The position numbers and the translations under genes were made by a program. From positions 20,229 through 84,228 of the IMG/VR virus record IMGVR_UViG_3300025426_000021: 64,000 bases of DNA. One strand, given 5' to 3'. Below, in pieces: positions 1 to 64,000 of the stretch. Source of the DNA: a virus. The notes beneath the pieces were generated by a model, which saw only the letters and a program-made list of their open reading frames with translations, had not been told where the DNA came from and made no database searches. Numbering within the stretch: the first letter of the stretch is position 1; each line of letters begins with the position of its first letter.

Positions 1-1835
1 TTGGTGGGGGTTCATGCCCAACAATACATCAGTTCTCAGATTTAAACAGCAACGGTGTAGGTATGATTGTGCTTAACGAAGCTCAAACAACCATTAATGA
101 AAAGTTTGAAGGTTTATACGTTAACTTAGCAGATAACACAGGTTTAAATCCTACATCTAATTTTAACGAAATCAACAACATCTATACTATTGTAAGCGAT
201 ACAACATACTTTGACCCAACAGTAGGTACTGGTACCCATCAGTATCAAGTTATACCAAGTAGCCGTTTAGACTTCCAGTTATCTGCTACAAATACAGACC
301 CTAATGTAAGTCTTTCTCATATTGTTGAAAATATTCCTTCATACGATATTGCTAACATTAACGGTACAAGCAACGAGTTTAACGATTTAGGTATCTTATC
401 ACTATTTAAGATCAAGACTTCACCTTTTGCTGCTAACCCATTACAGTTAACTTATAACTTAGTAGAAGGTTACGCAACATCGTTCTATTCTAACCGTACT
501 GTACAAGATGTTAACGGTGGTGCTCCTAAGAACGACTTTATACAGACAGTTGTTAACAACGCTTCAAAGAACTTAACAGTTTACGTTAACCCAAATATTT
601 CAAACCAACTTACTTGGTTAGACAATAACGGTAATGCACAAAAATCAGTAAGAGTTATTAATACAGATCTTTACTCAACTGAAGCTTCACTAGCTACAAA
701 AGGGTGGCAGGTAGCTGATAAGTTATTCCCATTAGGTGTTTATGCTCCTACATTAGATACAACTAATAACAAAGTTATCGGTGATATTGGTGCAAAGTTA
801 GACAATGCTTTAGAGCTAGCTGCAAATGCTGATACAGTAAACATTGACGTTGTAGTTGATGCAGGTCTTTCAACTATTGCAGGCGGTACTTGCCAACTTT
901 CCGGCACATTTGACGATACATTATTTGATACAACTGTACAAGCTGCTTTAACTAACTTATCAAAGTCAGATGGTACTTATAATGCTTCAGCAAATCCTTA
1001 TACAATAGCTTGGAGCAACATTACAAGCAAGTTCGTTAACTTCACAACAAATACTCGTAAAGATTGTATCTTTATTTCTGACCCATTACGTCAAGTATTT
1101 GTACAAGGTATTAACTATAAAATATTAAGCGACAAGTCTAAGAACTTCTCACAAAACGTTTACTGGCCTTTACGTAATCTTTATTCTGGTACAAACTCAA
1201 GTTATGCTGCAACTTATGGTAACTGGGTCTTAATACAAGATTCATTTACTAACAAGCCAACATGGTTACCATTCTCTGGTTTTGCTTCTGCGTTATACAC
1301 AACTAACGATTCAGTTGCTTATCCATGGGCTGCACCAGCTGGTTTAAGTCGTGGTGTTATTAACGGTATTGTTGACATTGCTGTTAACCCAAATCAAAAA
1401 CAACGCGATTTACTTTATAAGATCTCGGTTAACCCAGTAGTAAACTTCCCTGGTTCTGGCTTCTCAATACAAGGTCAAAAGACATTATTAGCTACACCAA
1501 GTGCATTTGATCGTATTAATGTTCGTCGTTTATTCCTCTTCTTAGAGAAATCAGTTCTTAATACAAGCAGAAGCTTTGTATTTGAACCAAACACAACATT
1601 TACACAGAATCGCTTAGTAAACACAATCGACCCCGTATTTAAGTTAGCTAAGAATACTCAAGGCATTTACGACTACTTAATCGTATGTAACTCTACTAAC
1701 AACACACCTAGTGTTGTTGATGACAACTCACTTGTAGTAGATATCTACATTAAACCAGTTCGTACTGCAGAGTTTATCTTAGTAAACTTCTATGCTACTA
1801 AGACATCTCAGAACTTCCAAGAGTTATTACAATAA
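1..1835 (+). CDS. 18: Contractile tail sheath protein (T4 gp18-like), 5'-truncated by the window edge
   Basis: This gene enters from the left edge: the reading frame is open from base 3 and has no stop before the first in-window ATG at 63, so that ATG is probably internal. The visible part is about 610 residues, close to the T4 sheath protein (659). The C-terminal third carries the conserved sheath signature: PWAAPAGLSRG near residue 420, then a ...GQKTLL...FDRINVRRLFLFLEKS stretch (the part that interlocks neighbouring subunits) and a final beta-rich IYIKPVRTAEFILVNF segment. The sheath surrounds the tube and contracts at infection. The tube gene follows immediately, as in T4. The identity is secure; only the 5' end is missing. 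Confidence 0.93.
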   Translation, partial: GGGSCPTIHQFSDLNSNGVGMIVLNEAQTTINEKFEGLYVNLADNTGLNPTSNFNEINNIYTIVSDTTYFDPTVGTGTHQYQVIPSSRLDFQLSATNTDPNVSLSHIVENIPSYDIANINGTSNEFNDLGILSLFKIKTSPFAANPLQLTYNLVEGYATSFYSNRTVQDVNGGAPKNDFIQTVVNNASKNLTVYVNPNISNQLTWLDNNGNAQKSVRVINTDLYSTEASLATKGWQVADKLFPLGVYAPTLDTTNNKVIGDIGAKLDNALELAANADTVNIDVVVDAGLSTIAGGTCQLSGTFDDTLFDTTVQAALTNLSKSDGTYNASANPYTIAWSNITSKFVNFTTNTRKDCIFISDPLRQVFVQGINYKILSDKSKNFSQNVYWPLRNLYSGTNSSYAATYGNWVLIQDSFTNKPTWLPFSGFASALYTTNDSVAYPWAAPAGLSRGVINGIVDIAVNPNQKQRDLLYKISVNPVVNFPGSGFSIQGQKTLLATPSAFDRINVRRLFLFLEKSVLNTSRSFVFEPNTTFTQNRLVNTIDPVFKLAKNTQGIYDYLIVCNSTNNTPSVVDDNSLVVDIYIKPVRTAEFILVNFYATKTSQNFQELLQ

Positions 1836-1841
1836 CCTTAA

Positions 1842-1849
1842 CATAAATA
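1842..1849 (+). promoter_or_regulatory. Late-promoter-like octamer before the tail tube gene
   Basis: CATAAATA, differing from the T4 late octamer TATAAATA only in the first base. The TAAATA part begins 12 nt before the ATG of the tube gene at 1856. It belongs to the recurring late-promoter/start-codon arrangement of this genome. Confidence 0.55.
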
Positions 1850-1855
1850 TTTAAT

Positions 1856-2377
1856 ATGTCACAAACAATACAAGACTTCTATAGAGTAGCACAGCAAAGA
1901 GACTTTGCACGTGACTACATGTTACGGGTAGTTTCTATCGGTAATAACACGTTCAACGAAGACGATTTCGTTTACATTACTACTGCTACACTACCTTCTA
2001 GAGACATTCAAAACCAAACAGCTACTTATATGGGTCTAGATTTTAACTTCCCAGGCACTGTAAAGTACCCAGGAAGCAATGGATGGAATATTGAGTTCCG
2101 TGCTGATAAAGCTAACGTTCTTCGTAACAAACTTGAAGATTGGCAAAGAGGTCAAGTATTCAATGATGCTACAAGCACAGGTGACTTATCAGTAAGAGGT
2201 CCTGAATCTCTTATCCAACTACATCAAGTAGACGATAAACTCAATGTTCTTAACATTTTTAACCTATACGGAGCATATGTACAAAAGCTCGGTGAACTAA
2301 AGTATGATACTGCTGGTACTGGTAAACCTTTAACGTTTACTGCTACATTAGCATATCACTACTGGACAAGAGGTTAA
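1856..2377 (+). CDS. 19: Major tail tube protein (T4 gp19-like)
   Basis: The 173-residue product matches the T4 tube protein in length (163) and position directly behind the sheath gene. It begins with the typical N-terminal helix (TIQDFYRVAQQRDFARDYMLRV), has the TLPSRDIQNQ loop and the FNFPGTVKYPGSNGW segment shared by phage tube subunits, and ends in a beta strand (LTFTATLAYHYWT). Hexameric rings of this protein form the inner tail tube through which DNA passes. There is no Shine-Dalgarno sequence; a TAAATA element lies 12 nt before the ATG. A hairpin terminator follows the stop. Confidence 0.9.
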   Translation: MSQTIQDFYRVAQQRDFARDYMLRVVSIGNNTFNEDDFVYITTATLPSRDIQNQTATYMGLDFNFPGTVKYPGSNGWNIEFRADKANVLRNKLEDWQRGQVFNDATSTGDLSVRGPESLIQLHQVDDKLNVLNIFNLYGAYVQKLGELKYDTAGTGKPLTFTATLAYHYWTRG

Positions 2378-2396
2378 TCAGTAGTTATTTGTTATT

Positions 2397-2422
2397 AACC
2401 CGACTGCAAAGTCGGGTTTTTT
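2397..2422 (+). terminator. Rho-independent terminator after the tail tube gene
   Basis: The inverted repeat AACCCGAC / GTCGGGTT with a six-base loop (TGCAAA) is followed by a run of six T. It lies 20 nt after the tube gene stop and just before a late-promoter-like element, so it separates sheath/tube transcription from the next late unit. Confidence 0.88.
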
Positions 2423-2433
2423 ATTGTTCTAAG

Positions 2434-2441
2434 CTTAAGTA
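2434..2441 (+). promoter_or_regulatory. Late-promoter-like TAAGTA element, 11 nt from ATG
   Basis: CTTAAGTA aligns with T4 TATAAATA at the last six positions with one change (TAAGTA for TAAATA). Its TAAGTA begins exactly 11 nt before the ATG at 2447. It stands directly behind a terminator, where a new promoter is expected. Confidence 0.6.
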
Positions 2442-2446
2442 TTAGT

Positions 2447-2977
2447 ATGGCATTACAGGATTTTAATACTGCAGTTCAAGATTTTGGATTCGGCAAAAAA
2501 TATAGCTTCCAAGTGACTGATCTTCAAGGTCCGCCAAGCTTGGTAAGTTTTAATGCTAAACAATGGCTGTATGTAGAATCTCTTACTATACCCTCAAGAA
2601 AGACAAATACAACAAAAGTACCGTACAAAGCTTTTGATTTTGTGGTTCCAACCAATACTTCTTTTCCGGAGAATGAAAGCTGGAAAGTAAACTTTTTTTC
2701 AGATGAAAAATTAAAAATTAGAAGGCTCTTTGACACTTGGAGTGAAGCAACATACAAGTTTACAAATAATTATGGTGGTGGTAACTTAGGTTTTGGTAAC
2801 TGTAACCTAGAAATAACAATAAACGATGATAAAGGTTCTACAAAAAAAGCTTTTACTCTGTACGGAGTGTATCCAGTTTTAATAGGTAGTATGGAATATA
2901 ATGTATCTGATGCAGGTACAACTGTAGCTAAGGTTCCGGTTACTTTAGCATTCCAATATTTTGATAGTAAGTATTAA
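2447..2977 (+). CDS. Tail-tube-fold paralogue (gp19-like), second copy
   Basis: The 176-residue protein resembles the tube protein upstream: an N-terminal ALQDFNTAVQDFGFGKKYSFQV helix, an LTIPSRKTNTTKVPYKAFDF loop matching TLPSRDIQNQ of the tube protein, a SFPENESWKVNFFSDE segment and a terminal VPVTLAFQYFD strand. The fold assignment is from this internal comparison. It may be a minor tube or tube-baseplate joining subunit (T4 uses the same fold in gp48 and gp54); the exact role is not visible. It starts 11 nt after a TAAGTA element and has no Shine-Dalgarno sequence. Confidence 0.75.
   Translation: MALQDFNTAVQDFGFGKKYSFQVTDLQGPPSLVSFNAKQWLYVESLTIPSRKTNTTKVPYKAFDFVVPTNTSFPENESWKVNFFSDEKLKIRRLFDTWSEATYKFTNNYGGGNLGFGNCNLEITINDDKGSTKKAFTLYGVYPVLIGSMEYNVSDAGTTVAKVPVTLAFQYFDSKY
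2966..2973 (+). promoter_or_regulatory. Late-promoter-like TAAGTA element overlapping the previous stop
   Basis: AGTAAGTA, with TAAGTA starting at 2968, 11 nt before the ATG at 2979. It lies inside the last codons of the upstream gene. The exact spacing favours the ATG at 2979 over an upstream TTG at 2961 that would overlap the previous gene. Confidence 0.6.
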
Positions 2978-2978
2978 T

Positions 2979-3605
2979 ATGTCGGATTACACTTCCCAAG
3001 ATTTAAATGCTTTTTACCGCGCAATACAACTGTACGGGTTCTCACGCGATTTTCAAGCTAGGGTAGATAGTATTTCGATTAACAATAAATTTTTTGTAGT
3101 TCCAGGTGTTGGTACAGACACACAAGCACCTCTTTTGTATATAAAAGATTTTACTATACCGGGCGTTAAAAAAGCAGTCGCTTCTGTAAAATATCAAGGG
3201 GTAGACTTTCATGCCCCTGGTACAAGAGATTTCGGTGATAGTAAGAACTGGGCAGTTACTTTCTATACAGATCAAAACTTAATATTTAAAACTTGGCTAC
3301 AAAACAGACTTATTGAATCAGCTTCTAATACTTCTAATTCATCAAATCATATACCTAACGATAATGATTACGCACAAATTTCAGTTTATAATGATAGTCT
3401 TCAAAAAGTAGCTAGTTATAAAATAAACGGTTTATTTGTTATAGATGTACCTAGTCAAACATATGATGTGTCTGGTGGTGGTAAGATACAAGAACTAAAA
3501 GTGGTGTTCGGCTATCAAAACTGGACTACATTACCAGTACAAGCAAACTTGGTGAAAACATCTGCTGATCAAGCTATAACAGCTAATTCATTATTAGGTA
3601 TTTAA
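2979..3605 (+). CDS. Tail-tube-fold paralogue (gp19-like), third copy
   Basis: The 208-residue protein shares with the two preceding gene products the N-terminal helix (DLNAFYRAIQLYGFSRDFQARV), a FTIPGVKKAVASVKYQGVDF loop, a GTRDFGDSKNWAVTFYTD segment and a late LKVVFGYQNW strand. It is longer at the C-terminus than the tube protein. Probably a minor tube, tube-cap or baseplate-tube component. An in-frame TTG at 2961 could add six residues, but the ATG at 2979 comes just after the preceding stop and sits 11 nt behind a TAAGTA element, so it is preferred. Confidence 0.72.
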   Translation: MSDYTSQDLNAFYRAIQLYGFSRDFQARVDSISINNKFFVVPGVGTDTQAPLLYIKDFTIPGVKKAVASVKYQGVDFHAPGTRDFGDSKNWAVTFYTDQNLIFKTWLQNRLIESASNTSNSSNHIPNDNDYAQISVYNDSLQKVASYKINGLFVIDVPSQTYDVSGGGKIQELKVVFGYQNWTTLPVQANLVKTSADQAITANSLLGI

Positions 3606-3606
3606 A

Positions 3607-4263
3607 ATGAATCGTATAACAGATATAAATACGTTTCTGACACAAGTACTGTCAAACCCTAACTTTCATATACCTGTTGAAGCGAATTTTATTGTAGGGT
3701 TTAGTGACTTACAAGAAAGAATAATTCCGAACTTATCAACTGCAAAAGTACCAGATCAAACCAGCGGGGTGGCTAATTTGTGGTCTAAGATACCAGATAA
3801 TGATATCTTTTTTGCAAACGGAGTATCTTTACCAGGAGAAACAATAAAAGCTGGTAGAGCAGGATTCTCGGCTAGCGGTGAAACCCTGTATGGTGGTCTT
3901 TTATCAAGCCCTGTACTGAACGGTCGTACTGATTTAGTACCTTTAGAAATAGACTTTCTAGAAACGAACCAATCTTTTGTTGATAACGTTATAAGACCAT
4001 GGATTATTAATGCATCTCATTTTGGTTTGTTTGCAAGGGATAGCAGTCAGTCTGCACAAAATCAAAATTTTAAAACAAATATTACTATTAATTTTTTAGA
4101 TAAACAAGGTAGTGATTCTGACTTTGTAAGTCGTAAAAGAATTTATTACGAAAACGCCGTACCGATAAGTGTTGCAGCTGCAAACTTTAACTACGGTGGT
4201 TCTAAAGCAGGTGTTCGTAGTATAAAAACCACGTGGTTATATTCTACATACTCGATAAGTTAA
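3607..4263 (+). CDS. Tail/baseplate protein, possibly tube-like
   Basis: The 218-residue protein is not firmly recognised. It lies one base after the third tube-like gene in a virion gene run. It has an ISLPGE-like turn (GVSLPGETIKAGRAGF), a DLVPLEIDFLE strand, then NVIRPWIINASHFGLFARD and a NITINFLDK...RIYYENAVPISV region. That order of strands and helix recalls tube-fold baseplate proteins such as T4 gp54, but the similarity is weak. It starts behind TAGGTATTTAAA, a diverged form of the late element. Role inferred from position: tube end or baseplate junction. Confidence 0.5.
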   Translation: MNRITDINTFLTQVLSNPNFHIPVEANFIVGFSDLQERIIPNLSTAKVPDQTSGVANLWSKIPDNDIFFANGVSLPGETIKAGRAGFSASGETLYGGLLSSPVLNGRTDLVPLEIDFLETNQSFVDNVIRPWIINASHFGLFARDSSQSAQNQNFKTNITINFLDKQGSDSDFVSRKRIYYENAVPISVAAANFNYGGSKAGVRSIKTTWLYSTYSIS

Positions 4264-4269
4264 TAGGCA

Positions 4270-5190
4270 ATGCCTTTTAAGTTAAATGCTTATCTCCCTA
4301 GTAAACAACTAGAAGTACAGATAAAAGAGCTCTGTTATAAACAATATAGAGAGCTTGTTAAAAGCTTATACAACACTGATAAGAAAGAAACCTTACAACA
4401 ATACAACTCTATACTAGAGGATCTTTGTCCGGATATAGTTGGTAAAGATATAACGTTTGAAGATAAGCTTTATTTGCTGTTGACTGTACGCAACTACTGT
4501 GTTAGTCCGGATTTAAAGTTAAAATGTACATTACCGGATAAAACTACCTTTAACTATACAATACCAGTTGATACTATCATTACCAAGGTTAAAAATATTA
4601 ATAAATCCGGTAAGGTAACTGTAGATGACATTGCTGTAGAGTATTCTAGTTATAAAGTGAGAGATGAACATGTTTTTCTTAGTAATAACAAAGATATACT
4701 TGTAGTATTAGCGTCTTATATAGATAACATAAAGACAGATACCCTAAATGTAGATTTTAAGGATTTTCCGTTAAACGAAAGAACAATGATTATAAACTCA
4801 TTACCTCAATCCGTTGTAAACGAGCTTATAAAAAGTATAGTTGCTAAAGAAGAAGAACTTAACTTAATAGACCTAATATTAGTAAAGGATCCTACAAATG
4901 ATAAAACGTTGTTGAGACTTTCATGTAGTGTTACTTTTGAAGTATTACAAAAGATGATCGAGTTCTTGTTTACAGAGAACTTAAACAACATTTATAGAAC
5001 TTTATACAATGCTGTTAAACATTTAGATTTTACCCCAGAATACGTAGATAGTATTACTCCTGTTGAAATACAGGTTTATTGGATGTACTTTATGCAGGAT
5101 AAAGCTGAAGCTGCTAAAAATAATACTCAAAACCCTTCACCTGGATTTAATCCACCGACTAGCACACCTAACTCAGAGCTAGGATTCTAA
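4270..5190 (+). CDS. gp26-like baseplate assembly protein (T4_baseplate family), first copy
   Basis: The 306-residue protein opens with NAYLPSKQLEVQIKELCYKQYRELVKSL, then an acidic helical region with DITFEDKLYLLLTVRNYC. This LPS...K.Y/H......D...LLL.LR pattern is what I know of the T4 gp26/gp51-type baseplate assembly proteins. The next gene encodes the same architecture, so the two are paralogues. Such proteins help assemble the hub or act as tape-measure chaperones, and the tape measure gene lies two genes downstream. The last 30 residues are low-complexity (Pro, Asn, Thr). Confidence 0.55.
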   Translation: MPFKLNAYLPSKQLEVQIKELCYKQYRELVKSLYNTDKKETLQQYNSILEDLCPDIVGKDITFEDKLYLLLTVRNYCVSPDLKLKCTLPDKTTFNYTIPVDTIITKVKNINKSGKVTVDDIAVEYSSYKVRDEHVFLSNNKDILVVLASYIDNIKTDTLNVDFKDFPLNERTMIINSLPQSVVNELIKSIVAKEEELNLIDLILVKDPTNDKTLLRLSCSVTFEVLQKMIEFLFTENLNNIYRTLYNAVKHLDFTPEYVDSITPVEIQVYWMYFMQDKAEAAKNNTQNPSPGFNPPTSTPNSELGF

Positions 5191-5198
5191 GAATACCG

Positions 5199-5206
5199 GG
5201 TAAGTA
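5199..5206 (+). promoter_or_regulatory. Late-promoter-like TAAGTA element, 11 nt from ATG
   Basis: GGTAAGTA; TAAGTA begins at 5201, 11 nt before the ATG at 5212. The 14-base string from the T to the ATG is identical to the one at 5991-6004 (TAAGTATTTTTATG). Confidence 0.65.
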
Positions 5207-5211
5207 TTTTT

Positions 5212-5970
5212 ATGCCTAATGTAAATGATTTCCTAGCAAGTCTTAATACCCTTGCTGAAAAAAACTCTATCGATGTTTATTTGCCTACACTACAAAGAAG
5301 TGTAAAGTTTAAACCTGTTACAGCTAAACAACATAAAAGCCTGTACACCTGTGTTAGAGATAATGTAATATATAATACAAAGTTTTTTATATTAACACAT
5401 GATATTATTAAAGATAACTGTCTAGAACCAGATGTTATAAAGCAGCTTACCATTATTGACAGAGTTTTTGTATTGCTTGCACTAAGAAAAGATATTCTAG
5501 GTACAACTATAAAACAGAAAAATGCTGACTTTAGTAACTGTATACAAGCAGCTACTAGTGTAACATTACCGGTTAATGAAACATTTGTTAATAGTGGAGT
5601 AAAAATAGAAGTACAAGTACCTACCCTTGAAGATGCTTATAACATGGAAAAAGAGTTAAGAGGTAATTTAGAGCCTAAAACTCTAACTGTTGATATGCTC
5701 ACTCAAGAAGTTATTTTAAACAGTCTATGCAAATATATTAAAAACATCTGGATAGTAGGAGAAAGCGAGGACACAGATTTAAACTTTAGCTCTTTTTCGT
5801 ATAAAGATCGTATAACTTTAATAGAGCAGTTACCAGCTACTGTTCTTACTTCTATGCAAAGTTTTGCAGGTAAAGTAACAAGCATACAAGATAATGCTAC
5901 TAAAGCACTAGCTAACGACAATACAGAGGTACAGTTCTTTATTAACGCGGATTTCTTTTTATCCGAGTGA
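5212..5970 (+). CDS. gp26-like baseplate assembly protein, second copy
   Basis: The 252-residue protein repeats the plan of the preceding gene: DVYLPTLQRSVKFKPVTAKQHKSL near the N-terminus, then a helical stretch and TIIDRVFVLLALRKDI, matching DITFEDKLYLLLTVR in its neighbour. It is assigned to the same T4 gp26/gp51-type assembly family on that internal likeness. It probably acts in baseplate hub assembly or as a tail assembly chaperone ahead of the tape measure gene. It ends in TGA, which shows that TGA is a normal stop here. It starts 11 nt after a TAAGTA element. Confidence 0.55.
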   Translation: MPNVNDFLASLNTLAEKNSIDVYLPTLQRSVKFKPVTAKQHKSLYTCVRDNVIYNTKFFILTHDIIKDNCLEPDVIKQLTIIDRVFVLLALRKDILGTTIKQKNADFSNCIQAATSVTLPVNETFVNSGVKIEVQVPTLEDAYNMEKELRGNLEPKTLTVDMLTQEVILNSLCKYIKNIWIVGESEDTDLNFSSFSYKDRITLIEQLPATVLTSMQSFAGKVTSIQDNATKALANDNTEVQFFINADFFLSE

Positions 5971-5988
5971 CATAAGGACAGTTTAATA

Positions 5989-5996
5989 CCTAAGTA
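5989..5996 (+). promoter_or_regulatory. Late-promoter-like TAAGTA element before the tape measure gene
   Basis: CCTAAGTA; TAAGTA begins at 5991, 11 nt before the ATG at 6002. It lies in a real intergenic gap after the TGA stop at 5968-5970. Confidence 0.65.
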
Positions 5997-6001
5997 TTTT
6001 T

Positions 6002-7834
6002 ATGTCCGAAGAGACTGATCAACAGGTATTAGAGTCTAATGCTTCTTTAACTGAAGCAATAGGTAAGCTTGCGGATGCTTTAACTAAAAGTAGCAAGTTA
6101 GGTGCACAAAGTAAATCCCTGGTTGATTTAATAGGAGAGTTAAACGAAAAAGTAGATAAGATCGGTAAGCAGGTTGCTACTGGTGTTAAGGAAGGTATAT
6201 CTGGTGTTTCTGGTGCATCTTCTTTTGTTACTACAGATAAAGAAGGTAGATTAGAAGAAATATACGAAAAGGATCAAGTCATAAGAGAGGCTTTAAGAAT
6301 ATTATCGGAAAAGGAAAGAAACTTTGAAAAAAGCGGAGAAAAAGAAAAACTCCAAGATGTAGAAACTGCAACTAAATCTAGGTTAAGTCAAGTAGAGGGG
6401 TTTTTTAGTAGATATATACCAAGCTCTATACAAGGTATATTAAGCTTTTTAGGCGGTAAAGAAATATTAGAATCTGTAAACAAATCTGTAATAAACAGTA
6501 TAACAGGCATGTTTGCAGGGAAAGAAAAAGAGAAAGCTGATGACCTGAAAAGAGCAAGAGAGCAAATTTATAAAGATAGAGATGAACAAGAGAATAAGAG
6601 ACGGGAAAGCGACGAGACTAATGAAAACAGAAAAAAAGCTTACGAAACTTATTGGTCAGGAGATATAATACCGGAAAGCAATTTAAATAATACAGGAGAA
6701 TCGGTTAAGACTGATATGTCTATAGTACCAGTTAATAGGGAAGATAGTCTAGGAGGTAAAAACAAAAAATCAGTAAACAATGTTGAAAACGAAGGCTCGT
6801 CTGAAGCAGTAACAAAAGATAACGCTATTCTTAGCGAAGAAGCATCAGAGATAAAAGTTTCAATAGTAGATATTAAGCCAGAAGTATTAAACAGCTTGGC
6901 AGCGGCAATAAAAGATGCATTAACAGAAAAGCGTTCATTAACAAGTGAAAATGATACTTCTACAGCAGGTAAGGTACCCTCATCCTCAGTTGAGACGGTA
7001 AGCACATCTGTACCTGAAGCACCAAGGCCAGGAGAACTTGAAGTATTACCTGAAGAGGAACCGGCAACTCCAGTCTCTTTTATAAACACTTTAAGAAATG
7101 TTACTTCATCAGGTAAAGACTCAGGTAAAGAACAACAAGAAGGAAATCAATCGCCAAACTCTAGTTTAAATACTAACATTTTAACTGGGATTGAGCAAGG
7201 AGCAGGTAAAGCTGCTACGCAAATGTTATTACCTTTGCTTGTTTCAGCAGCTACAAATCTTTTATTGGGCGGACCTGAAAACCCAGTTGCAGATGTTGCT
7301 AGTGCTTGGACATACGAAGAAATGTCAACGCTGGGAGGTGCTGCAAAAGGTGGGGATATAAAAAAAGACGTACCTATTGTGGTAGGAGAAGAAGGACCGG
7401 AAGTATTTGTTCCAAGTAATAATGGTACTGTAATACCTAATGATAAAATAAAAGATACTGATAGTGTTGCAGCCACCCCTGCAATAGAAAAACTTACTTC
7501 TCTGTTTTCTTCTACTAGTACTGATAAGCAAACCACAGTAACAGCTTTACCTTCAGAAGAGCTTAAAACTATTTCAAACGTAACTAATATAAATAATGAT
7601 TCTAATATGTTATTAAGTGAAGTTAATAAAACTTTGCTTGATATAAGCAGTAAGTTAGAAAATAACTTAAAAAACCCTGTTAATCAACCTGCTACAGCAA
7701 ATACAGCTGGTGTTATGAGTAGTAGCAGTACTAATAATAATAGTAGTATTAATATAACAACAAATAGTAGCCCTATAACCAATTCGCGTATAATAACGGA
7801 TACTATGTTATATAGAAGGAGAGCTCTAGCTTAA
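6002..7834 (+). CDS. 29: Tail tape measure protein (T4 gp29-like)
   Basis: At 610 residues it is close to T4 gp29 (590). The N-terminal half is predicted helical and coiled-coil (heptad-rich LADALTKSSK...IGELNEKVDKIGKQV; highly charged KEKEKADDLKRAREQIYKD near residues 175-195). A hydrophobic stretch near 400-420 (TQMLLPLLVSAATNLLLGG) could enter the host membrane. Around residues 450-475 it has the common tape-measure C-terminal motif AKGGDI...PIVVGEEGPEVFVPSN. The last 80 residues are Asn/Ser-rich. The protein fills the tube lumen and sets tail length. Assignment rests on the motif, the length and the position between assembly-protein and gp48-like genes. Confidence 0.8.
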   Translation: MSEETDQQVLESNASLTEAIGKLADALTKSSKLGAQSKSLVDLIGELNEKVDKIGKQVATGVKEGISGVSGASSFVTTDKEGRLEEIYEKDQVIREALRILSEKERNFEKSGEKEKLQDVETATKSRLSQVEGFFSRYIPSSIQGILSFLGGKEILESVNKSVINSITGMFAGKEKEKADDLKRAREQIYKDRDEQENKRRESDETNENRKKAYETYWSGDIIPESNLNNTGESVKTDMSIVPVNREDSLGGKNKKSVNNVENEGSSEAVTKDNAILSEEASEIKVSIVDIKPEVLNSLAAAIKDALTEKRSLTSENDTSTAGKVPSSSVETVSTSVPEAPRPGELEVLPEEEPATPVSFINTLRNVTSSGKDSGKEQQEGNQSPNSSLNTNILTGIEQGAGKAATQMLLPLLVSAATNLLLGGPENPVADVASAWTYEEMSTLGGAAKGGDIKKDVPIVVGEEGPEVFVPSNNGTVIPNDKIKDTDSVAATPAIEKLTSLFSSTSTDKQTTVTALPSEELKTISNVTNINNDSNMLLSEVNKTLLDISSKLENNLKNPVNQPATANTAGVMSSSSTNNNSSINITTNSSPITNSRIITDTMLYRRRALA

Positions 7835-7837
7835 GTA
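7830..7837 (+). promoter_or_regulatory. Late-promoter-like TAAGTA element overlapping the tape measure stop
   Basis: CTTAAGTA; TAAGTA begins at 7832, 11 nt before the ATG at 7843, and includes the stop codon of the tape measure gene. Confidence 0.6.
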
Positions 7838-7842
7838 ATATT

Positions 7843-9279
7843 ATGGCCGACTTATTTCCTCAAGATTCAGTTGCTGGGTATAGTCCAGATGTTGATACAA
7901 AAACTCAACAACTTGATGCGGCTAATAGCATAACTGCAGATATGCAAAGCACCGGGGGAGTATCTGTAGCGGGGACAGGAGCAAAATCTTTGTTAAATGT
8001 TGGTAAGTGGGATGTACATGGTTCTTGGAACTGGGCATTAAATTTAGGTTCCACTACTGATGATGTAAGGCAGTATGTACCGAGAATAAAAATGATAGAA
8101 TATAATCTAACATCTAGTTCTCAATTAAATGCTTTTAAACTATTTTTATCCCAAACCCAATCTCAATTAGATCTCGCAGGTGTTGATCAAAACATTGAAA
8201 GTAATATAGCTACGCTATTTGCTAACAGCGCAATAAACAACCTAAATCAATATGTAGGAGAAAATAATGGAACCGCGCAACCAGGCGGCTTTAGTGAAAC
8301 CGACCCTTATTATGGTTTATATCAAGGTAAAGTTACAGGCAATGAGTACGTTTTACCTTATTTGAGTTCACAAAATATGACTTCAGTCTTAGGATCCTGG
8401 GCTAAAGTTGACGATAAAAATCTTGTGACTGCTTTAGCTAAAGCGGCTATATTTAAGAGTGGTGGATTTACAGGTAAAATCGCAACTGATATACTTGGTC
8501 AAATACAAAGTGCAGGATTAACTTATGAACAGTTTGCTGCCCCAGCCGAGACGTTAGCTAGTTTAAATGCACCGGGCATTTCAAAAGAAACTATAAAAAT
8601 GTTTACACCAAACGAAAACGGAGACACAATAACTACTACGTTTTATTTGTTTAACACTGAAAAAGTTTCTGATATATTAGATAACTGGAACTTTTTATTT
8701 GCATTGACTTATCAAAACTTGCCTAATAGAAAATCTTTAAGCAGGATGGATCCACCTTGTATTTATGATGTAACAGTACCAGGGTTTAAAAGATTCCCAG
8801 TAGCAGTTGTTTCTGGATTAAAAGTAGACAATCTAGGTACTACAAGACTAGTAGATATAACTACCGGTGAAATGATGTCGGTAAATAAAGCGGAATCTAG
8901 TAAAAATGTAAAAATAATACCGGAAGCTTACAAGGTTACTATAACCATACAAAGTTTATTAATAAATTCTCGTAATTTATTTTATTATAACTATGATCAG
9001 ACTGATTCAGGAGCAAAAATAAATGTAATAACTTCTCCTGATCAAAACAATCAATCAAAACAAGCATTAACAAAAAATCTAGAAGATGCAACTAATGCTG
9101 CTGCAGCTGCTGCAAAAGCTGCGGAAGAAACTCAAAGTAATTACAATAATACAGTAATAAACGGTACTGCAGGAGAAGCTACTGCAGCTAACAATGCTAA
9201 TGTAGCGGCACAAAATGCAGCAGCTGCAGCGGTAGCAAATTTACGATCAGCTCTCAAATCCTCAGGACTAGGACCATAA
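7843..9279 (+). CDS. 48: Baseplate tail-tube junction protein (T4 gp48-like)
   Basis: The 478-residue protein has a central domain (about residues 265-385) with PCIYDVTVPGFKRFPVAVVSGLKV and KIIPEAYKVTITIQSLLINSRNLF, resembling what I recall of T4 gp48/gp54 (a YDV-PG turn, then IPEA-x-V-I followed by SRN). These proteins cap the baseplate and start the tube. It is longer than T4 gp48 (364): the last 75 residues are an alanine-rich coiled-coil-like tail (repeated AAAAAKAAEE and AAQNAAAAAV stretches). The gp53-like wedge gene follows after one base. Confidence 0.62.
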   Translation: MADLFPQDSVAGYSPDVDTKTQQLDAANSITADMQSTGGVSVAGTGAKSLLNVGKWDVHGSWNWALNLGSTTDDVRQYVPRIKMIEYNLTSSSQLNAFKLFLSQTQSQLDLAGVDQNIESNIATLFANSAINNLNQYVGENNGTAQPGGFSETDPYYGLYQGKVTGNEYVLPYLSSQNMTSVLGSWAKVDDKNLVTALAKAAIFKSGGFTGKIATDILGQIQSAGLTYEQFAAPAETLASLNAPGISKETIKMFTPNENGDTITTTFYLFNTEKVSDILDNWNFLFALTYQNLPNRKSLSRMDPPCIYDVTVPGFKRFPVAVVSGLKVDNLGTTRLVDITTGEMMSVNKAESSKNVKIIPEAYKVTITIQSLLINSRNLFYYNYDQTDSGAKINVITSPDQNNQSKQALTKNLEDATNAAAAAAKAAEETQSNYNNTVINGTAGEATAANNANVAAQNAAAAAVANLRSALKSSGLGP

Positions 9280-9280
9280 T

Positions 9281-9658
9281 ATGGACGGACAAAAACAAAA
9301 TAATGTATCTACATTACCTACATTAAGTTTAATAAACTTAGAAAACTTATTTAATGTGTATAGTGAAACTGTTTATGATCCTAACATACAGAACTACTTT
9401 TATAACTTAATAGGTACTGTTAATATACCAGAAAACTTAAACGCTGCTACTTACACGGTATATACAGTAACAACAGATAATATGCCCTGGACGTTAATAG
9501 CTCAAAAAGTTTACAATGCACCTGGTTTATGGTGGTTAATATGTTGTATTAATAATATACAAAACCCTATACAGTTTCCTAAAGCTGGCACCAAGCTGAA
9601 AATTTTAACTCCAGATTACGTGTCTAGTGTGCTACAAAAAATAAATCAACCTAGCTAA
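9281..9658 (+). CDS. 53: Baseplate wedge protein (T4 gp53-like)
   Basis: The 125-residue protein has the gp53/LysM-like core at about residues 68-110: MPWTLIAQKVYNAPGLWWLICCINNIQNP followed by FPKAGTKLKILTPDYV. The W..IA.K.Y..P..WWLI...N.I.NP pattern is the hallmark of this wedge protein, which bridges wedges in the assembled T4 baseplate. It starts one base after the gp48-like gene, and its stop overlaps the next start by one base (TAATG), so it is translationally coupled. No separate promoter is seen. Confidence 0.82.
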   Translation: MDGQKQNNVSTLPTLSLINLENLFNVYSETVYDPNIQNYFYNLIGTVNIPENLNAATYTVYTVTTDNMPWTLIAQKVYNAPGLWWLICCINNIQNPIQFPKAGTKLKILTPDYVSSVLQKINQPS

Positions 9659-11214
9659 TGGCAAACTTTGATTCCATATTTAATGGTCGACCACCTGCTG
9701 AATCTAATACCAAGCTTTATAATAATCAAAAATATCAGTTAGATATTATTTTTGATAACTCGCAAGGTAATCAGTTTCAACTGGACTTAGCTAGTATGGT
9801 TACTTTGGATATAGAAGAAGATACTCGTTGTTGGTACAAGAAAGCAAGTCTAGTTATACGTAACCCGCAAAATATATTTGAACAGAAGGTATTTTCGAAT
9901 GCTAACCTTAATCAATATTATAAGTTTAGAAACGATGGTAGAGACATAGTATATATAAGGTTCCGTATAATAGAAGACAGTGCAATACTATCTACTAATG
10001 CAAAAATAGATTATAATACTTGGGGCATGCAGTATAAGTTTGTAGTATATGATAGAGAAGATATACCAGGAGAAACACCTTTAACTAAACAACTTAAACT
10101 ATATTTGTGGGAGTTTGATTATCAAATACTACAAGAAACAAACTTGCTTTGGTCAACTAACGAGTTGTTACCTTCAGATATTAACCCGGCTTATGCTACC
10201 GACGATCAAAAGAAAGTACCTGCTGGTAATGCTATTAAAAGCGCTATTACAAAAGGACTACAAAAATACGGTGTACAAACATTTACAAGTGAATGGGATG
10301 TAGGTTCTAGTAAAATATTTTATACCGCTCCTGCTAACTATACCGGGGCTGATACGATTGAGTATTTGTTAAAAAAGCATGTAAGCTCTCAAGTAGGTAC
10401 TGATGGTGGAGCTGATCCATGTATATTGTCTCGTACCCGTTACGACAATGATTGGAAACTGATATCATATACTAACTTTTTTTCTAAAGCAATCGAGATG
10501 AAAGGGCCTATAGCTACAGCAGGTCCATTACAAAGAGAAATAATAACTTTATCACTGCCTGGTGGAGACGATAGTGCAACATACTTGTACAACTTACAAA
10601 TATCTCCTTCCAACTCAAAAAGTTATTTTGCTAACTTTAAAGATCCTATTACTAGCAACATACGTAACATACACTTTACAGATATGTCTCCTTTAGATAG
10701 CGCTAGAGACATGATTCACACTCCTTGCTATAGTAATGATTTAAAAAATAAAATATTTGAACTAGATTTTAGCAATAATGATATACAAAATGTAAAAAAG
10801 TTTGTCAATACTAACTACGCTAATAAGCTTAAGATAAACTCTAACCCTGATACATTAATAACTTTAAACAAAACTAAAACAGATGCTTTAGCATTAAGAA
10901 ACATCTATTCTTACAGTACAGATAAGCTTAGTAGGTTTGCAGAAGGTAGAAACTTTTTATTAACTTCTGCATTATATTATAATACTTCATTGAGCTTTAC
11001 AGCATTTGGTTCTCCAATACGAGAAGCGGGTACGTTTATAAGTATTGAAACAGATGTAGGTAGTGTAAGAGATGAGTTCTTTAACAAGCTGTTTGGACAA
11101 TGGATGGTATACAATGTAGTACATAGTTTCTCTGAAGGAGATTACACAAACAACGTTACTGCATTAAGAGTACATGCAAATGATAACATTGATATAAAGA
11201 GTAATATAACTTAA
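9658..11214 (+). CDS. 27: Baseplate hub protein (T4 gp27-like, gpD fold)
   Basis: The 518-residue protein is assigned to the hub by position two genes before the gp5-like spike and by its ending: DEFFNKLFGQWMVYNVVHSF followed by TNNVTALRVHAND, which parallels the closing strands of gp27-type hub proteins. The N-terminal DLASMVTLDIEEDTRCWYKKASLVIRN is a beta-rich opening seen in gpD-like hub domains. The protein would form the trimer joining the six-fold tube to the three-fold spike. It is longer than T4 gp27 (391). Similarity is moderate and a structure prediction would settle it. Confidence 0.6.
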   Translation: MANFDSIFNGRPPAESNTKLYNNQKYQLDIIFDNSQGNQFQLDLASMVTLDIEEDTRCWYKKASLVIRNPQNIFEQKVFSNANLNQYYKFRNDGRDIVYIRFRIIEDSAILSTNAKIDYNTWGMQYKFVVYDREDIPGETPLTKQLKLYLWEFDYQILQETNLLWSTNELLPSDINPAYATDDQKKVPAGNAIKSAITKGLQKYGVQTFTSEWDVGSSKIFYTAPANYTGADTIEYLLKKHVSSQVGTDGGADPCILSRTRYDNDWKLISYTNFFSKAIEMKGPIATAGPLQREIITLSLPGGDDSATYLYNLQISPSNSKSYFANFKDPITSNIRNIHFTDMSPLDSARDMIHTPCYSNDLKNKIFELDFSNNDIQNVKKFVNTNYANKLKINSNPDTLITLNKTKTDALALRNIYSYSTDKLSRFAEGRNFLLTSALYYNTSLSFTAFGSPIREAGTFISIETDVGSVRDEFFNKLFGQWMVYNVVHSFSEGDYTNNVTALRVHANDNIDIKSNIT

Positions 11215-11217
11215 GTA
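11210..11217 (+). promoter_or_regulatory. Late-promoter-like TAAGTA element, 11 nt from ATG
   Basis: CTTAAGTA; TAAGTA begins at 11212, 11 nt before the ATG at 11223, and includes the stop of the hub gene. The 14-base context differs from that at 7832 by one base. Confidence 0.6.
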
Positions 11218-11222
11218 ATAAT

Positions 11223-12479
11223 ATGGCTCTAAGTGCACAACAAGTAATAAAAACGTATGACTATTATAATACGCTTACTGTTGTGCCTGGATATTCTGCA
11301 GTAGGGTATCCAAATGAGAACAATATAGCTAAAGCTTATTATAGTACCAAGTTTTCTTCTAATCCGATTGGTTCTCAAATAGACTTTTTTACACACTTAA
11401 ATGATCCGTGTATTGATATAGTAGCACCACAACCAGTGTTCACTATAACTAAACCTTTATCTGCTTTGAACCCTCAATGGATAGATGGTTGGTGGGATCA
11501 GGCAATGTTTTATTCCCACCCAGAAGTGGTAGCACAGTTAAGTGCTAACTATCCTGACATATATCAAAACTTTTCAGACTCGGTAGGTACTTTAGCGTAT
11601 GGTACGAACAATACAGACTATACTAATCCTAACTTTGGTAGAGATCCTATTGCATTACCTATACAGAACAAGGTTATATCAAATGTGTTTAAAGAGTTAG
11701 ACTCTCTTAATAACGATTTGTTAAAACTGTATCAAAACGTTACACCTAAAGGCTTTGGTTTAGGTTCAAATAACTTTTTACGTCAAGCTTTAGCTTATCA
11801 AGGTGCTTCATTTAGTTTACAAGCTGGTATTAAGACAAAGTACGGAGTACTAAAAGTAAAGATACCTTTTGCTACTAACCTTACCGGTAACTTAGAAAAC
11901 AACTCGAACTGGAATGTTGATCAGATTACTGAAAACATTAATCATACAGTTGATAAGATTAACAACGCTATTAAAACACCAGGTAGAATGTTATCTGAAG
12001 CTATCTTTAATGTAAAGCAATATATTAAAGATAAGATTAAACAGTTACCTTCAATAGGTAAGTTGCTTGGCTTAAATGTAGGTAACCCAACTGCAGTAAC
12101 TAAGGTGTTACAACAGTTACAGAGCTATGCAAGTGCAGCAAAGAGTGTACTGAATACTGCTGAAGGAGTGCTAGCAGCTACTAAGACAGTTGTAGCTACT
12201 GTACAACAGGGTATAGGTAGTATTGCTGGTACTTTAAATACGGAAACCAATCTTCTTAAAAATACTGTTAACACTGTACAACGTTTACCAGCTACCGTGC
12301 AAGGCTTTAACAGTGTAGTAAGTGTTGGTGGTACAACAGTAGGATTAAACTATCAAACTAATAATGCCGTAACGAACTTAAATAGTAATAAAGTTACTAT
12401 TATACCAGGTACTGTTAAGAGTGATGGTAATCCTTCAGTGATAAGTATTAATACAGTGCAAAACCCTCCTAACACATGA
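11223..12479 (+). CDS. Unrecognised virion protein between hub and spike
   Basis: This 418-residue product is not recognised. The first 210 residues are mixed alpha/beta and rich in Tyr, Asn and Pro. Residues 225-345 are helical with coiled-coil character (IKDKIKQLPSIGKLL, then LQQLQSYASAAKSVLNTAEG and VVATVQQGIGSIAGTL). The end is Asn/Thr/Val-rich. It sits between the hub-like and spike genes and overlaps the spike start by four bases (ATGA), so it is probably a baseplate or hub accessory component. No enzymatic motif is seen. It begins 11 nt behind a TAAGTA element. Confidence 0.6.
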   Translation: MALSAQQVIKTYDYYNTLTVVPGYSAVGYPNENNIAKAYYSTKFSSNPIGSQIDFFTHLNDPCIDIVAPQPVFTITKPLSALNPQWIDGWWDQAMFYSHPEVVAQLSANYPDIYQNFSDSVGTLAYGTNNTDYTNPNFGRDPIALPIQNKVISNVFKELDSLNNDLLKLYQNVTPKGFGLGSNNFLRQALAYQGASFSLQAGIKTKYGVLKVKIPFATNLTGNLENNSNWNVDQITENINHTVDKINNAIKTPGRMLSEAIFNVKQYIKDKIKQLPSIGKLLGLNVGNPTAVTKVLQQLQSYASAAKSVLNTAEGVLAATKTVVATVQQGIGSIAGTLNTETNLLKNTVNTVQRLPATVQGFNSVVSVGGTTVGLNYQTNNAVTNLNSNKVTIIPGTVKSDGNPSVISINTVQNPPNT

Positions 12480-14659
12480 CAGAACAATTTAATAGCATAT
12501 ACGTAGGCATAGTTGTACAGAACGATGACCCTGATTACCGTGGTAGAGTGAAAGTATGGGTACCTCACATATCTACTATTGTTTATAACAAGTGGAATCA
12601 GTTAAAACAAGATCAAACGTTTTCTTTTCCAGGTACACCTAATGGAGAAAACTTAAGTCAAATATTACCAGATTTAAAAGCTCAGTTACCATGGGCAGAA
12701 CAGTGTAGCCCGATAATGGGTGCTTCTACCCCTGGTTATTATAATGCTTATGCAGATGTTAACTCTGTATCAGATGCTCCTTTAGTATATGGGTTACCTA
12801 ATAGTAACTATGCTAACTCTTCTTCAGCAACTAGCATTGACCCAGAGAACAAAGGTGGTAAACCTGGTTCGTATTTTGAATCTCATCCGGTGAGTGATGC
12901 ATTTGGTAATACAGCTAAGATAAACAGTCAAAACTTTAATCAGTATTCAGATCTCTATAAACCCTCTACATACTCTAATGCTGCTAAGGGTATATTTTCT
13001 GTTCCTAATGTAGGTGCACATGTGTGGGTGTTTTTTAGAGATGGTAGTCCATTAGTACCTGTTTACTTTGCTGCTGCTTTTGGACAAAACGATTTTAGCA
13101 GTATCTATCAAGCAGGTAGTGCTTATCCTGATTACCCAGATTCATTTGAAAATAAGGATAAAAACGCTTCTCAAGGTGCTACAAACGATCATTTAACTTA
13201 TCGTAATAAGATGGTTATTAACCAGCGTGCAGCTGCTATTGAGTTTATTAATACTACTGATAGAGAAGCATATAAGGTGACCCATTTCGGTGGTGGTTAT
13301 CATGAAATGAATAACTACTTTACTGCTCTGTTTAATCCTAAGAACTTTCAGTTACTAACCCTAGCTGATAAGTTTGAGACTGTAAAAGGTCATAATAACT
13401 TATATGTAGGACGTACTAGTGATAATATCATTAACGGAGATCACTTCTTAAAGGTTGGTAACTTCAGTACAAAAGCAACATCAATATGGAGTGACATATA
13501 TAGTACTTTAACAGGTATAACCGATCCAGCAAAGTTAGCTGCGCAGTTAGCTAGTGTGGTGAATCCTTTATCTGAACAAGAAAAAGAAATGGGGTTTGGT
13601 GGTAATAGCTTTGAGTTTATCACAAAACATAAAGTAGTAACAGTGGGTATAAAGCGTAACACTGCTAAAGCTTATGTATCAGATATAGCTGGTATATTGA
13701 CTGATGGTTTAAACGGAATACAAAGCATATCCCCAGATTTGCCTACAGGTACGTTTAAAACTAGACCTTATAACTTTCCAGCGTTTGCAGAACTATATGT
13801 ACCGGATATGCCTGGTGGTAACTATACCATACATGCAATGAACAAGTTTAGTGTTGATGCTGGTTCTGGTGGTATGCAGTTACGTACATTAGGTAACTTG
13901 AAGATAGCTAGCGGCACCACTGAAGTAAGAGGCGATCTTATTACGCTAGGCTCTCAAGATGGTCAAATCGCTATTAATGGTAGTCTTGTTACCATTGATG
14001 CAGATACTTTAAACTTAAGAAATAAAATCGGTGGACAGGTGGTAGTAGATAGCACTTTAGGTGTATCAAAGAACGTTATTATCGGGGGTGGTGCTTACGT
14101 AGAAGGTGAAATGTTTGTAAATCACGTAACCGCTCCTATAGAATACCAAGTAACAGAAAGTACTCAAATAGTCGCCAAAGGACCAGCTGCCCCGGGCGGT
14201 GTAAGTCCTGCTGGTGCACCAGGTAGTGGTTGGTCTATTTCTAGATCTAATATGCAAGGTAGTATAACTGTTATCATACCACCTCTAACAGTAAGCGGTA
14301 GTCTTACTAAAGAAACAGCAGTAACATTGCAGATTAATGCAGGTACGGTAGATTTAAATACAGCTGGTGCAGGTGTATTAACTATTGCACAACCACACAC
14401 TCACGTATTCAAGAACTTACCACTCACTTTACTTGCACAACCACCAGTTGGACCAAGTCCATTTAACGCTTATGCTGCTTCTAAGATTGGTGTTAGCGAT
14501 AATAAAGCTATCGGTCATGAAGGCCGTAGCGACGGTAGAAGCTCTACTGTTGGTATACCACCACCAACAAAGTTCTTACTTAAAGATGCACCTACAATAG
14601 CTGGCCCTAATGGTCCTGGTTCAACTCTAGTAGGACCAGCTATAGTGCCTACTCCTTAA
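12476..14659 (+). CDS. 5: Baseplate central spike protein (T4 gp5/VgrG-like)
   Basis: The 727-residue protein opens with the gp5 OB-fold signature: NSIYVGIVVQNDDPDYRGRVKVWVPHI, then residues about 150-190 with GIFSVPNVGAHVWVFFRDGSPLVPVYFAA, typical of VgrG/gp5 OB domains. From about residue 440 a beta-helix-like repeat region follows (GGMQLRTLGNLKIASGTTEVRGDL and further). Near residue 640 there is a PHTHVF segment; HxH pairs bind iron at the tip of some phage spikes. No lysozyme domain like that of T4 gp5 is visible. The trimer would be the membrane-piercing needle. The gene ends in a TTAA shared with the stop of the opposing gene. Confidence 0.82.
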   Translation: MTEQFNSIYVGIVVQNDDPDYRGRVKVWVPHISTIVYNKWNQLKQDQTFSFPGTPNGENLSQILPDLKAQLPWAEQCSPIMGASTPGYYNAYADVNSVSDAPLVYGLPNSNYANSSSATSIDPENKGGKPGSYFESHPVSDAFGNTAKINSQNFNQYSDLYKPSTYSNAAKGIFSVPNVGAHVWVFFRDGSPLVPVYFAAAFGQNDFSSIYQAGSAYPDYPDSFENKDKNASQGATNDHLTYRNKMVINQRAAAIEFINTTDREAYKVTHFGGGYHEMNNYFTALFNPKNFQLLTLADKFETVKGHNNLYVGRTSDNIINGDHFLKVGNFSTKATSIWSDIYSTLTGITDPAKLAAQLASVVNPLSEQEKEMGFGGNSFEFITKHKVVTVGIKRNTAKAYVSDIAGILTDGLNGIQSISPDLPTGTFKTRPYNFPAFAELYVPDMPGGNYTIHAMNKFSVDAGSGGMQLRTLGNLKIASGTTEVRGDLITLGSQDGQIAINGSLVTIDADTLNLRNKIGGQVVVDSTLGVSKNVIIGGGAYVEGEMFVNHVTAPIEYQVTESTQIVAKGPAAPGGVSPAGAPGSGWSISRSNMQGSITVIIPPLTVSGSLTKETAVTLQINAGTVDLNTAGAGVLTIAQPHTHVFKNLPLTLLAQPPVGPSPFNAYAASKIGVSDNKAIGHEGRSDGRSSTVGIPPPTKFLLKDAPTIAGPNGPGSTLVGPAIVPTP

Positions 14660-15150
14660 GATCTTGGTAACACATTATTAGTTGTAATAATCTGTACAGG
14701 TTCTTTAGTCTTAATCTTTAGATTGTTTGTCTTAAAGAACTTGTTTGGTACATTAGCAATAGCTTGACCAATAGATGATACTGGATACTTTTGGCCTTTC
14801 TTAGAGGCATTAAAGTTATAAGCACCATTCTTAATAGAATCTATAACAGTAGCTACATCATCATCTTCTGGAATCTGTAATACCCAACCTACTAGATCCT
14901 TTGTAATAATCTTATTAGTGTCGGATACAAGCATAACGTATTGTTGCTTTGGTTTTGGTTCGCTTTCCTCATCATTACCGGTTTCTTCAGAAGCATCAAC
15001 CGCTTCTTCTTCCGTTTTAGCAGCTTCATCAACAGCTACTGTAGCATTGCTTAAGAGATCAAGGATTTCATCAATCTTTTCTTGATCTTCAACAGTCTTT
15101 TGCAATGCAGCGATAACAGCTTGTAGTTTAACGTATTCTTCTTTTGACAT
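14656..15150 (-). CDS. Unknown acidic coiled-coil protein
   Basis: The 164-residue product is not recognised. Residues 1-45 form a heptad-rich helix (YVKLQAVIAALQKTVEDQEK), 45-70 an acidic low-complexity linker rich in Glu, Ala and Ser, and 70-164 a compact domain (YVMLVSDTNKIITKDLVGWV; later SSIGQAIANVPNKFFK). It converges on the spike gene, sharing the TTAA of its stop, and diverges from the radical SAM gene across a 96-bp gap. Upstream of its start is CTAATACATACT, perhaps a diverged late element at the usual 11-nt distance. A virion or scaffold role is possible but unsupported. Confidence 0.65.
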   Translation of the reverse strand: MSKEEYVKLQAVIAALQKTVEDQEKIDEILDLLSNATVAVDEAAKTEEEAVDASEETGNDEESEPKPKQQYVMLVSDTNKIITKDLVGWVLQIPEDDDVATVIDSIKNGAYNFNASKKGQKYPVSSIGQAIANVPNKFFKTNNLKIKTKEPVQIITTNNVLPRS

Positions 15151-15246
15151 AGTATGTATTAGTTATGTTACTATAGTATAGTTTATTCTTAGGAAATCAA
15201 GCTAATGGTATAGATATTTTTAAACATTTTATAATTAAAATAATAT

Positions 15247-16506
15247 ATGGAAGCTGATAAAGTATTAAAGGATAACAACTCATTTTGTCTTGTTCCTTGG
15301 ATACATTCCTACATTTCTCCACAAGGTAAGAGATGCTTATGTGCTGTTTCAAATGATAACTTTGGAAAAAACTTGTCATTAGAAGAGTTTTGGAATAGCG
15401 AGCAAATGAAAGAAATAAGACGTAAAATGATGCGAGGAGAGTCGTTATCAGAATGTGAGCGTTGCCACGGAAAGACTGTTAACGTTTATACATATAAAAC
15501 ATACTTCAATACAGAGTTTGCTCATAGAACAGAAGATATTTTAAAGAACACATCAGAAGATGGCACATACAATCAGTTACCTCAAACATTAGATTATAGA
15601 ACTAATGTTTGTAACTTTAAATGTAAAATGTGTACAGAAGAGTATTCTACACAAATACAAAATGAAAAGACTCGTAACAATATACCACTACAGTATGGTA
15701 TGTTAAACAAAGAAGAAAGAGAAAGAAGTGTAGAGATAATAGATAGCGAGTTTAATAATGAAGATATACTCAAGAACTTATTAGAGTTGTATTGGGCTGG
15801 TGGGGAGCCAATGTTTTGGAAAACTCATTGGGACGTATTAAAGAACTTAATAGATAAAAATTACGCAAAAAACGTAATATTAAGATATCATAGCAACTTA
15901 TCTACAATAAAGTATAAAGACTTAGAACTAACTGAATGTTTTAAGCATTTTAAAAAAATTAAGTTTTTCTGTAGTTTAGATGGTACCGGAGAAATAGGGG
16001 AATGGATAAGATCGAATCTTGATTACTTTAAATGGAGGTTAAACTTTGCTAAGTTAGTAGAATACAGAAACAGTAATGATAACTTAGAGCTAATACTTTC
16101 TATTACAGTTAATACACCTACCTTATTTGATTTCGATAATCTGTACAGCTTATGTAAAGAGTTTGCTGTTATACCAGATTTTCAAACATGCCATGCAGAC
16201 AATGCTACTAACTTGTTATGCCCAAGAACTATACCCAAGAAAATAGTACAAGATATATGTGATGCATTTCTACAAAAATATGCTAATGAAAACAACCTTG
16301 TAATGGATAAGTTTAAAAGCTACATTAACTTTCTATACAGTCAAGAGTTTTTTGAAGTAGATGCAGATGGAGAATATAGAAAACAATTAAAAAGAGCCAC
16401 TGATGAAATAGTTTATTTAGAAGAGAATAGGTCTCATGAAACTATTACTTTTAAAAAAATAATATCTCAAAATAAAGACTTAGAAGATTTTTATAACAAT
16501 ATATGA
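15247..16506 (+). CDS. Radical SAM protein with N-terminal twitch/SPASM-like cysteines
   Basis: The 419-residue enzyme has the radical SAM cluster motif C122-NFK-C126-KM-C129 within a DYRTNVCNFKCKMC context, followed by a GGEP-like AGGEPMFW at about residue 185. Five extra cysteines precede it (C14, C30, C32, C70, C73), beginning FCLVPWIHSYISPQGKR; this matches radical SAM proteins with a twitch/SPASM-type auxiliary cluster, here N-terminal. The substrate cannot be read from sequence. It heads an overlapping plus-strand operon with SDR, SGNH and sugar epimerase genes (4-bp ATGA overlap with the next), so carbohydrate or peptide tailoring is likely. Confidence 0.85.
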   Translation: MEADKVLKDNNSFCLVPWIHSYISPQGKRCLCAVSNDNFGKNLSLEEFWNSEQMKEIRRKMMRGESLSECERCHGKTVNVYTYKTYFNTEFAHRTEDILKNTSEDGTYNQLPQTLDYRTNVCNFKCKMCTEEYSTQIQNEKTRNNIPLQYGMLNKEERERSVEIIDSEFNNEDILKNLLELYWAGGEPMFWKTHWDVLKNLIDKNYAKNVILRYHSNLSTIKYKDLELTECFKHFKKIKFFCSLDGTGEIGEWIRSNLDYFKWRLNFAKLVEYRNSNDNLELILSITVNTPTLFDFDNLYSLCKEFAVIPDFQTCHADNATNLLCPRTIPKKIVQDICDAFLQKYANENNLVMDKFKSYINFLYSQEFFEVDADGEYRKQLKRATDEIVYLEENRSHETITFKKIISQNKDLEDFYNNI

Positions 16507-17156
16507 ATGCATTATTATTAGGCACGGGTAGTAAGTGGGGTGTAAATTTCACCCAAACTTTAGTTAATAACGGCTATCATTGCTATGTAGTAACAAGCAA
16601 AGATATGAATATTAATGGAGTTACTACTATTAAGGTAGATTGGAATAATTTAAGTGTACAACAAGCAGAACAAATAGCAAACACTTTACCTGATTTAGAT
16701 TTAATATTTTTTAGTCAAAACGGTGGAGATGATCCTGGAGAGTGGTGCTTAAAAAATGGTAATGATTTTAATGAAGGTAATGTTAAAATGTGGGCTAATC
16801 GTTTTTGGACTGATTGTCAATTACCAGTATTTTTAGTTAAAAAACTAGAAAGTAAAATAAACGATAACACTAAAATTGGTTGGATGGTAACCGGTTTTAT
16901 AAAAAATGAAGTTGAACTAAAAGGGTGCTGGCAATGGGCGGGGTATGGTGCAAAAAAATATACAAATGTTTCTATGGCTCGGGGTTTTGCAAGCGTCAAC
17001 CATCCAGGTATATTTTTCTGTATAAATCCTCATCCAGGTCTGTTTGAAGAGAAGGTTTGGCAAGAACGTTCAACAGCACTGCTCAATACTATTAAAAACA
17101 TTACAAAAGAGCAAAACGGACACTCTTTATTTATTGACGGTAGTTCCTGGTGGTAA
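16503..17156 (+). CDS. SDR-type NAD(P)-binding oxidoreductase-like protein
   Basis: The 217-residue protein opens with a Rossmann start MNALLLGTGSKWGVNFTQTL (a variant of the usual TGxxxGxG glycine motif) and contains GYGAKKYTNVSMARGFA at about residues 148-165, where YxxxK is the SDR catalytic pair. DLIFFSQNGG takes the place of the NNAG strand. It is short for an SDR (usually about 250), with the weakest match in the nucleotide loop, so activity is not certain. It overlaps the radical SAM gene by four bases and is followed one base later by the SGNH-like gene. Confidence 0.62.
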   Translation: MNALLLGTGSKWGVNFTQTLVNNGYHCYVVTSKDMNINGVTTIKVDWNNLSVQQAEQIANTLPDLDLIFFSQNGGDDPGEWCLKNGNDFNEGNVKMWANRFWTDCQLPVFLVKKLESKINDNTKIGWMVTGFIKNEVELKGCWQWAGYGAKKYTNVSMARGFASVNHPGIFFCINPHPGLFEEKVWQERSTALLNTIKNITKEQNGHSLFIDGSSWW

Positions 17157-17157
17157 T

Positions 17158-17937
17158 ATGATTTTATTTACAAACGGATGTTGCTGGACCTGGGGAGCAG
17201 GTTATGATTTTGAAGATGATACGTATACTCCGTATGTAGATCCTAACACTACACGTTTTAAAATTACCTGGCCGTATTTACTGGGTAAAAAGTTAAGTGC
17301 AGATGAAGTAATAAACCTATCTATGGGGTGCGGTAGTAATGAGCGTATTATTAGAACCACATTTGATTGGTTGTGTAACCAAACACCTGAACACTTGAAA
17401 GAAACTATAGCCATTATACAATGGACCGATGGGCAGCGGTTTGAATATTACGTACCAAAATCGCCTATAAACACATATGAGCGTAACACTGAAAATGATC
17501 CTTTTAGATGGCGATTGGTTGCGCCCAGATTTAGTACAGTAACACTACCGCCACCGTACTACATTACAAACACAACTCAAAATAAAATACCATTACCCGA
17601 TGACGAAAAAGATGGTACAGATATCAATCAGGTATGGATTAAAACAAACTCTAAGCAACAGGAAATGTATAAAGATATAATGTGTTTTACTTCTATGAGT
17701 GATATGTTTAAAAGTTTTGGAGTTAAACATTTTTTTTGGCATAAAACGTATGACCCTGATCATCATGCTTATCGCTCTCAAACTATAAAAGATTATATAA
17801 AGTATAAACTGCCGTTTATAGATAATGATATTATTTTTAAACCGGAATGGATAGCTCAAAACAAGCCGCACCCATCTTACGAGGGTTATAAGTATTTAGC
17901 AAATATAATATACGAACAAATTAAACCATTAATATGA
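17158..17937 (+). CDS. SGNH/GDSL-like hydrolase family protein
   Basis: The 259-residue product starts ILFTNGCCWTWG, then NLSMGCGSNERI near residue 58, IAIIQWTDG near residue 82, and near the end NKPHPSYEGYKYLANII. These follow the block order of SGNH hydrolases (block I GDS-like turn, block II Gly, block III Asn-like, block V D/x-x-H). The block I serine is replaced by Cys here (GCCWT), so catalysis may be changed or lost. SGNH enzymes often add or remove acyl groups on glycans, which fits the neighbouring sugar genes. A longer open frame runs upstream, but the ATG at 17158 is the first after the previous stop. Confidence 0.6.
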   Translation: MILFTNGCCWTWGAGYDFEDDTYTPYVDPNTTRFKITWPYLLGKKLSADEVINLSMGCGSNERIIRTTFDWLCNQTPEHLKETIAIIQWTDGQRFEYYVPKSPINTYERNTENDPFRWRLVAPRFSTVTLPPPYYITNTTQNKIPLPDDEKDGTDINQVWIKTNSKQQEMYKDIMCFTSMSDMFKSFGVKHFFWHKTYDPDHHAYRSQTIKDYIKYKLPFIDNDIIFKPEWIAQNKPHPSYEGYKYLANIIYEQIKPLI

Positions 17938-18905
17938 GTAATAAAAAAGTAATAGTGTGTGGAGCGGGCGGGTTTATAGGTACCCATTTAGTAACCAGCT
18001 TAAAACAAAAAGGTTATTATGTTATTGGTGCTGATTTAAAATACCCTGAATATTCTAAAACTGATGCAGATGAGTTCTACTTATACGATTTAATAGATCA
18101 AAGTTTGGTAGATAACTTACTCGGTAATCAAGTAGATGAAATATACCAGCTCGCTGCAGATATGGGTGGTGCAGGATATATATTTACAGGTAATAATGAC
18201 GCACATATAATGCAAAACAGCGCTACTATTAATCTTAATATATTACGTTCTTTATTAAAATATAAAACTTGTAATAAAATATTTTATTCTTCTAGTGCAT
18301 GCGCATATCCTGCAGAAGCTCAAACAAAAACAGATAGTCCAGCTTTAAAAGAAGAAGACGCATACCCAGCTAACCCAGATAGTGAATACGGGTGGGAGAA
18401 GCTTTTTAGTGAACGTTTATATATGTCTCATGCAAGAAATCATGGGCTACAGGTAAGAATAGCACGGTTTCATAATATATTTGGACCACTAGGTAGTTGG
18501 AACAACGGTAAAGAGAAGTCTCCAGCTGCAATATGCAGAAAAGTAGCAGAAGCTACAGATGAAATAGAGGTATGGGGAGATGGTACTCAAACTAGAAGTT
18601 TTTTATATGTAGATGAATGTGTTTATGGTATACACCAGTTAATGGCAAGTAGTTATGACAAACCTTTAAATCTAGGTAGTGATAGACAGATAAGCATAAA
18701 CGAGCTTGCAGCAATAGTAGCTAAAATAGCCGGAAAATCCATTAATATAAAACATGTACCCGGTCCACGTGGTGTAGTAGGTAGATGTAGTGATAATGGG
18801 AAAATCCAAGAAGTACTAGGGTGGAAACCTAAGGATACTCTAGAGTATGGCCTTACTCAAACTTATAACTGGATTCTTAGTAGGATTAACCAACAAGAGG
18901 GATAA
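17934..18905 (+). CDS. NAD-dependent sugar epimerase, GDP-mannose 3,5-epimerase-like
   Basis: The 323-residue protein is an extended-SDR epimerase. G10-AGGFIG starts the Rossmann fold, AADMGGAGYIF follows (a feature of GDP-mannose 3,5-epimerases), then SSSACAYP and YGWEK (YxxxK pair), RFHNIFGPLGSW, and a C-terminal SFLYVDECVYGI substrate-domain motif. It would interconvert a nucleotide sugar, most likely a GDP-mannose derivative, in the cytoplasm. It overlaps the SGNH gene by four bases and closes the sugar operon 15247-18905. The class is clear; the exact substrate is inferred. Confidence 0.85.
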   Translation: MSNKKVIVCGAGGFIGTHLVTSLKQKGYYVIGADLKYPEYSKTDADEFYLYDLIDQSLVDNLLGNQVDEIYQLAADMGGAGYIFTGNNDAHIMQNSATINLNILRSLLKYKTCNKIFYSSSACAYPAEAQTKTDSPALKEEDAYPANPDSEYGWEKLFSERLYMSHARNHGLQVRIARFHNIFGPLGSWNNGKEKSPAAICRKVAEATDEIEVWGDGTQTRSFLYVDECVYGIHQLMASSYDKPLNLGSDRQISINELAAIVAKIAGKSINIKHVPGPRGVVGRCSDNGKIQEVLGWKPKDTLEYGLTQTYNWILSRINQQEG

Positions 18906-18908
18906 ATA
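18901..18908 (+). promoter_or_regulatory. Late-promoter-like GATAAATA element
   Basis: GATAAATA overlaps the stop region of the epimerase gene. TAAATA begins at 18903, 13 nt before the ATG at 18916, slightly further than the usual 11. Confidence 0.5.
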
Positions 18909-18915
18909 TAGTTAA

Positions 18916-19140
18916 ATGAAATTTGAAGAACTAATGGAACAATACGGAATGCTAGAAAAAAAGCAGCGTATATTCTATCCTAAGACTCTTAAGTTATCCG
19001 AACCATTTTTAAAAGCTCTTAAAGAAGAGTTTGCTATACAGGAAAAAGCAGGTATGGATCTAAAAAAGTTTGCTTTGTTGTTAAATAGAGCACTTCAGTT
19101 CCATATTAATGAACATAAAAAAACCCCTGCACCGAAGTGA
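18916..19140 (+). CDS. Small late protein with possible capsid-targeting N-terminus
   Basis: The 74-residue lysine-rich product is unrecognised. Its N-terminus, MKFEELMEQYGMLEKK, is an amphipathic helix resembling six other small late proteins in the window, with an L6-M-E8 tripeptide of the type cut by the T4 prohead protease. The rest is helical and basic (LKLSEPFLKALKEEFA, then a Lys/Pro tail). The 3' end of the gene contains the terminator hairpin of the opposing gene. A candidate small internal head protein; this is inference. Confidence 0.6.
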   Translation: MKFEELMEQYGMLEKKQRIFYPKTLKLSEPFLKALKEEFAIQEKAGMDLKKFALLLNRALQFHINEHKKTPAPK

Positions 19141-19146
19141 GGGGTT
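19117..19146 (-). terminator. Minus-strand terminator embedded in the 3' end of the opposing gene
   Basis: Read on the minus strand, AACCCCT and AGGGGTT form a 7-bp stem with an 11-base loop, followed by seven T. On the plus strand no T-run follows the stem. It therefore serves the outer-membrane protein gene (19177-19908), while the stem and A-run encode the last Lys/Thr/Pro residues of the 18916-19140 gene. Confidence 0.8.
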
Positions 19147-19176
19147 AGTTGTTTGAGGGTGTGAAAAGTTCTAATA

Positions 19177-19908
19177 TTAGAACTTGAATTTGTAGCCGAC
19201 GTTGTAGCCTGTAATCTGAGCTGCTGAGTCTGTTAATGAAGTGCGTTGAGCAAATAAGTTTGCTGTTACACCATGGAACTCAAGGCCAACGCCTGGTTGG
19301 TAGTACTTCTTAACGTTCTTTAGTGCAGCAATAGTAGCAGCGCCTGGATCGTTAAAGCCAACAACTAGTGCTGGGACAACCTTCAATGCACCGAACGTAT
19401 TGATTGGTGTATTAACACCGAACTCATAGTTGTTGCTGCGATTGACTGTGTCGTTAAGAGCGCGGCCTTGCCAGTTAAGATGACCACCAAACCAACTACC
19501 ACTTAATTTTACAAATGGTAAGAAGTTGTGATTAGCTTGACCAGCGGCTTCTGCTGCATTTACGTGTCTCAACTCAGCACCGAGTGTTAAGTCAGCGAGA
19601 GGGGACGTGAACTTGTAACCAGCATCGAAATAAACGCGCTTTAGACCAGAAGCATCGGTTGTTGATACTGTTTTACCAGCTACAACTGAAGTTGTGGTTG
19701 TGTCGCTAACTTTGTCAAATGCTGTTACAGCAAGATCAATGCCGTATACATTTGTATCAACGCCAGCTGTTGCATAGTTAGTGCCAACTAATTGACCTTG
19801 TTGGATTAACTTTGAAGTAAATCCGAGGTCTAAGTCACCGCTAACTGGAGCAGCATTTACAACGATTGCGATTAATGACAATGCGAGGAATGTTAATAGT
19901 TTCTTCAT
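19177..19908 (-). CDS. Secreted outer-membrane beta-barrel protein, TorF-porin-like
   Basis: The 243-residue product has a clear signal peptide (MKKLLTFLALSLIAIVVNAA, cleavage expected after Ala20 or nearby), then alternating beta strands and a final YKFKF ending in Phe, the recognition signal for outer-membrane barrel assembly. The opening SGDLDLGFTSKLIQQGQLVG with TAGVDTNVYGIDLAVTAF recalls TorF-type putative porins (LGxxSdYxxRG...GxD). It would be exported into the host outer membrane during infection, for example to change permeability or block adsorption of other phages; that role is inference. Codons look more GC-rich than in neighbours, suggesting acquisition from a host. A TATAAATA element precedes it and a terminator follows. 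Confidence 0.8.
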   Translation of the reverse strand: MKKLLTFLALSLIAIVVNAAPVSGDLDLGFTSKLIQQGQLVGTNYATAGVDTNVYGIDLAVTAFDKVSDTTTTSVVAGKTVSTTDASGLKRVYFDAGYKFTSPLADLTLGAELRHVNAAEAAGQANHNFLPFVKLSGSWFGGHLNWQGRALNDTVNRSNNYEFGVNTPINTFGALKVVPALVVGFNDPGAATIAALKNVKKYYQPGVGLEFHGVTANLFAQRTSLTDSAAQITGYNVGYKFKF

Positions 19909-19914
19909 ACTCTA

Positions 19915-19922
19915 TATTTATA
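19915..19922 (-). promoter_or_regulatory. Perfect T4-type late promoter octamer (TATAAATA) before the porin gene
   Basis: On the minus strand TATAAATA reads exactly. Its TAAATA part begins 12 nt before the ATG at 19908. This marks the outer-membrane protein as a likely late gene. Confidence 0.65.
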
Positions 19923-19978
19923 TATTATAAACAAAAAATAGCAACTTCCTTGCAAATATTTTTAGTTTAGTATATCTG

Positions 19979-21079
19979 CTACTGTTTAATAAAATTGCTT
20001 AAAATGTTGTTAAGCTTAACGTTAACGCTGTTTTTAGCGGTATTTATATGGTTTTGATTATAAAAAAGTCTATTATGTAAATTTAAAGTAGAATCTAGTA
20101 TACTGTGTAAACCTTGCTTAGAAAGCCTCTCTACTTCGTTTGTAACTAAAACCATTCTTTTATAACCATCTAGTACTTCATCATAACTGTGATTGATAAC
20201 ATCATCAAACACATCGAACCCCATATCTCTTATCTTTTTTACATAACCCGGTGGTGCTAAAAATATCGGTATTTGTTTCCAAAAAAAAGCTTTGGTAGTT
20301 TTTTCAGTTAAAAATAATCTAGTACTATGGTTGGTAAGGCTTTTAATAACCCCGTTTTTAGTAATATAGGGATCATTTGTATAGCTCGACTCAATAACTA
20401 CATTTAATAGACATTCGGAAAAATACTCATGGTTGTAAGTAAAATTCATCCATATAAGGTGACTTTTTTGGTTATCAATAGTGCTATCCACAAGTATAGG
20501 AAACATACCTTTATATCTATTATCTAACTCTTCATACATTTTTTTATCTTCATCTTGTACGTTAACTCCGCAAGAAATAATACTGTTATCGTTGTAAAGA
20601 TTACGTTTAAGTAGTTCTTGTATAAATAAGAGTTTGTAAAGTCTGACTGATCTAGCTAAAGCAGTAAAAAGTTTTGTTTTTTTGGTAAACAAATACTGCG
20701 CTGAAAAACCTTGATCTTCTATCGTTAAAAAATAGGGTAAATAACCGTGATTGTAAATAGTGGGTTCATCTAAACCGCAATCTAAAAATAAAATATTATC
20801 TTTTTTTATCTCGCATTTAGTAGTTATAATATATGTTAAATGCAACCAGAAAGAGTGGTGTACAGCTTCGCAAGAAGCAACTAATATAACTTTATTTATT
20901 TTTTTGTTTAAATTACTATAGTATTTATAGAACATATCTTGTTCCATTTCATTACAAATATTGGAAGAAACAAAATATATAATAACATCTTCTGTATTGT
21001 CTTCAAAAAAATACGGTACAAGTACAGGTAAAGATTTTTTTGATATAGCAACTGACATGTCGAAATTGTTACAGTACAT
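19979..21079 (-). CDS. Glycosyltransferase-like protein
   Basis: The 366-residue protein has a C-terminal block at about residues 260-305 with LTEKTTKAFFWKQIPIFLAPPG and IRDMGFDVFDDVINHSYD. This TEKT-K-x-P-x-G-x-L-GF-TF-SYD arrangement is widespread in phage and bacterial glycosyltransferase-like proteins (donor-site region resembling fucosyltransferase/exostosin C-termini). The N-terminal 200 residues are divergent. Target unknown: host surface glycan, virion glycan or DNA sugar. It stands alone on the minus strand between the porin gene and a terminator. Confidence 0.55.
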   Translation of the reverse strand: MYCNNFDMSVAISKKSLPVLVPYFFEDNTEDVIIYFVSSNICNEMEQDMFYKYYSNLNKKINKVILVASCEAVHHSFWLHLTYIITTKCEIKKDNILFLDCGLDEPTIYNHGYLPYFLTIEDQGFSAQYLFTKKTKLFTALARSVRLYKLLFIQELLKRNLYNDNSIISCGVNVQDEDKKMYEELDNRYKGMFPILVDSTIDNQKSHLIWMNFTYNHEYFSECLLNVVIESSYTNDPYITKNGVIKSLTNHSTRLFLTEKTTKAFFWKQIPIFLAPPGYVKKIRDMGFDVFDDVINHSYDEVLDGYKRMVLVTNEVERLSKQGLHSILDSTLNLHNRLFYNQNHINTAKNSVNVKLNNILSNFIKQ

Positions 21080-21121
21080 ACTCTATTATATATATTAATA
21101 TGCGTATAAAATAATGCAAAT

Positions 21122-21158
21122 AAAAAAAGGAACCCGGCTCAGATTACTCCAAGCCGGG
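21122..21158 (-). terminator. Minus-strand terminator after the small membrane protein gene
   Basis: CCCGGCT and AGCCGGG form a 7-bp stem with a 12-base loop. On the minus strand the stem is followed by GTTCC and then seven T. The plus strand also has a weaker T-run after the stem, so it may work in both directions. Confidence 0.8.
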
Positions 21159-21181
21159 CGTTATTTTTCTAACTTATAGTA

Positions 21182-21367
21182 TTAAAATAGATGTTGATGT
21201 GGGGCTGAGATAGCGTCTTTCCACGCTTTCTTAAACCCTACCCAAAACTTTTTAACACTTTCAATGAACTTTGACTTTGTCTTACTGTTACCTATCTTAT
21301 AGTCCTCGTATGCGAGTCTAACAAGACCACCAACAGCAAGATAACTTGTTATAATTAATACTTGCAT
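21182..21367 (-). CDS. Small membrane-anchored protein
   Basis: The 61-residue product has a short hydrophobic N-terminal segment (VLIITSYLAVGGLVRLAY, residues 3-20) and a basic amphipathic C-terminus (SKFIESVKKFWVGFKKAWKD). This suits a small inner-membrane protein. A holin or lysis-accessory role is possible but nothing specific supports it. A TAAGTATT late-type element lies on the minus strand at 21437-21444, 77 nt upstream, at a conventional leader distance. A terminator hairpin follows the stop. Confidence 0.55.
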   Translation of the reverse strand: MQVLIITSYLAVGGLVRLAYEDYKIGNSKTKSKFIESVKKFWVGFKKAWKDAISAPHQHLF

Positions 21368-21512
21368 ATGTGTTGTTTTGTTTAGAACCGCCGCCCGGGG
21401 GCTTTGGTTGTTATGCTGGATAAAGTCACCAGCACAAATACTTACTTGTGTTTTTTATATAATAGGGGAATTTGTCATAGGAATAACCTATCATTTCTAT
21501 TTGGATTAAAGA

Positions 21513-21586
21513 TGGCTGTCCGACCTGGATTCGAACCAGAACTAGATGAGTCAAAGTCATCTGTGCTACCATTACACCATCAGACA
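21513..21586 (-). tRNA. tRNA-Gln (anticodon TTG), CCA encoded
   Basis: The minus strand folds as a full cloverleaf: acceptor TGTCTGA/TCGGACA, D arm GTGT-AATGGTA-GCAC, anticodon stem GATGA/TCATC with loop CTTTGAC (anticodon TTG), and T arm TCTGG-TTCGAAT-CCAGG. A discriminator G and a genomically encoded CCA follow (21513-21515 as TGG on the plus strand). It is the last RNA of the tmRNA / tRNA-Glu / tRNA-Gln cluster, four bases after tRNA-Glu. Confidence 0.93.
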
Positions 21587-21590
21587 ATAA

Positions 21591-21662
21591 TACCCCCACC
21601 GGGATTCGAACCCGGATAGTCGCAGTGAAAGTGCGGTAGACTAACCATTATCCTATGAGGGC
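21591..21662 (-). tRNA. tRNA-Glu (anticodon TTC)
   Basis: On the minus strand: acceptor GCCCTCA/TGGGGGT (first pair G-T, one T-G), D arm GGAT...GTCT with two G-T pairs, anticodon stem CCGCA/TGCGA (outer pair C-A mismatched) with loop CTTTCAC (anticodon TTC), and a perfect T arm CCGGG-TTCGAAT-CCCGG. CCA is not encoded. The weak D and anticodon stem pairs suggest some divergence, but the T arm and anticodon loop are clear. It lies six bases downstream of the tmRNA. Confidence 0.88.
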
Positions 21663-21668
21663 ATAAAG

Positions 21669-22051
21669 TGGTGGACCTGCCGGGTACTGCCCCCGGGTGT
21701 TCTGTGCCGTTTTTATCAGTTTCTACAAGCTTATCATTACTAATAAGATGCATACCCGTAATGCTGATATACAAATTGTTTGGTAGTGTTCCTGCTATTC
21801 TACTACCATTGAATAGTCAGTCTCGCTGAATGACGGTTATAGTATATAGCGAGAATCTATATTATAACCGATCGAGCTTAAGCAGCTGCGAGTGCGAAGC
21901 TTTCGCTAGTATTGAATGAATCCATTACTGATGCGACTGCGTTCTTGAGGCTTTGAATAATGCCGGTTGTTTTTGTGTTAATTTATAAAGGATTTAACAA
22001 TCCTGCTTGCTTCTAATACGTCTGTCACAGAGTCGAATCTAGTACAGGCCC
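21669..22051 (-). ncRNA. ssrA: Transfer-messenger RNA (tmRNA), one-piece, phage-encoded
   Basis: Read on the minus strand, the 5' end GGGCCTG (22051-22045) pairs with CAGGTCC just before a discriminator A and encoded CCA (21669-21671). The 5' part has the conserved AGATTCGAC D-loop segment. After a CAGTC-GCA resume site (compare E. coli TAGTC-GCA), an open frame at 21934-21878 reads ASVMDSFNTSESFALAAA and then TAA. Downstream, CGGTTATA/TATAACCG (21834-21841, 21863-21870) interleaves with TCTCGCT/AGCGAGA (21821-21827, 21848-21854), a typical pseudoknot. The T arm is CCGGG-GGCAGTA-CCCGG, an unusual loop. Function: rescue of stalled ribosomes and tagging of the unfinished protein. Confidence 0.92.
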
Positions 22052-22096
22052 GTATAAAATATGTTAAAGAACTATAAGTAATATAACATATTTACA

Positions 22097-22510
22097 ATGA
22101 ATAGCAACTTAAAACTGTTAGCGGAACAATATCAGTTAATTTTAGAAAAACGAGTTCAACCTGATCCTACTACAGAAGAATCTCTTGTACAGTTTTTGGA
22201 TAAGAGAGCTGCTGGTGCTGCTAAGATTGCTCATAGTTCAAAAGAGAAGGGTGGGTTTGCTACTTTAACTGCTATTCACTTTGCTGCTAAAGCTAAACCA
22301 TATGCAGAAGCAGAAAAGATGGAAAAAGCACCTGATAAAGATTGTGATAAATGTAACGCGCATTATAAAAAAATGGCAAAAGAAATACACGCAAAATTAG
22401 CAGATCTAGATAAGTTATCACAAAAAGAGTTTCAAGCTCTTATGGGCGAGCTAGAAGTTTGGGGTGAGGTTTACATACGTGCTATGAAACCTGAAAGCTT
22501 AAAAATTTAA
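22097..22510 (+). CDS. Small late protein with possible capsid-targeting N-terminus
   Basis: The 137-residue product is unrecognised. It begins MNSNLKLLAEQYQLILEKR, an amphipathic helix with I15-L-E17 (T4 prohead protease-like site), as in other small late proteins here. The middle holds CDKCNAHYKK, a single CxxC, and the rest is helical and charged. TAAGTA lies 22 nt before the ATG. It converges on the first sulfotransferase gene and shares the TTAA of its stop. A candidate internal head protein; inference only. Confidence 0.62.
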   Translation: MNSNLKLLAEQYQLILEKRVQPDPTTEESLVQFLDKRAAGAAKIAHSSKEKGGFATLTAIHFAAKAKPYAEAEKMEKAPDKDCDKCNAHYKKMAKEIHAKLADLDKLSQKEFQALMGELEVWGEVYIRAMKPESLKI

Positions 22511-23475
22511 GACTTCCAGCTATCTCTATCATACCCAAATTTTATAAACCACTCTTTTCTGTCTTCATAAACTATATCAGCTAGTTCTTGATTGTAAAAA
22601 CTTTTCCACTCATTACTAAACAACTGATATAAGTCTATTAACTTAGTTTTTTCTGCAAAGCCTTCCGGTACAATAAAATAGTTTTTAATAAACGTTTGCA
22701 GCTTATCAGTTGGTAACATTTGTAACTGTTTATATGTTTTCTTTAAAAGTAACTGTGGGTAGGTTTTAGGTTTAGCATTAAAAAGAGCATTACTTACTTT
22801 TTTATTACTCTCTATAAACTTTATAAAATAATCATTATCTAATTTACCATTAATAGCATAGTTAATAATAATATACTTCATAACTGTAGTAAAATACTGT
22901 GCTGTACAAGGATTAGCAGTACTAACTTTAGTTATACCCGGTATCTTTAATAGATCTTCTTTAAGGTTCTCCACCTTAACCACATAATCAGGTTCTTTAT
23001 TTGGTAACTTATGCGGGTTAGAGTTTCTATTAAATTTATTACTGTCCTTTTCATTTATACAATGTACCCACTCATTAAATGTTTTGCATAAAGGGGGTTC
23101 ATTTAAATACACCTTAGTTAAACCTGTACCGTCTTCTCCTTCTAGTATTTCATCAAATAGTAAAGGCATTCTATCGTTAGTATCAGGAAAAGGATTACGA
23201 ACAGTAGCGTGTGGACGTACCGCTATAGTTTGATTAAGTCTCCATAAAGAAACTGCTTGTATGTATGGGTTGCGTACATTAATAACTAATGGGTATTGCG
23301 AAGATAAATACTTTTCCGGTATATTAGTTTCGTGTGTATAACCTCTACTAAAAACTGGTACGTATCCAATAGACTCTATTACGTTTAAGCCGTTTTGTTG
23401 TAAAGTGTCAAATGTAGCTCGAGAAGCATGTCTTTCCGGTAACAACCAGATATAACCATTAGATAATAAGTTCAT
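22507..23475 (-). CDS. Sulfotransferase-like protein, copy 1
   Basis: The 322-residue protein has an INVRNPYIQAVSLWRLNQT block near residues 88-106, the RNP-xx-A/V-S-W motif that binds the 3'-phosphate of PAPS in sulfotransferases, and an N-terminal WLLPERHASRATFDTL in the place of the 5'-phosphosulfate loop. Its C-terminus (ELADIVYEDRKEW...FGYDRDSWKS) is shared with two other genes nearby, so the three are paralogues. It would move sulfate from PAPS to an unknown acceptor, perhaps a glycan. The loop here lacks the usual TGS, so activity is less certain than for copy 3. Confidence 0.62.
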   Translation of the reverse strand: MNLLSNGYIWLLPERHASRATFDTLQQNGLNVIESIGYVPVFSRGYTHETNIPEKYLSSQYPLVINVRNPYIQAVSLWRLNQTIAVRPHATVRNPFPDTNDRMPLLFDEILEGEDGTGLTKVYLNEPPLCKTFNEWVHCINEKDSNKFNRNSNPHKLPNKEPDYVVKVENLKEDLLKIPGITKVSTANPCTAQYFTTVMKYIIINYAINGKLDNDYFIKFIESNKKVSNALFNAKPKTYPQLLLKKTYKQLQMLPTDKLQTFIKNYFIVPEGFAEKTKLIDLYQLFSNEWKSFYNQELADIVYEDRKEWFIKFGYDRDSWKS

Positions 23476-23482
23476 TTTTTAG

Positions 23483-23557
<75 letters not shown>

Positions 23558-23584
23558 GCGCTTATTACTATTTAAGCAGCGGTA

Positions 23585-24301
23585 TTATGATTTCCAGCTA
23601 TCTTTATCGTAGCCAAATGCAGCAAAATCTGCAGTATATGCATTATAAACTGCATCAGCTAAATCTTGAGTATACTGACCTTTCCAGTTAATACTAGAGA
23701 GATTTAAGTTATAAGCATCATTATTAATATGCTGAGTAAGTGCTCTTGCTACGTTAACGTTGGTTACATCTAAACCAATTTTTGTAGTTAAGGTAGCAAC
23801 ATCAGTTGCAAAAGATTCAAGATGTACAACAGTTAAATTATTTAAAGGTATATTAGCATACACGCATTGATCGGTTACCTGACCAAGAGAAACCCCTGGC
23901 CATGTATCGCTTGGGTTTGTCTTTAAATTATTAATATACCAGCAACCTTTTTGATGCCATGGTGCACCTAAAGAAGTGGCAGATAGTGGAGTTGCCCATG
24001 CTCCGGTTTTCCACATATTTACATAGTCTGCAAATAATGGCGGAGTATTATATTTTTGAGAATATAACCAACGTGTAAAGAATATTTCATAAGGGTTTCT
24101 TACTGTACAAGCAATAGTTGTAACAGGCACGCCTGCAGGTACTGAAAACTCTCTTGTTAAATAAACTGGTGCAGCTTCAGCTTTTGTTTCTAATAAAGTA
24201 ACATAGTTGTTAAGTGCATTTAAATAGTTATTAAATGACTGTGAACCGGTATAACTTGTACCGAGTTGTACAGCTGATAAAGTAGGATAATAAGCAGGCA
24301 T
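23585..24301 (-). CDS. Sulfotransferase-like protein, copy 2
   Basis: The 238-residue protein has TIACTVRNPYEIFFTRWLYSQ near residues 60-80 (an RNP motif as in copies 1 and 3) and the common ending DLADAVYNAYTADFAAFGYDKDSWKS. The 5'-phosphosulfate loop seems degenerate (LGTSYTGSQSF near residue 13). It may be an active sulfotransferase or a diverged relative. A TGTAAATA late-type element stands with TAAATA exactly 11 nt before its ATG, so it is probably expressed late. Confidence 0.58.
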   Translation of the reverse strand: MPAYYPTLSAVQLGTSYTGSQSFNNYLNALNNYVTLLETKAEAAPVYLTREFSVPAGVPVTTIACTVRNPYEIFFTRWLYSQKYNTPPLFADYVNMWKTGAWATPLSATSLGAPWHQKGCWYINNLKTNPSDTWPGVSLGQVTDQCVYANIPLNNLTVVHLESFATDVATLTTKIGLDVTNVNVARALTQHINNDAYNLNLSSINWKGQYTQDLADAVYNAYTADFAAFGYDKDSWKS

Positions 24302-24306
24302 GTTAA

Positions 24307-24314
24307 TATTTACA
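24307..24314 (-). promoter_or_regulatory. Late-promoter-like TGTAAATA element, 11 nt from ATG
   Basis: On the minus strand TGTAAATA, with TAAATA beginning 11 nt before the ATG at 24301. Same geometry as the plus-strand tail genes. Confidence 0.6.
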
Positions 24315-24327
24315 TTTTTTAATGTTT

Positions 24328-24702
24328 TTATTGTACAGACTTTAAATAATCACAATAAAAATTTTTACACATACTCGGTCTGATTTCATATACATTACAA
24401 CATTTTAGAGTAGAGTTATAAAATATGCAAGGTTTTCTAACATGATTATAATCAACTCTTAACGCAGGATAATGAGCCGGGTTTTGATAGTTAAATCTTT
24501 CCGGGAACATTTTAGATCCCTCTTCATAGTCTATAAACACATCTTTCCACTCTATTCTTATACCAGGATACTTCTCTTTCAGTCTTTGTAAAAACAGTAC
24601 AGGGTCCGAAACTGGACCTATAATATAGTCTCTATCATCAATCTGACAGCAACCACCATGATTACCTGTTTGACCTAGACATTTTTCGCAGCAATGATTC
24701 AT
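24328..24702 (-). CDS. YkgJ-type cysteine cluster protein
   Basis: The 124-residue protein carries many cysteines: CCEKC and CGGCC-like groups near the N-terminus (C4, C5, C8, then GGCC near 17-19), then KPCIFYNSTLKCCNVYEIRPSMCKNFYC near the end. The C...C......RP..C..F.C pattern is that of YkgJ-family proteins, thought to bind zinc or an iron-sulfur cluster. Function unknown. Its start overlaps the stop of the third sulfotransferase-like gene by four bases, so the two are probably co-translated. Confidence 0.65.
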   Translation of the reverse strand: MNHCCEKCLGQTGNHGGCCQIDDRDYIIGPVSDPVLFLQRLKEKYPGIRIEWKDVFIDYEEGSKMFPERFNYQNPAHYPALRVDYNHVRKPCIFYNSTLKCCNVYEIRPSMCKNFYCDYLKSVQ

Positions 24703-25358
24703 TTTTTCCAGCTATCTCTTGAATAACCAAAAGGTTCAAACTGCCCTTTAAACTTTTCGTACACTATATCAGCTAGTCTTTGATTAAACCTATAATACGA
24801 GCGCCAATCAGCAAATCGGTCGTCTATGTTATCTCTACGTATGTCACCGCGTGGGTCATCTACACCTTCGTATTTGTATTTGTTTTTTATTATGGTGTTG
24901 TCGTAACTAAACTTAACTTTAGGATCATTTAAGTCTAAAAATGGTATTTTTTTAACATCTTCTGCAAAGTTTTCATACCTAATAAAAAGGTAGGGTTTGT
25001 ATGTTGCAGCTGGTTCTTCATAACTGTCCATTATACTTGAGTTTATTACATATTCTTCAAAATCACGCTCTACTACTAGTTCGTCATTGTTTTTACGTTT
25101 AAAGTTATATAAATGCCAAAATGAAACTGCCCGAGAGTATGGGTTACGTATTTGCATTATTATTTTGTAGTCTTTATACTTTTCTGATACATCATAACCA
25201 TGATTGTGAGCCACATTACGTATATCTGATTCAGGAGTAAGGGTGTTTGAAATATTATAGTTAAAAAAATCATAATACTGCAGTACTTCGCTCAAAGCTC
25301 TACTCCCGCATCTTGGAGTTGCCCACCAAATATGCTGTACTGTTTCGGAGACGTTCAT
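24699..25358 (-). CDS. Sulfotransferase-like protein, copy 3
   Basis: The 219-residue protein is the best-kept copy: IWWATPRCGSRALSEVL at residues 10-26 is a good 5'-phosphosulfate loop (TPR-x-GS-x-AL), IIMQIRNPYSRAVSFWHLY near residue 65 is the 3'-phosphate motif, and it ends LADIVYEKFKGQFEPFGYSRDSWKK like the others. It probably transfers sulfate from PAPS to a glycan or other hydroxyl. Its start is preceded by TAAGTCTATAT at the usual 11-nt distance, a variant late element. The YkgJ-like gene is coupled downstream. Confidence 0.72.
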   Translation of the reverse strand: MNVSETVQHIWWATPRCGSRALSEVLQYYDFFNYNISNTLTPESDIRNVAHNHGYDVSEKYKDYKIIMQIRNPYSRAVSFWHLYNFKRKNNDELVVERDFEEYVINSSIMDSYEEPAATYKPYLFIRYENFAEDVKKIPFLDLNDPKVKFSYDNTIIKNKYKYEGVDDPRGDIRRDNIDDRFADWRSYYRFNQRLADIVYEKFKGQFEPFGYSRDSWKK

Positions 25359-25414
25359 ATATAGACTTAGTAAAAAAACTTGTACTTCAAGGGCAATCCA
25401 GTAAGTAGTTAAAA

Positions 25415-26020
25415 ATGGAGCATTTTCAACACACTATTGCAGGTTGGTTTACATTTCCAGAACTATACAAAATCGCCGCTCAATATGTGCCAGATGGAGG
25501 TCATGTAGTTGAAATAGGTGCTTTTTTAGGCAAATCAACATCCTTTATGGCAGTTGAACTGTTTAACTCGGGTAAACGAGTAAAATTTGATGTTATTGAT
25601 ACTTGGCAAGGCAGTCCAGAACACGTAGAAACGTTTAAAGATCTAGGCTACGAACCTGGAGATAAAAATATACTTTACAAAGAATTTTTGCGCCATATGG
25701 AACCAGTAAGGCATATTATCAATCCATTGCGTACTGATTCAGTAACAGGTGGTAAACTTTACCCGGATGAGTCTTTAGATTTTGTTTTTATAGATGCGGG
25801 GCACGAATATGAAAATGTAAAAAACGATTTATTAACATGGTATCCTAAGGTAAAAAAAGGCGGGTTTATTGCTGGGCATGATTATTTTTTTCCGAGCGAT
25901 CCAGAACACGGACATAAATACCCCGGAGTAAAAAAAGCTGTAGATGAGTTTTTTACAAATATAAAAGCAGATGTTTTAATAAGTCCTGCAGAATATTGCT
26001 GGTTATACCAAGTGCGTTAA
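25415..26020 (+). CDS. Class I SAM-dependent methyltransferase (Methyltransf_24 type)
   Basis: The 201-residue protein has the SAM-binding VVEIGAFLGKSTSFMA at residues 31-46, VKFDVIDTWQGSPEH (acidic end of strand 2) near 64-78, and LDFVFIDAGHEYENVKNDL with KKGGFIAGHDYF further on. The IDAGH and GHD motifs are typical of small methyltransferases encoded with glycan genes. Substrate unknown; the sulfotransferase and glycosyltransferase context suggests a sugar. TAAGTA lies 13 nt before the ATG. Its stop shares TTAA with the opposing gene. Confidence 0.8.
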   Translation: MEHFQHTIAGWFTFPELYKIAAQYVPDGGHVVEIGAFLGKSTSFMAVELFNSGKRVKFDVIDTWQGSPEHVETFKDLGYEPGDKNILYKEFLRHMEPVRHIINPLRTDSVTGGKLYPDESLDFVFIDAGHEYENVKNDLLTWYPKVKKGGFIAGHDYFFPSDPEHGHKYPGVKKAVDEFFTNIKADVLISPAEYCWLYQVR

Positions 26021-26274
26021 TACTTTATTTCAGTTATTCTTATAGAGTTGCCCTGTTTGTCGTATGTAAAGATTCTCGGTAGCTTATCAAGTTTAAAAGA
26101 TCTAGCTACATTTATAGCTTCATTTACACTTGGCTGAGGTGCAGCATCCTCAAAAGACCTACACCATGTGTCAGTATTATCTTTAAAGCCTGCAAAAAAA
26201 AGACCTTCTTCAAGAACCATTTTTGCATTCATACGCACAACAGATGCGTCCATTATAATAGTTTTTTCGTTCAT
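26017..26274 (-). CDS. Unknown small protein
   Basis: The 85-residue product is not recognised. It reads as a compact alpha/beta protein (IIMDASVVRMNAKMVLEE; FKLDKLPRIFTYDKQGN near the end). It is the last gene of the long minus-strand block, two bases after the neighbouring small gene, and converges on the methyltransferase gene with a shared TTAA stop. Confidence 0.6.
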   Translation of the reverse strand: MNEKTIIMDASVVRMNAKMVLEEGLFFAGFKDNTDTWCRSFEDAAPQPSVNEAINVARSFKLDKLPRIFTYDKQGNSIRITEIKY

Positions 26275-26275
26275 A

Positions 26276-26590
26276 TTATTCTTTTATTTCAAGACGACGT
26301 AGTTTGTTTTCGATCTGAAGATTTTTAATATTAATAAGATTTTTTTCAATACCACGAGCGGTTTGAATTTTCATTACTAATGTATCTGTACGGTTATCTA
26401 CATAATCTTGTATATCTAAAGGTTTGATATATTTCATACCTTCTGGACTGTAAAAATCGATGCTTCTGTCTTCACACTTTTCAGCAATGAGATCAACAGC
26501 CTCGATTAAAGCAGCCCAACGGGCAAGTTCATATGTAGTGATCTGGCGAGGACCGGTTTGAGTTACTTCTTCTAAAGTATAATCTTCCAT
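26276..26590 (-). CDS. Unknown small helical protein
   Basis: The 104-residue product is not recognised. It is predicted helical with a basic C-terminal coiled-coil (GIEKNLINIKNLQIENKLRRL). It lies in a run of small minus-strand genes downstream of the exonuclease gene, with 1 to 9 bases between neighbours, which supports a co-transcribed coding gene. Confidence 0.6.
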   Translation of the reverse strand: MEDYTLEEVTQTGPRQITTYELARWAALIEAVDLIAEKCEDRSIDFYSPEGMKYIKPLDIQDYVDNRTDTLVMKIQTARGIEKNLINIKNLQIENKLRRLEIKE

Positions 26591-26599
26591 AAAATATTA

Positions 26600-26992
26600 T
26601 TAGCTCTTATTTGAAAGTGGTTGTGTTACTAAAGCAGCTTCTACGTTAACGTATACTGCATTCTTTGCCTGACAATGAACACAATCGAAATATGTATCTT
26701 CTTTAGCGTTTATCACAACTTCATTTGTTTGTTTACAAGCAGCACAAGGTACATTAAAAGTGATTTTAGAGAGTATTTCAAGCTCTTTGAGGTTTTTCTC
26801 AGTTATATCTTTAGTAGCTTTATATTCTAAATAAGCACCATAAAGATAGAATAGAATAAACTGAGCAACAAAAGTCGCCCAAAACCATACTGCGGTAGAT
26901 TGCTTTGTAAAATGTGCAATAGTTGCGAAAACAGCACTTACTGCAGCCGCCTTCAATACAGAACCCAACAGGGTTATTAATATTTGTTTCAT
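26600..26992 (-). CDS. Membrane protein with C-terminal zinc ribbon
   Basis: The 130-residue product has two membrane segments (about residues 5-26, ILITLLGSVLKAAAVSAVFA; and 33-53, TAVWFWATFVAQFILFYLYG) and a zinc ribbon at about 83-110 (CAAC...CVHC, spacing CxxC-x20-CxxC). The ribbon would lie on the cytoplasmic side if the short loop between helices is outside. Function unknown. Confidence 0.65.
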   Translation of the reverse strand: MKQILITLLGSVLKAAAVSAVFATIAHFTKQSTAVWFWATFVAQFILFYLYGAYLEYKATKDITEKNLKELEILSKITFNVPCAACKQTNEVVINAKEDTYFDCVHCQAKNAVYVNVEAALVTQPLSNKS

Positions 26993-27018
26993 ATGTTACT
27001 CGTATTAGAGTAACTTAT

Positions 27019-27435
27019 TCACTTAGGTGCAAGAGTAAAGGAGTTTAATTGTGCAGCAAGTTCTTTGTATGCTATCATAATGCCTGCCAACTTTGCTCTA
27101 AACTTCTTTAAGTCTTTTTCTTTACCTTTAAATAAAGGTAAGTTTGCTGCTGTAGCAGCTTTGTTCTTTAAATCTAATGTTTGTAGATATAGATTAGCTA
27201 GTTGTACTACTGAATCTTGTAAAGGGTAGGGTAAGGCTTCTGGGTTAGGACCGCCTTGACCGTTGTTCTTGAGATTAGCTAGTTTTTCTAATGTAGGAGG
27301 GCTATCATTAGTTACGTAGCTATCTTTTGTCTCCGGAGTTGAAGTAGAAGGTAGAGCGCCGGTATATGTGTTACCGGATTCGTAACTTGCTTCACTTAAG
27401 ATTTTATCTGTTTTTCTTTTGCTCACGGTTCTCAA
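27019..27435 (-). CDS. Unknown protein
   Basis: The product of up to 138 residues is not recognised. The first 70 residues are Ser/Thr/Pro-rich and probably disordered; the rest is helical and basic (LQTLDLKNKAATAANLPLF, LKKFRAKLAGIMIAYKEL). The longest frame begins with TTG at 27435; a GTG at 27426 is an alternative (MSKRKTDK). Either start overlaps the end of the zinc-ribbon gene upstream by 20 to 32 bases. Confidence 0.6.
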   Translation of the reverse strand: MRTVSKRKTDKILSEASYESGNTYTGALPSTSTPETKDSYVTNDSPPTLEKLANLKNNGQGGPNPEALPYPLQDSVVQLANLYLQTLDLKNKAATAANLPLFKGKEKDLKKFRAKLAGIMIAYKELAAQLNSFTLAPK

Positions 27436-27598
27436 TACTTACTACTCCAATCTTGAATCTACCGCTACATTTTGGGCAAATCCAATGAGCTTCGTTAACG
27501 ATTTGATTGCCTTTGTTAACTCTTACAGCTCTAGGGTGTACTGGTCCATGGCCGCAAATATGGCAGCTTTCTGGACGCATAAATACTTGTTCGTTCAT
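27404..27598 (-). CDS. Small zinc-ribbon protein
   Basis: The 64-residue product has CHICGHGPVHPRAV near the N-terminus and WICPKCSGRFKIGVV later, two CxxC knuckles about 27 residues apart that form a zinc ribbon, followed by a basic tail (IENREQKKNR). The start ATG at 27598 is preferred over an upstream one at 27634 because that would overlap the exonuclease gene end. Possibly a nucleic-acid-binding or transcription-modifying factor; inference from the fold only. Confidence 0.68.
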   Translation of the reverse strand: MNEQVFMRPESCHICGHGPVHPRAVRVNKGNQIVNEAHWICPKCSGRFKIGVVSIENREQKKNR

Positions 27599-27608
27599 AG
27601 ACGAATAC

Positions 27609-28520
27609 TTATCCAAATAGCTTACAGAAATCAACTAAAGCTTGGTTGTTTGCTTGTTTATTAAATGTTTTCTTCCAATCATTTATCTTATCTAAAACAC
27701 TGTTAAACTCTAACTCTTTACACTTTTCTACAAAGTCATTAAAATCCGTATTAGATGCAGATAGAGTGTTTAACTGTTCGATATACAAGCTCACTTCTTC
27801 AGGATGCACTGCTAAACCATGCGCTAAGTCTACTAAAGGTCTATTGGTAGTAATAGCTTCATTACATAGTTCTAATGCTTTGGGGTCTTTAGCTACCCAT
27901 TGTTTAGCTAGTTTTTGACCTCTAATCTTACCTACCCCTTCAATACCCTGTACATTATCGGATTTATCACCAGCTATACATTTATAAATAACGAATTCTT
28001 CCGGAGTTAACCCATAATGTTCTACAAAGTTATTGACATCTACAAGAAGCTTTTTAACTGGGTTATAGAAAGAAGTATCCGCATTAACCAGTTGTGCAAA
28101 GTCGTTATCTACACTAACAATAATCTTTTTACCAAGTATCTCTTTACTCAACCAACTAATAACATCGTCTGCTTCGAGATTACCTGGAAATATGTTTTTT
28201 ATTCCGAGTGCAGTTGTTACTTCAACAATAGCATCTGCCTCTCCATACACAGCTTTATTACGTTCCTGATTTCTATTACCTTTATATGTACCCTCTGTTA
28301 AGGTTTTACGGAAGTTCTCTTTATTACCTAACTTCTTATCCCAAGCAATATAAATTTTATCTGCATTAAACTGGTCAGCATTAGACTTAATTGTCTTAAG
28401 AAAGGCAAAAATACTCCCGGTATTAATCCCTTTTGAGTTTACTAGAGGCTTTCCTATGTTGTTTGCCACCCAGTACGCCCGGTGAAGAGTATTGTTGCCG
28501 TCTATCAGGAGTGTTGTCAT
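27609..28520 (-). CDS. 5'-3' exonuclease / flap nuclease (T4 RNase H or T5 exonuclease type)
   Basis: The 303-residue protein has the conserved acidic metal-site motifs of the FEN/5'-nuclease family: LLIDGNNTLHRAYW at residues 4-17, IYIAWDKK near 54, GNLEADDVISWLSKE near 111, IIVSVDNDFAQLV near 131 and YKCIAGDKSDNVQGIEGVGKIRGQKLA (helix-hairpin-helix) near 183-210. It would remove RNA primers and flaps during lagging-strand synthesis. It lies in the replication block. Its start overlaps the preceding gene by about 98 bases in another frame. Confidence 0.88.
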   Translation of the reverse strand: MTTLLIDGNNTLHRAYWVANNIGKPLVNSKGINTGSIFAFLKTIKSNADQFNADKIYIAWDKKLGNKENFRKTLTEGTYKGNRNQERNKAVYGEADAIVEVTTALGIKNIFPGNLEADDVISWLSKEILGKKIIVSVDNDFAQLVNADTSFYNPVKKLLVDVNNFVEHYGLTPEEFVIYKCIAGDKSDNVQGIEGVGKIRGQKLAKQWVAKDPKALELCNEAITTNRPLVDLAHGLAVHPEEVSLYIEQLNTLSASNTDFNDFVEKCKELEFNSVLDKINDWKKTFNKQANNQALVDFCKLFG

Positions 28521-28845
28521 CTTGTTTTAATTTGAGTTTATATTCTTCTAAGCAGGTATTGTAAACGCCTTTTGGTAAAACGTCAACTATTTCTAGTATT
28601 TTATTTTGTAAGCCTGAAGCAACTTCCGTATTAGGTACCGTTCTTACGTGTTTGTCTGGTAAAGAAAAGAAAACAGTATGACCAGGTGTATAAGACACTG
28701 GTACTAACCATTCCCCTTTAAATGTACCTTCTTTTACGACGTATATGCTTCTCTCTGGAGGATAAAAATAATCTTTAATCCTCTTCAGAGTCGTTTTGAG
28801 GCTGGTCTTTAAATCCATATGGGTCGTTACCGTTGGTTTGAACAA
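28423..28845 (-). CDS. Unknown protein overlapping both neighbours
   Basis: The product (140 residues from the ATG at 28845, or 131 from the ATG at 28818) is not recognised. It has a basic helix (LKTTLKRIKDYFYPPERS), a small beta-rich core (GTFKGEWLVPVSYTPGHTVFF, then HVRTVPNTEV) and a basic tail (KQHRKASSKLKRD). It overlaps the exonuclease gene by 98 bases and the upstream gene by 44 to 71, more than is usual here. The protein-like core argues that it is real; the later ATG is the likelier start. Confidence 0.55.
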   Translation of the reverse strand: MFKPTVTTHMDLKTSLKTTLKRIKDYFYPPERSIYVVKEGTFKGEWLVPVSYTPGHTVFFSLPDKHVRTVPNTEVASGLQNKILEIVDVLPKGVYNTCLEEYKLKLKQDDNTPDRRQQYSSPGVLGGKQHRKASSKLKRD

Positions 28846-29227
28846 TATTGTTATTGATCTTAAACATTACACGGCGAAACCGCTCTAATAAAGCATCATG
28901 CGAAGCAGGGTCTGAAGCAGAAACAATCTCAACTGGCTGATTGTTTAAATCGTAACCAATAAGCATGTAAGGGCCTAGAAACTCTTTAATTTGCATATCT
29001 AAAGAGTCTATTTCTTTACGCTTTTCGTTTACAATGGCGTTCTTTAATGACTTCATGTACTCTAACTTTGCAAGTTGTATCATTTGGTTGATACTAGCTT
29101 GCTCAGTAGGAGTTATCTTTGATTCATTAGCTTTTTCAGGAGCAATAGAAGGAGTAGGCTCAGTAGCGCTTGGCTGTTTTTTGTTCTGAGCCTTTTTATT
29201 ACCCTTCGTTGGTTTTTTTGCGGCCAT
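28775..29227 (-). CDS. Unknown protein with basic disordered N-terminus
   Basis: The 150-residue product is not recognised. Residues 1-40 are Lys/Pro/Ala-rich (KKPTKGNKKAQNKKQ), 45-90 helical (INQMIQLAKLEYMKSLKNAI), and 90-150 include FLGPYMLIGYDLNNQPVEIV and an acidic end. TAAATA stands 12 nt before the ATG (29234-29239 on the complement), so it may also be read late, unlike its replication neighbours. Confidence 0.6.
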   Translation of the reverse strand: MAAKKPTKGNKKAQNKKQPSATEPTPSIAPEKANESKITPTEQASINQMIQLAKLEYMKSLKNAIVNEKRKEIDSLDMQIKEFLGPYMLIGYDLNNQPVEIVSASDPASHDALLERFRRVMFKINNNIVQTNGNDPYGFKDQPQNDSEED

Positions 29228-29232
29228 TAATA

Positions 29233-29898
29233 TTATTTAGTGTTTCTTTCGGCGGAAGCAATAAAGTCGTAGAACTCTTTTCTAGTCTCAGGCTCGTTCA
29301 TGAAATCCTTAGATAGTTTAGAAGTAATCATTACTGCACCGTGATGCTTTACACCTCTATGACAAGCACAAGTATGAGAGCATTTTACTACTACTGCAAC
29401 ACCTTGGTTCTTTTCACATATTTCGTCAATAGCTTTATGGATTTGAACTGTTAAAGCTTCCTGTACTTGTGGTCGACGAGCATAATGCTCTACAATACGA
29501 TTTAGCTTTGATAGACCAATAACCCGTCCGTCTTTACTTGGGATATATGCAACGTGTGCTACACCAGTAAAAGCTAAATGGTGATGGCTACACATTGATA
29601 CTAAAGGTATATTACACTGACTTACAATACCGTCATAACCATCTGAAGGGAATGAAGTAATCTTAGGCGGTTGATCGTAGCAACCTTTAATAAGATCACA
29701 TACATAAGCCTTAGCTACACGCTTTGGTGTACCTTCACTATTAGGATCATTACGCCAGTCAATCTGTAAAGCATCTAAGAAGCCTTCATAAGCTTTGGTA
29801 GCGTTAAGGATAATTTCTGTCTTTTCTTCTTCGGTACGAGGTATATTACTATTCGCAGTAGGAAGAGGTGGGTGTTTAACTCTTGATGTTGTTGCCAT
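29233..29898 (-). CDS. folE: GTP cyclohydrolase I (FolE), first step to 7-deazaguanine
   Basis: The 222-residue enzyme has the FolE signatures: MCSHHHLAFTGVAHVAYIP (zinc Cys and His, catalytic His), GLSKLNRIVEHYARRPQVQE, and VKCSHTCACHRGVKH (second zinc Cys plus phosphate-binding residues). It converts GTP to dihydroneopterin triphosphate, the substrate of QueD. With queD, queE, queC and queF also in this window, its role is probably 7-deazaguanine synthesis and not folate. The start at 29898 is chosen because an in-frame ATG at 29964 would overlap the upstream gene by 47 bases. Confidence 0.93.
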   Translation of the reverse strand: MATTSRVKHPPLPTANSNIPRTEEEKTEIILNATKAYEGFLDALQIDWRNDPNSEGTPKRVAKAYVCDLIKGCYDQPPKITSFPSDGYDGIVSQCNIPLVSMCSHHHLAFTGVAHVAYIPSKDGRVIGLSKLNRIVEHYARRPQVQEALTVQIHKAIDEICEKNQGVAVVVKCSHTCACHRGVKHHGAVMITSKLSKDFMNEPETRKEFYDFIASAERNTK

Positions 29899-29917
29899 AT
29901 TAAATGATTTTACGGAC

Positions 29918-30247
29918 TTAAACTTTTCGCCCGTTGTATAACTCTGATTTGTTATTGATTCCATATTTTACTAAATAGCTTATTATAACCTCGATCGAGT
30001 CAGTTTTCAACTTAAATCGCTCAGGAATATATTGACCTCCGTCATATAACTCGAAGAAGGTTTCATTAAAAAGTTCCTTGTGATTGACATAACAGGTACA
30101 AAACACTGATGCATTACCCGGATCAATCATAACTGTCCAGGAACGTGGATCTGCTTCACCATATTGATCAAAGATCTTATAGACCATATAACCTGAGTCT
30201 TTAAGTCTTTTGATGAAATAACTTTGTGTTGTTATCTTATTAGCCAT
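29918..30247 (-). CDS. Unknown conserved-looking protein next to the clamp gene
   Basis: The 109-residue product is not recognised. It reads as a small alpha/beta protein (YFIKRLKDSGYMVYKIFDQY; WTVMIDPGNASVFCTCYVN; FKLKTDSIEVIISYLVKYG). Its start codon overlaps the stop of the sliding clamp gene by one base (TAATG on the minus strand), which points to translational coupling with gp45. Confidence 0.65.
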   Translation of the reverse strand: MANKITTQSYFIKRLKDSGYMVYKIFDQYGEADPRSWTVMIDPGNASVFCTCYVNHKELFNETFFELYDGGQYIPERFKLKTDSIEVIISYLVKYGINNKSELYNGRKV

Positions 30248-30981
30248 TATTTAACTAAACCTGATATTACAAATGTAAAGTCGGTTTCGTCAGTAGGCTT
30301 AACGTAGAACGACATTACTTTAAACTTTAAGTTAATACCAACGCGTGCAGTTTCAAACTTAACACCAGTTAGTATACGAAATATATCGAGATTAAAAGGT
30401 ATAACCTGATTAAACGGTTGACCTTCTACTTTATCAGTAACTTTAAGACTGATGTTATCTGTATTGGCTTTTTCTTTATCTCCTAACTCACAATATACCC
30501 CATCAGATTGACCATACAAGTAAATCTTATTGGTATCTGTGGTAAATGAACTAGCTTTTAATATTTCCTGTAGTTTCTTTGTATTAATATCAAAGTACGT
30601 ATCATTAGTAAGAGCTTCAATTTTCTCTCTCTTTAACGTAACTTTAGGTACTACTGAATCGTCTAAAAAGTGATACTTAAACTGTAACTTATCAGTTTTA
30701 TAATAAAGATGATTAGATTCAATAGTAAACACTAGCTCATCTTCATCTATACAATCAATAACTCTTAATAGCTTTTTTACATCACCAATGTTAAGAGTAA
30801 TCTCTTGATCTACATTAAAAGACTTATTATACTTTGCTAATAGAATAATACTTGTATCAGGCTTATTACAGACAGCGTACAAGCCATCCTTGTTGAGCTT
30901 AATAGACACAATATCTATAGCTTTACCTATAACACTTAAAAAGTTATCGGCAAAATCTTTCTTAACGAGCTTAAGTTCCAT
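30247..30981 (-). CDS. 45: DNA polymerase sliding clamp (T4 gp45-like)
   Basis: At 244 residues it is close to T4 gp45 (228). The sequence shows the two-domain clamp plan: DGLYAVCNKPDTSIILLAKY near residue 33, DDSVVPKVTLKR near 107, DINTKKLQEILKASSFTTD near 130 and a closing MSFYVKPTDETDFTFVISGL strand. The trimeric ring tethers gp43 to DNA and, in T4, also activates late transcription through gp55 and gp33. Clamp loader genes 44 and 62 are not seen in this window. The gene overlaps the upstream gene by 11 bases. Confidence 0.87.
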   Translation of the reverse strand: MELKLVKKDFADNFLSVIGKAIDIVSIKLNKDGLYAVCNKPDTSIILLAKYNKSFNVDQEITLNIGDVKKLLRVIDCIDEDELVFTIESNHLYYKTDKLQFKYHFLDDSVVPKVTLKREKIEALTNDTYFDINTKKLQEILKASSFTTDTNKIYLYGQSDGVYCELGDKEKANTDNISLKVTDKVEGQPFNQVIPFNLDIFRILTGVKFETARVGINLKFKVMSFYVKPTDETDFTFVISGLVK

Positions 30982-31501
30982 TTGTTATCTTCGGTTTTTT
31001 TTTATTATTAGAGTCAATTAACTGGTTTACTTTATCGGTTAATATGTTAACCTTATTCTCTAATTTATCAATAGCATTTATAATATCTTCGTACCGAGTT
31101 TGTTTGTTTAAATCAAACTCTAACTGATTAGGATCAGAAGGTGGAAGGTTAGTTTCCTGTATTTGTTGTACTGGTGGTGCAATAAACTGAAAATCAGGCT
31201 GCACTATCGGTTGAGGTGCAGGTTGTTGAACCAGTCTCTGTTGTTGAGGTTGCTTGATACCCATAGCCGGTAAGATATGAGAAGGCATAACCTTACTCAT
31301 ATCTACATCCGACACTTTAAGACCACCACCTACTTCTGCAGCTTGTTTCTTAATACCATTGATATCACCTTGTAGCTGCTTTGCGAACATTGCAGCCATC
31401 ATGATTTCTTGGCTACCTACTTGACTAGTAGATACAGCAAGCCTCTGAAGCTCTGCTTCGTTCAGAGGCCTGTTTTGCTGTGGTTGTGGTTGATTGGCCA
31501 T
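30971..31501 (-). CDS. Unknown Gln/Pro-rich protein between gp32 and gp45
   Basis: The 176-residue product is not recognised. A short N-terminal helical part (EAELQRLAVSTSQVGSQEIM; MAAMFAKQLQGDINGI) is followed by a Gln/Pro-rich linker (residues 84-120) and a C-terminal coiled coil (YEDIINAIDKLENKVNILTD). The coiled coil suggests oligomerisation. It overlaps the clamp gene by 11 bases and touches the gp32 stop by one base, so it is part of the replication operon. Confidence 0.62.
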   Translation of the reverse strand: MANQPQPQQNRPLNEAELQRLAVSTSQVGSQEIMMAAMFAKQLQGDINGIKKQAAEVGGGLKVSDVDMSKVMPSHILPAMGIKQPQQQRLVQQPAPQPIVQPDFQFIAPPVQQIQETNLPPSDPNQLEFDLNKQTRYEDIINAIDKLENKVNILTDKVNQLIDSNNKKKPKITNGT

Positions 31502-32403
31502 TATAGGTTATCTAACCCGTTTAAGATATCTAATACTTTATCGTCGTTAGAAGTTGTAGCTTCTACTTTAGCTGCAGGTTTTACTGTAGCTTTAGGTGCT
31601 GGAGTATCATAAGGAACATCTTCTTCCTCTTCTACTACAGGTGCTGCAACAGGAGCTGCTTCAGCATTACCATAATAGTGTTCGTCGATAAACGCCTTAA
31701 TCTCTTCACTAGACTTACGATCTATAAATGTATTTAAGTCGTAAACGCTATTTAAGATCTCTTCTACCTTGCTATCATCTAAACCTTCGATAGCAGATGC
31801 ATTTAAGAACTTAGAAGCTGTATAAGTTGGGTACTTAGGTGCACCTGGCTTATCAGATACTAACTCTACTTTAATACGTAAGTTGCAGCCTGCTTCACTT
31901 AAGTCAAAGATCTTAGCACCGAACTCTTCTGAATCATCACCATTGATAGCAGATTGAATAATCTTATCTAACTGCTTACCATAACGTAATACTTTAATAG
32001 TACCGTTATTTTCTGGTTTCTTAGGATCATTAACAACATAAACGTTTACTAACCAGTTTTCTTTACGACGTAGGTTAGCTTTAGCACGTTCTTTTTCTTC
32101 GTTCGTACCATCGCGTAATACTTTAAAGTATAGCTCGCTTACAGGGCAACGATCGCCCCAAGTGGTAGGAGAAGTAATACTAGCATATTTGCCAGTACTA
32201 ATGCTATTCCAACCATGATGGAAGTAATGAAGAATAGTTTCTTCTGGGTTCTTAATATTAGGTAATAAACGTACTACATAAGGCTTTTCACCTGGTTCAA
32301 GTTGTAATAAGTTACGATATGCTGCGCCGTCGCCCGCTTTAGTTTTAGCTTTGTCTAGAGCATTTTTAATGCTTTCGAACATATTTGAGTTATAAGGTTT
32401 CAT
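31501..32403 (-). CDS. 32: Single-stranded DNA-binding protein (T4 gp32-like), zinc site incomplete
   Basis: At 300 residues it matches T4 gp32 (301). The core shows KPYVVRLLPNIKNPEETILHYFHHGW, GDRCPVSELYFKVLRD, a RKENWLVNVYVVNDPKKPENNG strand pair and VLRYGKQLDKII, all in gp32 order. The C-terminus is acidic and disordered (EEEEDVPYD), as in T4, where it recruits partner proteins. T4 gp32 binds zinc with His64, Cys77, Cys87 and Cys90; here only the equivalents of the His and Cys87 are seen, the others being Ser/Thr. It lies in a T4-like order behind a gp59-like gene. Confidence 0.88.
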   Translation of the reverse strand: MKPYNSNMFESIKNALDKAKTKAGDGAAYRNLLQLEPGEKPYVVRLLPNIKNPEETILHYFHHGWNSISTGKYASITSPTTWGDRCPVSELYFKVLRDGTNEEKERAKANLRRKENWLVNVYVVNDPKKPENNGTIKVLRYGKQLDKIIQSAINGDDSEEFGAKIFDLSEAGCNLRIKVELVSDKPGAPKYPTYTASKFLNASAIEGLDDSKVEEILNSVYDLNTFIDRKSSEEIKAFIDEHYYGNAEAAPVAAPVVEEEEDVPYDTPAPKATVKPAAKVEATTSNDDKVLDILNGLDNL

Positions 32404-32432
32404 ATTGAATGATATGGTATATTAGTATGGTT

Positions 32433-33077
32433 TTATTTTTTATCAAGTAAAAGTTTGTTTATTCTCTTTAATCCTTCCATTATAATTTTCTTAGCTCTGG
32501 ATGAGTTATTCAATCGCATTTTAAACTTAACAATATCTGTTGCAACCGTCTTTAAATAGATTTCTTTATCTTGGGCTTGCATGCTATTGAATATGTATTC
32601 AAAGTTTGAAAGAGATAGTAAAACATATAAATTGATATGTTTGTTTCTATAATCTTCTAGACTTCTCCATGTATAACCAGCTTTTTGATTACAGTACTGT
32701 TCTAGAGTTATTTGTTCATTAATACAAGTAGTAGCCAGATACTTTAAGGATTCAAGAATATGTTTAATGTGGCCATCAGTGTCGGGTAGTTCTTCGGCCC
32801 TCTGACTTTGTAAGAGAGAGTAACAGGCAATGGCTTTTTGCGTGAGGTAGAAGTTGAGCGGGAAGTGTTCTTCGTCTTTGTAGATGACATAGGGTGCTAA
32901 TAAAAAGTCTTTAATGTTTATTTGAGGGAATCGTTTAAAAAACATATCCAAACGAACGCAAAGTATACCATCTGGGGTTTTATCAAACCCTTCAAAGTCT
33001 TTACGTGCTTTCCAAGGCTTGTTTTGATGACCTCTAGATACACTTAAATATGTGTTGTAAACTTGTTCTACGCTCAT
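32433..33077 (-). CDS. Possible helicase loader (T4 gp59-like)
   Basis: The 214-residue protein has nearly the length of T4 gp59 (217) and the same place, directly upstream of gp32. The start VEQVYNTYLSVSRGHQNKPW with LDMFFKRFPQINIKDFLLAPYVI loosely follows gp59 (a VYKLYL start, then a helix with KYFFQKL and LIFISNLVANQ). The rest is all-helical, as in gp59. The likeness is weak at the sequence level, so the call rests on synteny, length and helical plan. If right, it loads gp41 onto gp32-coated forks. Confidence 0.5.
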   Translation of the reverse strand: MSVEQVYNTYLSVSRGHQNKPWKARKDFEGFDKTPDGILCVRLDMFFKRFPQINIKDFLLAPYVIYKDEEHFPLNFYLTQKAIACYSLLQSQRAEELPDTDGHIKHILESLKYLATTCINEQITLEQYCNQKAGYTWRSLEDYRNKHINLYVLLSLSNFEYIFNSMQAQDKEIYLKTVATDIVKFKMRLNNSSRAKKIIMEGLKRINKLLLDKK

Positions 33078-33379
33078 TAAGAGCTATATTGTAGTATCTC
33101 TCTAACAACTTTGCTACGGCAAAGGTTACTATTGTACTTTAAAAATAGTAATATTGCCTCTCTTTCGCTATCAGTATCAGTTAGTTCCATGAAGATTTTA
33201 CGGTACAATTTATTTTTGACTATTAATGAAAATATAGTCACATTGTTAAGTTTTTTATTGTGAATAATAGAACAAAATGAACCAAACTTAATAAGTTCAA
33301 TCTCAAGCTCATCTCTAGCCAGTTGGCTAATAGGAGTTTCTATGACAGCTTCTTGTAGTGCACCTACTATGCCAGACAT
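33077..33379 (-). CDS. Unknown small protein upstream of the gp59-like gene
   Basis: The 100-residue product is not recognised. It is helical (LARDELEIELIKFGSFCSII; NNVTIFSLIVKNKLYRKIFM). In T4 the gene before 59 is 33, the late transcription co-activator, so a gp33 counterpart is conceivable, but I see no gp33 sequence features and do not make that call. It overlaps the next start by one base and follows the DHH gene by one base. Confidence 0.6.
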   Translation of the reverse strand: MSGIVGALQEAVIETPISQLARDELEIELIKFGSFCSIIHNKKLNNVTIFSLIVKNKLYRKIFMELTDTDSEREAILLFLKYNSNLCRSKVVREILQYSS

Positions 33380-33380
33380 A

Positions 33381-34301
33381 TTATGTTAGTGGCGTGAGTA
33401 GTTTGGTGAAATTTAAAAACGTTTCCGTTACTTTTCCACCCGCTGCATATTCATGTCCGCCTCCTTCGCAGATTTTAGCAGCTAACTTTGATAAGTCTAC
33501 ATCACATGACTTGTTTTTGCGAAATGATACATGTGAGTTGTTTGAGTTGACAAAGAATACAATATCAGCTGGGTGGGTGTTTATCATGTAATCGCAAATC
33601 TCGTTAACAAACTTTGTACCGTGAGTGCCGTATATTGTACGCTTAGCACCACCTATAGACACCGTTCCTTGATATATTTCAAGAGAAGCTATAGCTTTGT
33701 TTTTACGGTCTACATACTCTTTTATAATAGCTTTCTCCTGTGTAGTAAAAGGATAGAAGCCATTGTAGTATTTTTCTAAAAATATTTCAGCACGCTGTTT
33801 TGTAGACGTCTTTTGCGTGTTCGTGTAAAGGCAGTTCAGTTCATATGTTTCAGGTAACTTAAACTGGTAACAATCATAATCATCAGCAAGGGCAATAAAA
33901 TATTTTTGTTGCTGGGTCAGTTTAGTCAACTTACCTAATGTCTTAAAGTGGTTATAAGCTTTTTTAGCACATGAAGAAGTTTCACTTACATATACTTCTG
34001 CATTTTTATAAACCCCTAATGCATTAACATGTGTTAAATGGTGATCGATAATAACAATATTTTTTCTATCAACTAAGTCAGCATTTTTAGCTACATCTAA
34101 GTCTAAGATGTAAATCTTATCAAAATCGTTTGGGTTATTTTCATTTAACCAGTTTAAATACTCTTTACGAAAGTTGGTTACTGTGGTGATCTTAAAAGCT
34201 ATCTGACCAGGCTCAGCACCGAGTGCCCAATGCAAGGCTAACAAAGCAGCAACTCCATCAATATCGAAGTCGGTAAAAACGTATATCTTGTTAAAGCTCA
34301 C
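33381..34301 (-). CDS. DHH-family phosphoesterase (RecJ/NrnA-like)
   Basis: The 306-residue protein carries the ordered DHH motifs: FTDFDIDGVAALLALHWAL at residues 9-27, YILDLDVAKNADLV near 64, IVIIDHHLTHVNA near 82, and the DHHA1 ending KICEGGGHEYAAGGKV near 285. These coordinate Mn and mark single-strand exonucleases, nanoRNases or exopolyphosphatases. Placed between gp41 and the gp59/gp32 genes, a RecJ-like nuclease or oligonucleotide-recycling role is likely; the substrate is not certain. Confidence 0.82.
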   Translation of the reverse strand: MSFNKIYVFTDFDIDGVAALLALHWALGAEPGQIAFKITTVTNFRKEYLNWLNENNPNDFDKIYILDLDVAKNADLVDRKNIVIIDHHLTHVNALGVYKNAEVYVSETSSCAKKAYNHFKTLGKLTKLTQQQKYFIALADDYDCYQFKLPETYELNCLYTNTQKTSTKQRAEIFLEKYYNGFYPFTTQEKAIIKEYVDRKNKAIASLEIYQGTVSIGGAKRTIYGTHGTKFVNEICDYMINTHPADIVFFVNSNNSHVSFRKNKSCDVDLSKLAAKICEGGGHEYAAGGKVTETFLNFTKLLTPLT

Positions 34302-34316
34302 TATAATCTATTTAAG

Positions 34317-35669
34317 CTACTTGCTTATTTTTTCAAGCTTATTTTCCAAGTCCATTACTTCATCTAAACCACTGCCGGATTTATTACCTGTTAAGCCAAC
34401 ATAGCCTTTATCTTCAGTCAAAGATAATGTGGTATAATCAATACGCATTGCTGTAGCAGCATGCTTTGGACCTAAACGATTCTTTACACCTGCTAGCTTA
34501 ATAACTCCGAGCTCTTGATCACCTTCTTCTTGATAGATAGCCCAAACCACGTCTGCAGTAAACGCTACACCTAAAGATTCAGATACTGTGTCTAAGCTTG
34601 GTTTCTCCATACCTTCACGGTTAGTTTGAATAGCACTGACTACAGGCATATTGAAGAAGTATGATAGTGCTCTTAGTTCTTCTGCAGCCACCTTACCTTG
34701 CTCGTAAGAGTTCTCACCTTGTGATGCCTTTATTAGTCCAAGATAGTCTATCACGAGTATATCCGGTTTTATCCCAGTCTTTACTAAAGACTCAAGATAG
34801 GCCTTAATACCTGCTACGGTAATGGATTTCGGTGGGAATTCCTTAATAATAAGTTTGCGTTTATGTGTTTCAGTAACGCCTTTAAAGTATGAATCTAATG
34901 CACCTATTTGACCTTGTATCTCGTTAATAGGGATTTTAGAAAGATGGCTACTAATACGTTTAGCATACATCATTTCAGGCATTTCTAAAGATATAAGGAC
35001 TGTTGTTAAACCTTTTGCAGCCATATTAGAGGCTACGTTACCTAAAAAGATAGACTTACCTACATTAGTTGGTCCTAAGAACAAATAAAGTGCTCTACCG
35101 TTTTTAGCTAAACCGCCACCGATTTTATCGTCAATAAACTCCCAACCTGTTGGTATTACTTCATTCTTTGTACCAAGTTCATTAATGATCTTTTCGTATT
35201 CACCGAAAAAATCTAAACCGATATCACTTGTTAAGGCTATATTACAAGCCTTTTCAAACATTGATAAGAACTTAGGGTAATCAGCTTTTTCCTTAGATAC
35301 GTCATCTACTATCTTCAATACAGTATTGTATACAGCCTTCTCCTTAAAGAACTGCTCTGTATTAGCAATAAGCTCATCCATATTAAGAGCTGTATCGTAT
35401 TGTTTATATGTTGTTACCGTATCTTTGAATAGTTTTAGATCTTCTTCTTTACTGAGATACGTTTTAATCTCAGTAATAGTAGGTAAAACTTTACGTTTAG
35501 TGTAAAAATCTTTAATAATACCTACAACGAGTCTGTTACCAGGGTTTTTAAAGTTCTCTGGTGCTAAATAATCTAATACTAAAGAAGTATAGTAAGCATT
35601 AGTCAAACATTGACATGCTACAATGTTCTCAAAAAAATCGCTATTAACTTGAAGAGAGTTTTTCTTCAT
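34317..35669 (-). CDS. 41: Replicative DNA helicase (T4 gp41-like, DnaB family)
   Basis: The 450-residue protein (T4 gp41: 475) has an N-terminal helical domain (CQCLTNAYYTSLVLDYLAPE near 14-33) and a RecA-like core: Walker A FLGPTNVGKSIFLGNVA near 195, VLISLEMPEMMYAKRISSHL, DILVIDYLGLIKAS (Walker B) near 300, and PVVSAIQTNREG near 345. It unwinds DNA ahead of the fork and partners with primase gp61. A promoter-like ATAATATATA lies just upstream, behind the uvsX terminator, so transcription restarts here. Confidence 0.93.
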   Translation of the reverse strand: MKKNSLQVNSDFFENIVACQCLTNAYYTSLVLDYLAPENFKNPGNRLVVGIIKDFYTKRKVLPTITEIKTYLSKEEDLKLFKDTVTTYKQYDTALNMDELIANTEQFFKEKAVYNTVLKIVDDVSKEKADYPKFLSMFEKACNIALTSDIGLDFFGEYEKIINELGTKNEVIPTGWEFIDDKIGGGLAKNGRALYLFLGPTNVGKSIFLGNVASNMAAKGLTTVLISLEMPEMMYAKRISSHLSKIPINEIQGQIGALDSYFKGVTETHKRKLIIKEFPPKSITVAGIKAYLESLVKTGIKPDILVIDYLGLIKASQGENSYEQGKVAAEELRALSYFFNMPVVSAIQTNREGMEKPSLDTVSESLGVAFTADVVWAIYQEEGDQELGVIKLAGVKNRLGPKHAATAMRIDYTTLSLTEDKGYVGLTGNKSGSGLDEVMDLENKLEKISK

Positions 35670-35674
35670 TCGTA

Positions 35675-35694
35675 CATTATATATTATAAATTAA
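35675..35694 (-). promoter_or_regulatory. Probable non-late promoter of the gp41 operon
   Basis: On the minus strand TTAATTTATAATATATAATG contains a TATAAT -10-like box (35683-35688) about 14 nt before the gp41 start. It is nearly identical to the sequence upstream of uvsY (54365-54385). It follows the uvsX terminator. No clear -35 box is seen. Confidence 0.5.
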
Positions 35695-35720
35695 AAAAAG
35701 CTAAGGTTGCCCTTAGCTTT
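35691..35720 (-). terminator. Terminator after uvsX
   Basis: AAAGCTAAGG and CCTTAGCTTT form a perfect 10-bp stem with a 4-base loop (TTGC). T-runs follow on both strands. It lies 6 bases past the uvsX stop on the minus strand and just before the gp41 promoter. Confidence 0.92.
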
Positions 35721-35725
35721 TCTTT

Positions 35726-36862
35726 TTATTCTTTTGTAAGCTTTTCAGCCTCGTCTAGAACTGAGTTACTTGACCCGTACCCGACTTTCTCTTTAAGAGT
35801 CTGTTCGAGTACCGGTAGTACTTTCTTATCCCAAAACTCGGTATCGTTTTCCCAAGTTTTTCTATAACCGATCTTCTCTCCATTAAACTGAAACGTAGAA
35901 CCGGTTTGTTGAATAACTCCAAACGCTACTGCCATATCAGCTAAGCCAGCATAGCGACTTAAACCAGTACGGAAGTTATTGTATAGTTCTGCCTTCAAGA
36001 AAGCAGGTACAAAGCGGTTCTTAACTGTCATTGCTGACAATGTAACACCGCTTACGTTATGAGCTACCGCGATTGATTCTTCTCCTTCGTTCTTGTCGAT
36101 TTTTTCGTTTCTAGTCGCAAGCTGTACGAGCAGAGAAGCAAGATAAATAGGGCCAGAACCACCGGACTGTTTTTTAACCAATTCAGGATAGAGTGAAGTT
36201 GGGTTATCATAAATGTGATTAGTAAAAAGAATAGGCACACGAGCCTTAGCTGCTTTAAAGGTTAAAGCGCGCATCATAGACTTCATTGCTTTAGCTTTTG
36301 TACCCATATCTGCTGCGTCCTTACCTTCTGTAACGTCACGAAGCTCTTTAGCGCTTGCTAAATTACCAAGACTATCAATAGCTATAATAACCTTTAAGTT
36401 AGGGTCATTAGCTGCAATAATCTTATCTAAGAATGTAGCGATTTGGTTACGACAGTCTTCTACTGTTTCTACTGGATAGTATTTTAAGCGTTTTGGATCA
36501 ATACCAACACCCTCTGCAGATTGCTTATCTACTGCTGCTTCCGTATCCCAGACAGCAGCAAAGTAGCCTTTCTTTTGAGCGTTTGCAATGATCTTATTAA
36601 CAATAAGCGTCTTACCCGCACCGGAAGGCCCGGAAAAACCAGTAACCCTACCAACAGGAATACCCTTGTAAAGAGATCCAGAAAAGATAGCATTAAGTGC
36701 ATAAGAGCCTGTATCGATCCAGTCGCCTACAATAGAAAGAGAGTTATCATCTGAAAGCAGAGATGCATCTGCATTTAGTGCATCTACTGCTTCAAAGATA
36801 TCTTTCATTGACGAAACCTTAGTCTCGTCATTGTTTACGTCTGTACGTGGTTTACGTGCCAT
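35726..36862 (-). CDS. uvsX: RecA-like recombinase UvsX
   Basis: The 378-residue protein (T4 UvsX: 391) has Walker A GFSGPSGAGKTLIVNKII near residue 55, AVWDTEAAVDK, Walker B VIIAIDSLGNLAS near 130, VPILFTNHIYDN near 190 and KKQSGGSGPIYLAS (DNA-binding loop 2). It forms filaments on gp32-coated ssDNA for strand exchange and recombination-dependent replication, helped by UvsY. The ATG at 36862 (MARKPRTDV) is preferred because an in-frame ATG at 36883 overlaps the upstream gene. A strong terminator follows. Confidence 0.93.
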   Translation of the reverse strand: MARKPRTDVNNDETKVSSMKDIFEAVDALNADASLLSDDNSLSIVGDWIDTGSYALNAIFSGSLYKGIPVGRVTGFSGPSGAGKTLIVNKIIANAQKKGYFAAVWDTEAAVDKQSAEGVGIDPKRLKYYPVETVEDCRNQIATFLDKIIAANDPNLKVIIAIDSLGNLASAKELRDVTEGKDAADMGTKAKAMKSMMRALTFKAAKARVPILFTNHIYDNPTSLYPELVKKQSGGSGPIYLASLLVQLATRNEKIDKNEGEESIAVAHNVSGVTLSAMTVKNRFVPAFLKAELYNNFRTGLSRYAGLADMAVAFGVIQQTGSTFQFNGEKIGYRKTWENDTEFWDKKVLPVLEQTLKEKVGYGSSNSVLDEAEKLTKE

Positions 36863-36863
36863 A

Positions 36864-37211
36864 TTATTTAGCTTCGTCGTCAAACAACTTTACTACAGGT
36901 GTATTAGCGTTAATAGCTGTAGTAGCGAACATTTGTGCGTATTGTAGTTGTAGGTTAGCTTCAAGTTCAACGTCACTTACTACTACAGTAGACTTAGAAT
37001 ACGTCCAGTTAGCAAACTCATCACGATTTGCTGTAAACTCTCTAAAGAATACAGGATAGAGTTGTACTTGTAGTTTCTTGTCTGGTGTAGGTGTAACCTG
37101 TAAGATAACAGGCTTAGTTACTGTTAAAGTAGTTTTATCTTCACTTACTAGAGTGGCGATAATCGTACGTTGAATATTATCTAGGAATGTTACTAGTTTA
37201 TCTTGGCTCAT
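36864..37211 (-). CDS. Unknown protein upstream of uvsX
   Basis: The 115-residue product is not recognised. It looks like a compact beta-rich protein with an N-terminal helix (KLVTFLDNIQRTIIATLVSE) and strands (VTKPVILQVTPTPDKKLQVQ). Its stop is one base from the preferred uvsX start. Probably co-transcribed with uvsX and queF. Confidence 0.65.
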   Translation of the reverse strand: MSQDKLVTFLDNIQRTIIATLVSEDKTTLTVTKPVILQVTPTPDKKLQVQLYPVFFREFTANRDEFANWTYSKSTVVVSDVELEANLQLQYAQMFATTAINANTPVVKLFDDEAK

Positions 37212-37247
37212 ATGTTTATATTAATATAGTTTTTGTTTTAATCAAGG

Positions 37248-38165
37248 TTATTGACGAGGAAACTTAAAATAAGGGTACTTTGAGTTTATTAAATGTTGAT
37301 CTAATAGTTTTTTATCAGATGCACGAGTTGGCACGATGTCCCAGCCACCACGACGGGCATAAAAACAAGTTACCATAAGTTCATCTGGTTCTAATAAGTC
37401 CCAAAGACGTTTATAAGCAGCTTCACAGATTTCTTCATGGAAATGACATTCATTACGGAATGATACGATCCATTCTAGTAAAGATTGTTCAGTTACTTCT
37501 TTATCGCTTTTATAGTAGATAAAGATATCACCTGAATCTGGTTGCTTTGTAATCTTACAGTTAGAACGTAATAGAGTGCTCATATAGAAGTGCTTTTTAT
37601 TCACTTCAGATTCATTAGCTACTAACAAATCAGCTGATTCGTTGAATATTGTAAACTTAATACTTTCTGCGCTCTTAATACTTTCTAACGGTAACCAGAT
37701 ACCAGGATCATAATCTCTTAACCAAACTTCACGAGCAGCAAAGTCTTTTATTTGTACTTGTGGAAATAGATCAACTTCTACATCTGTCTCTAATAGTTTA
37801 GATAGGTCTTCTGAAGCAGTCTTTTTAATATTGTTTAATGCTTCTGCTACAGTCTTACCCATAGGCTGCATATTAAATGAGTTCCAGTAGAGCTTCATTG
37901 ACTTAGACTCTACAATATAAGGGTTAGTAGCTGGATACACTACTTTAGCAACACAGGTAACAGGTAAACCGTTATTTGTTAATGCACTACATTCATAACC
38001 GTTCCAGATATCGTAACCTACGAATGGTAAGGAATCGTTCTGTAAACCTAAGTAGGTACGATTGCGTTGACGTTCTTCACGCACTAAGATCTCAGGCGTG
38101 TAGGTGGTAGGAGAATCAACTCTCTGACCAAGTACTTTGTCAATATTATTAGTATTATAGCTCAT
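37248..38165 (-). CDS. queF: QueF, NADPH-dependent preQ0 reductase (bimodular type)
   Basis: The 305-residue protein is close in length and order to bimodular E. coli QueF (282). Residues 86-100, ESKSMKLYWNSFNMQ, are the family signature binding preQ0 and NADPH. The catalytic Cys203 and Asp210 lie in TLLRSNCKITKQPDSGD, matching SNCLITHQPDWG of E. coli. SFRNECHFHEEI holds the His243-Glu244 substrate pair, and CFYARRGGWDIVP ends the domain. It reduces preQ0 to preQ1. It overlaps the P-loop kinase gene by 11 bases and is three genes downstream of the DpdA-like gene. Confidence 0.9.
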   Translation of the reverse strand: MSYNTNNIDKVLGQRVDSPTTYTPEILVREERQRNRTYLGLQNDSLPFVGYDIWNGYECSALTNNGLPVTCVAKVVYPATNPYIVESKSMKLYWNSFNMQPMGKTVAEALNNIKKTASEDLSKLLETDVEVDLFPQVQIKDFAAREVWLRDYDPGIWLPLESIKSAESIKFTIFNESADLLVANESEVNKKHFYMSTLLRSNCKITKQPDSGDIFIYYKSDKEVTEQSLLEWIVSFRNECHFHEEICEAAYKRLWDLLEPDELMVTCFYARRGGWDIVPTRASDKKLLDQHLINSKYPYFKFPRQ

Positions 38166-38730
38166 TGGTAAAATCTTTCTTTAAGTTATCAGTTACAATC
38201 TTAACTCTATCTTCTACAGAACCCATTACATAAACAAGTTTATCTGTAGGCATTGAATGGTGTTTTAGATAAAAGTCAAACTGCTTAACAACACCATCAA
38301 AAAACTCCTTACCTGTACTTCTCTCACCATCATCTTTTACTTCAAGTTCAGGTACAACATAAAAAATCTTATCATATACTTTTAGCAGTTCTTCATAAAC
38401 AGCTAAAGCAGCTTGATACACATCTTTACTAACTTGACCTTTTTCATAAAAGTAAGTCGTGTAAGCAATACCATCTAAAGCACCTCTATCTAATATCCAG
38501 TTACCCGGAGTTAAACCGTACTCTAAATGTCTAGCCATTATCAAATACTGAGTTAAAGAAGTACCGCCTTCATTAATAGGTACATTTAAATCTTTAAGAC
38601 CTCTCGTTAGATTAGTTCTAAAACTAAAATGCTGATCGTCTAAAAACAGATCATCTTTTAGTGCTTTTACTAACGTTGTCTTACCTTGTGAATGAGCGCC
38701 ACAGATTGCAGCTTTATAGTTTGATCTCAT
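38155..38730 (-). CDS. P-loop NTPase/kinase-like protein (AAA_28 type)
   Basis: The 191-residue protein has Walker A AAICGAHSQGKTTLVKAL near residue 8 and WILDRGALDGIAYTTYFYE near 78, a DR-x-x-xD lid-side motif typical of nucleoside/nucleotide kinases and NadR-like ATPases. It could phosphorylate a nucleotide or cofactor, but the substrate is not readable. It overlaps queF and follows the formyltransferase-like gene by three bases. A second such protein is encoded at 59200-59919 beside queD/queE, so the pairing with 7-deazaguanine genes occurs twice. Confidence 0.72.
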   Translation of the reverse strand: MRSNYKAAICGAHSQGKTTLVKALKDDLFLDDQHFSFRTNLTRGLKDLNVPINEGGTSLTQYLIMARHLEYGLTPGNWILDRGALDGIAYTTYFYEKGQVSKDVYQAALAVYEELLKVYDKIFYVVPELEVKDDGERSTGKEFFDGVVKQFDFYLKHHSMPTDKLVYVMGSVEDRVKIVTDNLKKDFTNEL

Positions 38731-38733
38731 AAG

Positions 38734-39312
38734 TTATTTATTTAATAGGCTTTTGCGCATAAAGCCAACCCAATTTTCGATTGCCAGTTTATGCAGTCTT
38801 CCAATATAATCGTCTAAGCTATCAAATTCATTGTAGATATTCTTGCTATAAAACTCTTTCTCAGACACTACTTTACCAGCATCTACTTCAGGTATAACTT
38901 CATGTATAACGTGTCCGTGCTGATAGTAAGGTCTTTCGGCGTGACTGAACCACACTTTAGCCTGAGGATCTTTACCTTTTAACTCAGGAAACTTAGTTAT
39001 AAGACCTGGATGTCCGTTGTATATCTTGAATCTACCGCAGATCTGTGGCGGTAGTATACGAAGATAACCGTGAAGAGTAATAATATCGGTATGCTTAATA
39101 GCCTCTCTATATTCTTCTACTGTTGGTTTCTTAGGTAAAAATATAAAACGATCAAAACATTTTTCTAGAAGATTAGGATTGATTTTGTCCATATCTTCAA
39201 AGCTTTTATTAGTTATGATTGCATCTGGAAACCTACCGATATGCTTAGATATCTCATATATCTCAGATCCACTCTGAGAGAAAAAGGTTTTCCAGATTAA
39301 GGTACGTTTCAT
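38734..39312 (-). CDS. Formyltransferase-fold protein (PurN/Fmt-like)
   Basis: The 192-residue protein carries the formyltransferase active-site order: HGYLRILPPQICGRFKIYNGHPGLITKFPELKGKDP at about 83-118, in which Asn and His of Y-N-G-H-P match Asn106 and His108 of PurN, and HVIHEVIPEVDAGKVVS, whose Asp matches Asp144. It would transfer a formyl group from 10-formyl-tetrahydrofolate. The acceptor is unknown: a purine precursor, a sugar amine or a modified base. It sits between the kinase-like and DpdA-like genes; a link to DNA modification is possible. Confidence 0.78.
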   Translation of the reverse strand: MKRTLIWKTFFSQSGSEIYEISKHIGRFPDAIITNKSFEDMDKINPNLLEKCFDRFIFLPKKPTVEEYREAIKHTDIITLHGYLRILPPQICGRFKIYNGHPGLITKFPELKGKDPQAKVWFSHAERPYYQHGHVIHEVIPEVDAGKVVSEKEFYSKNIYNEFDSLDDYIGRLHKLAIENWVGFMRKSLLNK

Positions 39313-39539
39313 ATGTTTAGTCGATACCCTATTGTATTATCACTAAAGAAAATTACAAGTGTAAAGTCAACAATACCGTGTTTTATTAGGTAAGGTTTAA
39401 CATCTGCAAGCTCTTTTACCGGGAGTTCATGATTACGAATACAATCCCAGAAAGAATAATCGCGGATATAAACAGAATCGGCCAGTAAGTGAGGATAGTT
39501 TGCATGTACAGAATTAGTTATAGCTTCTAAAGTTGTCAT
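39309..39539 (-). CDS. Unknown small protein
   Basis: The 76-residue product is not recognised (VHANYPHLLADSVYIRDYSF; YLIKHGIVDFTLVIFFSDNT). Four-base overlaps with both the DpdA-like gene upstream and the formyltransferase-like gene downstream place it firmly within the modification operon. Confidence 0.65.
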   Translation of the reverse strand: MTTLEAITNSVHANYPHLLADSVYIRDYSFWDCIRNHELPVKELADVKPYLIKHGIVDFTLVIFFSDNTIGYRLNI

Positions 39540-40342
39540 CCATTAACATAGTTTCTAAACTGAATCAGATTGCTTGCAATGATTCTTTCTTGTATTTCAT
39601 CTGGTACTACATCTAAAAGATCTACAAGTTTGGTAGATTCTTTCTTCCAGTTACCAATAACATCAGAATATCTTACTCTTTTAATACCATGTACAATAGG
39701 AGAAGAAGTATCTAGTGTTTCGATCCAGTTATATTCAGGTCCTTGATAGAAACTAAACTCTCTTGGGTGTGCACAACCTAATAAATGATGAGGTTTATCT
39801 TTATTAATGATACCGTCATTCATTAACTGAGTTAAAGTTATTACTCTACCCATCATATAAGATACCCACTTGTTAGGATGAGGAAATGCTTTAAGGTAAT
39901 AAGAATAGTCAAATGAAATAGCTAGTTTATCTACGCCGATCTCTTGATCTAGTGCTACATAACACTTAACTAGTTCACCGTAAGTCTTTCCTTGCACAAC
40001 ACCAATAGTTTTAGAGCTACTAACAAAGTCCCAATCTTTCCATAAGCACTTCTTAGCTGAATCAATAGTACCTTGACAATCTTCTAACACGTCTGGTATA
40101 ATATATTCTGTAGGGTTAAGCTTTTGTATCCAGTGAGCATAACGTTTAGAGTCAAAAGAGGTACCTAACTCAAATATAGAGTTATCTAATAAAACATGCC
40201 TACCACCTTTAACACTGTCTTCAAAGAACTTGTAGTATTGCGGGTGAGTTTCAAAGAGGTGCACGAGTGCATAGCAGTAATCGTTGTATGTACGAGATAT
40301 CTCGAGCATACTTAAGGGAGATTCGTGTGATATTTTAATCAT
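39536..40342 (-). CDS. Compact tRNA-guanine-transglycosylase-like protein, candidate DNA transglycosylase (DpdA-like)
   Basis: The 268-residue protein follows the TGT barrel motif order. VLLDNSIFELG (D53) aligns with VLTDSGGFQ, YIIPDVLED (D84/D88) with the second Asp region, IGVVQGKTYGEL (113-124) with GIVQGG, DKLAISFDYS with the YAIGG strand, and HHLLGCAHPREF then IETLDTSSPIVHG (D211) with LMGVG and the nucleophile Asp of MFDCVMPTR. It lacks the C-terminal zinc-binding Cys/His set of tRNA enzymes. With folE, queC/D/E and queF present, the likely role is exchanging guanine in phage DNA for preQ0 or preQ1. It overlaps the gp43 gene by four bases. Confidence 0.68.
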   Translation of the reverse strand: MIKISHESPLSMLEISRTYNDYCYALVHLFETHPQYYKFFEDSVKGGRHVLLDNSIFELGTSFDSKRYAHWIQKLNPTEYIIPDVLEDCQGTIDSAKKCLWKDWDFVSSSKTIGVVQGKTYGELVKCYVALDQEIGVDKLAISFDYSYYLKAFPHPNKWVSYMMGRVITLTQLMNDGIINKDKPHHLLGCAHPREFSFYQGPEYNWIETLDTSSPIVHGIKRVRYSDVIGNWKKESTKLVDLLDVVPDEIQERIIASNLIQFRNYVNG

Positions 40343-42900
40343 GAGAATATGTCAAATAAGTCTGTTGTTACTTCGTTAGTTAAATCTGGTAAACGCCATC
40401 CAATAGCTTCATATACAGCTAATATCGGCGGTTTAATTATTGTATCGAACATTTCAATATAGTCTACTTGAAATTCATTAAATTCTGGTGGAAAGTTGTA
40501 AGGGTAACAAAGAGTATCGATATTATACTTGTTTGGTGCAATATAAATCTTCTTTACTTTGCCACCGGAAGTAATTCGTTCATACTTTGTTTCCAAATGT
40601 AAATGTTTTAGTAGTTGGTTATACCATAATGCACCTTTAACGTGATTAGGTGTGCCGGTACCTATCTTAAAGCCATCTGCTTTTACTTCGTACTTCTCTA
40701 AATCACTAAGACCGCCACGGATAGCTATTTCATCAACATTTAACTTTTTAAATGCATCGTAAACCTCTTTATAAAGACTGTTTGCCTTTATTTGATCCTG
40801 ACCTAACAAAGAGTTCTCAATAACCTTCTTAATCAGTTCTTTTGCTTTCTTTGGCGTTGTAGACCTAGCGATTTCAACCCCAACGTACTTAAACTTACTA
40901 ACATTTGCACCTTCATCGTTTAATACATGAATAATATAACGTTTCTTTTGCAGGTAAACACCTACATCACAAATCGACTCCCGTTTAAAGAAGTAACGAG
41001 GATCGATAGACTTAAACTCAGAAGCAGACCACTTTTTAATCTCACTATTTAAGTATGTACCAATCTCTTTGTCTATTAAATCTATACCTTCTGGTGTTAC
41101 TTTACCGTCTTTAAATATGTTAAGCTTAATTTTATCAAGGATAGGTCTAATAGTAATATGAGTACTATCAGTATCACCGTAAATGTTAAGGGACGTATTA
41201 ACCCCGTATTTGTCTTTAGCGTATTTATCAAGGATGATACCCGCCTGCTTAACCACTGACTGACCAGTAAGAGTAATACTACCGGCGTGATCACTATCGC
41301 AAATAGGGCTAAACTTATTAGCAAAAACACCATAAATAGAATTAAGAAGAATTTTAATAACGTGCTGGATGGTGTCAGCTCGTTCCATATTAAACTTACA
41401 CGTTTTGTACTCATCTGTATCTGGGGGTAAATTACTTAGTTGTTTTTTGTATTCAATGTATTGGTTCTTATTTCTTACACGTTCACTATAAAGACCATCA
41501 ATCAATGAAGGCACAACGCCTTTTTTCTTTTGAGTATATAAAACATTAGCTTTAGATATAGCTAACTTTTCTATCTCCATAAACTTTTCAAGTTTATCGA
41601 GTGGTACCGTCTTTTCTGCACCACTAGCTAATAATAACGTTGCTTCTGTATCTGTCTTGCGTACGATTTTGCCTATTTTAGTTTCTGGTGATATATTGAG
41701 AGTAATAATGGTGTTAGGGTATAGAGAGTTAGCGTCATAACTCACAATAGCAGTCTTTAAACCGCGTTCAGGATCTCTAACGTACCCACCTTCGATTTCA
41801 TCTCTAGTAGGACCAGACACAAACGTTGGTATAACCAAACCGTGCTTGTATGCTTCTAAAGCAACACAACCGGTAACAATTTGAACTTTACCTAAAGCAG
41901 CTTCAAAGCTAGTTAAACCTTTGTAAGCTAACATACGTATGATCTTAAAAAACTGTAGTTTCTTTTCCATTCGTACTAACAGATCAACGTCTTGAATATT
42001 ATAGTCTACAAAGTTTTTCCAATCGCTACCGGCTAAAGCGGCTAGGTTAGTAGCGTTAATAGCTAGTTTACCTTCACCTAGTTCATGTTGTGCTACAAAG
42101 TTTAGTGCATATGACTCTAATAAACCACGTGCAAAGCCTTTATACACTTCCATGTAGTCCATAGCTGATATACCGTGAATGTACCAACGATCTAGCTCTT
42201 GACCTTTAACAAAGATACCTTTACGACACCAAAGACTTTTTAATGGAGATAAACGCTTTGCAGCATCTTCACCTAATAAGTTATTGATACGATTAATAGT
42301 ATAAGGAAAGTCGAAAAAGTCCGTGTTCCACCCGCTAAGAATATCTGGGTAATAATCGTTTTCCCAGAACTCTAGAAACTTATTAAGCAAATCCACCTCA
42401 CTACGACACTCTGTATATACAACATTGTCGCGTGTTGGTGTATAAGGTTTTTCACCCCAAGTATAAAACGTATCAGATAAGTTGTCATATATGGTTATAA
42501 GGTTAATAGGGTGCTTTGCATCCTTAGCTTCAGGAAACTCATCTGGCGAGTAAACTTCGATATCAAGAAAGCAAACCTTTAACGGGTTAGCAGAAAACTC
42601 AGGTTTTTCGTAGTCATCTTTATACTTTTCGATAAGAAACTGTTGCTCTACCTGAATATTGTGATATAAACGTTTAATAGCACCATCTTGTGCAGACTTA
42701 TTACGTTCATACGAGTTCTTAAATACCTTCTTCTTTAACTTAGTGTTAAAAATAGATATAGCATCGTGATTGTCCTGATTAGTCTCTACATAAAAGTAAG
42801 GACTATACAGTTCTTTCTTAACAACCCGTTTACCGTTTTTGTCCCAGGTAAATAGGTATGCAGAAGATTCTCTTGAGTTATAATATACGTTACGATACAC
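40339..42900 (-). CDS. 43: DNA polymerase, family B (T4 gp43-like)
   Basis: The 853-residue protein (T4 gp43: 898) has the exonuclease motifs VCFLDIEVYSPDEFPE near residue 108 (Exo I) and GWNTDFFDFPYTI near 198 (Exo II), polymerase motif A AIVSYDANSLYPNTI near 390, motif B KILLNSIYGVFANKF near 515 and motif C NIYGDTDSTHITI near 573, in the proper order. The C-terminus is short and ends in a clamp-binding-like TTDLFDIF. The start is GTG at 42900. It is the replicative polymerase with proofreading, followed at once by the DpdA-like gene. Confidence 0.95.
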   Translation of the reverse strand: MYRNVYYNSRESSAYLFTWDKNGKRVVKKELYSPYFYVETNQDNHDAISIFNTKLKKKVFKNSYERNKSAQDGAIKRLYHNIQVEQQFLIEKYKDDYEKPEFSANPLKVCFLDIEVYSPDEFPEAKDAKHPINLITIYDNLSDTFYTWGEKPYTPTRDNVVYTECRSEVDLLNKFLEFWENDYYPDILSGWNTDFFDFPYTINRINNLLGEDAAKRLSPLKSLWCRKGIFVKGQELDRWYIHGISAMDYMEVYKGFARGLLESYALNFVAQHELGEGKLAINATNLAALAGSDWKNFVDYNIQDVDLLVRMEKKLQFFKIIRMLAYKGLTSFEAALGKVQIVTGCVALEAYKHGLVIPTFVSGPTRDEIEGGYVRDPERGLKTAIVSYDANSLYPNTIITLNISPETKIGKIVRKTDTEATLLLASGAEKTVPLDKLEKFMEIEKLAISKANVLYTQKKKGVVPSLIDGLYSERVRNKNQYIEYKKQLSNLPPDTDEYKTCKFNMERADTIQHVIKILLNSIYGVFANKFSPICDSDHAGSITLTGQSVVKQAGIILDKYAKDKYGVNTSLNIYGDTDSTHITIRPILDKIKLNIFKDGKVTPEGIDLIDKEIGTYLNSEIKKWSASEFKSIDPRYFFKRESICDVGVYLQKKRYIIHVLNDEGANVSKFKYVGVEIARSTTPKKAKELIKKVIENSLLGQDQIKANSLYKEVYDAFKKLNVDEIAIRGGLSDLEKYEVKADGFKIGTGTPNHVKGALWYNQLLKHLHLETKYERITSGGKVKKIYIAPNKYNIDTLCYPYNFPPEFNEFQVDYIEMFDTIIKPPILAVYEAIGWRLPDLTNEVTTDLFDIFS

Positions 42901-42931
42901 AAAACATATTATGTACCATTTTACAAACTAA

Positions 42932-44095
42932 TCAAGAAGGAAAGTAAACTTTCATATGCTCATCAATGTGATCTTCTAACCAATACTTGGTTGCAACCTT
43001 ACGAGCATCATCCGACTCATTTAAGTACATTCTACGATCTTTTAGTAGCTTCTTAGCTAGATCCATCATTTCATCAGGAGTATTAAACCGTAGAGGTGCT
43101 ACAGGATCTGTATTGTATGGTGGAGCATCTTGGCATAAACATGGAATACCTAATGCACCTGCTTCAAGATACTTAATGGGTGCTTTTGCATAGTTAAACC
43201 TGTTATTTTGTAAAGGTGCAAATGCTAAGTTTAAGTTTAACGAATCAAACGTATAACTATACTCATACAAGCTCTTCCAAGGTACATATTCAACTTCACC
43301 AGCTGCAATTAAATCTTGCACACCGAAAGGAGCGGCTCCAAAAAACACCCACTTGTAATCTTTGTAAGTCTTACGAATAATATCAGTAAATGGTTCAATA
43401 TCATCTACCACTCCAGGCAAGCGCTGTACATTAAGGTGGGTTGGACTACCAACATAACCGATACGAGGACGTTTCTTGTTGCGATCAAAGTTCTCCGCCA
43501 CTCTTTGTTTACTGTAAAAACGATCCATCCAAAACTTAGGTAGGTAGTTAGGTACTACAATAGCGGGTACACCAGTCTTTTCTGTATAATAATCTGCCAT
43601 GTACTTGGTAGGGCAAGTAATAGCATCACAGAGCTTAATAATCTCTATTGCTGTTTTACCAATAATAGGGTTAACAAATGCTTCTCTAGACTTGTTGTAT
43701 AATGGAATATCTTCTGGGAAAATAACGTCATCGATTTCATAATACAGTTTAAACTTGCTTCCATTATCAGAAGTATGTCTTAAGAACTTAGCAAACTGAA
43801 GTTGTGGTTCAGTGACTTGACGTTGTATCTTAACTGATTGTATATTTTGATACTGTCTTGGGTCAAGTATCATCATCGTAGAGTTCTGTACAACTCCTTT
43901 ACCTGAAGAGTTGATTATAGATTCTGGCCAGTGCATACGCCAAAAACCGCATCCACCATGGTCAGCAGCAAAGCTCATTGCCATCTTTGTAGGTGGTACG
44001 CTTGGAAGTACTGGTTGAGAGTTAGGTGTAGTTACCCCTAAAGTAGGAGCTCCTAATGGTAATGCTGGTGCACCGATTACGAATGAGTTATTCAT
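42932..44095 (-). CDS. Glycosyltransferase, GT-B type
   Basis: The 387-residue protein begins with a low-complexity Pro/Ala/Thr stretch (residues 1-40), then a GT-B-like body: DHGGCGFWRMHWP (acceptor-side loop), FKLYYEIDDVIFPEDIP, CDAITCPTKYMADYY, RIGYVGSPTHLN (start of the second Rossmann domain) and APIKYLEAGALGIPCLCQDAPPY, the EAGALGIP donor-site motif of GT4-type enzymes. Target unknown. It overlaps the gp46 gene end by eight bases and belongs with the glycosyltransferase group at 45930-50967. Confidence 0.82.
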   Translation of the reverse strand: MNNSFVIGAPALPLGAPTLGVTTPNSQPVLPSVPPTKMAMSFAADHGGCGFWRMHWPESIINSSGKGVVQNSTMMILDPRQYQNIQSVKIQRQVTEPQLQFAKFLRHTSDNGSKFKLYYEIDDVIFPEDIPLYNKSREAFVNPIIGKTAIEIIKLCDAITCPTKYMADYYTEKTGVPAIVVPNYLPKFWMDRFYSKQRVAENFDRNKKRPRIGYVGSPTHLNVQRLPGVVDDIEPFTDIIRKTYKDYKWVFFGAAPFGVQDLIAAGEVEYVPWKSLYEYSYTFDSLNLNLAFAPLQNNRFNYAKAPIKYLEAGALGIPCLCQDAPPYNTDPVAPLRFNTPDEMMDLAKKLLKDRRMYLNESDDARKVATKYWLEDHIDEHMKVYFPS

Positions 44096-45911
44096 TATTA
44101 AAGTTGTTTGATCTTACTGTTATGCCGTTTTTCTTTTCTAGGAATATGATTTCACCACTTGTACAGTACTTCATACTTTCCTTGCGGTGTGATATTATAT
44201 ACACTGCCTCTTGGTACTTTTCCACTCTATCCCGTATTATATCCAATACTAGTTCAATACCTTTTTCGTCTAAAGACGAATCAAGTAGTTCATCAAATAC
44301 AGATATATTTAACCATACATTAGCTTGTGCTCTACGGATATCTTGAAACGCAAATATCATTGCAAGATCGATAGCTTTACGTTCAGCTCCAGAGAAGTTA
44401 AAATAACTACATACTGCACCACGTTCATTAGTGATAGTTTCTTCAAAGAACTCATTAAACTTAACTGTACTGTTACTTTCAAGCTTCTTAAGATAGTAAG
44501 CAAGTCTAAGATTGAGTACCTCTAATATCTTTTTAACAATAAACGATTTTACACCTTCTTCAGAAGTAATAAACTTAGCTGATTCAATAATATCGATCTT
44601 AATCTGTAGTTCATCTACTTTAGCTTTTACTTCAGATATACGGTCTTCAATCTTTTTAATATTGTCTGTATATACATTATCCTCGTTATTAAGAGCATCA
44701 ATATCTACTACAAGTTGAGATTGCCATACATTGAGTTGATTTAAACGATTATTAATGTTTTCTACTTCTTTTTTACGAATATTAAAATCGTTTATCTTTT
44801 TCTGTGCATTAGTAATATGAGTCTCAACTTTATTTAACTGACTTTGTGCTTCTACTAAAAGTGGTTTTTGAGTATTAACAATCTCTGTATATTTTTGTAT
44901 TTCTGCATGACACTCTGCTTTATCTTTTTCGTATTGAGTATTAGTTGCTTCAGCGAGATCTTTACCGCAATGTGGACATTTACTATCTACTTTTTTAAGT
45001 TTTTTAATACGGTCATTATTAAGCTTAATATGGGTTTCTGCTTCAGTAATAAGCTTATTAACCGCAGCTATTTTACGATCGCATAAAGTTTCAGCAGTTT
45101 TAAGGGCTGCCATATTATCTAATATCTTTTTCTCAGCTTCAGTATCGACTGATTCGAGCTTACCGATCTTTTCGTTAATAAGCGCAATCTCTTGCTGATT
45201 GTTACGCTGACGAGTAAGTAGTACTTCTTTACGTTTTAACTTACTCTCTTCATAAACTTGTTTTTGTTTAATACTATCTTGTAAAGCTCTATCATTTTCG
45301 TCTACCTTAGCGTGTTCAACATCTAATAAACGTTTTACTTCATTAAAGTCAAAACGAGCAATACTTAACATATTGCTAAACACTTCTAAACCAAGTATAC
45401 CCTCAATAAACTTACGTTTCTCGATCTTTTTCTGAGCCATAAACGGAACTGTATTGTTTATGGTCATTACTACACTATTCTGAAATACTTCTGGTGAAGT
45501 GTCAATAATATCAATAATATATTCAGTTGTTTGTGGTACACCTGAACGGGTTTTATCTTCTCCGTTTACGAAGAGAAAACATTTGGTAGGATTAAGTGTT
45601 CTTACTATTTTATATTCTGTCTTAACATGATTAACATCTGTAGTAAACTCGATCTCTACTTCACAAACATCTTCTGGATAGAGATTATTGACAATATTCT
45701 CTTTTTTAAGCTCTCTAATAGTAGAGCCGTATAGAGCAAAATGAATAGCATCTGCAATAGTAGATTTACCTACACCGTTAGCACGATCTGCCTTGTCTAG
45801 ATTGCGGCCAGTAATAATGTTTAAGCCTGGCTTAAAATCTACAGTAACCGGGCGTTTACCAACAGATAAAAAGTTAGTTATCTTTAAAGACTTAAAAAAT
45901 ACGTACTGCAT
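44088..45911 (-). CDS. 46: Recombination nuclease ATPase subunit (T4 gp46-like, Rad50/SbcC family)
   Basis: The 607-residue protein (T4 gp46: 560) has an N-terminal Walker A region with GLNIITGRNLDKADRANGVGKST, long coiled-coil arms, a zinc hook CPHCGK near residue 312, and a C-terminal FNFSGAERKAIDLAMIFAFQ signature and VFDELLDSSLDEKG (Walker B/D-loop). With gp47 it processes DNA ends for recombination-dependent replication. Six glycosyltransferase-like genes separate it from gp47, although the two subunits normally sit together. Confidence 0.93.
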   Translation of the reverse strand: MQYVFFKSLKITNFLSVGKRPVTVDFKPGLNIITGRNLDKADRANGVGKSTIADAIHFALYGSTIRELKKENIVNNLYPEDVCEVEIEFTTDVNHVKTEYKIVRTLNPTKCFLFVNGEDKTRSGVPQTTEYIIDIIDTSPEVFQNSVVMTINNTVPFMAQKKIEKRKFIEGILGLEVFSNMLSIARFDFNEVKRLLDVEHAKVDENDRALQDSIKQKQVYEESKLKRKEVLLTRQRNNQQEIALINEKIGKLESVDTEAEKKILDNMAALKTAETLCDRKIAAVNKLITEAETHIKLNNDRIKKLKKVDSKCPHCGKDLAEATNTQYEKDKAECHAEIQKYTEIVNTQKPLLVEAQSQLNKVETHITNAQKKINDFNIRKKEVENINNRLNQLNVWQSQLVVDIDALNNEDNVYTDNIKKIEDRISEVKAKVDELQIKIDIIESAKFITSEEGVKSFIVKKILEVLNLRLAYYLKKLESNSTVKFNEFFEETITNERGAVCSYFNFSGAERKAIDLAMIFAFQDIRRAQANVWLNISVFDELLDSSLDEKGIELVLDIIRDRVEKYQEAVYIISHRKESMKYCTSGEIIFLEKKNGITVRSNNFNNE

Positions 45912-45929
45912 TAGAGATCATTATAATCT

Positions 45930-46790
45930 CTAGCTATTCTTTTTCAACGTGTTTAGAAAATATTTTGCAACCGCACTTGTTGTACAGTTTTCGTAAAGTG
46001 CTTTCCTGAAAGTTTCAATGTACTGTTCATACACTTTAACTGGATCTGTTTTCTTCTGAAGCAAGCTCATTACCTCTTGACATTCCTTTTTAGGAAACGT
46101 TGCCATGGTTAATGAAGGGCAGTTTTCTATATTATAAAACACAGGAATACATCCGTTACCAAGTATTTCGTAATGTCTTAAACAGTCCCAACCAGCTTTT
46201 TTAACTGTTACTCCAAATCTCGATTGATTATAATCATTATAATAATCTTTTTCGTTTTTGTATATGTATGTACTCTTATCTAAAGGAGTAATAAATGCCC
46301 CATTACGTGTTTTATTCGTGTTGAAGTTAACTTTAGAATCTGGTATAGCAAAAGTAATAGGAAACAAACGGTCTTTTTGATAAACAAGTTCTCTCTTAAA
46401 ATACATTATACCGCGATTATAAACCGGGTGTATATTTGTTTCATCTTCACCGTCTACTGCTACAACTTTATCAAACGGGTAATATTTTAATATATCATCG
46501 ATATAATCATTACATCTCCAAATAGAACCATACACAATAAGATCGTAGTGTTTGTTTTTTATCTTAGAAGTAATATCAGTACGATCAACTTCTAAATCTG
46601 GCAACACACGGGTTACTGTCATACCCATACCATAAAGTTTACTAGCCTTTTCAGCATCATAAGTGTCGTAGTTATGGGCTTGTTTATTATAGTCTACTAC
46701 ATCTGCACCGTATAACTGTTTCAAGCCTATCAACAACGCATCGTTTTGATAGTCTACGTGATCGCCTTTTGTTAAATAAAGTATTTTCAT
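45930..46790 (-). CDS. Glycosyltransferase-like protein (exostosin-like C-terminus)
   Basis: The 286-residue protein starts MKILYLTKGDHVDYQNDAL and has a C-terminal GVTVKKAGWDCLRHYEILGNGCIPVFYNIENCP block near residues 200-232. E-x-x-x-GN-x-C-I-P-V is the donor-site pattern of exostosin/GT47-like proteins. The N-terminal half is a Rossmann-like domain (YDLIVYGSIWRCNDYIDDIL). The target is unknown. It is the last of six tightly packed genes (overlaps of 0 to 14 bases) between gp47 and gp46. Confidence 0.65.
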   Translation of the reverse strand: MKILYLTKGDHVDYQNDALLIGLKQLYGADVVDYNKQAHNYDTYDAEKASKLYGMGMTVTRVLPDLEVDRTDITSKIKNKHYDLIVYGSIWRCNDYIDDILKYYPFDKVVAVDGEDETNIHPVYNRGIMYFKRELVYQKDRLFPITFAIPDSKVNFNTNKTRNGAFITPLDKSTYIYKNEKDYYNDYNQSRFGVTVKKAGWDCLRHYEILGNGCIPVFYNIENCPSLTMATFPKKECQEVMSLLQKKTDPVKVYEQYIETFRKALYENCTTSAVAKYFLNTLKKNS

Positions 46791-47677
46791 AAATGTTTTA
46801 ATAATGACTTAACTCTAGACATAGCAGTATGATACTTTGATACTTTATCAAACCCAGCTTGCGCTATCTTAAGTCTTTCATCTTTGTGTTCAGTATAGTA
46901 GTTAACTTTATTGATACAATCATCTAAAGAATCAAAATAAACAATCTCTTTACCTTCTTCAAATATTAAATCAATACGAGTACCTGGTTCAGGTCTATCA
47001 GCAATGACCATTCTATTAGCTAGCATGCCTTCAAATATACGTCGTGTAACCTCTTTATATTGACTGTTTTGTAATACTATTTTACCTCTTCTAAGATATG
47101 ATGAATGTTCTAAAGCATGCAACCCGCTACGAGTATCAAAACGTTTACCTAATCGGGCTCTTACACTTTGAAAAAACTTGTCAGAAACATCTCTAGTACA
47201 TACAGCATCTAAATCAGGTTCAATGCTATACACTCTTTCAGGATACATATCAGTATCTGCAAAGTGCGGAAACCACATAGCATTATAGCCTTGGGAGTTG
47301 TATGTAGCACAACATCTAATATCTGGAGATAAAATAATATCAAAGTTACCAGCTTTAGCTTTAATATAGTTGTTATTAAAGCTTTGAGGGTCATCTCCAG
47401 ACTCTAATACCCATATTGCAGATGGGAATGAGCTCTTTTTAAGTAACGGGCTTTGAAAGCGTCCATAATCAAAGTTAATAATAACATCTGGTACAAATGT
47501 ACCATTGTTTGCGTCTGTTAGTAATGCTTTTAACCCGTCTTCCGAGTATTGATCTTCAACAGTCATTGAAGAGTAACATTTTGTAGTGTGTCCTAGTTTG
47601 TCAAAAGCATTTTGTATGGCTATTGAAGTATTCCAAACATCTTGAGGGGTTCTAGGATATAAAAACGAAATGTTCAT
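46787..47677 (-). CDS. Glycosyltransferase-like protein, GT-B type
   Basis: The 296-residue protein has FLYPRTPQDVWNTSIAIQNAF at the N-terminus, a central ILSPDIRCCATYNSQGYNAMWFPHFADTDMYP (linker to the second domain), and KEVTRRIFEGMLANRMVIADRPEPGTRIDLIFEEGKEIVYF near 210-250. That R.FE.ML.N.M....R....I..LF.EGKEIV.F region is typical of a family of GT4-like transferases (CgeB-like). It overlaps both neighbours by a few bases at most. Substrate unknown. Confidence 0.7.
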   Translation of the reverse strand: MNISFLYPRTPQDVWNTSIAIQNAFDKLGHTTKCYSSMTVEDQYSEDGLKALLTDANNGTFVPDVIINFDYGRFQSPLLKKSSFPSAIWVLESGDDPQSFNNNYIKAKAGNFDIILSPDIRCCATYNSQGYNAMWFPHFADTDMYPERVYSIEPDLDAVCTRDVSDKFFQSVRARLGKRFDTRSGLHALEHSSYLRRGKIVLQNSQYKEVTRRIFEGMLANRMVIADRPEPGTRIDLIFEEGKEIVYFDSLDDCINKVNYYTEHKDERLKIAQAGFDKVSKYHTAMSRVKSLLKHL

Positions 47678-48418
47678 TTAAAGTATATACGGTTTGAACT
47701 GTTTAAATCCACCTGATTTGAACGGCTCGTTATTCCATTTATCTGCTAAAATATTACCCTGTTTGTTCATGTTCTCTGGGGTATAATCTGTTCTAGAAGA
47801 GCCTTTAGCAGATGTACCACCTACTTTATGTTTAACTCTAGCACTGGTTAATACACCATGTAACAGTTTGTTTCTTTCTAAACACATTGAGTAATCATTA
47901 TCTTGATAAAAGAAAAAGAAACGTTCATCAAGATAACCTATAACTTCAAATACTCCGCGTCTTGCTGCAAATATACAACCAAACAAGTGTAAAGATGTTT
48001 CATACCCATAATAAAGTTTATTATCATCAGGAAAATACTGTTTAGTATGACGATGCCAATTTCTATCAATAGGGCTAATAGAACTGATAGTAGAGTTGGT
48101 TTCAAACTCTTTTACGATGTTTTGTATACAGTTTTCTTGTATTATTAAATCGTTATTAGGGCCTATTATATAATCTGATTTACAACGGCTTAAACCTATA
48201 TTAAAAAACTGGTTATAGTTAAACTCGTAAGGGGGTATTATTACCTCTACTTTAGGTTGATTATAATCTCTATTAAAGGTTTTATTAGTTTCAATAACAA
48301 ATATATTGTTAATGAGTTCATCAGCTGTATTAATATAAGAATCAATACATCTTTTAGTTACTTCAAAGCTCTTGTCATCGTTAACAAGAGATAAAATGAT
48401 TACATCAACTTTGCTCAT
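47678..48418 (-). CDS. Glycosyltransferase family 2 (GT-A) protein
   Basis: The 246-residue protein begins KVDVIILSLVNDDKSFEVTKRCIDSYI, followed by NNIFVIETNK, FNYNQFFNIGLSRCKSDYIIGPNNDLII (the GT2 nucleotide-sugar region, NND in place of DxD) and GCIFAARRGVFEVIGYLDERFFFFYQDNDYSMCLE, the acceptor-site motif with the ED/QDND acid. It is a typical short GT2 transferase. Part of the six-gene glycosyltransferase run. Confidence 0.82.
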   Translation of the reverse strand: MSKVDVIILSLVNDDKSFEVTKRCIDSYINTADELINNIFVIETNKTFNRDYNQPKVEVIIPPYEFNYNQFFNIGLSRCKSDYIIGPNNDLIIQENCIQNIVKEFETNSTISSISPIDRNWHRHTKQYFPDDNKLYYGYETSLHLFGCIFAARRGVFEVIGYLDERFFFFYQDNDYSMCLERNKLLHGVLTSARVKHKVGGTSAKGSSRTDYTPENMNKQGNILADKWNNEPFKSGGFKQFKPYIL

Positions 48419-49154
48419 TAATAAAACTTTCTACATCTGGGTGCCCGTCATATTGATGAAATACAGCTGGTACATTGCTCTTATTCCATTTAGTTTGTAT
48501 GCTAACTTGTGCTAAGTTTAGTACAGTTGTTTTAGACCCTATTTCGTATCTGTATTGATCAAAACGAACCACCTTATTAAGTATGGCCTGATCTATATTA
48601 GCATAGTTTCCTATTCTACCTAATATAATAGAAGTATCTAAACACATTTCTTTTAATAAACCTATACACTGAGATCTCCAACCAAGTATGGCTCCTCCAT
48701 TAATAATCTCATACTTTTGTAACAATCCGTATATGTCTTGATTATAACATAAGTTTATCCAAGTAGTATTAGTCTGACAGTTACGTATTATCTGACCTTC
48801 CCCAAATACCATTGGTTTTACTGAAACGAAATCAAATATGTTTTTATTAAAATAAACATCGGTAAAATCACACAAAAACACATTATCAGCTGTAGAAATT
48901 TTACTGCAATACAGATAAAAGAAAATAACTTTAAGTGTATAAGGTGATAGTTTCATATCCACATTATACTTTTTCGCTATTTGATCAGCATCAACAAAGT
49001 TACAGTTATTTTTCTTGAGATAATCTAGTACATCTTGCTTAAGATTGTAGCCTATAACAGTGACAGTATTGTTAGTTTTTACAGCTGACTTAACAAAGTT
49101 TTCTATACCTTTGTTAAGACTGTAGTTCTGTCCATATGTAATGATTTCGTTCAT
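48405..49154 (-). CDS. Glycosyltransferase-like protein (GT8-like GT-A fold)
   Basis: The 249-residue protein has KVIFFYLYCSKISTADNVFLCDFTDVYFNKNIFD near 78-112, whose CDFTDVYF resembles the D-x-D metal site, then INGGAILGWRSQCIGLLKEM near 150, YANIDQAILNKVV near 180 and VFHQYDGHPD near the end. This order (DxD, NGG, D-Q, H-x-x-G) is that of GT8-type transferases. Translationally coupled with neighbours by overlaps of 14 and 4 bases. Confidence 0.68.
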   Translation of the reverse strand: MNEIITYGQNYSLNKGIENFVKSAVKTNNTVTVIGYNLKQDVLDYLKKNNCNFVDADQIAKKYNVDMKLSPYTLKVIFFYLYCSKISTADNVFLCDFTDVYFNKNIFDFVSVKPMVFGEGQIIRNCQTNTTWINLCYNQDIYGLLQKYEIINGGAILGWRSQCIGLLKEMCLDTSIILGRIGNYANIDQAILNKVVRFDQYRYEIGSKTTVLNLAQVSIQTKWNKSNVPAVFHQYDGHPDVESFINEQS

Positions 49155-49975
49155 TTACGGTATTTTATTTGTTTAAGTATATTTAAAACCTCGTTTTGAG
49201 TATAGTTTTTAGGTTCGTTCGGATAGTGTCCGTGTTTAGTCTTGTAAAGCTCTCTACCACCGTACACGTTCTTATGCCATTGTTCTTTCTTGTCTGCAAT
49301 AGATGAGTTATCGATAGCACCAGGAGCTTCTTCGAGGTATTTCTCACTATCAGCTATATCAGCAAACCACCAAAATGGAGGATGGTAACCAGCTAGTGCA
49401 ATACGATAGGTATGGTCTACGTGTTCCCAAGCATTATAAAACTGCTCGTCAATATAGCCTACCTTCTCGAGTACTTCTCTTGTAAAAAACGAAAACATTG
49501 CTACTGTATGAGTATATAATGCAATCTTAATTTCTCCAGGATACTCAATAACAATACGAGGATTAACAGGACTCTTTTGATCGAGTAAATGTCTATTATG
49601 AAGATCAAACTCTATGTTTTGTTTACGGTTAAATGGTGAACCAGGTCCGTAGTTAAAATGTTGTATACCGGTTTCTTGATATGCTTCAATGTATTTCATA
49701 AATACATTTTTATCTTTAATAAGCATATCATCTTCAATAATAAAAATATAATTACAACCAGCATCATAAAGATACTTCATTGCTTTGTTTTTAGATTTAC
49801 CTACACCAAGATTGACTTCATTCTGTAACCAAGTACCTGGTACCTCTATTTGATTTTCAGCCTTACCGTCGTTAACTACGACTAAAGCATCTACCACGTC
49901 CATAGGAAGTGTAGTTATTAAAGCTTTTAAGTAGTTGTTTCTGTTACAGGTAATAATACCAACACCGATTTTCAT
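49151..49975 (-). CDS. Glycosyltransferase family 2 protein
   Basis: The 274-residue protein has a standard GT2 plan: VGIITCNRNNYLKALITTLP at residues 4-23, VVVNDGKAENQI, LGVGKSKNKAMKYLYDAGCNYIFIIEDDMLI (EDD metal site) near 58-87, and FFTREVLEKVGYIDEQFYNAWEHVDHTYRIA (acceptor/catalytic region, WEHVD) near 168-198. Well-kept motifs suggest an active enzyme. Substrate unknown. Confidence 0.87.
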   Translation of the reverse strand: MKIGVGIITCNRNNYLKALITTLPMDVVDALVVVNDGKAENQIEVPGTWLQNEVNLGVGKSKNKAMKYLYDAGCNYIFIIEDDMLIKDKNVFMKYIEAYQETGIQHFNYGPGSPFNRKQNIEFDLHNRHLLDQKSPVNPRIVIEYPGEIKIALYTHTVAMFSFFTREVLEKVGYIDEQFYNAWEHVDHTYRIALAGYHPPFWWFADIADSEKYLEEAPGAIDNSSIADKKEQWHKNVYGGRELYKTKHGHYPNEPKNYTQNEVLNILKQIKYRK

Positions 49976-50967
49976 GTTAAAAATACATCCTTATATTGGT
50001 TAATTACATTGTTAGCACTAAACTTCTCTGAAAACATGTCCCAGTTTTGACTACGTAAATACTGCACATCTAGACCTTCCATAATGTTAACTAGACTGTT
50101 ATAATCATGATAAAGTATAGCTTTATCTCCTAAATGATCTATATGAGCGGTATCGTAACCAAGATTGGTTTCTCCACTCCATGGCATTTTACCGCTCCAG
50201 GTCATCACAGGTTTGTTATGAGAGGAAAACTCTCCTACTGCTAAACCAAATGTCTCTCCCATATGACGAGCATGTATCATAATGTCACATGCATTAATAA
50301 AATTAGATATACCAACATCATTAGTTATCCACGGAAAAAACATAGCTCTATCATGTTTAATAAAAGCATTAGTAGATAAAAATAGGAAGTAAACATCGTT
50401 TCTTGTTTTAAGAATAGTTTCTACTGCTCTATGTACAAATGCTAAATCAAATGAATCATTACCTCCGTGTCTACCAATAACTAAAGCATCTTTAGGTATG
50501 CCTAGTGCAGCTTTAATATCTTTATTAGGTGCTACCTTATTAATAATATGGGGTACAAACTTGTTTATATTGTATTTTTTAGCTAAGTTTTCTGATATAG
50601 CAGCATAAACACTTCCATGAGGCTCACTACAGTTAAAAACACAATGTATACCTGTTTTACAGTTATCTGGTGTAATGTGATCTATAGTACCAGATTTAAA
50701 CATGTATAGGAAGTCTATTTTTTTATCATCTACTACTCTGCTTATATCAGTTTTTACTACAGAAGCAAGAGATACTTCTACTTTAGAATCGTATGTAATG
50801 ACTTCAAACTCTTTAGATATTTTTTCAATACCCTCGTTAGCATTCATACTAGAGGTAACAAATGTTACGTTGTGACCAAGTATATCTCTTAGTGCTAGAC
50901 CGTAATCATAGGTTACGCGGGTAGAACCGCGGTTATCGAATTGATTTGAGTGTAAGGCAATATTCAT
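49972..50967 (-). CDS. Glycosyltransferase, GT4-like (GT-B)
   Basis: The 331-residue protein has an N-terminal GSTRVTYDYGLALRDILGHNVTFVTSS, a VIGRHGGNDSFDLAFVHRAVETIL second-domain start near residue 162, and ISNFINACDIMIHARHMGETFGLAVGEFSSHNKPVMTW near 225-262, where the GETFGLAVGE segment matches the E-x7-E donor site of GT4 enzymes. It is the first gene of the glycosyltransferase run and begins one base after gp47. Substrate unknown. Confidence 0.85.
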   Translation of the reverse strand: MNIALHSNQFDNRGSTRVTYDYGLALRDILGHNVTFVTSSMNANEGIEKISKEFEVITYDSKVEVSLASVVKTDISRVVDDKKIDFLYMFKSGTIDHITPDNCKTGIHCVFNCSEPHGSVYAAISENLAKKYNINKFVPHIINKVAPNKDIKAALGIPKDALVIGRHGGNDSFDLAFVHRAVETILKTRNDVYFLFLSTNAFIKHDRAMFFPWITNDVGISNFINACDIMIHARHMGETFGLAVGEFSSHNKPVMTWSGKMPWSGETNLGYDTAHIDHLGDKAILYHDYNSLVNIMEGLDVQYLRSQNWDMFSEKFSANNVINQYKDVFLT

Positions 50968-50968
50968 A

Positions 50969-52021
50969 TTACATTTTTACTGCTCTGGAATAAAGATCGT
51001 TAACATAAAGTTTAGTTGCTTCTTTGTTTTTTACATCCATTAACTCAACAAACTCGTCAATAGACTTCTCTACACTTATGTTAAACTCCTTATTAGCAGC
51101 TTCTTCAATATTAATTTTACTTTGTTCAGTGACATCATGCTCCATTGTGAACTCTACAGGTTTAACTGCAACGAGTTTACGTACTATGGTTTCTAAAGTG
51201 ATCGGATCTACAGGTTTATCGACAATAAACTTAACGATATTACCTTGTATAGCAGCTTTAAGCGTTTCCGGTGTATATATGCCGCTAGTAAGTTCAGTAT
51301 ACTGTAATCGTCTATAAGACGGAGAAACATTATTTTCTATAAACTTGTAACTCAAATCAGCAAGATCTAATATATACAAACCTTTAGTTGTACCAAAGTC
51401 ACCCCAATCCTGTTGATACGGACAACCTACATAAAGTATAGTACCGTCTTTATATTTGCGCTCTTCTCTGTGGTGAAAATGACCAGTAATAGTTAAAGGT
51501 GCTCTATCAGTTAAATCAGATGATTTTAACCCATTTGTACATACTTTAAACGAGTTCATCTTAAAGCTGTTAACTTCAAAATGACCAATGATTAAATCAC
51601 ACTTAAGTACTTCATTAATATCTTGACCCCAAGGACAAAATGCTATTTTTCTTCCTTGGAGTGTTTCGACGGTAAGAGTGTCAACAACAGTAATATTACT
51701 CCAACCACGAAGAATGGATACGGAATTAACAGTAGAATTATCCCGGTAGTAAGCATCGTGATTACCCACGGTAATAATGATATTAAAATCACGCAATACA
51801 TCAAAAATGTCAGTAACCACGTGAAGAGTATTAACAGCAATGTCATTACGATCATGAAATATGTCTCCTGGTATTATTATGTCTTGTATACCGTTCTTTT
51901 TAAACTGTTCAGCAGCCCATTTTGCATGATCTAGAGCAATCTTGTGCCAGGTTGCGCTGTTACGATGTACACCATAATGAGGATCTGAAAATATACCGAC
52001 TTCTGAGTTTTTAATCAACAT
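50969..52021 (-). CDS. 47: Recombination nuclease subunit (T4 gp47-like, Mre11/SbcD family)
   Basis: The 350-residue protein (T4 gp47: 339) has all metallophosphoesterase motifs in order: VGIFSDPHYGVHRNS at 8-22, DIIIPGDIFHDRND near 48-61, IITVGNHDAYY near 82-92, CDLIIGHFEVNSF and LTITGHFHHREERKY. It is the Mn-dependent nuclease partner of gp46. Its start overlaps the end of the gp55 gene by 11 bases. Confidence 0.94.
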   Translation of the reverse strand: MLIKNSEVGIFSDPHYGVHRNSATWHKIALDHAKWAAEQFKKNGIQDIIIPGDIFHDRNDIAVNTLHVVTDIFDVLRDFNIIITVGNHDAYYRDNSTVNSVSILRGWSNITVVDTLTVETLQGRKIAFCPWGQDINEVLKCDLIIGHFEVNSFKMNSFKVCTNGLKSSDLTDRAPLTITGHFHHREERKYKDGTILYVGCPYQQDWGDFGTTKGLYILDLADLSYKFIENNVSPSYRRLQYTELTSGIYTPETLKAAIQGNIVKFIVDKPVDPITLETIVRKLVAVKPVEFTMEHDVTEQSKINIEEAANKEFNISVEKSIDEFVELMDVKNKEATKLYVNDLYSRAVKM

Positions 52022-52547
52022 GTTTATTAATAGGGTTTACTGGGTCATCGATACCTACTTGAGGTCCAATGGCGCTATATACTTCTTCTTGATATGCTGC
52101 TAGTGTGTCTCTCATACGTTTTTCTTTCTTAATACGAGAACGCCAGCAGTTAAAGGCAATAGAGTTAAAATATGAAAAAGGATTAAAGCCTTTGTCGAAG
52201 TTATACTTCTTATCTTTTAATGCATTAAACATATTGATAAGAGAGTCTCCAATAGCTTCTTCTTTAAATGTATAGTTAATAAAGTTAGATGCATGTGCTA
52301 ACCCATAAGCAATATTGCGTATCATAATGGCGAGATTATCACTCATTACATTAGTTGCGTAATATTTTCGAAGTTCTTCTGTAAATTCAGCTGGGCTCAC
52401 ATAGTATACCTTTTTAGCTTTAGCAGATTCACTTAATGGCTTCTTAGGCTTATCTGCTTTAGCTATTTTAGTTATTTTTACAGTCGACGGCCCTTCAGAC
52501 TGCTTCAGTAATTGTTTTTTCGGTAATTTTGATTTTTTCAAGGTCAT
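52011..52547 (-). CDS. 55: Late-transcription sigma factor (T4 gp55-like)
   Basis: The 178-residue protein (T4 gp55: 185) has a basic N-terminus, YYVSPAEFTEELRKYYAT, then IRNIAYGLAHASNFINYTFKEEAIGDSLINMFNAL and KKYNFDKGFNPFSYFNSIAFNCWRSRIKKEK, the sigma region 2-like segment that recognises the late -10 box and matches gp55 closely. It directs host RNA polymerase to TATAAATA-type late promoters, which occur here ahead of many late genes. The ATG at 52547 is preferred; one at 52583 would lengthen the overlap with uvsW. Confidence 0.88.
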   Translation of the reverse strand: MTLKKSKLPKKQLLKQSEGPSTVKITKIAKADKPKKPLSESAKAKKVYYVSPAEFTEELRKYYATNVMSDNLAIMIRNIAYGLAHASNFINYTFKEEAIGDSLINMFNALKDKKYNFDKGFNPFSYFNSIAFNCWRSRIKKEKRMRDTLAAYQEEVYSAIGPQVGIDDPVNPINKHVD

Positions 52548-53949
52548 AAAATTCTTTTCGTTTGTCGTAGTGCTTAATACCATAAATTAAATCATCGACA
52601 ATATCGACCAATGTCAATATGTCTTTGTTTTCGTGAACACGTAATCCACGACCAATAGACTGTAGAGTTTTAATTTTTGATTTACCGCCTGCAGCAAACA
52701 CTATATAATGTATGTTTTTTATAGAAATGCCAGTAGAAAATATCTTACTAATGGCAATACACACAACATTATTATGTTGTTCCATGATTTCTTGTACTCT
52801 GCGGCGTTCTTCCACCTCTACGCTACCCTGTATAAAGTATACCTGTTTATCCGTTAAAGTAGATAGCTCTTTATAGAGATTGTCTCCATGAGCTATATGA
52901 TCTATAAGAATAAGACAGTTGTTTTTAAAGTTATGAGCTAGTTGTCTGATTACTTTGTTTCTAAACTTATTGTTATGTATATAATCTAGTTCTAGCAAGT
53001 ATCTTTGTGCAGAAGATACAGCTGTATAATCTGGTTTAAAGTCGTAATTAAGTTTAATAGCTAAGCATTGTGCATTAGCAATATACTCCCCACCAGCAGC
53101 TTCTCTTAACTCCGTAGTTGTCTTTTTAAATACAACCGGACCAATAAAGTTGTTAATATTCCATGTATCGATATTATTTTCTGGTAACGTACCTGTAAAA
53201 CCAATACGTCTTAATGTAGGTACTTTGTCAAGTAGTTTGCAAACCTTATTACCTCTACGTAGTTTATGACATTCATCTACAACTAATAAACCTACTTTAC
53301 TAAACCAACTAATATCTGAGTTCTTACTCTGTAATATACCCATATTAGCAATAATAACCCGAGCATTAGGGTCTATTTCAGTATTGCCGGTCCACTTACT
53401 TACTATTTCCATAGGAAAGTTATAAGAAGTAAAGTCTTTATGAGTTTGAGACACTAAACCTAAGTCTGGAACTACTATTAATATTTTTTCAGTAGGTTCT
53501 ATTTGATGTAATGCAGCATATACCAAGTTAGCAATGATTAAAGTTTTACCACCACCTGTTGCTAACTCTACAACTCCGTAACCATTGTCTAGTGCTTTAC
53601 TAACTGCTGTTTCTTGGTAGTCTCTAAGTTTAAATTCACTACTTAATGTTTTAAACCTATCAGGGTCGAGTATATGAGTCTTTTGTACGATGTCTTTATA
53701 TTCTTGATTAACTTTAATCTCAAACGGTATGTTCTGATTGTTTAAAAACTCTATAATACCAGGTACTAAACCAATACCACAATACCCTGCAGGTGTAATA
53801 GCATATATGCGCTGAGGAATGAACCTAGCAAAACGATTAAAACGAGCACCCGGGTTCTTAACACTGAAGTGCTCTTTTATATTAGGAAGATATTCTGAAA
53901 CGATTTTTACTTCCTTACGCTTTGGGTCATATTGGAACTCAACTACCAT
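52495..53949 (-). CDS. uvsW: DNA helicase UvsW (superfamily 2)
   Basis: The 484-residue protein (T4 UvsW: 503) shows SF2 motifs: FKLRDYQETAVSKALDNGYGVVELATGGGKTLIIANLV (Q motif and Walker A) near 115-150, LIVVPDLGLVSQTHKDF, LLVVDECHKLRRGN (DEAH-like DECH), RIGFTGTLPEN (motif III), and VVCIAISKIFSTGISI and LQSIGRGLRVHENKD (V and VI). It remodels branched DNA and removes R-loops, moving replication from origin-dependent to recombination-dependent mode. It adjoins uvsY as in T4, and its 3' end overlaps the gp55 gene. Confidence 0.92.
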   Translation of the reverse strand: MVVEFQYDPKRKEVKIVSEYLPNIKEHFSVKNPGARFNRFARFIPQRIYAITPAGYCGIGLVPGIIEFLNNQNIPFEIKVNQEYKDIVQKTHILDPDRFKTLSSEFKLRDYQETAVSKALDNGYGVVELATGGGKTLIIANLVYAALHQIEPTEKILIVVPDLGLVSQTHKDFTSYNFPMEIVSKWTGNTEIDPNARVIIANMGILQSKNSDISWFSKVGLLVVDECHKLRRGNKVCKLLDKVPTLRRIGFTGTLPENNIDTWNINNFIGPVVFKKTTTELREAAGGEYIANAQCLAIKLNYDFKPDYTAVSSAQRYLLELDYIHNNKFRNKVIRQLAHNFKNNCLILIDHIAHGDNLYKELSTLTDKQVYFIQGSVEVEERRRVQEIMEQHNNVVCIAISKIFSTGISIKNIHYIVFAAGGKSKIKTLQSIGRGLRVHENKDILTLVDIVDDLIYGIKHYDKRKEFYDLEKIKITEKTITEAV

Positions 53950-54350
53950 TATGTTGTCTCAAGTTTTTGTAAATCTATTACGTTTTTATAGTCGTACGTT
54001 AACGAGCTGGTTAGTTTTTCTATTTTTTCAAGGTACTCTAAGATTATCTTCACTTGATCAATACAAGCATTAATAGAAACAATCTCATCATCCCCTGCTA
54101 TAGCTTGTTCTTGAGCCGTTTTTGACAGTACTACAGGAGAGTTAAATGCTTTAGTTTTAATCTTTTGCTTCTTGGTATATTCTAACTTGAGTAGTGCACT
54201 CTTGTATTGCATTGTTTTTGCAACCCACTTATGTTTAGTAGTAGGTGCTAACATAGCTTTTTCTTTAATGGATAGTTCATCCATTTTAATATCATTAGTA
54301 AGTTCAGATTGAAAGTCACTAATAATTTTATCTATATTGAGTAAGTCCAT
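53949..54350 (-). CDS. uvsY: Recombination mediator UvsY
   Basis: The 133-residue protein matches T4 UvsY in length (137), location (directly upstream of uvsW) and plan: an N-terminal helix, THKHKW-like TKHKWVAKTMQYKSALLKLEYTKKQKIKTKA (compare the YSKWLNKHSSIKKEMLRIEAQKK region of T4), then IDQVKIILEYLEKIEKLTSSL and a closing IDLQKLE. It would load UvsX onto gp32-coated ssDNA. Its stop and the uvsW start share one base. A TATAAT-containing promoter-like sequence lies just upstream. Confidence 0.83.
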   Translation of the reverse strand: MDLLNIDKIISDFQSELTNDIKMDELSIKEKAMLAPTTKHKWVAKTMQYKSALLKLEYTKKQKIKTKAFNSPVVLSKTAQEQAIAGDDEIVSINACIDQVKIILEYLEKIEKLTSSLTYDYKNVIDLQKLETT

Positions 54351-54364
54351 AAATCTTACTAAGT

Positions 54365-54385
54365 ATATATTATAAAATTAATAAA
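54365..54385 (-). promoter_or_regulatory. Probable non-late promoter of the uvsY-uvsW-55-47 operon
   Basis: On the minus strand the region reads TTAATTTTATAATATATA, with a TATAAT box at 54369-54374 about 19 nt before the uvsY ATG. It repeats almost exactly the sequence in front of gp41 (35675-35694). Two such matches before operons of early/middle function suggest a shared promoter class. Confidence 0.5.
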
Positions 54386-54390
54386 TCTAC

Positions 54391-54636
54391 GTGAAAAACT
54401 TTAATATTTTGTATACTAAGCTTTTAGAAGACATGACAACTGGTAGTGCTTTTGGTGCAGACCAGGCTCATGCTCCTGTAACAGGACAATCAAGTGATTT
54501 TTATGCACCAGGAGATGCAAGAAATATATGGGGTACTGGTAGTAAAAAACCTAAAAAGGACAAAAAGAAAAAAATGAATGGTGAGCCTCAACCGTTACTT
54601 CCATTACAACGTAGAACATTTCCAAAAGGGATGTAA
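54391..54636 (+). CDS. Small late protein with possible capsid-targeting N-terminus (GTG start)
   Basis: The 81-residue product is unrecognised. Starting at GTG, it reads MKNFNILYTKLLEDM, an amphipathic helix with L11-L-E13, a T4 prohead protease-like site shared in kind with six other small proteins here; the match supports the GTG start over an ATG at 54433. The remainder is disordered, Gly/Ala/Pro-rich, with a KKPKKDKKKK basic stretch that could bind DNA. Candidate internal head protein; inference. Confidence 0.6.
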   Translation: MKNFNILYTKLLEDMTTGSAFGADQAHAPVTGQSSDFYAPGDARNIWGTGSKKPKKDKKKKMNGEPQPLLPLQRRTFPKGM

Positions 54637-54645
54637 GTAGGATGC

Positions 54646-55197
54646 ATGGACATAGGCCATTGGACAACAAATGAAACTTTCAACAACGATATTTTGCCTT
54701 ACGGTTTTATTTATCGTATTACAAACCTGGTCAGTGGTAAGGTCTATTTCGGTAAAAAGCAGATTAAAAGCGTTAAAAAACTTAAGCCTCTCAAAGGAAG
54801 AAAAAACAAAAGACACTTTGACGTAGAGACAGATTGGAAGACTTATACTTCATCCTCTAATGATGTTAATGAAGATATAAAGAAGATTGGTAAAGACAAA
54901 TTTAAGTTTGAAATACTACGTTTTTGTGACAGTAAGTTTGAGTTAGCTTATTATGAAGCTAAAATACAGTTTGATCATGATGTGTTACTTAAAGGTGGTT
55001 ATTATAACGGCATTATAAACTGCCGTATTGGTAGAGCACCAGATGCTTTGCTAAAAAAGCTTGCACAAAGCAATAAAGAGCCTATCTTATTATTCGGTGA
55101 AACCTTACCCGTTAAAGTACAACCTGTATCTGAAAAACTTTCAAGAGACGGAAAGTCAGATTCTAAGCTCCTTTCAGAAGGAACTACGCAAACTTAA
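54646..55197 (+). CDS. GIY-YIG-like nuclease domain protein
   Basis: The 183-residue protein has YGFIYRITNLVSGKVYFGKK at residues 19-38, where FIY and YFG stand for the GIY and YIG strands, then WKTYTSSSNDVNEDIKKIGKDKFKFEILRF with the conserved order of GIY-YIG nucleases (Seg-like), and ELAYYEAKIQFDHDV carrying the probable metal-binding Glu. The usual Arg after YIG is not obvious (Lys present). It may be a free-standing homing-type nuclease or a virion or replication nuclease. TAAGTA lies 12 nt before the ATG. The 3' end overlaps the next gene by up to 137 bases. Confidence 0.65.
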   Translation: MDIGHWTTNETFNNDILPYGFIYRITNLVSGKVYFGKKQIKSVKKLKPLKGRKNKRHFDVETDWKTYTSSSNDVNEDIKKIGKDKFKFEILRFCDSKFELAYYEAKIQFDHDVLLKGGYYNGIINCRIGRAPDALLKKLAQSNKEPILLFGETLPVKVQPVSEKLSRDGKSDSKLLSEGTTQT

Positions 55198-55579
55198 TAT
55201 ACAAACATATGACAGTTTACCTCGGCAGGATTATCTCAAGCTTATACATTATTTTACTCTTCACACTCTTTTTACCGAATATTCTAGCTTAGAAGATAAA
55301 AAGAACACTATATACTGGATTAATAAAACAACGTGTAATATGGATATATTACCGTTTATAAAAGAGGTAAAGAAGTGTTTCCCAATACTACTTTATATTA
55401 CCAGTAAACCATATAAAACAGCATTAGTTGACAAAAATACTGCGGAATACACAGAAGTAACTACCGAGCTCAAAGAGTTTCGCTATTCTATTGATTATAG
55501 CAAGTATAGTTTTAACAAAATCAAACGGTTTTGCACGAAATTTGGCATAGAAAACTTAGCATCCGTATTCAAACCATGA
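55061..55579 (+). CDS. Unknown protein, start uncertain
   Basis: The product (up to 172 residues from the ATG at 55061) is not recognised. The part beyond the upstream gene's stop reads like real protein: YLKLIHYFTLHTLFTEYSSL, MDILPFIKEVKKCFPILLYI, FNKIKRFCTKFGIENLASVF. The ATG at 55061 forces a 137-base out-of-frame overlap with the GIY-YIG gene. A downstream non-ATG start or a frameshifted joining to the upstream gene is possible; there is no in-frame ATG until well into the conserved-looking part. Confidence 0.5.
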   Translation: MHKAIKSLSYYSVKPYPLKYNLYLKNFQETESQILSSFQKELRKLNIQTYDSLPRQDYLKLIHYFTLHTLFTEYSSLEDKKNTIYWINKTTCNMDILPFIKEVKKCFPILLYITSKPYKTALVDKNTAEYTEVTTELKEFRYSIDYSKYSFNKIKRFCTKFGIENLASVFKP

Positions 55580-55801
55580 GCTGGATTTCTCGCTCTAATT
55601 ATATAATATATAGTGAGCGCAGCGAACTTGTTAAAAAGGTCTGCAAGACTGAGACGAAGGAGCTTTGCTCCTGAGTCCCTATTATTAATACATATAATAC
55701 TATTATATGTGGTATACTCCTTAAACCGACGACACTTTATATTACTTTATTGCCAAATAAAATCAAGTGCAAATATACAAAAAAGTCGTAAATATATTGA
55801 A
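55580..55801. other. Non-coding stretch with inverted repeats
   Basis: A 222-bp gap with no convincing gene. It holds CGCTC...GAGCG around an AT-rich core (55592-55619), and AGGAGC-TTT-GCTCCT (about 55657-55671) flanked by GAC/GTC (perfect 6-bp stem, 3-base loop). No T-run follows the second hairpin directly, so it is not a clear terminator. No tRNA fold was found. A late-type CGTAAATA element closes the gap at 55787-55794. An open frame running in from 55613 is continuous with the next gene but lacks protein-like character upstream of 55802. Confidence 0.5.
55787..55794 (+). promoter_or_regulatory. Late-promoter-like CGTAAATA element
   Basis: CGTAAATA, with TAAATA beginning at 55789, 13 nt before the ATG at 55802. 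It supports that ATG as the start over the longer open frame. Confidence 0.55.
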
Positions 55802-56131
55802 ATGAAGCCAAAAAGTAAGTTTTTAACGTTATTAAATCAAATTACTATTGATGAAGGACTGACAGATGTAATAGCACCTGATCAGCAATCAGACGTTGCA
55901 AAAAAATCTGTAGACGCAGCACAAGCAGCAACTGCAGCTGCGGCAAGTAATACACTTCAAGGCATACACGCTGTTTATAACGATCCAGCTTTTCTTAAAG
56001 CATTACAATCCGGGGATACAGCAACAGCATCAAAAGCTTTAGCAGATTTAGTTGTGAAAAGTAAAGGTACAGCTGGTGGCACTCAAGGTAGTACACCAAG
56101 TGTTTCTTCAGGTGTAACACCAGCTGTTTAA
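55802..56131 (+). CDS. Small late protein with possible capsid-targeting N-terminus
   Basis: The 109-residue product is unrecognised. It begins MKPKSKFLTLLNQITIDEGL, a basic amphipathic helix with I16-D-E18-G, a good T4 prohead protease-type site. The middle is Ala/Gln-rich helical (AAQAATAAAASNTLQGI), the end Gly/Ser/Thr-rich and disordered. The start is set by the TAAATA element and the N-terminal likeness to the other small late proteins. The next gene follows after one base. Confidence 0.65.
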   Translation: MKPKSKFLTLLNQITIDEGLTDVIAPDQQSDVAKKSVDAAQAATAAAASNTLQGIHAVYNDPAFLKALQSGDTATASKALADLVVKSKGTAGGTQGSTPSVSSGVTPAV

Positions 56132-56132
56132 T

Positions 56133-56492
56133 ATGAAAAAATTTGACGCAATAGCAGATAGTATATTTCGTACTTTATTAGAAGCACCAGTACCTCCTGT
56201 AGCTGCTACTCCAGAACAGCAACCTACTACGCCTGCTGCTGGTTTAAATCAAACTGGACAACCACCTCAGCCGTTAGGAGGTCAACCTGAACAAGTGCCA
56301 CAAACTTCTCAGGAGACAACAAACTGGGAGACTACTTTATTAGATATGGCTAAAAACGCTATTATGACAGTTAGAGACAACCCTAACCTAATAAGCGATG
56401 AAGATGCTAAAGTACTTACCACACCAGTTACACAGCAAAATAAAGATGCTGGTATTATGGCGGTGCTTGGTAAACTACAGGGTAAAGCTTAA
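56133..56492 (+). CDS. Small late protein with possible capsid-targeting N-terminus
   Basis: The 119-residue product is unrecognised. It begins MKKFDAIADSIFRTLLEAP, an amphipathic helix ending in L15-L-E17 followed by Ala18, the best prohead-protease-like site of the group. Residues 20-70 are Pro/Gln-rich and disordered; 75-119 are helical (LLDMAKNAIMTVRDNPNLIS). It follows the preceding small gene by one base, and its stop shares TTAA with the opposing lysozyme gene. Confidence 0.65.
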   Translation: MKKFDAIADSIFRTLLEAPVPPVAATPEQQPTTPAAGLNQTGQPPQPLGGQPEQVPQTSQETTNWETTLLDMAKNAIMTVRDNPNLISDEDAKVLTTPVTQQNKDAGIMAVLGKLQGKA

Positions 56493-57058
56493 GGCTTTAA
56501 GTATCTGTTAGCAAAAGCTTGGTTACGACCGGTCATTTCTTTGCCGTTTACATGTCGTATGTATTGAGCTTTAACTTCTTTATCATTTCCGGTAACTACA
56601 CCATCTAAAAATCTAGGAAACTTTCCTAATACACCATTAAAGGCAAAGTCTGTTAGCATTTCTTTTTTGCTGTTGTCAAGACGATCAAATGCACCAGGCC
56701 CGAATCTAAAGTCTGTTATTTGTTTTGCCCTGGTAGCAGCAGTTTGTATGTCTTTTTTCAACATTTCAGTAGCCTGTACATCTGTAATACCACGAGAAAA
56801 GTTCTCACCAGGCTGTAACTTGTGGCCATATGCAATAGTATCTGCACCACCCTCTACACTCTTGTGCGGATGCCATAAACCGTGCTTAAAGCCTGCTTTT
56901 ATACCGTTCTCTACACTTTTTATGTAATTAATAAAATCAGGGGTAACTTGAAACCGGCTGTTATGTATATAGTGCTGAGCGAACGTAGGTGGGGGTGGAG
57001 GAGGGGTAGTATTTGGCACGATAAATTCCTTTTTTAAACTTTTTCCTGTTGCAGCCAT
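56489..57058 (-). CDS. Lysozyme-like muralytic protein (GH24/T4 lysozyme type)
   Basis: The 189-residue protein has a Pro-rich linker (residues 17-24) after a short basic N-terminus, then a domain with IKSVENGIKAGF (Glu50, likely catalytic acid), GGADTIAYGHKLQPGE (the T-x-x-YGH motif of GH24) and GITDVQATEMLKKDI. The second half, MLTDFAFNGVLGKFPRFLDG, follows the phage lysozyme plan. It cleaves peptidoglycan for lysis or entry. No signal peptide from the ATG at 57058; a longer frame upstream is hydrophobic but overlaps the divergent gene and its promoter. TAAATA lies exactly 11 nt before this ATG. Confidence 0.75.
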   Translation of the reverse strand: MAATGKSLKKEFIVPNTTPPPPPPTFAQHYIHNSRFQVTPDFINYIKSVENGIKAGFKHGLWHPHKSVEGGADTIAYGHKLQPGENFSRGITDVQATEMLKKDIQTAATRAKQITDFRFGPGAFDRLDNSKKEMLTDFAFNGVLGKFPRFLDGVVTGNDKEVKAQYIRHVNGKEMTGRNQAFANRYLKP

Positions 57059-57063
57059 ATCAA

Positions 57064-57071
57064 TATTTACT
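57064..57071 (-). promoter_or_regulatory. Late-promoter-like AGTAAATA element of the lysozyme gene
   Basis: On the minus strand AGTAAATA, with TAAATA beginning at 57069, 11 nt before the ATG at 57058. It stands 5 bp from the oppositely directed TATAAATA at 57077-57084, giving a compact divergent pair. Confidence 0.62.
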
Positions 57072-57076
57072 ATCAA

Positions 57077-57084
57077 TATAAATA
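57077..57084 (+). promoter_or_regulatory. Perfect T4-type late promoter TATAAATA, start predicted on the ATG
   Basis: TATAAATA matches the T4 late consensus exactly. In T4 this octamer covers -13 to -6. Placing it so sets +1 at 57090, which is the A of the ATG of the following gene. There is no room for a leader or Shine-Dalgarno sequence. Confidence 0.72.
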
Positions 57085-57089
57085 AATGT

Positions 57090-57443
57090 ATGATAGTAAA
57101 ATACAAAAACAAAAAGTATAGCAGTGATGATGTACCCATATTTTTGTTTTTTAGATCGGATGCTAACAAAAGAGAGTTTATTGATATATTGGCAAACTAT
57201 GAAGATTCTGGTGTTTTTATTAAGTTAAACTGTATAGATATTGCTTTACTTGGCAACACAGTAGTAAAGAATAAAAGAGCTGCTTTACATGTTAGATTGG
57301 ATAGTATTGCGGAGAAAAAAGACATACAACGGTATTTGTTTAACTCTAACGAAGAAAGCAATGCTGTTATATCTACCCCGCCCGATATAAAGCCTAGTAT
57401 ACTAGAAGGTTGGATTGAAAAACACACAAAAGACTTAATTTAA
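57090..57443 (+). CDS. Unknown late protein
   Basis: The 117-residue product is not recognised. It is a compact, basic alpha/beta protein (YKNKKYSSDDVPIFLFFRSD; FIDILANYEDSGVFIKLNCI; NTVVKNKRAALHVRLDSIAE). The start codon is fixed by the perfect late promoter ahead of it. It is followed after 34 bases by queD. No motif suggests an enzymatic role. Confidence 0.7.
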   Translation: MIVKYKNKKYSSDDVPIFLFFRSDANKREFIDILANYEDSGVFIKLNCIDIALLGNTVVKNKRAALHVRLDSIAEKKDIQRYLFNSNEESNAVISTPPDIKPSILEGWIEKHTKDLI

Positions 57444-57477
57444 GTTGATATTATTTTAAATACCTCTACCATAGGGT

Positions 57478-57942
57478 ATGGGTAAATTTACATCAACTAA
57501 AGTCATTCCGTTGGGTTCGGCTGCTTTCAGACAGCCCTACGCTCAAAGCCATTGTCATTTTATTCATGGCTATCGTTTACAGGCCAAGTTTTGGTTCTCT
57601 TGTGATACATTAGATAACAACAACTGGGTTGTTGATTTCGGCGGTCTTAAGCAACTTAAAACTGCTCTAGAAGAATATTTCGACCATAAAACAGTGGTTT
57701 GGGCTAAAGACCCTGACTTAGATATGTTTAAACAACTAGAAGAACGTAAGATGATTGAACTAGTAATTCTTGAAGACGGAGTAGGTATTGAAAGGTTTGC
57801 TGAACTATGTCATAAACTAGCAAACGAACACGTTAAAGACTTAACTAACGGAAGATGCTGGTGTGAAAAAGTAGAAGTTTGGGAACATGAAGGCAATAGT
57901 GCTATATTTGAAACTATACCTCAAAGTGGGTGGAAAAGCTAA
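57478..57942 (+). CDS. queD: QueD-like 6-carboxytetrahydropterin synthase, altered zinc site
   Basis: The 154-residue protein follows the QueD/PTPS plan: catalytic Cys26 in QSHCHFIHGYRLQAKF, VVDFGGLKQLKTALEEYFDHKTVVW with the Asp69-His70 dyad, and a late VEVWEHEGNSAIFE substrate Glu. In E. coli QueD the zinc ligands are His16, His31 and His33; here the first aligns with Phe17 (SAAF for AAH) and the third with Tyr32 (HGY for HGH), leaving His30, though His25 and His27 are near. It would make 6-carboxytetrahydropterin from dihydroneopterin triphosphate for QueE. It starts the queD-queE pair. Confidence 0.78.
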   Translation: MGKFTSTKVIPLGSAAFRQPYAQSHCHFIHGYRLQAKFWFSCDTLDNNNWVVDFGGLKQLKTALEEYFDHKTVVWAKDPDLDMFKQLEERKMIELVILEDGVGIERFAELCHKLANEHVKDLTNGRCWCEKVEVWEHEGNSAIFETIPQSGWKS

Positions 57943-57964
57943 TAACATATAATATAATACCTCT

Positions 57965-58771
57965 ATGTCTAATATTGACCCTAATACAACTTTATTTATT
58001 TCAGACGATTTTGTGTTCTATACGCTAGAAGGAGAGGGCCGTTATATCGGTCATCCTTCAGTGTTTATGAGAATGGCTATGTGTAACTTAACATGTATCG
58101 GTTTTAAGAGTGAAGACTCACCGAACGGTTGTGATAGCTATATTAGCTGGTCTAAGAAAAACAAAATGACATTTGAAGAGGTTGCACAACTCTTTGAGAA
58201 AAACGATTATCATGAACGTTTAAAAGAAGGTGCATTACTTAAGTTAACTGGTGGTGAACCTTTTATTCAGCAAAAGAACTTATTACTATTTGTTAAGTTT
58301 ATTAGAGATCGTTGGGGTTTTAAAAACTACAGCAGAACATTAACAATGGAAGATATTGGTAGGCCTACATTGCATGTAGACTTTGAAACTAACGGCACTA
58401 TTATGCCGGATGAAGAATGGTCTCGTATTGGCGTACATGTAACATATACTACTTCGCCTAAACTATCAAGTAACGGAGATCCTGCTGATAAACGTTATAA
58501 ACCAGAAGTATTGCGTTATCTAGCTGTACATGATGCTTGTTTTAAGTTTGTAGCTAAACAAGAGTCAGACTTAAATGAAGTATTAGAAAACTATCTTAAT
58601 AGCCCTGAAGTAGCTGTACGTTCAAGTCAAGTATGGATTATGCCAATGTGCGGTAGCCGTAAAGAGCTACTAGAAGTTGGGCCTGTAGTGGCTGAACTAT
58701 GTAAGAAATATAATTTTAAGTTCTCTAACAGAATGCACTTGCAGGTCTGGGATCGCGCACTCAAGGTTTAA
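57965..58771 (+). CDS. queE: QueE, 7-carboxy-7-deazaguanine synthase (radical SAM)
   Basis: The 268-residue protein has the QueE opening FYTLEGEGRYIGHPSVFMRM, radical SAM cysteines C40-NLT-C44 and then C56 (spacing CxxxC-x11-C, not the canonical CxxxCxxC), LLKLTGGEPFIQQ (SAM-binding GGEP, residues 96-99), LHVDFETNGT and a closing LHLQVWDRAL. QueE enzymes are known to vary in the cluster loop, so the insertion is compatible with function. It converts the QueD product to CDG. It follows queD after 22 bases and precedes a small membrane protein gene. Confidence 0.87.
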   Translation: MSNIDPNTTLFISDDFVFYTLEGEGRYIGHPSVFMRMAMCNLTCIGFKSEDSPNGCDSYISWSKKNKMTFEEVAQLFEKNDYHERLKEGALLKLTGGEPFIQQKNLLLFVKFIRDRWGFKNYSRTLTMEDIGRPTLHVDFETNGTIMPDEEWSRIGVHVTYTTSPKLSSNGDPADKRYKPEVLRYLAVHDACFKFVAKQESDLNEVLENYLNSPEVAVRSSQVWIMPMCGSRKELLEVGPVVAELCKKYNFKFSNRMHLQVWDRALKV

Positions 58772-58774
58772 TAT

Positions 58775-58936
58775 ATGAACGATATTCCTGACCCTAAAAA
58801 ACATAAAAACATTAGTATCATTAAAAGCATTATCCGCATTATTGCGGGTACGTGCCTTTGCTTTGGTAGCTTTTGGGTTACTGGTGTGTTACTAATCGTA
58901 GCAGAAATACTCGGTATAATTGAAGAAATGGTATAA
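58775..58936 (+). CDS. Small single-pass membrane protein
   Basis: A 53-residue ORF between queE and the next gene, with 3 bases on either side. It begins MNDIPDPKKHKNIS (polar, basic) and has one long hydrophobic span at residues 15-48 (IIKSIIRIIAGTCLCF, then GSFWVTGVLLIVAEILGII), with an acidic end. The tight packing in the queD-queE operon and the clean polar/hydrophobic division support a real gene. Function unknown; a membrane role during infection is all that can be said. Confidence 0.6.
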   Translation: MNDIPDPKKHKNISIIKSIIRIIAGTCLCFGSFWVTGVLLIVAEILGIIEEMV

Positions 58937-58939
58937 TGT

Positions 58940-59203
58940 ATGAAACAAGAAATAAAATTCACATATACGTTAGAGCATACTGATGACGACACCAACGTTA
59001 GTGTACCTTGTAAGATTGAAATTACACTTGATGGTCAAGTTGGTTTAGAAGAACTAACAGAACAGTTTAATGCTTTTGTTAGGGCTATGGGTTATTATCC
59101 GTCAGACAACTGTGTACTTGATTGGGTAGATATTGAAACTGGTCAACCACCTGAAGATGATGAGGTTGCCAATATTAGTATAAAGCGTAAATTTAAAAAA
59201 TGA
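58940..59203 (+). CDS. Unknown small acidic protein
   Basis: The 87-residue product is not recognised. It is a beta-rich, acidic protein (IKFTYTLEHTDDDTNVSVPC; CKIEITLDGQVGLEELTEQF) with a basic last turn (ISIKRKFKK). It overlaps the kinase-like gene by four bases (ATGA) and is probably co-translated with it. Confidence 0.65.
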   Translation: MKQEIKFTYTLEHTDDDTNVSVPCKIEITLDGQVGLEELTEQFNAFVRAMGYYPSDNCVLDWVDIETGQPPEDDEVANISIKRKFKK

Positions 59204-59919
59204 GTCATTCTAAACTTAGCAAAATAGGTGTCATTGGTACACAGTGTGTAGGTAAATCTACACTTGTTGATGACATGATTATACAATGGTCACAACTTGT
59301 AAGACCTGAAAAATCTTATCGAGACCTTATTAAAAGCAAGAAACTCAAGATTAATAAAGAAGGCAATAAAAAATCTCAAGAAACTATACTTAATTTTCTT
59401 GTTGATGAAGCAATGGCTAACTACGGTAAAAAGAAAATGGTTTTCGATCGTACACCTATTGATAACTTGGTTTATTCTTTATGGTTGTTTGAAAAAGGCT
59501 TAGGAGATATTGATGAAGCTTTTATTGATAAATGTGTAAAGCAGGTGAGAGAAGCGGTCAAGTTCTACTCCGTTATCTTCTATATACCTTTAACTAAAGA
59601 AAACGATGTACTTCTTCAAATGAAGGAAAATAGAGATATAGACCCAGTGTATCGTGGTGAAATAGCATTATTATTTGATGGTTTATTTAAAGCTTGGGAA
59701 AGCGGTAAATCGGGATTTTTCGATGCTGATGATTGCCCGCCTATTATTCCGGTTTACGGAAATCCATTAGAACGTATTGCACAAATCTCATTATATATTA
59801 ATGAAAAGTGTGAGTTTTTTGGAGAAGAAGACTCTTTAATAGCAAAAGACATTAAAGAACAAGAACTCTTAGCTACTCAACTTGGATTACCACCTGATAA
59901 GAATCAGATTAAAATATAA
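59200..59919 (+). CDS. P-loop NTPase/kinase-like protein (AAA_28 type), second copy
   Basis: The 239-residue protein has Walker A IGVIGTQCVGKSTLVDDM at residues 9-26 and KMVFDRTPIDNLVYSLWLFEKGL near 85-107 (D-R-x-x-x-D motif), then VIFYIPLTKENDV. This is the same architecture as the 38155-38730 product, which sits beside queF. It is probably a nucleoside or nucleotide kinase-like ATPase. Its place in the queD/queE operon suggests handling of modified or precursor nucleotides, which is inference. The previous gene overlaps by four bases. Confidence 0.72.
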   Translation: MSHSKLSKIGVIGTQCVGKSTLVDDMIIQWSQLVRPEKSYRDLIKSKKLKINKEGNKKSQETILNFLVDEAMANYGKKKMVFDRTPIDNLVYSLWLFEKGLGDIDEAFIDKCVKQVREAVKFYSVIFYIPLTKENDVLLQMKENRDIDPVYRGEIALLFDGLFKAWESGKSGFFDADDCPPIIPVYGNPLERIAQISLYINEKCEFFGEEDSLIAKDIKEQELLATQLGLPPDKNQIKI

Positions 59920-59931
59920 TAAGTATATAAT

Positions 59932-60588
59932 ATGAAATTTAACGAAGCAGTTAACTATATCTCTGAAAACATGCTCGATGTAGAGATGGCTAAACCAAAG
60001 AATCCTGCTATCTTAGCAAGAGCAGCAGAACTTGAAAAACAAGGTCTTTCAAAAAATACAGCTTATGCTTATGCTCGTAAAGAGTTTAATGCAGGTAAAA
60101 TCGGTGACGGTGCTGCACCTGCCCCTAAAGCTTCAGCCCCTACTGGTGCTACTAAGATTGATCCTAGAGATCAAGAAAAAGTAGACGCTTTAGTTGCACA
60201 GGGAGTTGCACCAGAAGAGATCTACAAATCATTAAAAAATACTTTACCAGGTGAAAGACCTTTTGTTGGTAACATGCAAGATGTGCAAGCAATGATTAAT
60301 GCTGCTCAAGGAGAAGAGGCACCTGCTGATTTAGAAGAACCTCAAATCGATCCTGCTGAACTAAGGAAAGCAGCTATTAGAGATCGTTTAGCAAAGTTCG
60401 GTATGAAGGTTACTCCAGTAGATAAGAGCAAAGCTGCAGATAAGCTCAAGGCTTCTATTGGTAAAATTAAATCAAGAGGTAGAAAACCTTCTGGTGAAGA
60501 GCTAGCTGGTTTTAAAGAACCAGAACCTGAAGAAATCGTTGGCGGTACAGGAAGTCAAAACCCTTACGACTACGAAGGTCAGGATTGA
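59932..60588 (+). CDS. Late protein with possible capsid-targeting N-terminus
   Basis: The 218-residue product is unrecognised. It begins MKFNEAVNYISENMLDVEM, with I10-S-E12 as a possible prohead protease site. The rest has a helix-turn-helix-like ARAAELEKQGLSKNTAYAYA (residues 29-48), Ala/Pro-rich linkers and basic helices (RKAAIRDRLAKFGMKVTPVD; KAADKLKASIGKIKSRGRK), suitable for DNA contact. TAAGTA stands 12 nt before the ATG. Its 3' end overlaps the opposing gp4 gene by ten bases. Candidate internal head protein. Confidence 0.65.
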   Translation: MKFNEAVNYISENMLDVEMAKPKNPAILARAAELEKQGLSKNTAYAYARKEFNAGKIGDGAAPAPKASAPTGATKIDPRDQEKVDALVAQGVAPEEIYKSLKNTLPGERPFVGNMQDVQAMINAAQGEEAPADLEEPQIDPAELRKAAIRDRLAKFGMKVTPVDKSKAADKLKASIGKIKSRGRKPSGEELAGFKEPEPEEIVGGTGSQNPYDYEGQD

Positions 60589-61034
60589 GTTAAGTATTTT
60601 TCGGTAAGAACTACAAACTTCATACCTTTTTTAGCCGCGTACTCACTCGCGGCTTTCCATTTGCTCTGATTCTTGTGCCACATTAACTGTTCGTACAGTA
60701 TAGTGCTTTTTCTTTTTCTATCATTAGATTGTGGTGGTTGAGTTTGAGAGTGTGGTTTTAACTCAATCAAATATTTTTGTACTGTACCGTCTTTTTCCTT
60801 GATTGCTGCTACTAAATCTACATAATAGTTATGTACTTTATTATCAATACTACTATAATAAGGAACAACTATGCCCTCACTTACCCAAGCAGTAACATTT
60901 GGATTTTGATCAAAGAATAAAAAGAAATCTCTTTCTAATGAAGACCTATACACAGGATTACCATTACCCATATATTTGTTTTTGTTAATAGGGGTATAAA
61001 TTCCTTGAATATATTTGCTATTCTTTGAAGACAT
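60579..61034 (-). CDS. 4: Head completion protein (T4 gp4/gp50-like nuclease fold)
   Basis: The 151-residue protein matches T4 gp4 in length (150) and sequence plan: GNPVYRSSLERDFFLFFDQNPNVTAWVSEGIVVPYYS at about 25-61, then HNYYVDLVAAI and KYLIELKPHSQTQPP, with Glu, Asp and E-x-K placed as in TnsA/PD-(D/E)xK nucleases. In T4, gp4 completes the head before tail joining. An AGTAAATA element lies upstream at 61046-61053, 17 nt from the ATG. Confidence 0.85.
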   Translation of the reverse strand: MSSKNSKYIQGIYTPINKNKYMGNGNPVYRSSLERDFFLFFDQNPNVTAWVSEGIVVPYYSSIDNKVHNYYVDLVAAIKEKDGTVQKYLIELKPHSQTQPPQSNDRKRKSTILYEQLMWHKNQSKWKAASEYAAKKGMKFVVLTEKYLTQS

Positions 61035-61055
61035 ATTATATTATATATTTACTTT

Positions 61056-62072
61056 ATGATTATACCGCAAAACTTTGTAATACAGACGTTCTATCAGTAT
61101 ACAAAGCGTCCTACGTATAAAAAGAATACTAACACGTATACTGGCGAATGTCCATACTGTCATGAAGGTAAGAGTGCTGGTAAGAAACGCAGGTTTTTCT
61201 ATATTCCTGAAGACGATCACCTATACTGTCATAACTGTAATGAAAGTAAGAACGGATTAGAGTTTGTTAAAGAAATGACTAACTTGCCTCTGTGCGAAAT
61301 ACTCTCTCAAGCCGGTTCTCATGCAGATACAGTAGAAGATGTTATTAAGAAGTCAGACTTTTATAAGAAAGCTAACCCTAATCCTTTACCATACGATAGT
61401 ATAAACTTATTCGACAGTAATCAGGTATCGTTTTATAAAGAGAACCAGGTAGTTAAGGATGCTCTTGAGTTTATCAATAAGAGACGCTTAAACACTGCTA
61501 TAAACAAACCTAAATCGCTTTGGATTAGCTTAACTGACGTTACTCATAAAAATAGAGTAGTGTTTCCGTTTTATAATACAGAAGGTAAGATTGTAACCTA
61601 TCAATCAAGAGCATTGTATAAAGAGGATGAAGATAAAGCAAAGTATCTATCTAAAGTTAACAGCGATAAAGGGGTATTTAATCTAGATAAAGTATCGCCT
61701 GATATAGAATATATATTCTTACAAGAAGGCCCTATTGATGCTATGTTTTTACGTAATAGTGTAGCACTAGCTGGTATTCACCCTACTGAAGAACAGTTAG
61801 AGTTAATACAAAAATCATACCCTATGCACGAACTAGTATATGTACTAGACAATCAGTGGGTTGATGTTACTTCTTATAAAGTAACTAAAGAGTTATTAGA
61901 TAGAGGAGAGTCGGTGTTTATTTGGCCTAAAGAATATAGTCAGTATAAAGACTTAAACGAGCTTTGTACCAAACAAAAGCAGGATGAAATACCGCACAAC
62001 AATATACTACAAAATACCTTTAAAGGTATGAGAGGTTTTATACAGTATTCTTTAGTTAAAAAGCCGGTTTAA
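61056..62072 (+). CDS. 61: DNA primase (T4 gp61-like)
   Basis: The 338-residue protein (T4 gp61: 342) has an N-terminal zinc finger CPYC...CHNC at residues 32-63 (GECPYCHEGKSAGKKRRFFY, then LYCHNC), and a TOPRIM domain with IEYIFLQEGPIDAMFLRNS near residue 220 and HELVYVLDNQWVD near 265. It makes RNA primers with gp41. It diverges from the gp4 gene and, unlike other core replication genes here, lies on the plus strand away from gp41. Its stop shares TTAA with the opposing gene. Confidence 0.92.
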   Translation: MIIPQNFVIQTFYQYTKRPTYKKNTNTYTGECPYCHEGKSAGKKRRFFYIPEDDHLYCHNCNESKNGLEFVKEMTNLPLCEILSQAGSHADTVEDVIKKSDFYKKANPNPLPYDSINLFDSNQVSFYKENQVVKDALEFINKRRLNTAINKPKSLWISLTDVTHKNRVVFPFYNTEGKIVTYQSRALYKEDEDKAKYLSKVNSDKGVFNLDKVSPDIEYIFLQEGPIDAMFLRNSVALAGIHPTEEQLELIQKSYPMHELVYVLDNQWVDVTSYKVTKELLDRGESVFIWPKEYSQYKDLNELCTKQKQDEIPHNNILQNTFKGMRGFIQYSLVKKPV

Positions 62073-62875
62073 CGAGAAGTAATGCGGCTAGTAGCATCAT
62101 GAATCTTTTTACCAGAACTTGTAACAACAGTCTTAAACAGTTCTGCTAAACCACGTAAATTTTCAGCTAACTTAGTGATACGTTTTTCTTCACGACGAAC
62201 AATGCCCTTAAAAGGAATAGAGTTACGCATTTCTAACGCATTAATCTGCGCATTTAAACTGCTTTCATCTGTACCGTTAATAAAAGTAGCCATATCATCA
62301 AGCTTCTTAATCCATTCACGTGCTTTAGCTACGCCTTCTGTATCAAGTTTAAGAGCTGGGTTCTTTGCTCCATCAAAAGCATCTGGCTTGGTATTAGGAT
62401 CTAAAGTCTTACCGTATGCTGCTTTTTCAGCATCAGCATCATTCGTTACTGGTGCAGGGGCAGGAGCTGAAGCAGCGTTTGTTGGAGCTGGCTTAGCTTC
62501 CATATTTGTCATTAAATGTTCTTTAATGGTTTCTTTTTGTACATTTTTAGCAAACTGGGCCATGTGCTTCATGTGCGGGTTTTTGCTATGTAAAGCTTTA
62601 TTTAATTTTGCAGCAGGAATCTTTTCACCTTGCTTTACATGTAGTGCTTTATGAAGACCGCCTTTTTTAACATGTGCATGTTGAATCCATTTTTTATCTT
62701 TTTCTGTTTCTAGTTTATGACCAGTAACCTTTATATTTTTATCTGTACCAGGAACTTTCATAGTACTTTTATGGTTTTTTTCAGCTGCATTCAAAGCACC
62801 AGTAAAAGCGGTACCTTCTTTATCTAGATCTTCTTTGAGGGATTGGACGAATGCATCTTGAAACAAGTTTTTCAT
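62069..62875 (-). CDS. Basic late protein with possible capsid-targeting N-terminus
   Basis: The 268-residue product is unrecognised. Starting at 62875 it reads MKNLFQDAFVQSLKEDLDK, with L13-K-E15. Residues 30-130 are very rich in Lys and His (KKWIQHAHVKKGGLHKALHV; HSKNPHMKHMAQFAKNVQ), followed by an Ala/Pro linker (140-165) and a helical C-terminus (KALAENLRG-like coil near 240). The basic central part suits DNA binding inside the head. The ATG at 62875 is preferred over 62881 because TAAATA then lies 12 nt upstream. Confidence 0.68.
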   Translation of the reverse strand: MKNLFQDAFVQSLKEDLDKEGTAFTGALNAAEKNHKSTMKVPGTDKNIKVTGHKLETEKDKKWIQHAHVKKGGLHKALHVKQGEKIPAAKLNKALHSKNPHMKHMAQFAKNVQKETIKEHLMTNMEAKPAPTNAASAPAPAPVTNDADAEKAAYGKTLDPNTKPDAFDGAKNPALKLDTEGVAKAREWIKKLDDMATFINGTDESSLNAQINALEMRNSIPFKGIVRREEKRITKLAENLRGLAELFKTVVTSSGKKIHDATSRITSR

Positions 62876-62881
62876 ATACAT

Positions 62882-62889
62882 TATTTACT
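62882..62889 (-). promoter_or_regulatory. Late-promoter-like AGTAAATA element
   Basis: On the minus strand AGTAAATA, the same octamer as at 57064-57071, with TAAATA beginning 12 nt before the ATG at 62875 but only 6 nt before an upstream in-frame ATG. Confidence 0.55.
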
Positions 62890-62932
62890 ACTTTTTTATT
62901 GAATTTCTATAAATCTACACTATTATAACCAT

Positions 62933-63655
62933 ATGTCAAAAGCACTAGTCATATTATCAGGCGGTATGGATAGTACCGTATTATTACATTATGTAACTAA
63001 AACGCTCAAATACGATGAAGTATATGCTGTTACTTTTAACTACGGGCAGCGGATTGCTCGAGAGATTGAATGTGCTAAGTTTCAAGCTAAAGCGTGTAAT
63101 GTTAAAGAGCATAAAGTAATTAATATGGATTTCTTTAGAGATATCTCCACGATGTCTGCTTTAACTAATACTAATCTCAAAATACCGAAAGCTAAAGATG
63201 ATATCGGTAATGCACAGCCCTTGAGTTACGTTCCTTTTAGAAATTTACTTTTACTTACTTCAGCTGCTGGTTGGGCTGAATCTATTGGGGCTCAAGACCT
63301 GTTTTACGGTGCAGTAGAAACCGACGACTTTAGTGGTTATTGGGACTGCACGTCAATGTTTCTTAATAAGGTTAACGACATATACGGTCTTAATCGCAAA
63401 AACACGATCAAGGTTAATGCACCGTTTATGCGTTACTCTAAAGAAGAGGTTATTAAAACCGGTATTGACTTACAAGTAGACTTTAGACAAACACATACCT
63501 GTTATGAGGGTACTGACCCAGCTTGCGGGGAATGTGTATCATGTGCAGCACGCATCAAAGGTTTTATTGACAACAAAGCTATTGACCCTATTAAATATTC
63601 ACGTAACATTCCTTGGGAACAATACGATTGCAAACCTTTAACCTATTTAACATAA
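62933..63655 (+). CDS. queC: QueC, 7-cyano-7-deazaguanine (preQ0) synthase
   Basis: The 240-residue protein (typical QueC: about 230) has the PP-loop ATP motif LVILSGGMDSTVLLHY at residues 5-20, VTFNYGQR near 37, YVPFRNLLLLTSAAGWAE near 100, and the zinc Cys set in HTCYEGTDPACGECVSCAAR near 193-212. It turns CDG into preQ0 using ATP and ammonia. The start follows an AT-rich leader with no Shine-Dalgarno sequence. A class II glutamine amidotransferase gene follows after one base. Confidence 0.94.
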   Translation: MSKALVILSGGMDSTVLLHYVTKTLKYDEVYAVTFNYGQRIAREIECAKFQAKACNVKEHKVINMDFFRDISTMSALTNTNLKIPKAKDDIGNAQPLSYVPFRNLLLLTSAAGWAESIGAQDLFYGAVETDDFSGYWDCTSMFLNKVNDIYGLNRKNTIKVNAPFMRYSKEEVIKTGIDLQVDFRQTHTCYEGTDPACGECVSCAARIKGFIDNKAIDPIKYSRNIPWEQYDCKPLTYLT

Positions 63656-63656
63656 T

Positions 63657-64000
63657 ATGTGCGGTATAGCAGGTAGTAAAAATAAAGATATAGCTTTTAA
63701 GTTATACAAAGATAATCTTGCAAGAGGTTATTATAGTTCAGGTGCACTAACATTAGACTCTAATGATCAATACCACGTACACAAAACTGAAGGTATTTTT
63801 AATGAACCTATAGACTGTTTTAACCCGCCGGGTATAGACACTCACGGTCGTTACTTTTTATATCATTCCCGTGGCCCTACTGTTGAAACAAAATCATTTG
63901 AAGCGATAAACAATCACCCGTTCATTTATGGTGATTGGATAGTGGCTCATAACGGTATTATTAGTAATTTTGAGAGTTTATGTAGAGAGTATTTTCCCGA
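63657..64000 (+). CDS. Class II glutamine amidotransferase, 3'-truncated by the window edge
   Basis: The first 114 codons are visible. It begins MCGIAGSKNKD, so Cys2 becomes the N-terminal nucleophile after Met removal, the mark of Ntn-type class II amidotransferases (GlmS, PurF, AsnB). FLYHSRGPTVE near residue 63-73 and PFIYGDWIVAHNGIISNFESL near 88-108 are the expected glutamine-binding strands (HSRG and HNGI). It starts one base after queC. In some phages an amidotransferase domain is fused to QueC and makes the archaeosine-type base; here the two are separate genes. Any synthase domain would lie beyond the window. Confidence 0.85.
   Translation, partial: MCGIAGSKNKDIAFKLYKDNLARGYYSSGALTLDSNDQYHVHKTEGIFNEPIDCFNPPGIDTHGRYFLYHSRGPTVETKSFEAINNHPFIYGDWIVAHNGIISNFESLCREYFP

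Follow-up and report, generated by a model that had tools for sequence, protein, structure and literature searches.

What does a stand-alone class II (Ntn) glutamine amidotransferase (GAT) do directly behind queC in a phage genome? The question arises at the very end of the stretch of viral DNA analysed here (64,000 bases, hereafter the window), where queC ends at position 63655 and, one base further on, at 63657, a GAT gene starts with ATG TGC GGT ATA GCA GGT (MCGIAG...), as described in an earlier, sequence-only reading of this DNA. Three roles were suggested there for the protein: the supply of ammonia to QueC, the diversion of preQ0 into a second, archaeosine-type DNA base, and sugar amination. 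The coupling of a GAT to QueC is of an already known kind; what is new is a separate class II GAT as the probable partner of QueC.

The GAT gene and its product

The window comprises bases 20229–84228 of an 84,228-base record, so that the contig stops at base 64000 and leaves the remainder of the GAT gene unread; the open reading frame runs without a stop through 114 codons up to that base. The 114-aa fragment by itself gives a weak Pfam match (PF13522, E = 5e-4). It represents a real gene, since a viral scan revealed its relatives at 65 loci, three of them identical across all 114 residues, and since the complete GAT of locus L002 (218 aa) is identical to the window copy over the same 114 aa. 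The stop codon and a single base part the QueC and GAT frames, which code for two polypeptides, unlike the fused Gat-QueC of phage 9g, a distinction drawn correctly in the sequence-only reading.

That reading had also considered that the full gene might prove to be a plain GlmS or asparagine synthetase (AsnB). The closest named proteins are indeed the N-termini of GlmS, but the full-length homologues, including one identical over the 114 residues, comprise 199–227 aa and end without a synthase or isomerase domain, and the GlmS, PurF, and AsnB models cover the glutaminase part alone, far under the cut-off (56 of 381 bits for the GlmS and AsnB models). This refutes such a reading for the relatives; that the cut gene is the front part of either enzyme is extremely improbable, as a rearrangement past base 64000 in this genome alone would be required.

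The full-length GAT of L002 is recognized above the Pfam cut-offs by both GATase_6 and GATase_7. The solved fold nearest to the AF2 model of GAT (pLDDT 93) is the glutaminase domain of GlmS (1xff, E = 5.6e-12), and the GlmS and PurF glutaminases rank above EgtC, which is also among the matches. Cys2, Arg23, Gly24, Asn99, Gly100, and Asp123 are invariant across 37 split GATs, with the class II marks of a Cys straight after Met1, the oxyanion Asn-Gly, and the substrate Asp. GAT has the fold and the catalytic residues of the GlmS, PurF, and AsnB glutaminase domains, from which it differs by the absence of a synthase domain and by having QueC as a partner; it is, as predicted from its sequence, a class II glutaminase domain alone.

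One residue sets some of these proteins apart. The equivalent of GlmS Arg73 at the glutamine-carboxylate site, Arg72 in GAT, is Arg in the clade of the window. In 21 of the 37 proteins, from clades B, K, and M (the KVP40-type, the marine-operon, and most of the clade-B ones), Gln replaces this carboxylate-holding Arg, making glutamine use uncertain in several clades. An amidohydrolase might thus be considered, in which the Ntn fold is re-used, as in EgtC, for a pathway-related amide such as ADG or another small one, at least in the Gln-for-Arg72 lineages; the stand-alone size of GAT, resembling that of EgtC, is in line with this. However, EgtC is a poorer fold match than the GlmS and PurF glutaminases, the clade of the window retains Arg72 together with all the other glutaminase residues, and hydrolysis of ADG would oppose QueC, so this alternative appears unlikely. 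It is also quite unlikely that the Gln-type GATs (the KVP40 type, the marine operons, and most of clade B) use a non-glutamine amide donor or substrate; they would then represent a new amidotransferase or amidohydrolase for the preQ0 step, possibly with an undescribed deazaguanine intermediate or base.

Deazaguanine pathway genes of the window

FolE, QueD, QueE, QueC, and DpdA are all encoded in the contig (Table 1). QueC shows the motifs SGGMDS and CYEGTDPACGECVSC, and both its ATP and its zinc motifs are present. The queF gene, whose presence had been pointed out in the sequence-only reading, codes for a protein aligning to V. cholerae QueF (3bp1, E = 1.4e-32), with the NADPH motif ESKSMKLY at residue 86, which fits E(S/L)K(S/A)xK(L/Y)(Y/F/W). 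The two T-fold modules, the NADPH motif, and the V. cholerae alignment indicate that it is not the archaeal QueF-L, an amidinotransferase.

Table 1. Predicted deazaguanine-related features of the window and the evidence for their assignment
Feature	Position	Strand	Evidence
FolE, GTP cyclohydrolase I	29233..29964	-	PF01227 E=1.6e-49 at G000:49488-50024
QueF, bimodular preQ0 nitrile reductase	37248..38165	-	PF14819 (QueF_N) + PF14489
Nucleotide-kinase-like P-loop protein	38155..38730	-	PF13521; place and order as immuto thymidylate kinase
Formyltransferase, candidate DpdN-like preQ1 formyltransferase	38734..39312	-	PF00551 E=4e-7
DpdA-type DNA guanine transglycosylase (TGT fold)	39536..40342	-	49% identity to immuto DpdA
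QueD, 6-carboxytetrahydropterin synthase	57478..57942	+	PF01242; phrog_2389 E=6e-36
QueE, 7-carboxy-7-deazaguanine synthase (radical SAM)	57965..58771	+	phrog_2076 E=3e-43; TIGR03963 under cut-off
QueC, 7-cyano-7-deazaguanine (preQ0) synthase	62933..63655	+	PF06508 E=2.4e-62; TIGR00364 above cut-off
Class II (Ntn) glutamine amidotransferase (GAT), stand-alone, first 114 codons	63657..64000	+	L002 homologue, Pfam GATase_6/7, AF2 model

The Pfam TGT profile (PF01702) detected no DpdA in the 64-kb window, and the gene was reached through a weak match in the genome of a relative. The AF2 model of its product (pLDDT 91.8) matches tRNA-guanine transglycosylase structures (best E = 1.3e-8); hhalign revealed no link between this DpdA and that of 9g or nt-1. 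The genes for the formyltransferase and the kinase lie between those for DpdA and QueF, in the order found in Flavobacterium phage immuto, whose DpdA and formyltransferase show 43–50% identity to those of the window (43% for the formyltransferase, whose gene adjoins that of DpdA in immuto). Immuto differs from the window in that GAT is absent and its QueC is of a subtype without the zinc cysteines. The names DpdN, for the preQ1 formyltransferase, and DpdA3, for the transglycosylase family, reportedly appear in an article on the deazaguanines of phages (NAR, 2023). By its domain and its place beside dpdA and queF the formyltransferase of the window is a candidate DpdN, which would act on dPreQ1. 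The set of pathway genes, with a true QueF, DpdA, and the formyltransferase, leads us to predict a preQ1-type modification, i.e., preQ1 in the phage DNA, possibly in a formylated form.

Several other reading frames of the window are of separate interest. A GIY-YIG-like one (54646-55197, + strand; YGFIYRITNLVSGKVYFGKKQ) is located upstream of the QueD–QueE region, genes for a radical-SAM protein (15247-16506; phrog_14086) and a nucleotide-sugar epimerase (17934-18905; phrog_540) lie close together on the + strand, and a DNA methyltransferase-like frame (25415-26020, + strand; phrog_2675) is present in a phage that probably has deazaguanine DNA too.

Linkage of GAT to QueC

The GAT gene is conserved far beyond the window, among distantly related phages. 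The first scan revealed 61 loci with both QueC and GAT, the window included, and the two adjoin at 56 of them; at three others they lie 1.2–2.5 kb apart, and in L006 they are separated by a GIY-YIG-like endonuclease frame, with the same 832-nt spacing in L005. QueC is not seen at five further GAT loci, where the contig begins directly at GAT or no more than 0.1 kb from it (four loci), or within 1.2 kb of it (L065). In a marine clade with a different genome backbone QueC is located 0.7–3.7 kb upstream of GAT, and in clade B other genes, at times on the other strand, lie between the two. A gene similar to those for GMP reductase/IMPDH (phrog_9582) follows QueC and precedes GAT in L060 (5508-6485); it was rejected as a partner of GAT because only this single case came up.

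A wider scan, with the transglycosylase as a query, brought up large genomes of marine and freshwater origin in which the genes are ordered QueE-FolE-DpdA-formyltransferase-kinase-QueF-QueC-GAT, with QueD usually close behind. QueC and GAT adjoin in 14 of the 16 marine operons, and a GIY-YIG-like frame intervenes in the other two. Such homing-endonuclease-like frames are found exactly between queC and GAT in three lineages (L006:7167-7856, minus strand; L289:9763-10350; L299:6231-6890).

The two genes also adjoin in KVP40 (KVP40.0124/0125), nt-1, 1.081.O, F86, 2.275.O, and Pseudomonas phage pf16, and in the records of the KVP40 group and pf16 GAT is entered as a hypothetical protein or nucleophile aminohydrolase, without a gene name. 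The pairs of KVP40, nt-1, 6E351A, and pf16 have the same order and length and a homologous GAT, and represent the same thing as the pair of the window. In the KVP40 type, unlike in the window, Arg72 is replaced by Gln, the DpdA comes from an unrelated family, and the formyltransferase is missing from the cluster. A viral scan with the KVP40 GAT as a query returned KVP40-type phages only.

Since many loci are near copies of one another, the linkage counts do not represent independent events. The distances between QueC proteins parallel those between GATs (r = 0.93 for 34 pairs, uncorrected for phylogeny; r = 0.49 within clade A alone).

Partners of GAT: QueC subtype versus end-product genes

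Immuto-type operons (L300, L304–L307) share DpdA, the formyltransferase, the kinase, and QueF with the window but have the other QueC subtype, and GAT is found in none of the five, whereas it accompanies the KVP40-type QueC in all 16 operons that could be tested. GAT thus tracks the subtype of QueC and not the enzymes making the end product, an association with few independent changes beneath it. In the immuto-type QueC (L300, L304–L307; L253:3608-4489 in immuto) TNTSYKP...SDYKSASS replaces the zinc-cysteine motif CYx..CxxCxxC, and the pathway is complete.

Other components come and go. In nt-1 the QueC–GAT pair is kept without QueF, and in the KVP40 type it is kept with a DpdA family showing no detectable link to that of the window. 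In clades A and B (L002:9339-10022, L061:9451-10125) and in L063, GAT has a glycosyltransferase-like gene (PF13712) in its vicinity, and in L135 (2773-3480) this gene sits between QueC and GAT. With QueF, the DpdA family, and the glycosyltransferase all dispensable, QueC is the only constant partner of GAT.

These data bear on sugar amination, in which GAT would serve the glycosyltransferase-like gene, e.g., in amino sugar synthesis. Its neighbourhood in the lineages just named, the nucleotide-sugar epimerase gene that comes after GAT in L063, and the similarity to GlmS N-termini agree with such a role. Nevertheless, the PF13712 gene was found in none of the six KVP40-type GAT genomes searched, the marine operons hold GAT among deazaguanine genes only, and neither an isomerase nor an aminotransferase turned up as a partner, so that a function of GAT in sugar or glycan metabolism is very unlikely.

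Three further genomes show other gene combinations. L063 (G003, 125.7 kb) has DpdA, QueC, and GAT, while QueF and FolE were not found in it by Pfam. Gp056 of Campylobacter phage CP220 (L104:7995-8771), annotated as a 'hypothetical protein' and encoded next to thymidylate kinase, falls into the DpdA subfamily of the window (43% identity); in CP220 QueC is present and GAT absent. G031 (140.7 kb) carries DpdA, the formyltransferase, the kinase, and QueF, with neither QueC nor GAT, but as it may be incomplete it is not counted as proof.

Split GATs, fused Gat-QueC, and the base in the DNA

A known arrangement close to the QueC–GAT pair is the fused Gat-QueC (phages 9g, Vid5, and PaMx25; in Crenarchaeota, the archaeosine synthase), which likewise joins a class II glutaminase and QueC and in phages belongs to a deazaguanine cluster. 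By comparison, the window has two genes, with QueC first and GAT second, the GAT belongs to a clade of its own, and the split type is usually accompanied by QueF and has not been reported to give dG+ as the main product. The split GATs form one clade (support 99/94), found in phages only, and the fused ones a separate clade (100/98); a distant homology links the two (hhalign E = 1.5e-11 to 5e-14 with clades A and B), and the Gat-QueC of Vid5 is the second viral fold match to GAT. A first tree, grouping split and fused GATs against GlmS/PurF, was dropped, as three unrooted groups say nothing of sisterhood. Cellular genomes scanned for close relatives of GAT gave a single match, a YafJ-like protein of Legionella, so no cellular source of GAT is known at that sensitivity.

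The pair might accordingly be a split archaeosine synthase that, like the fused protein of 9g, uses ammonia to convert preQ0 into an archaeosine-type base, so that a phage with QueF would make two deazaguanines, as the sequence-only reading had proposed. Apart from the distant homology, this is favoured by phage 9g, in which a fused Gat-QueC with DpdA makes dG+ (PMC6884629), and by nt-1, which has QueC and GAT without QueF and contains, as fractions of G, ~0.11% dPreQ0, 0.035% dADG, and 0.02% dG+ (PMC6884629). The dG+ of nt-1, however, amounts to 44 per million nucleotides, with dPreQ0 fivefold higher, and an ArcS homologue was assigned to this phage by its authors (PMC6884629), so that the trace of dG+ is not creditable to GAT. 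Moreover, QueF is absent from the three fused Gat-QueC phages checked and nearly always present in the split-GAT ones, whose GATs form their own clade. Phage 6E351A, which we equate by name and host with the Vibrio phage 6E35.1a record (L309), has the order QueF-QueC-GAT and a one-base overlap of the last two genes; 15% of its dG was reported to be a 295-Da nucleoside consistent with dPreQ1, the only modification reported (PMC12028318). A split archaeosine synthase is thus rather unlikely. The proposal of two deazaguanines is not supported, given pathway genes that indicate preQ1, perhaps formyl-preQ1, the dPreQ1 of 6E351A, and a GAT that tracks the QueC subtype; GAT is probably not a marker of a second fate of preQ0.

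Proposed role of the QueC–GAT pair

QueC converts CDG via ADG to preQ0 using ATP and ammonia (PMC13329287). Of the three roles suggested earlier, the feeding of ammonia to QueC by GAT is the best supported, although the transfer itself is what we infer. GAT and QueC together probably constitute a split, glutamine-dependent preQ0 synthase, with GAT as the ammonia subunit, as suggested by the glutaminase residues, the gene order, and the inheritance of GAT together with QueC. GAT would hydrolyse glutamine through Cys2 and, in a physical complex, pass the ammonia to the adjoining QueC, which would use it to convert 7-carboxy-7-deazaguanine to preQ0. QueF would then reduce preQ0 to preQ1, DpdA would put preQ1 into the DNA of the phage, and preQ1 may in addition be decorated by the formyltransferase.

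PP-loop relatives of QueC (AsnB, GuaA, NadE) are commonly coupled to a glutaminase. The proposed pairing would be analogous to AsnB, GuaA, and the fused Gat-QueC, each comprising a PP-loop ATPase and a glutaminase, and as in AsnB and GMP synthase the ammonia would be supplied to an adenylating PP-loop enzyme. In archaeal GMP synthase the separate GAT subunit is of class I (PF00117), while the GAT of the window is of class II. Several points speak against the proposal: GAT is not obligatory for QueC, as the QueC proteins of immuto, CP220, and cellular organisms work without it, other genes lie between the two in clade B, and Gln takes the place of the carboxylate-holding Arg in several clades. 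Demand for preQ0 may plausibly be high, as a phage of ~170 kb with 35% GC has ~60,000 guanines, so that extensive replacement of these in a burst of 100 would call for millimolar preQ0 per cell.

A GAT beside QueC does not alone predict dG+. QueC has been described as an ammonia-using enzyme; if the proposed role is true, phages needing much preQ0 have made this step glutamine-dependent by means of a separate subunit, and KVP40 and other well-studied phages would gain a name for an unassigned gene.
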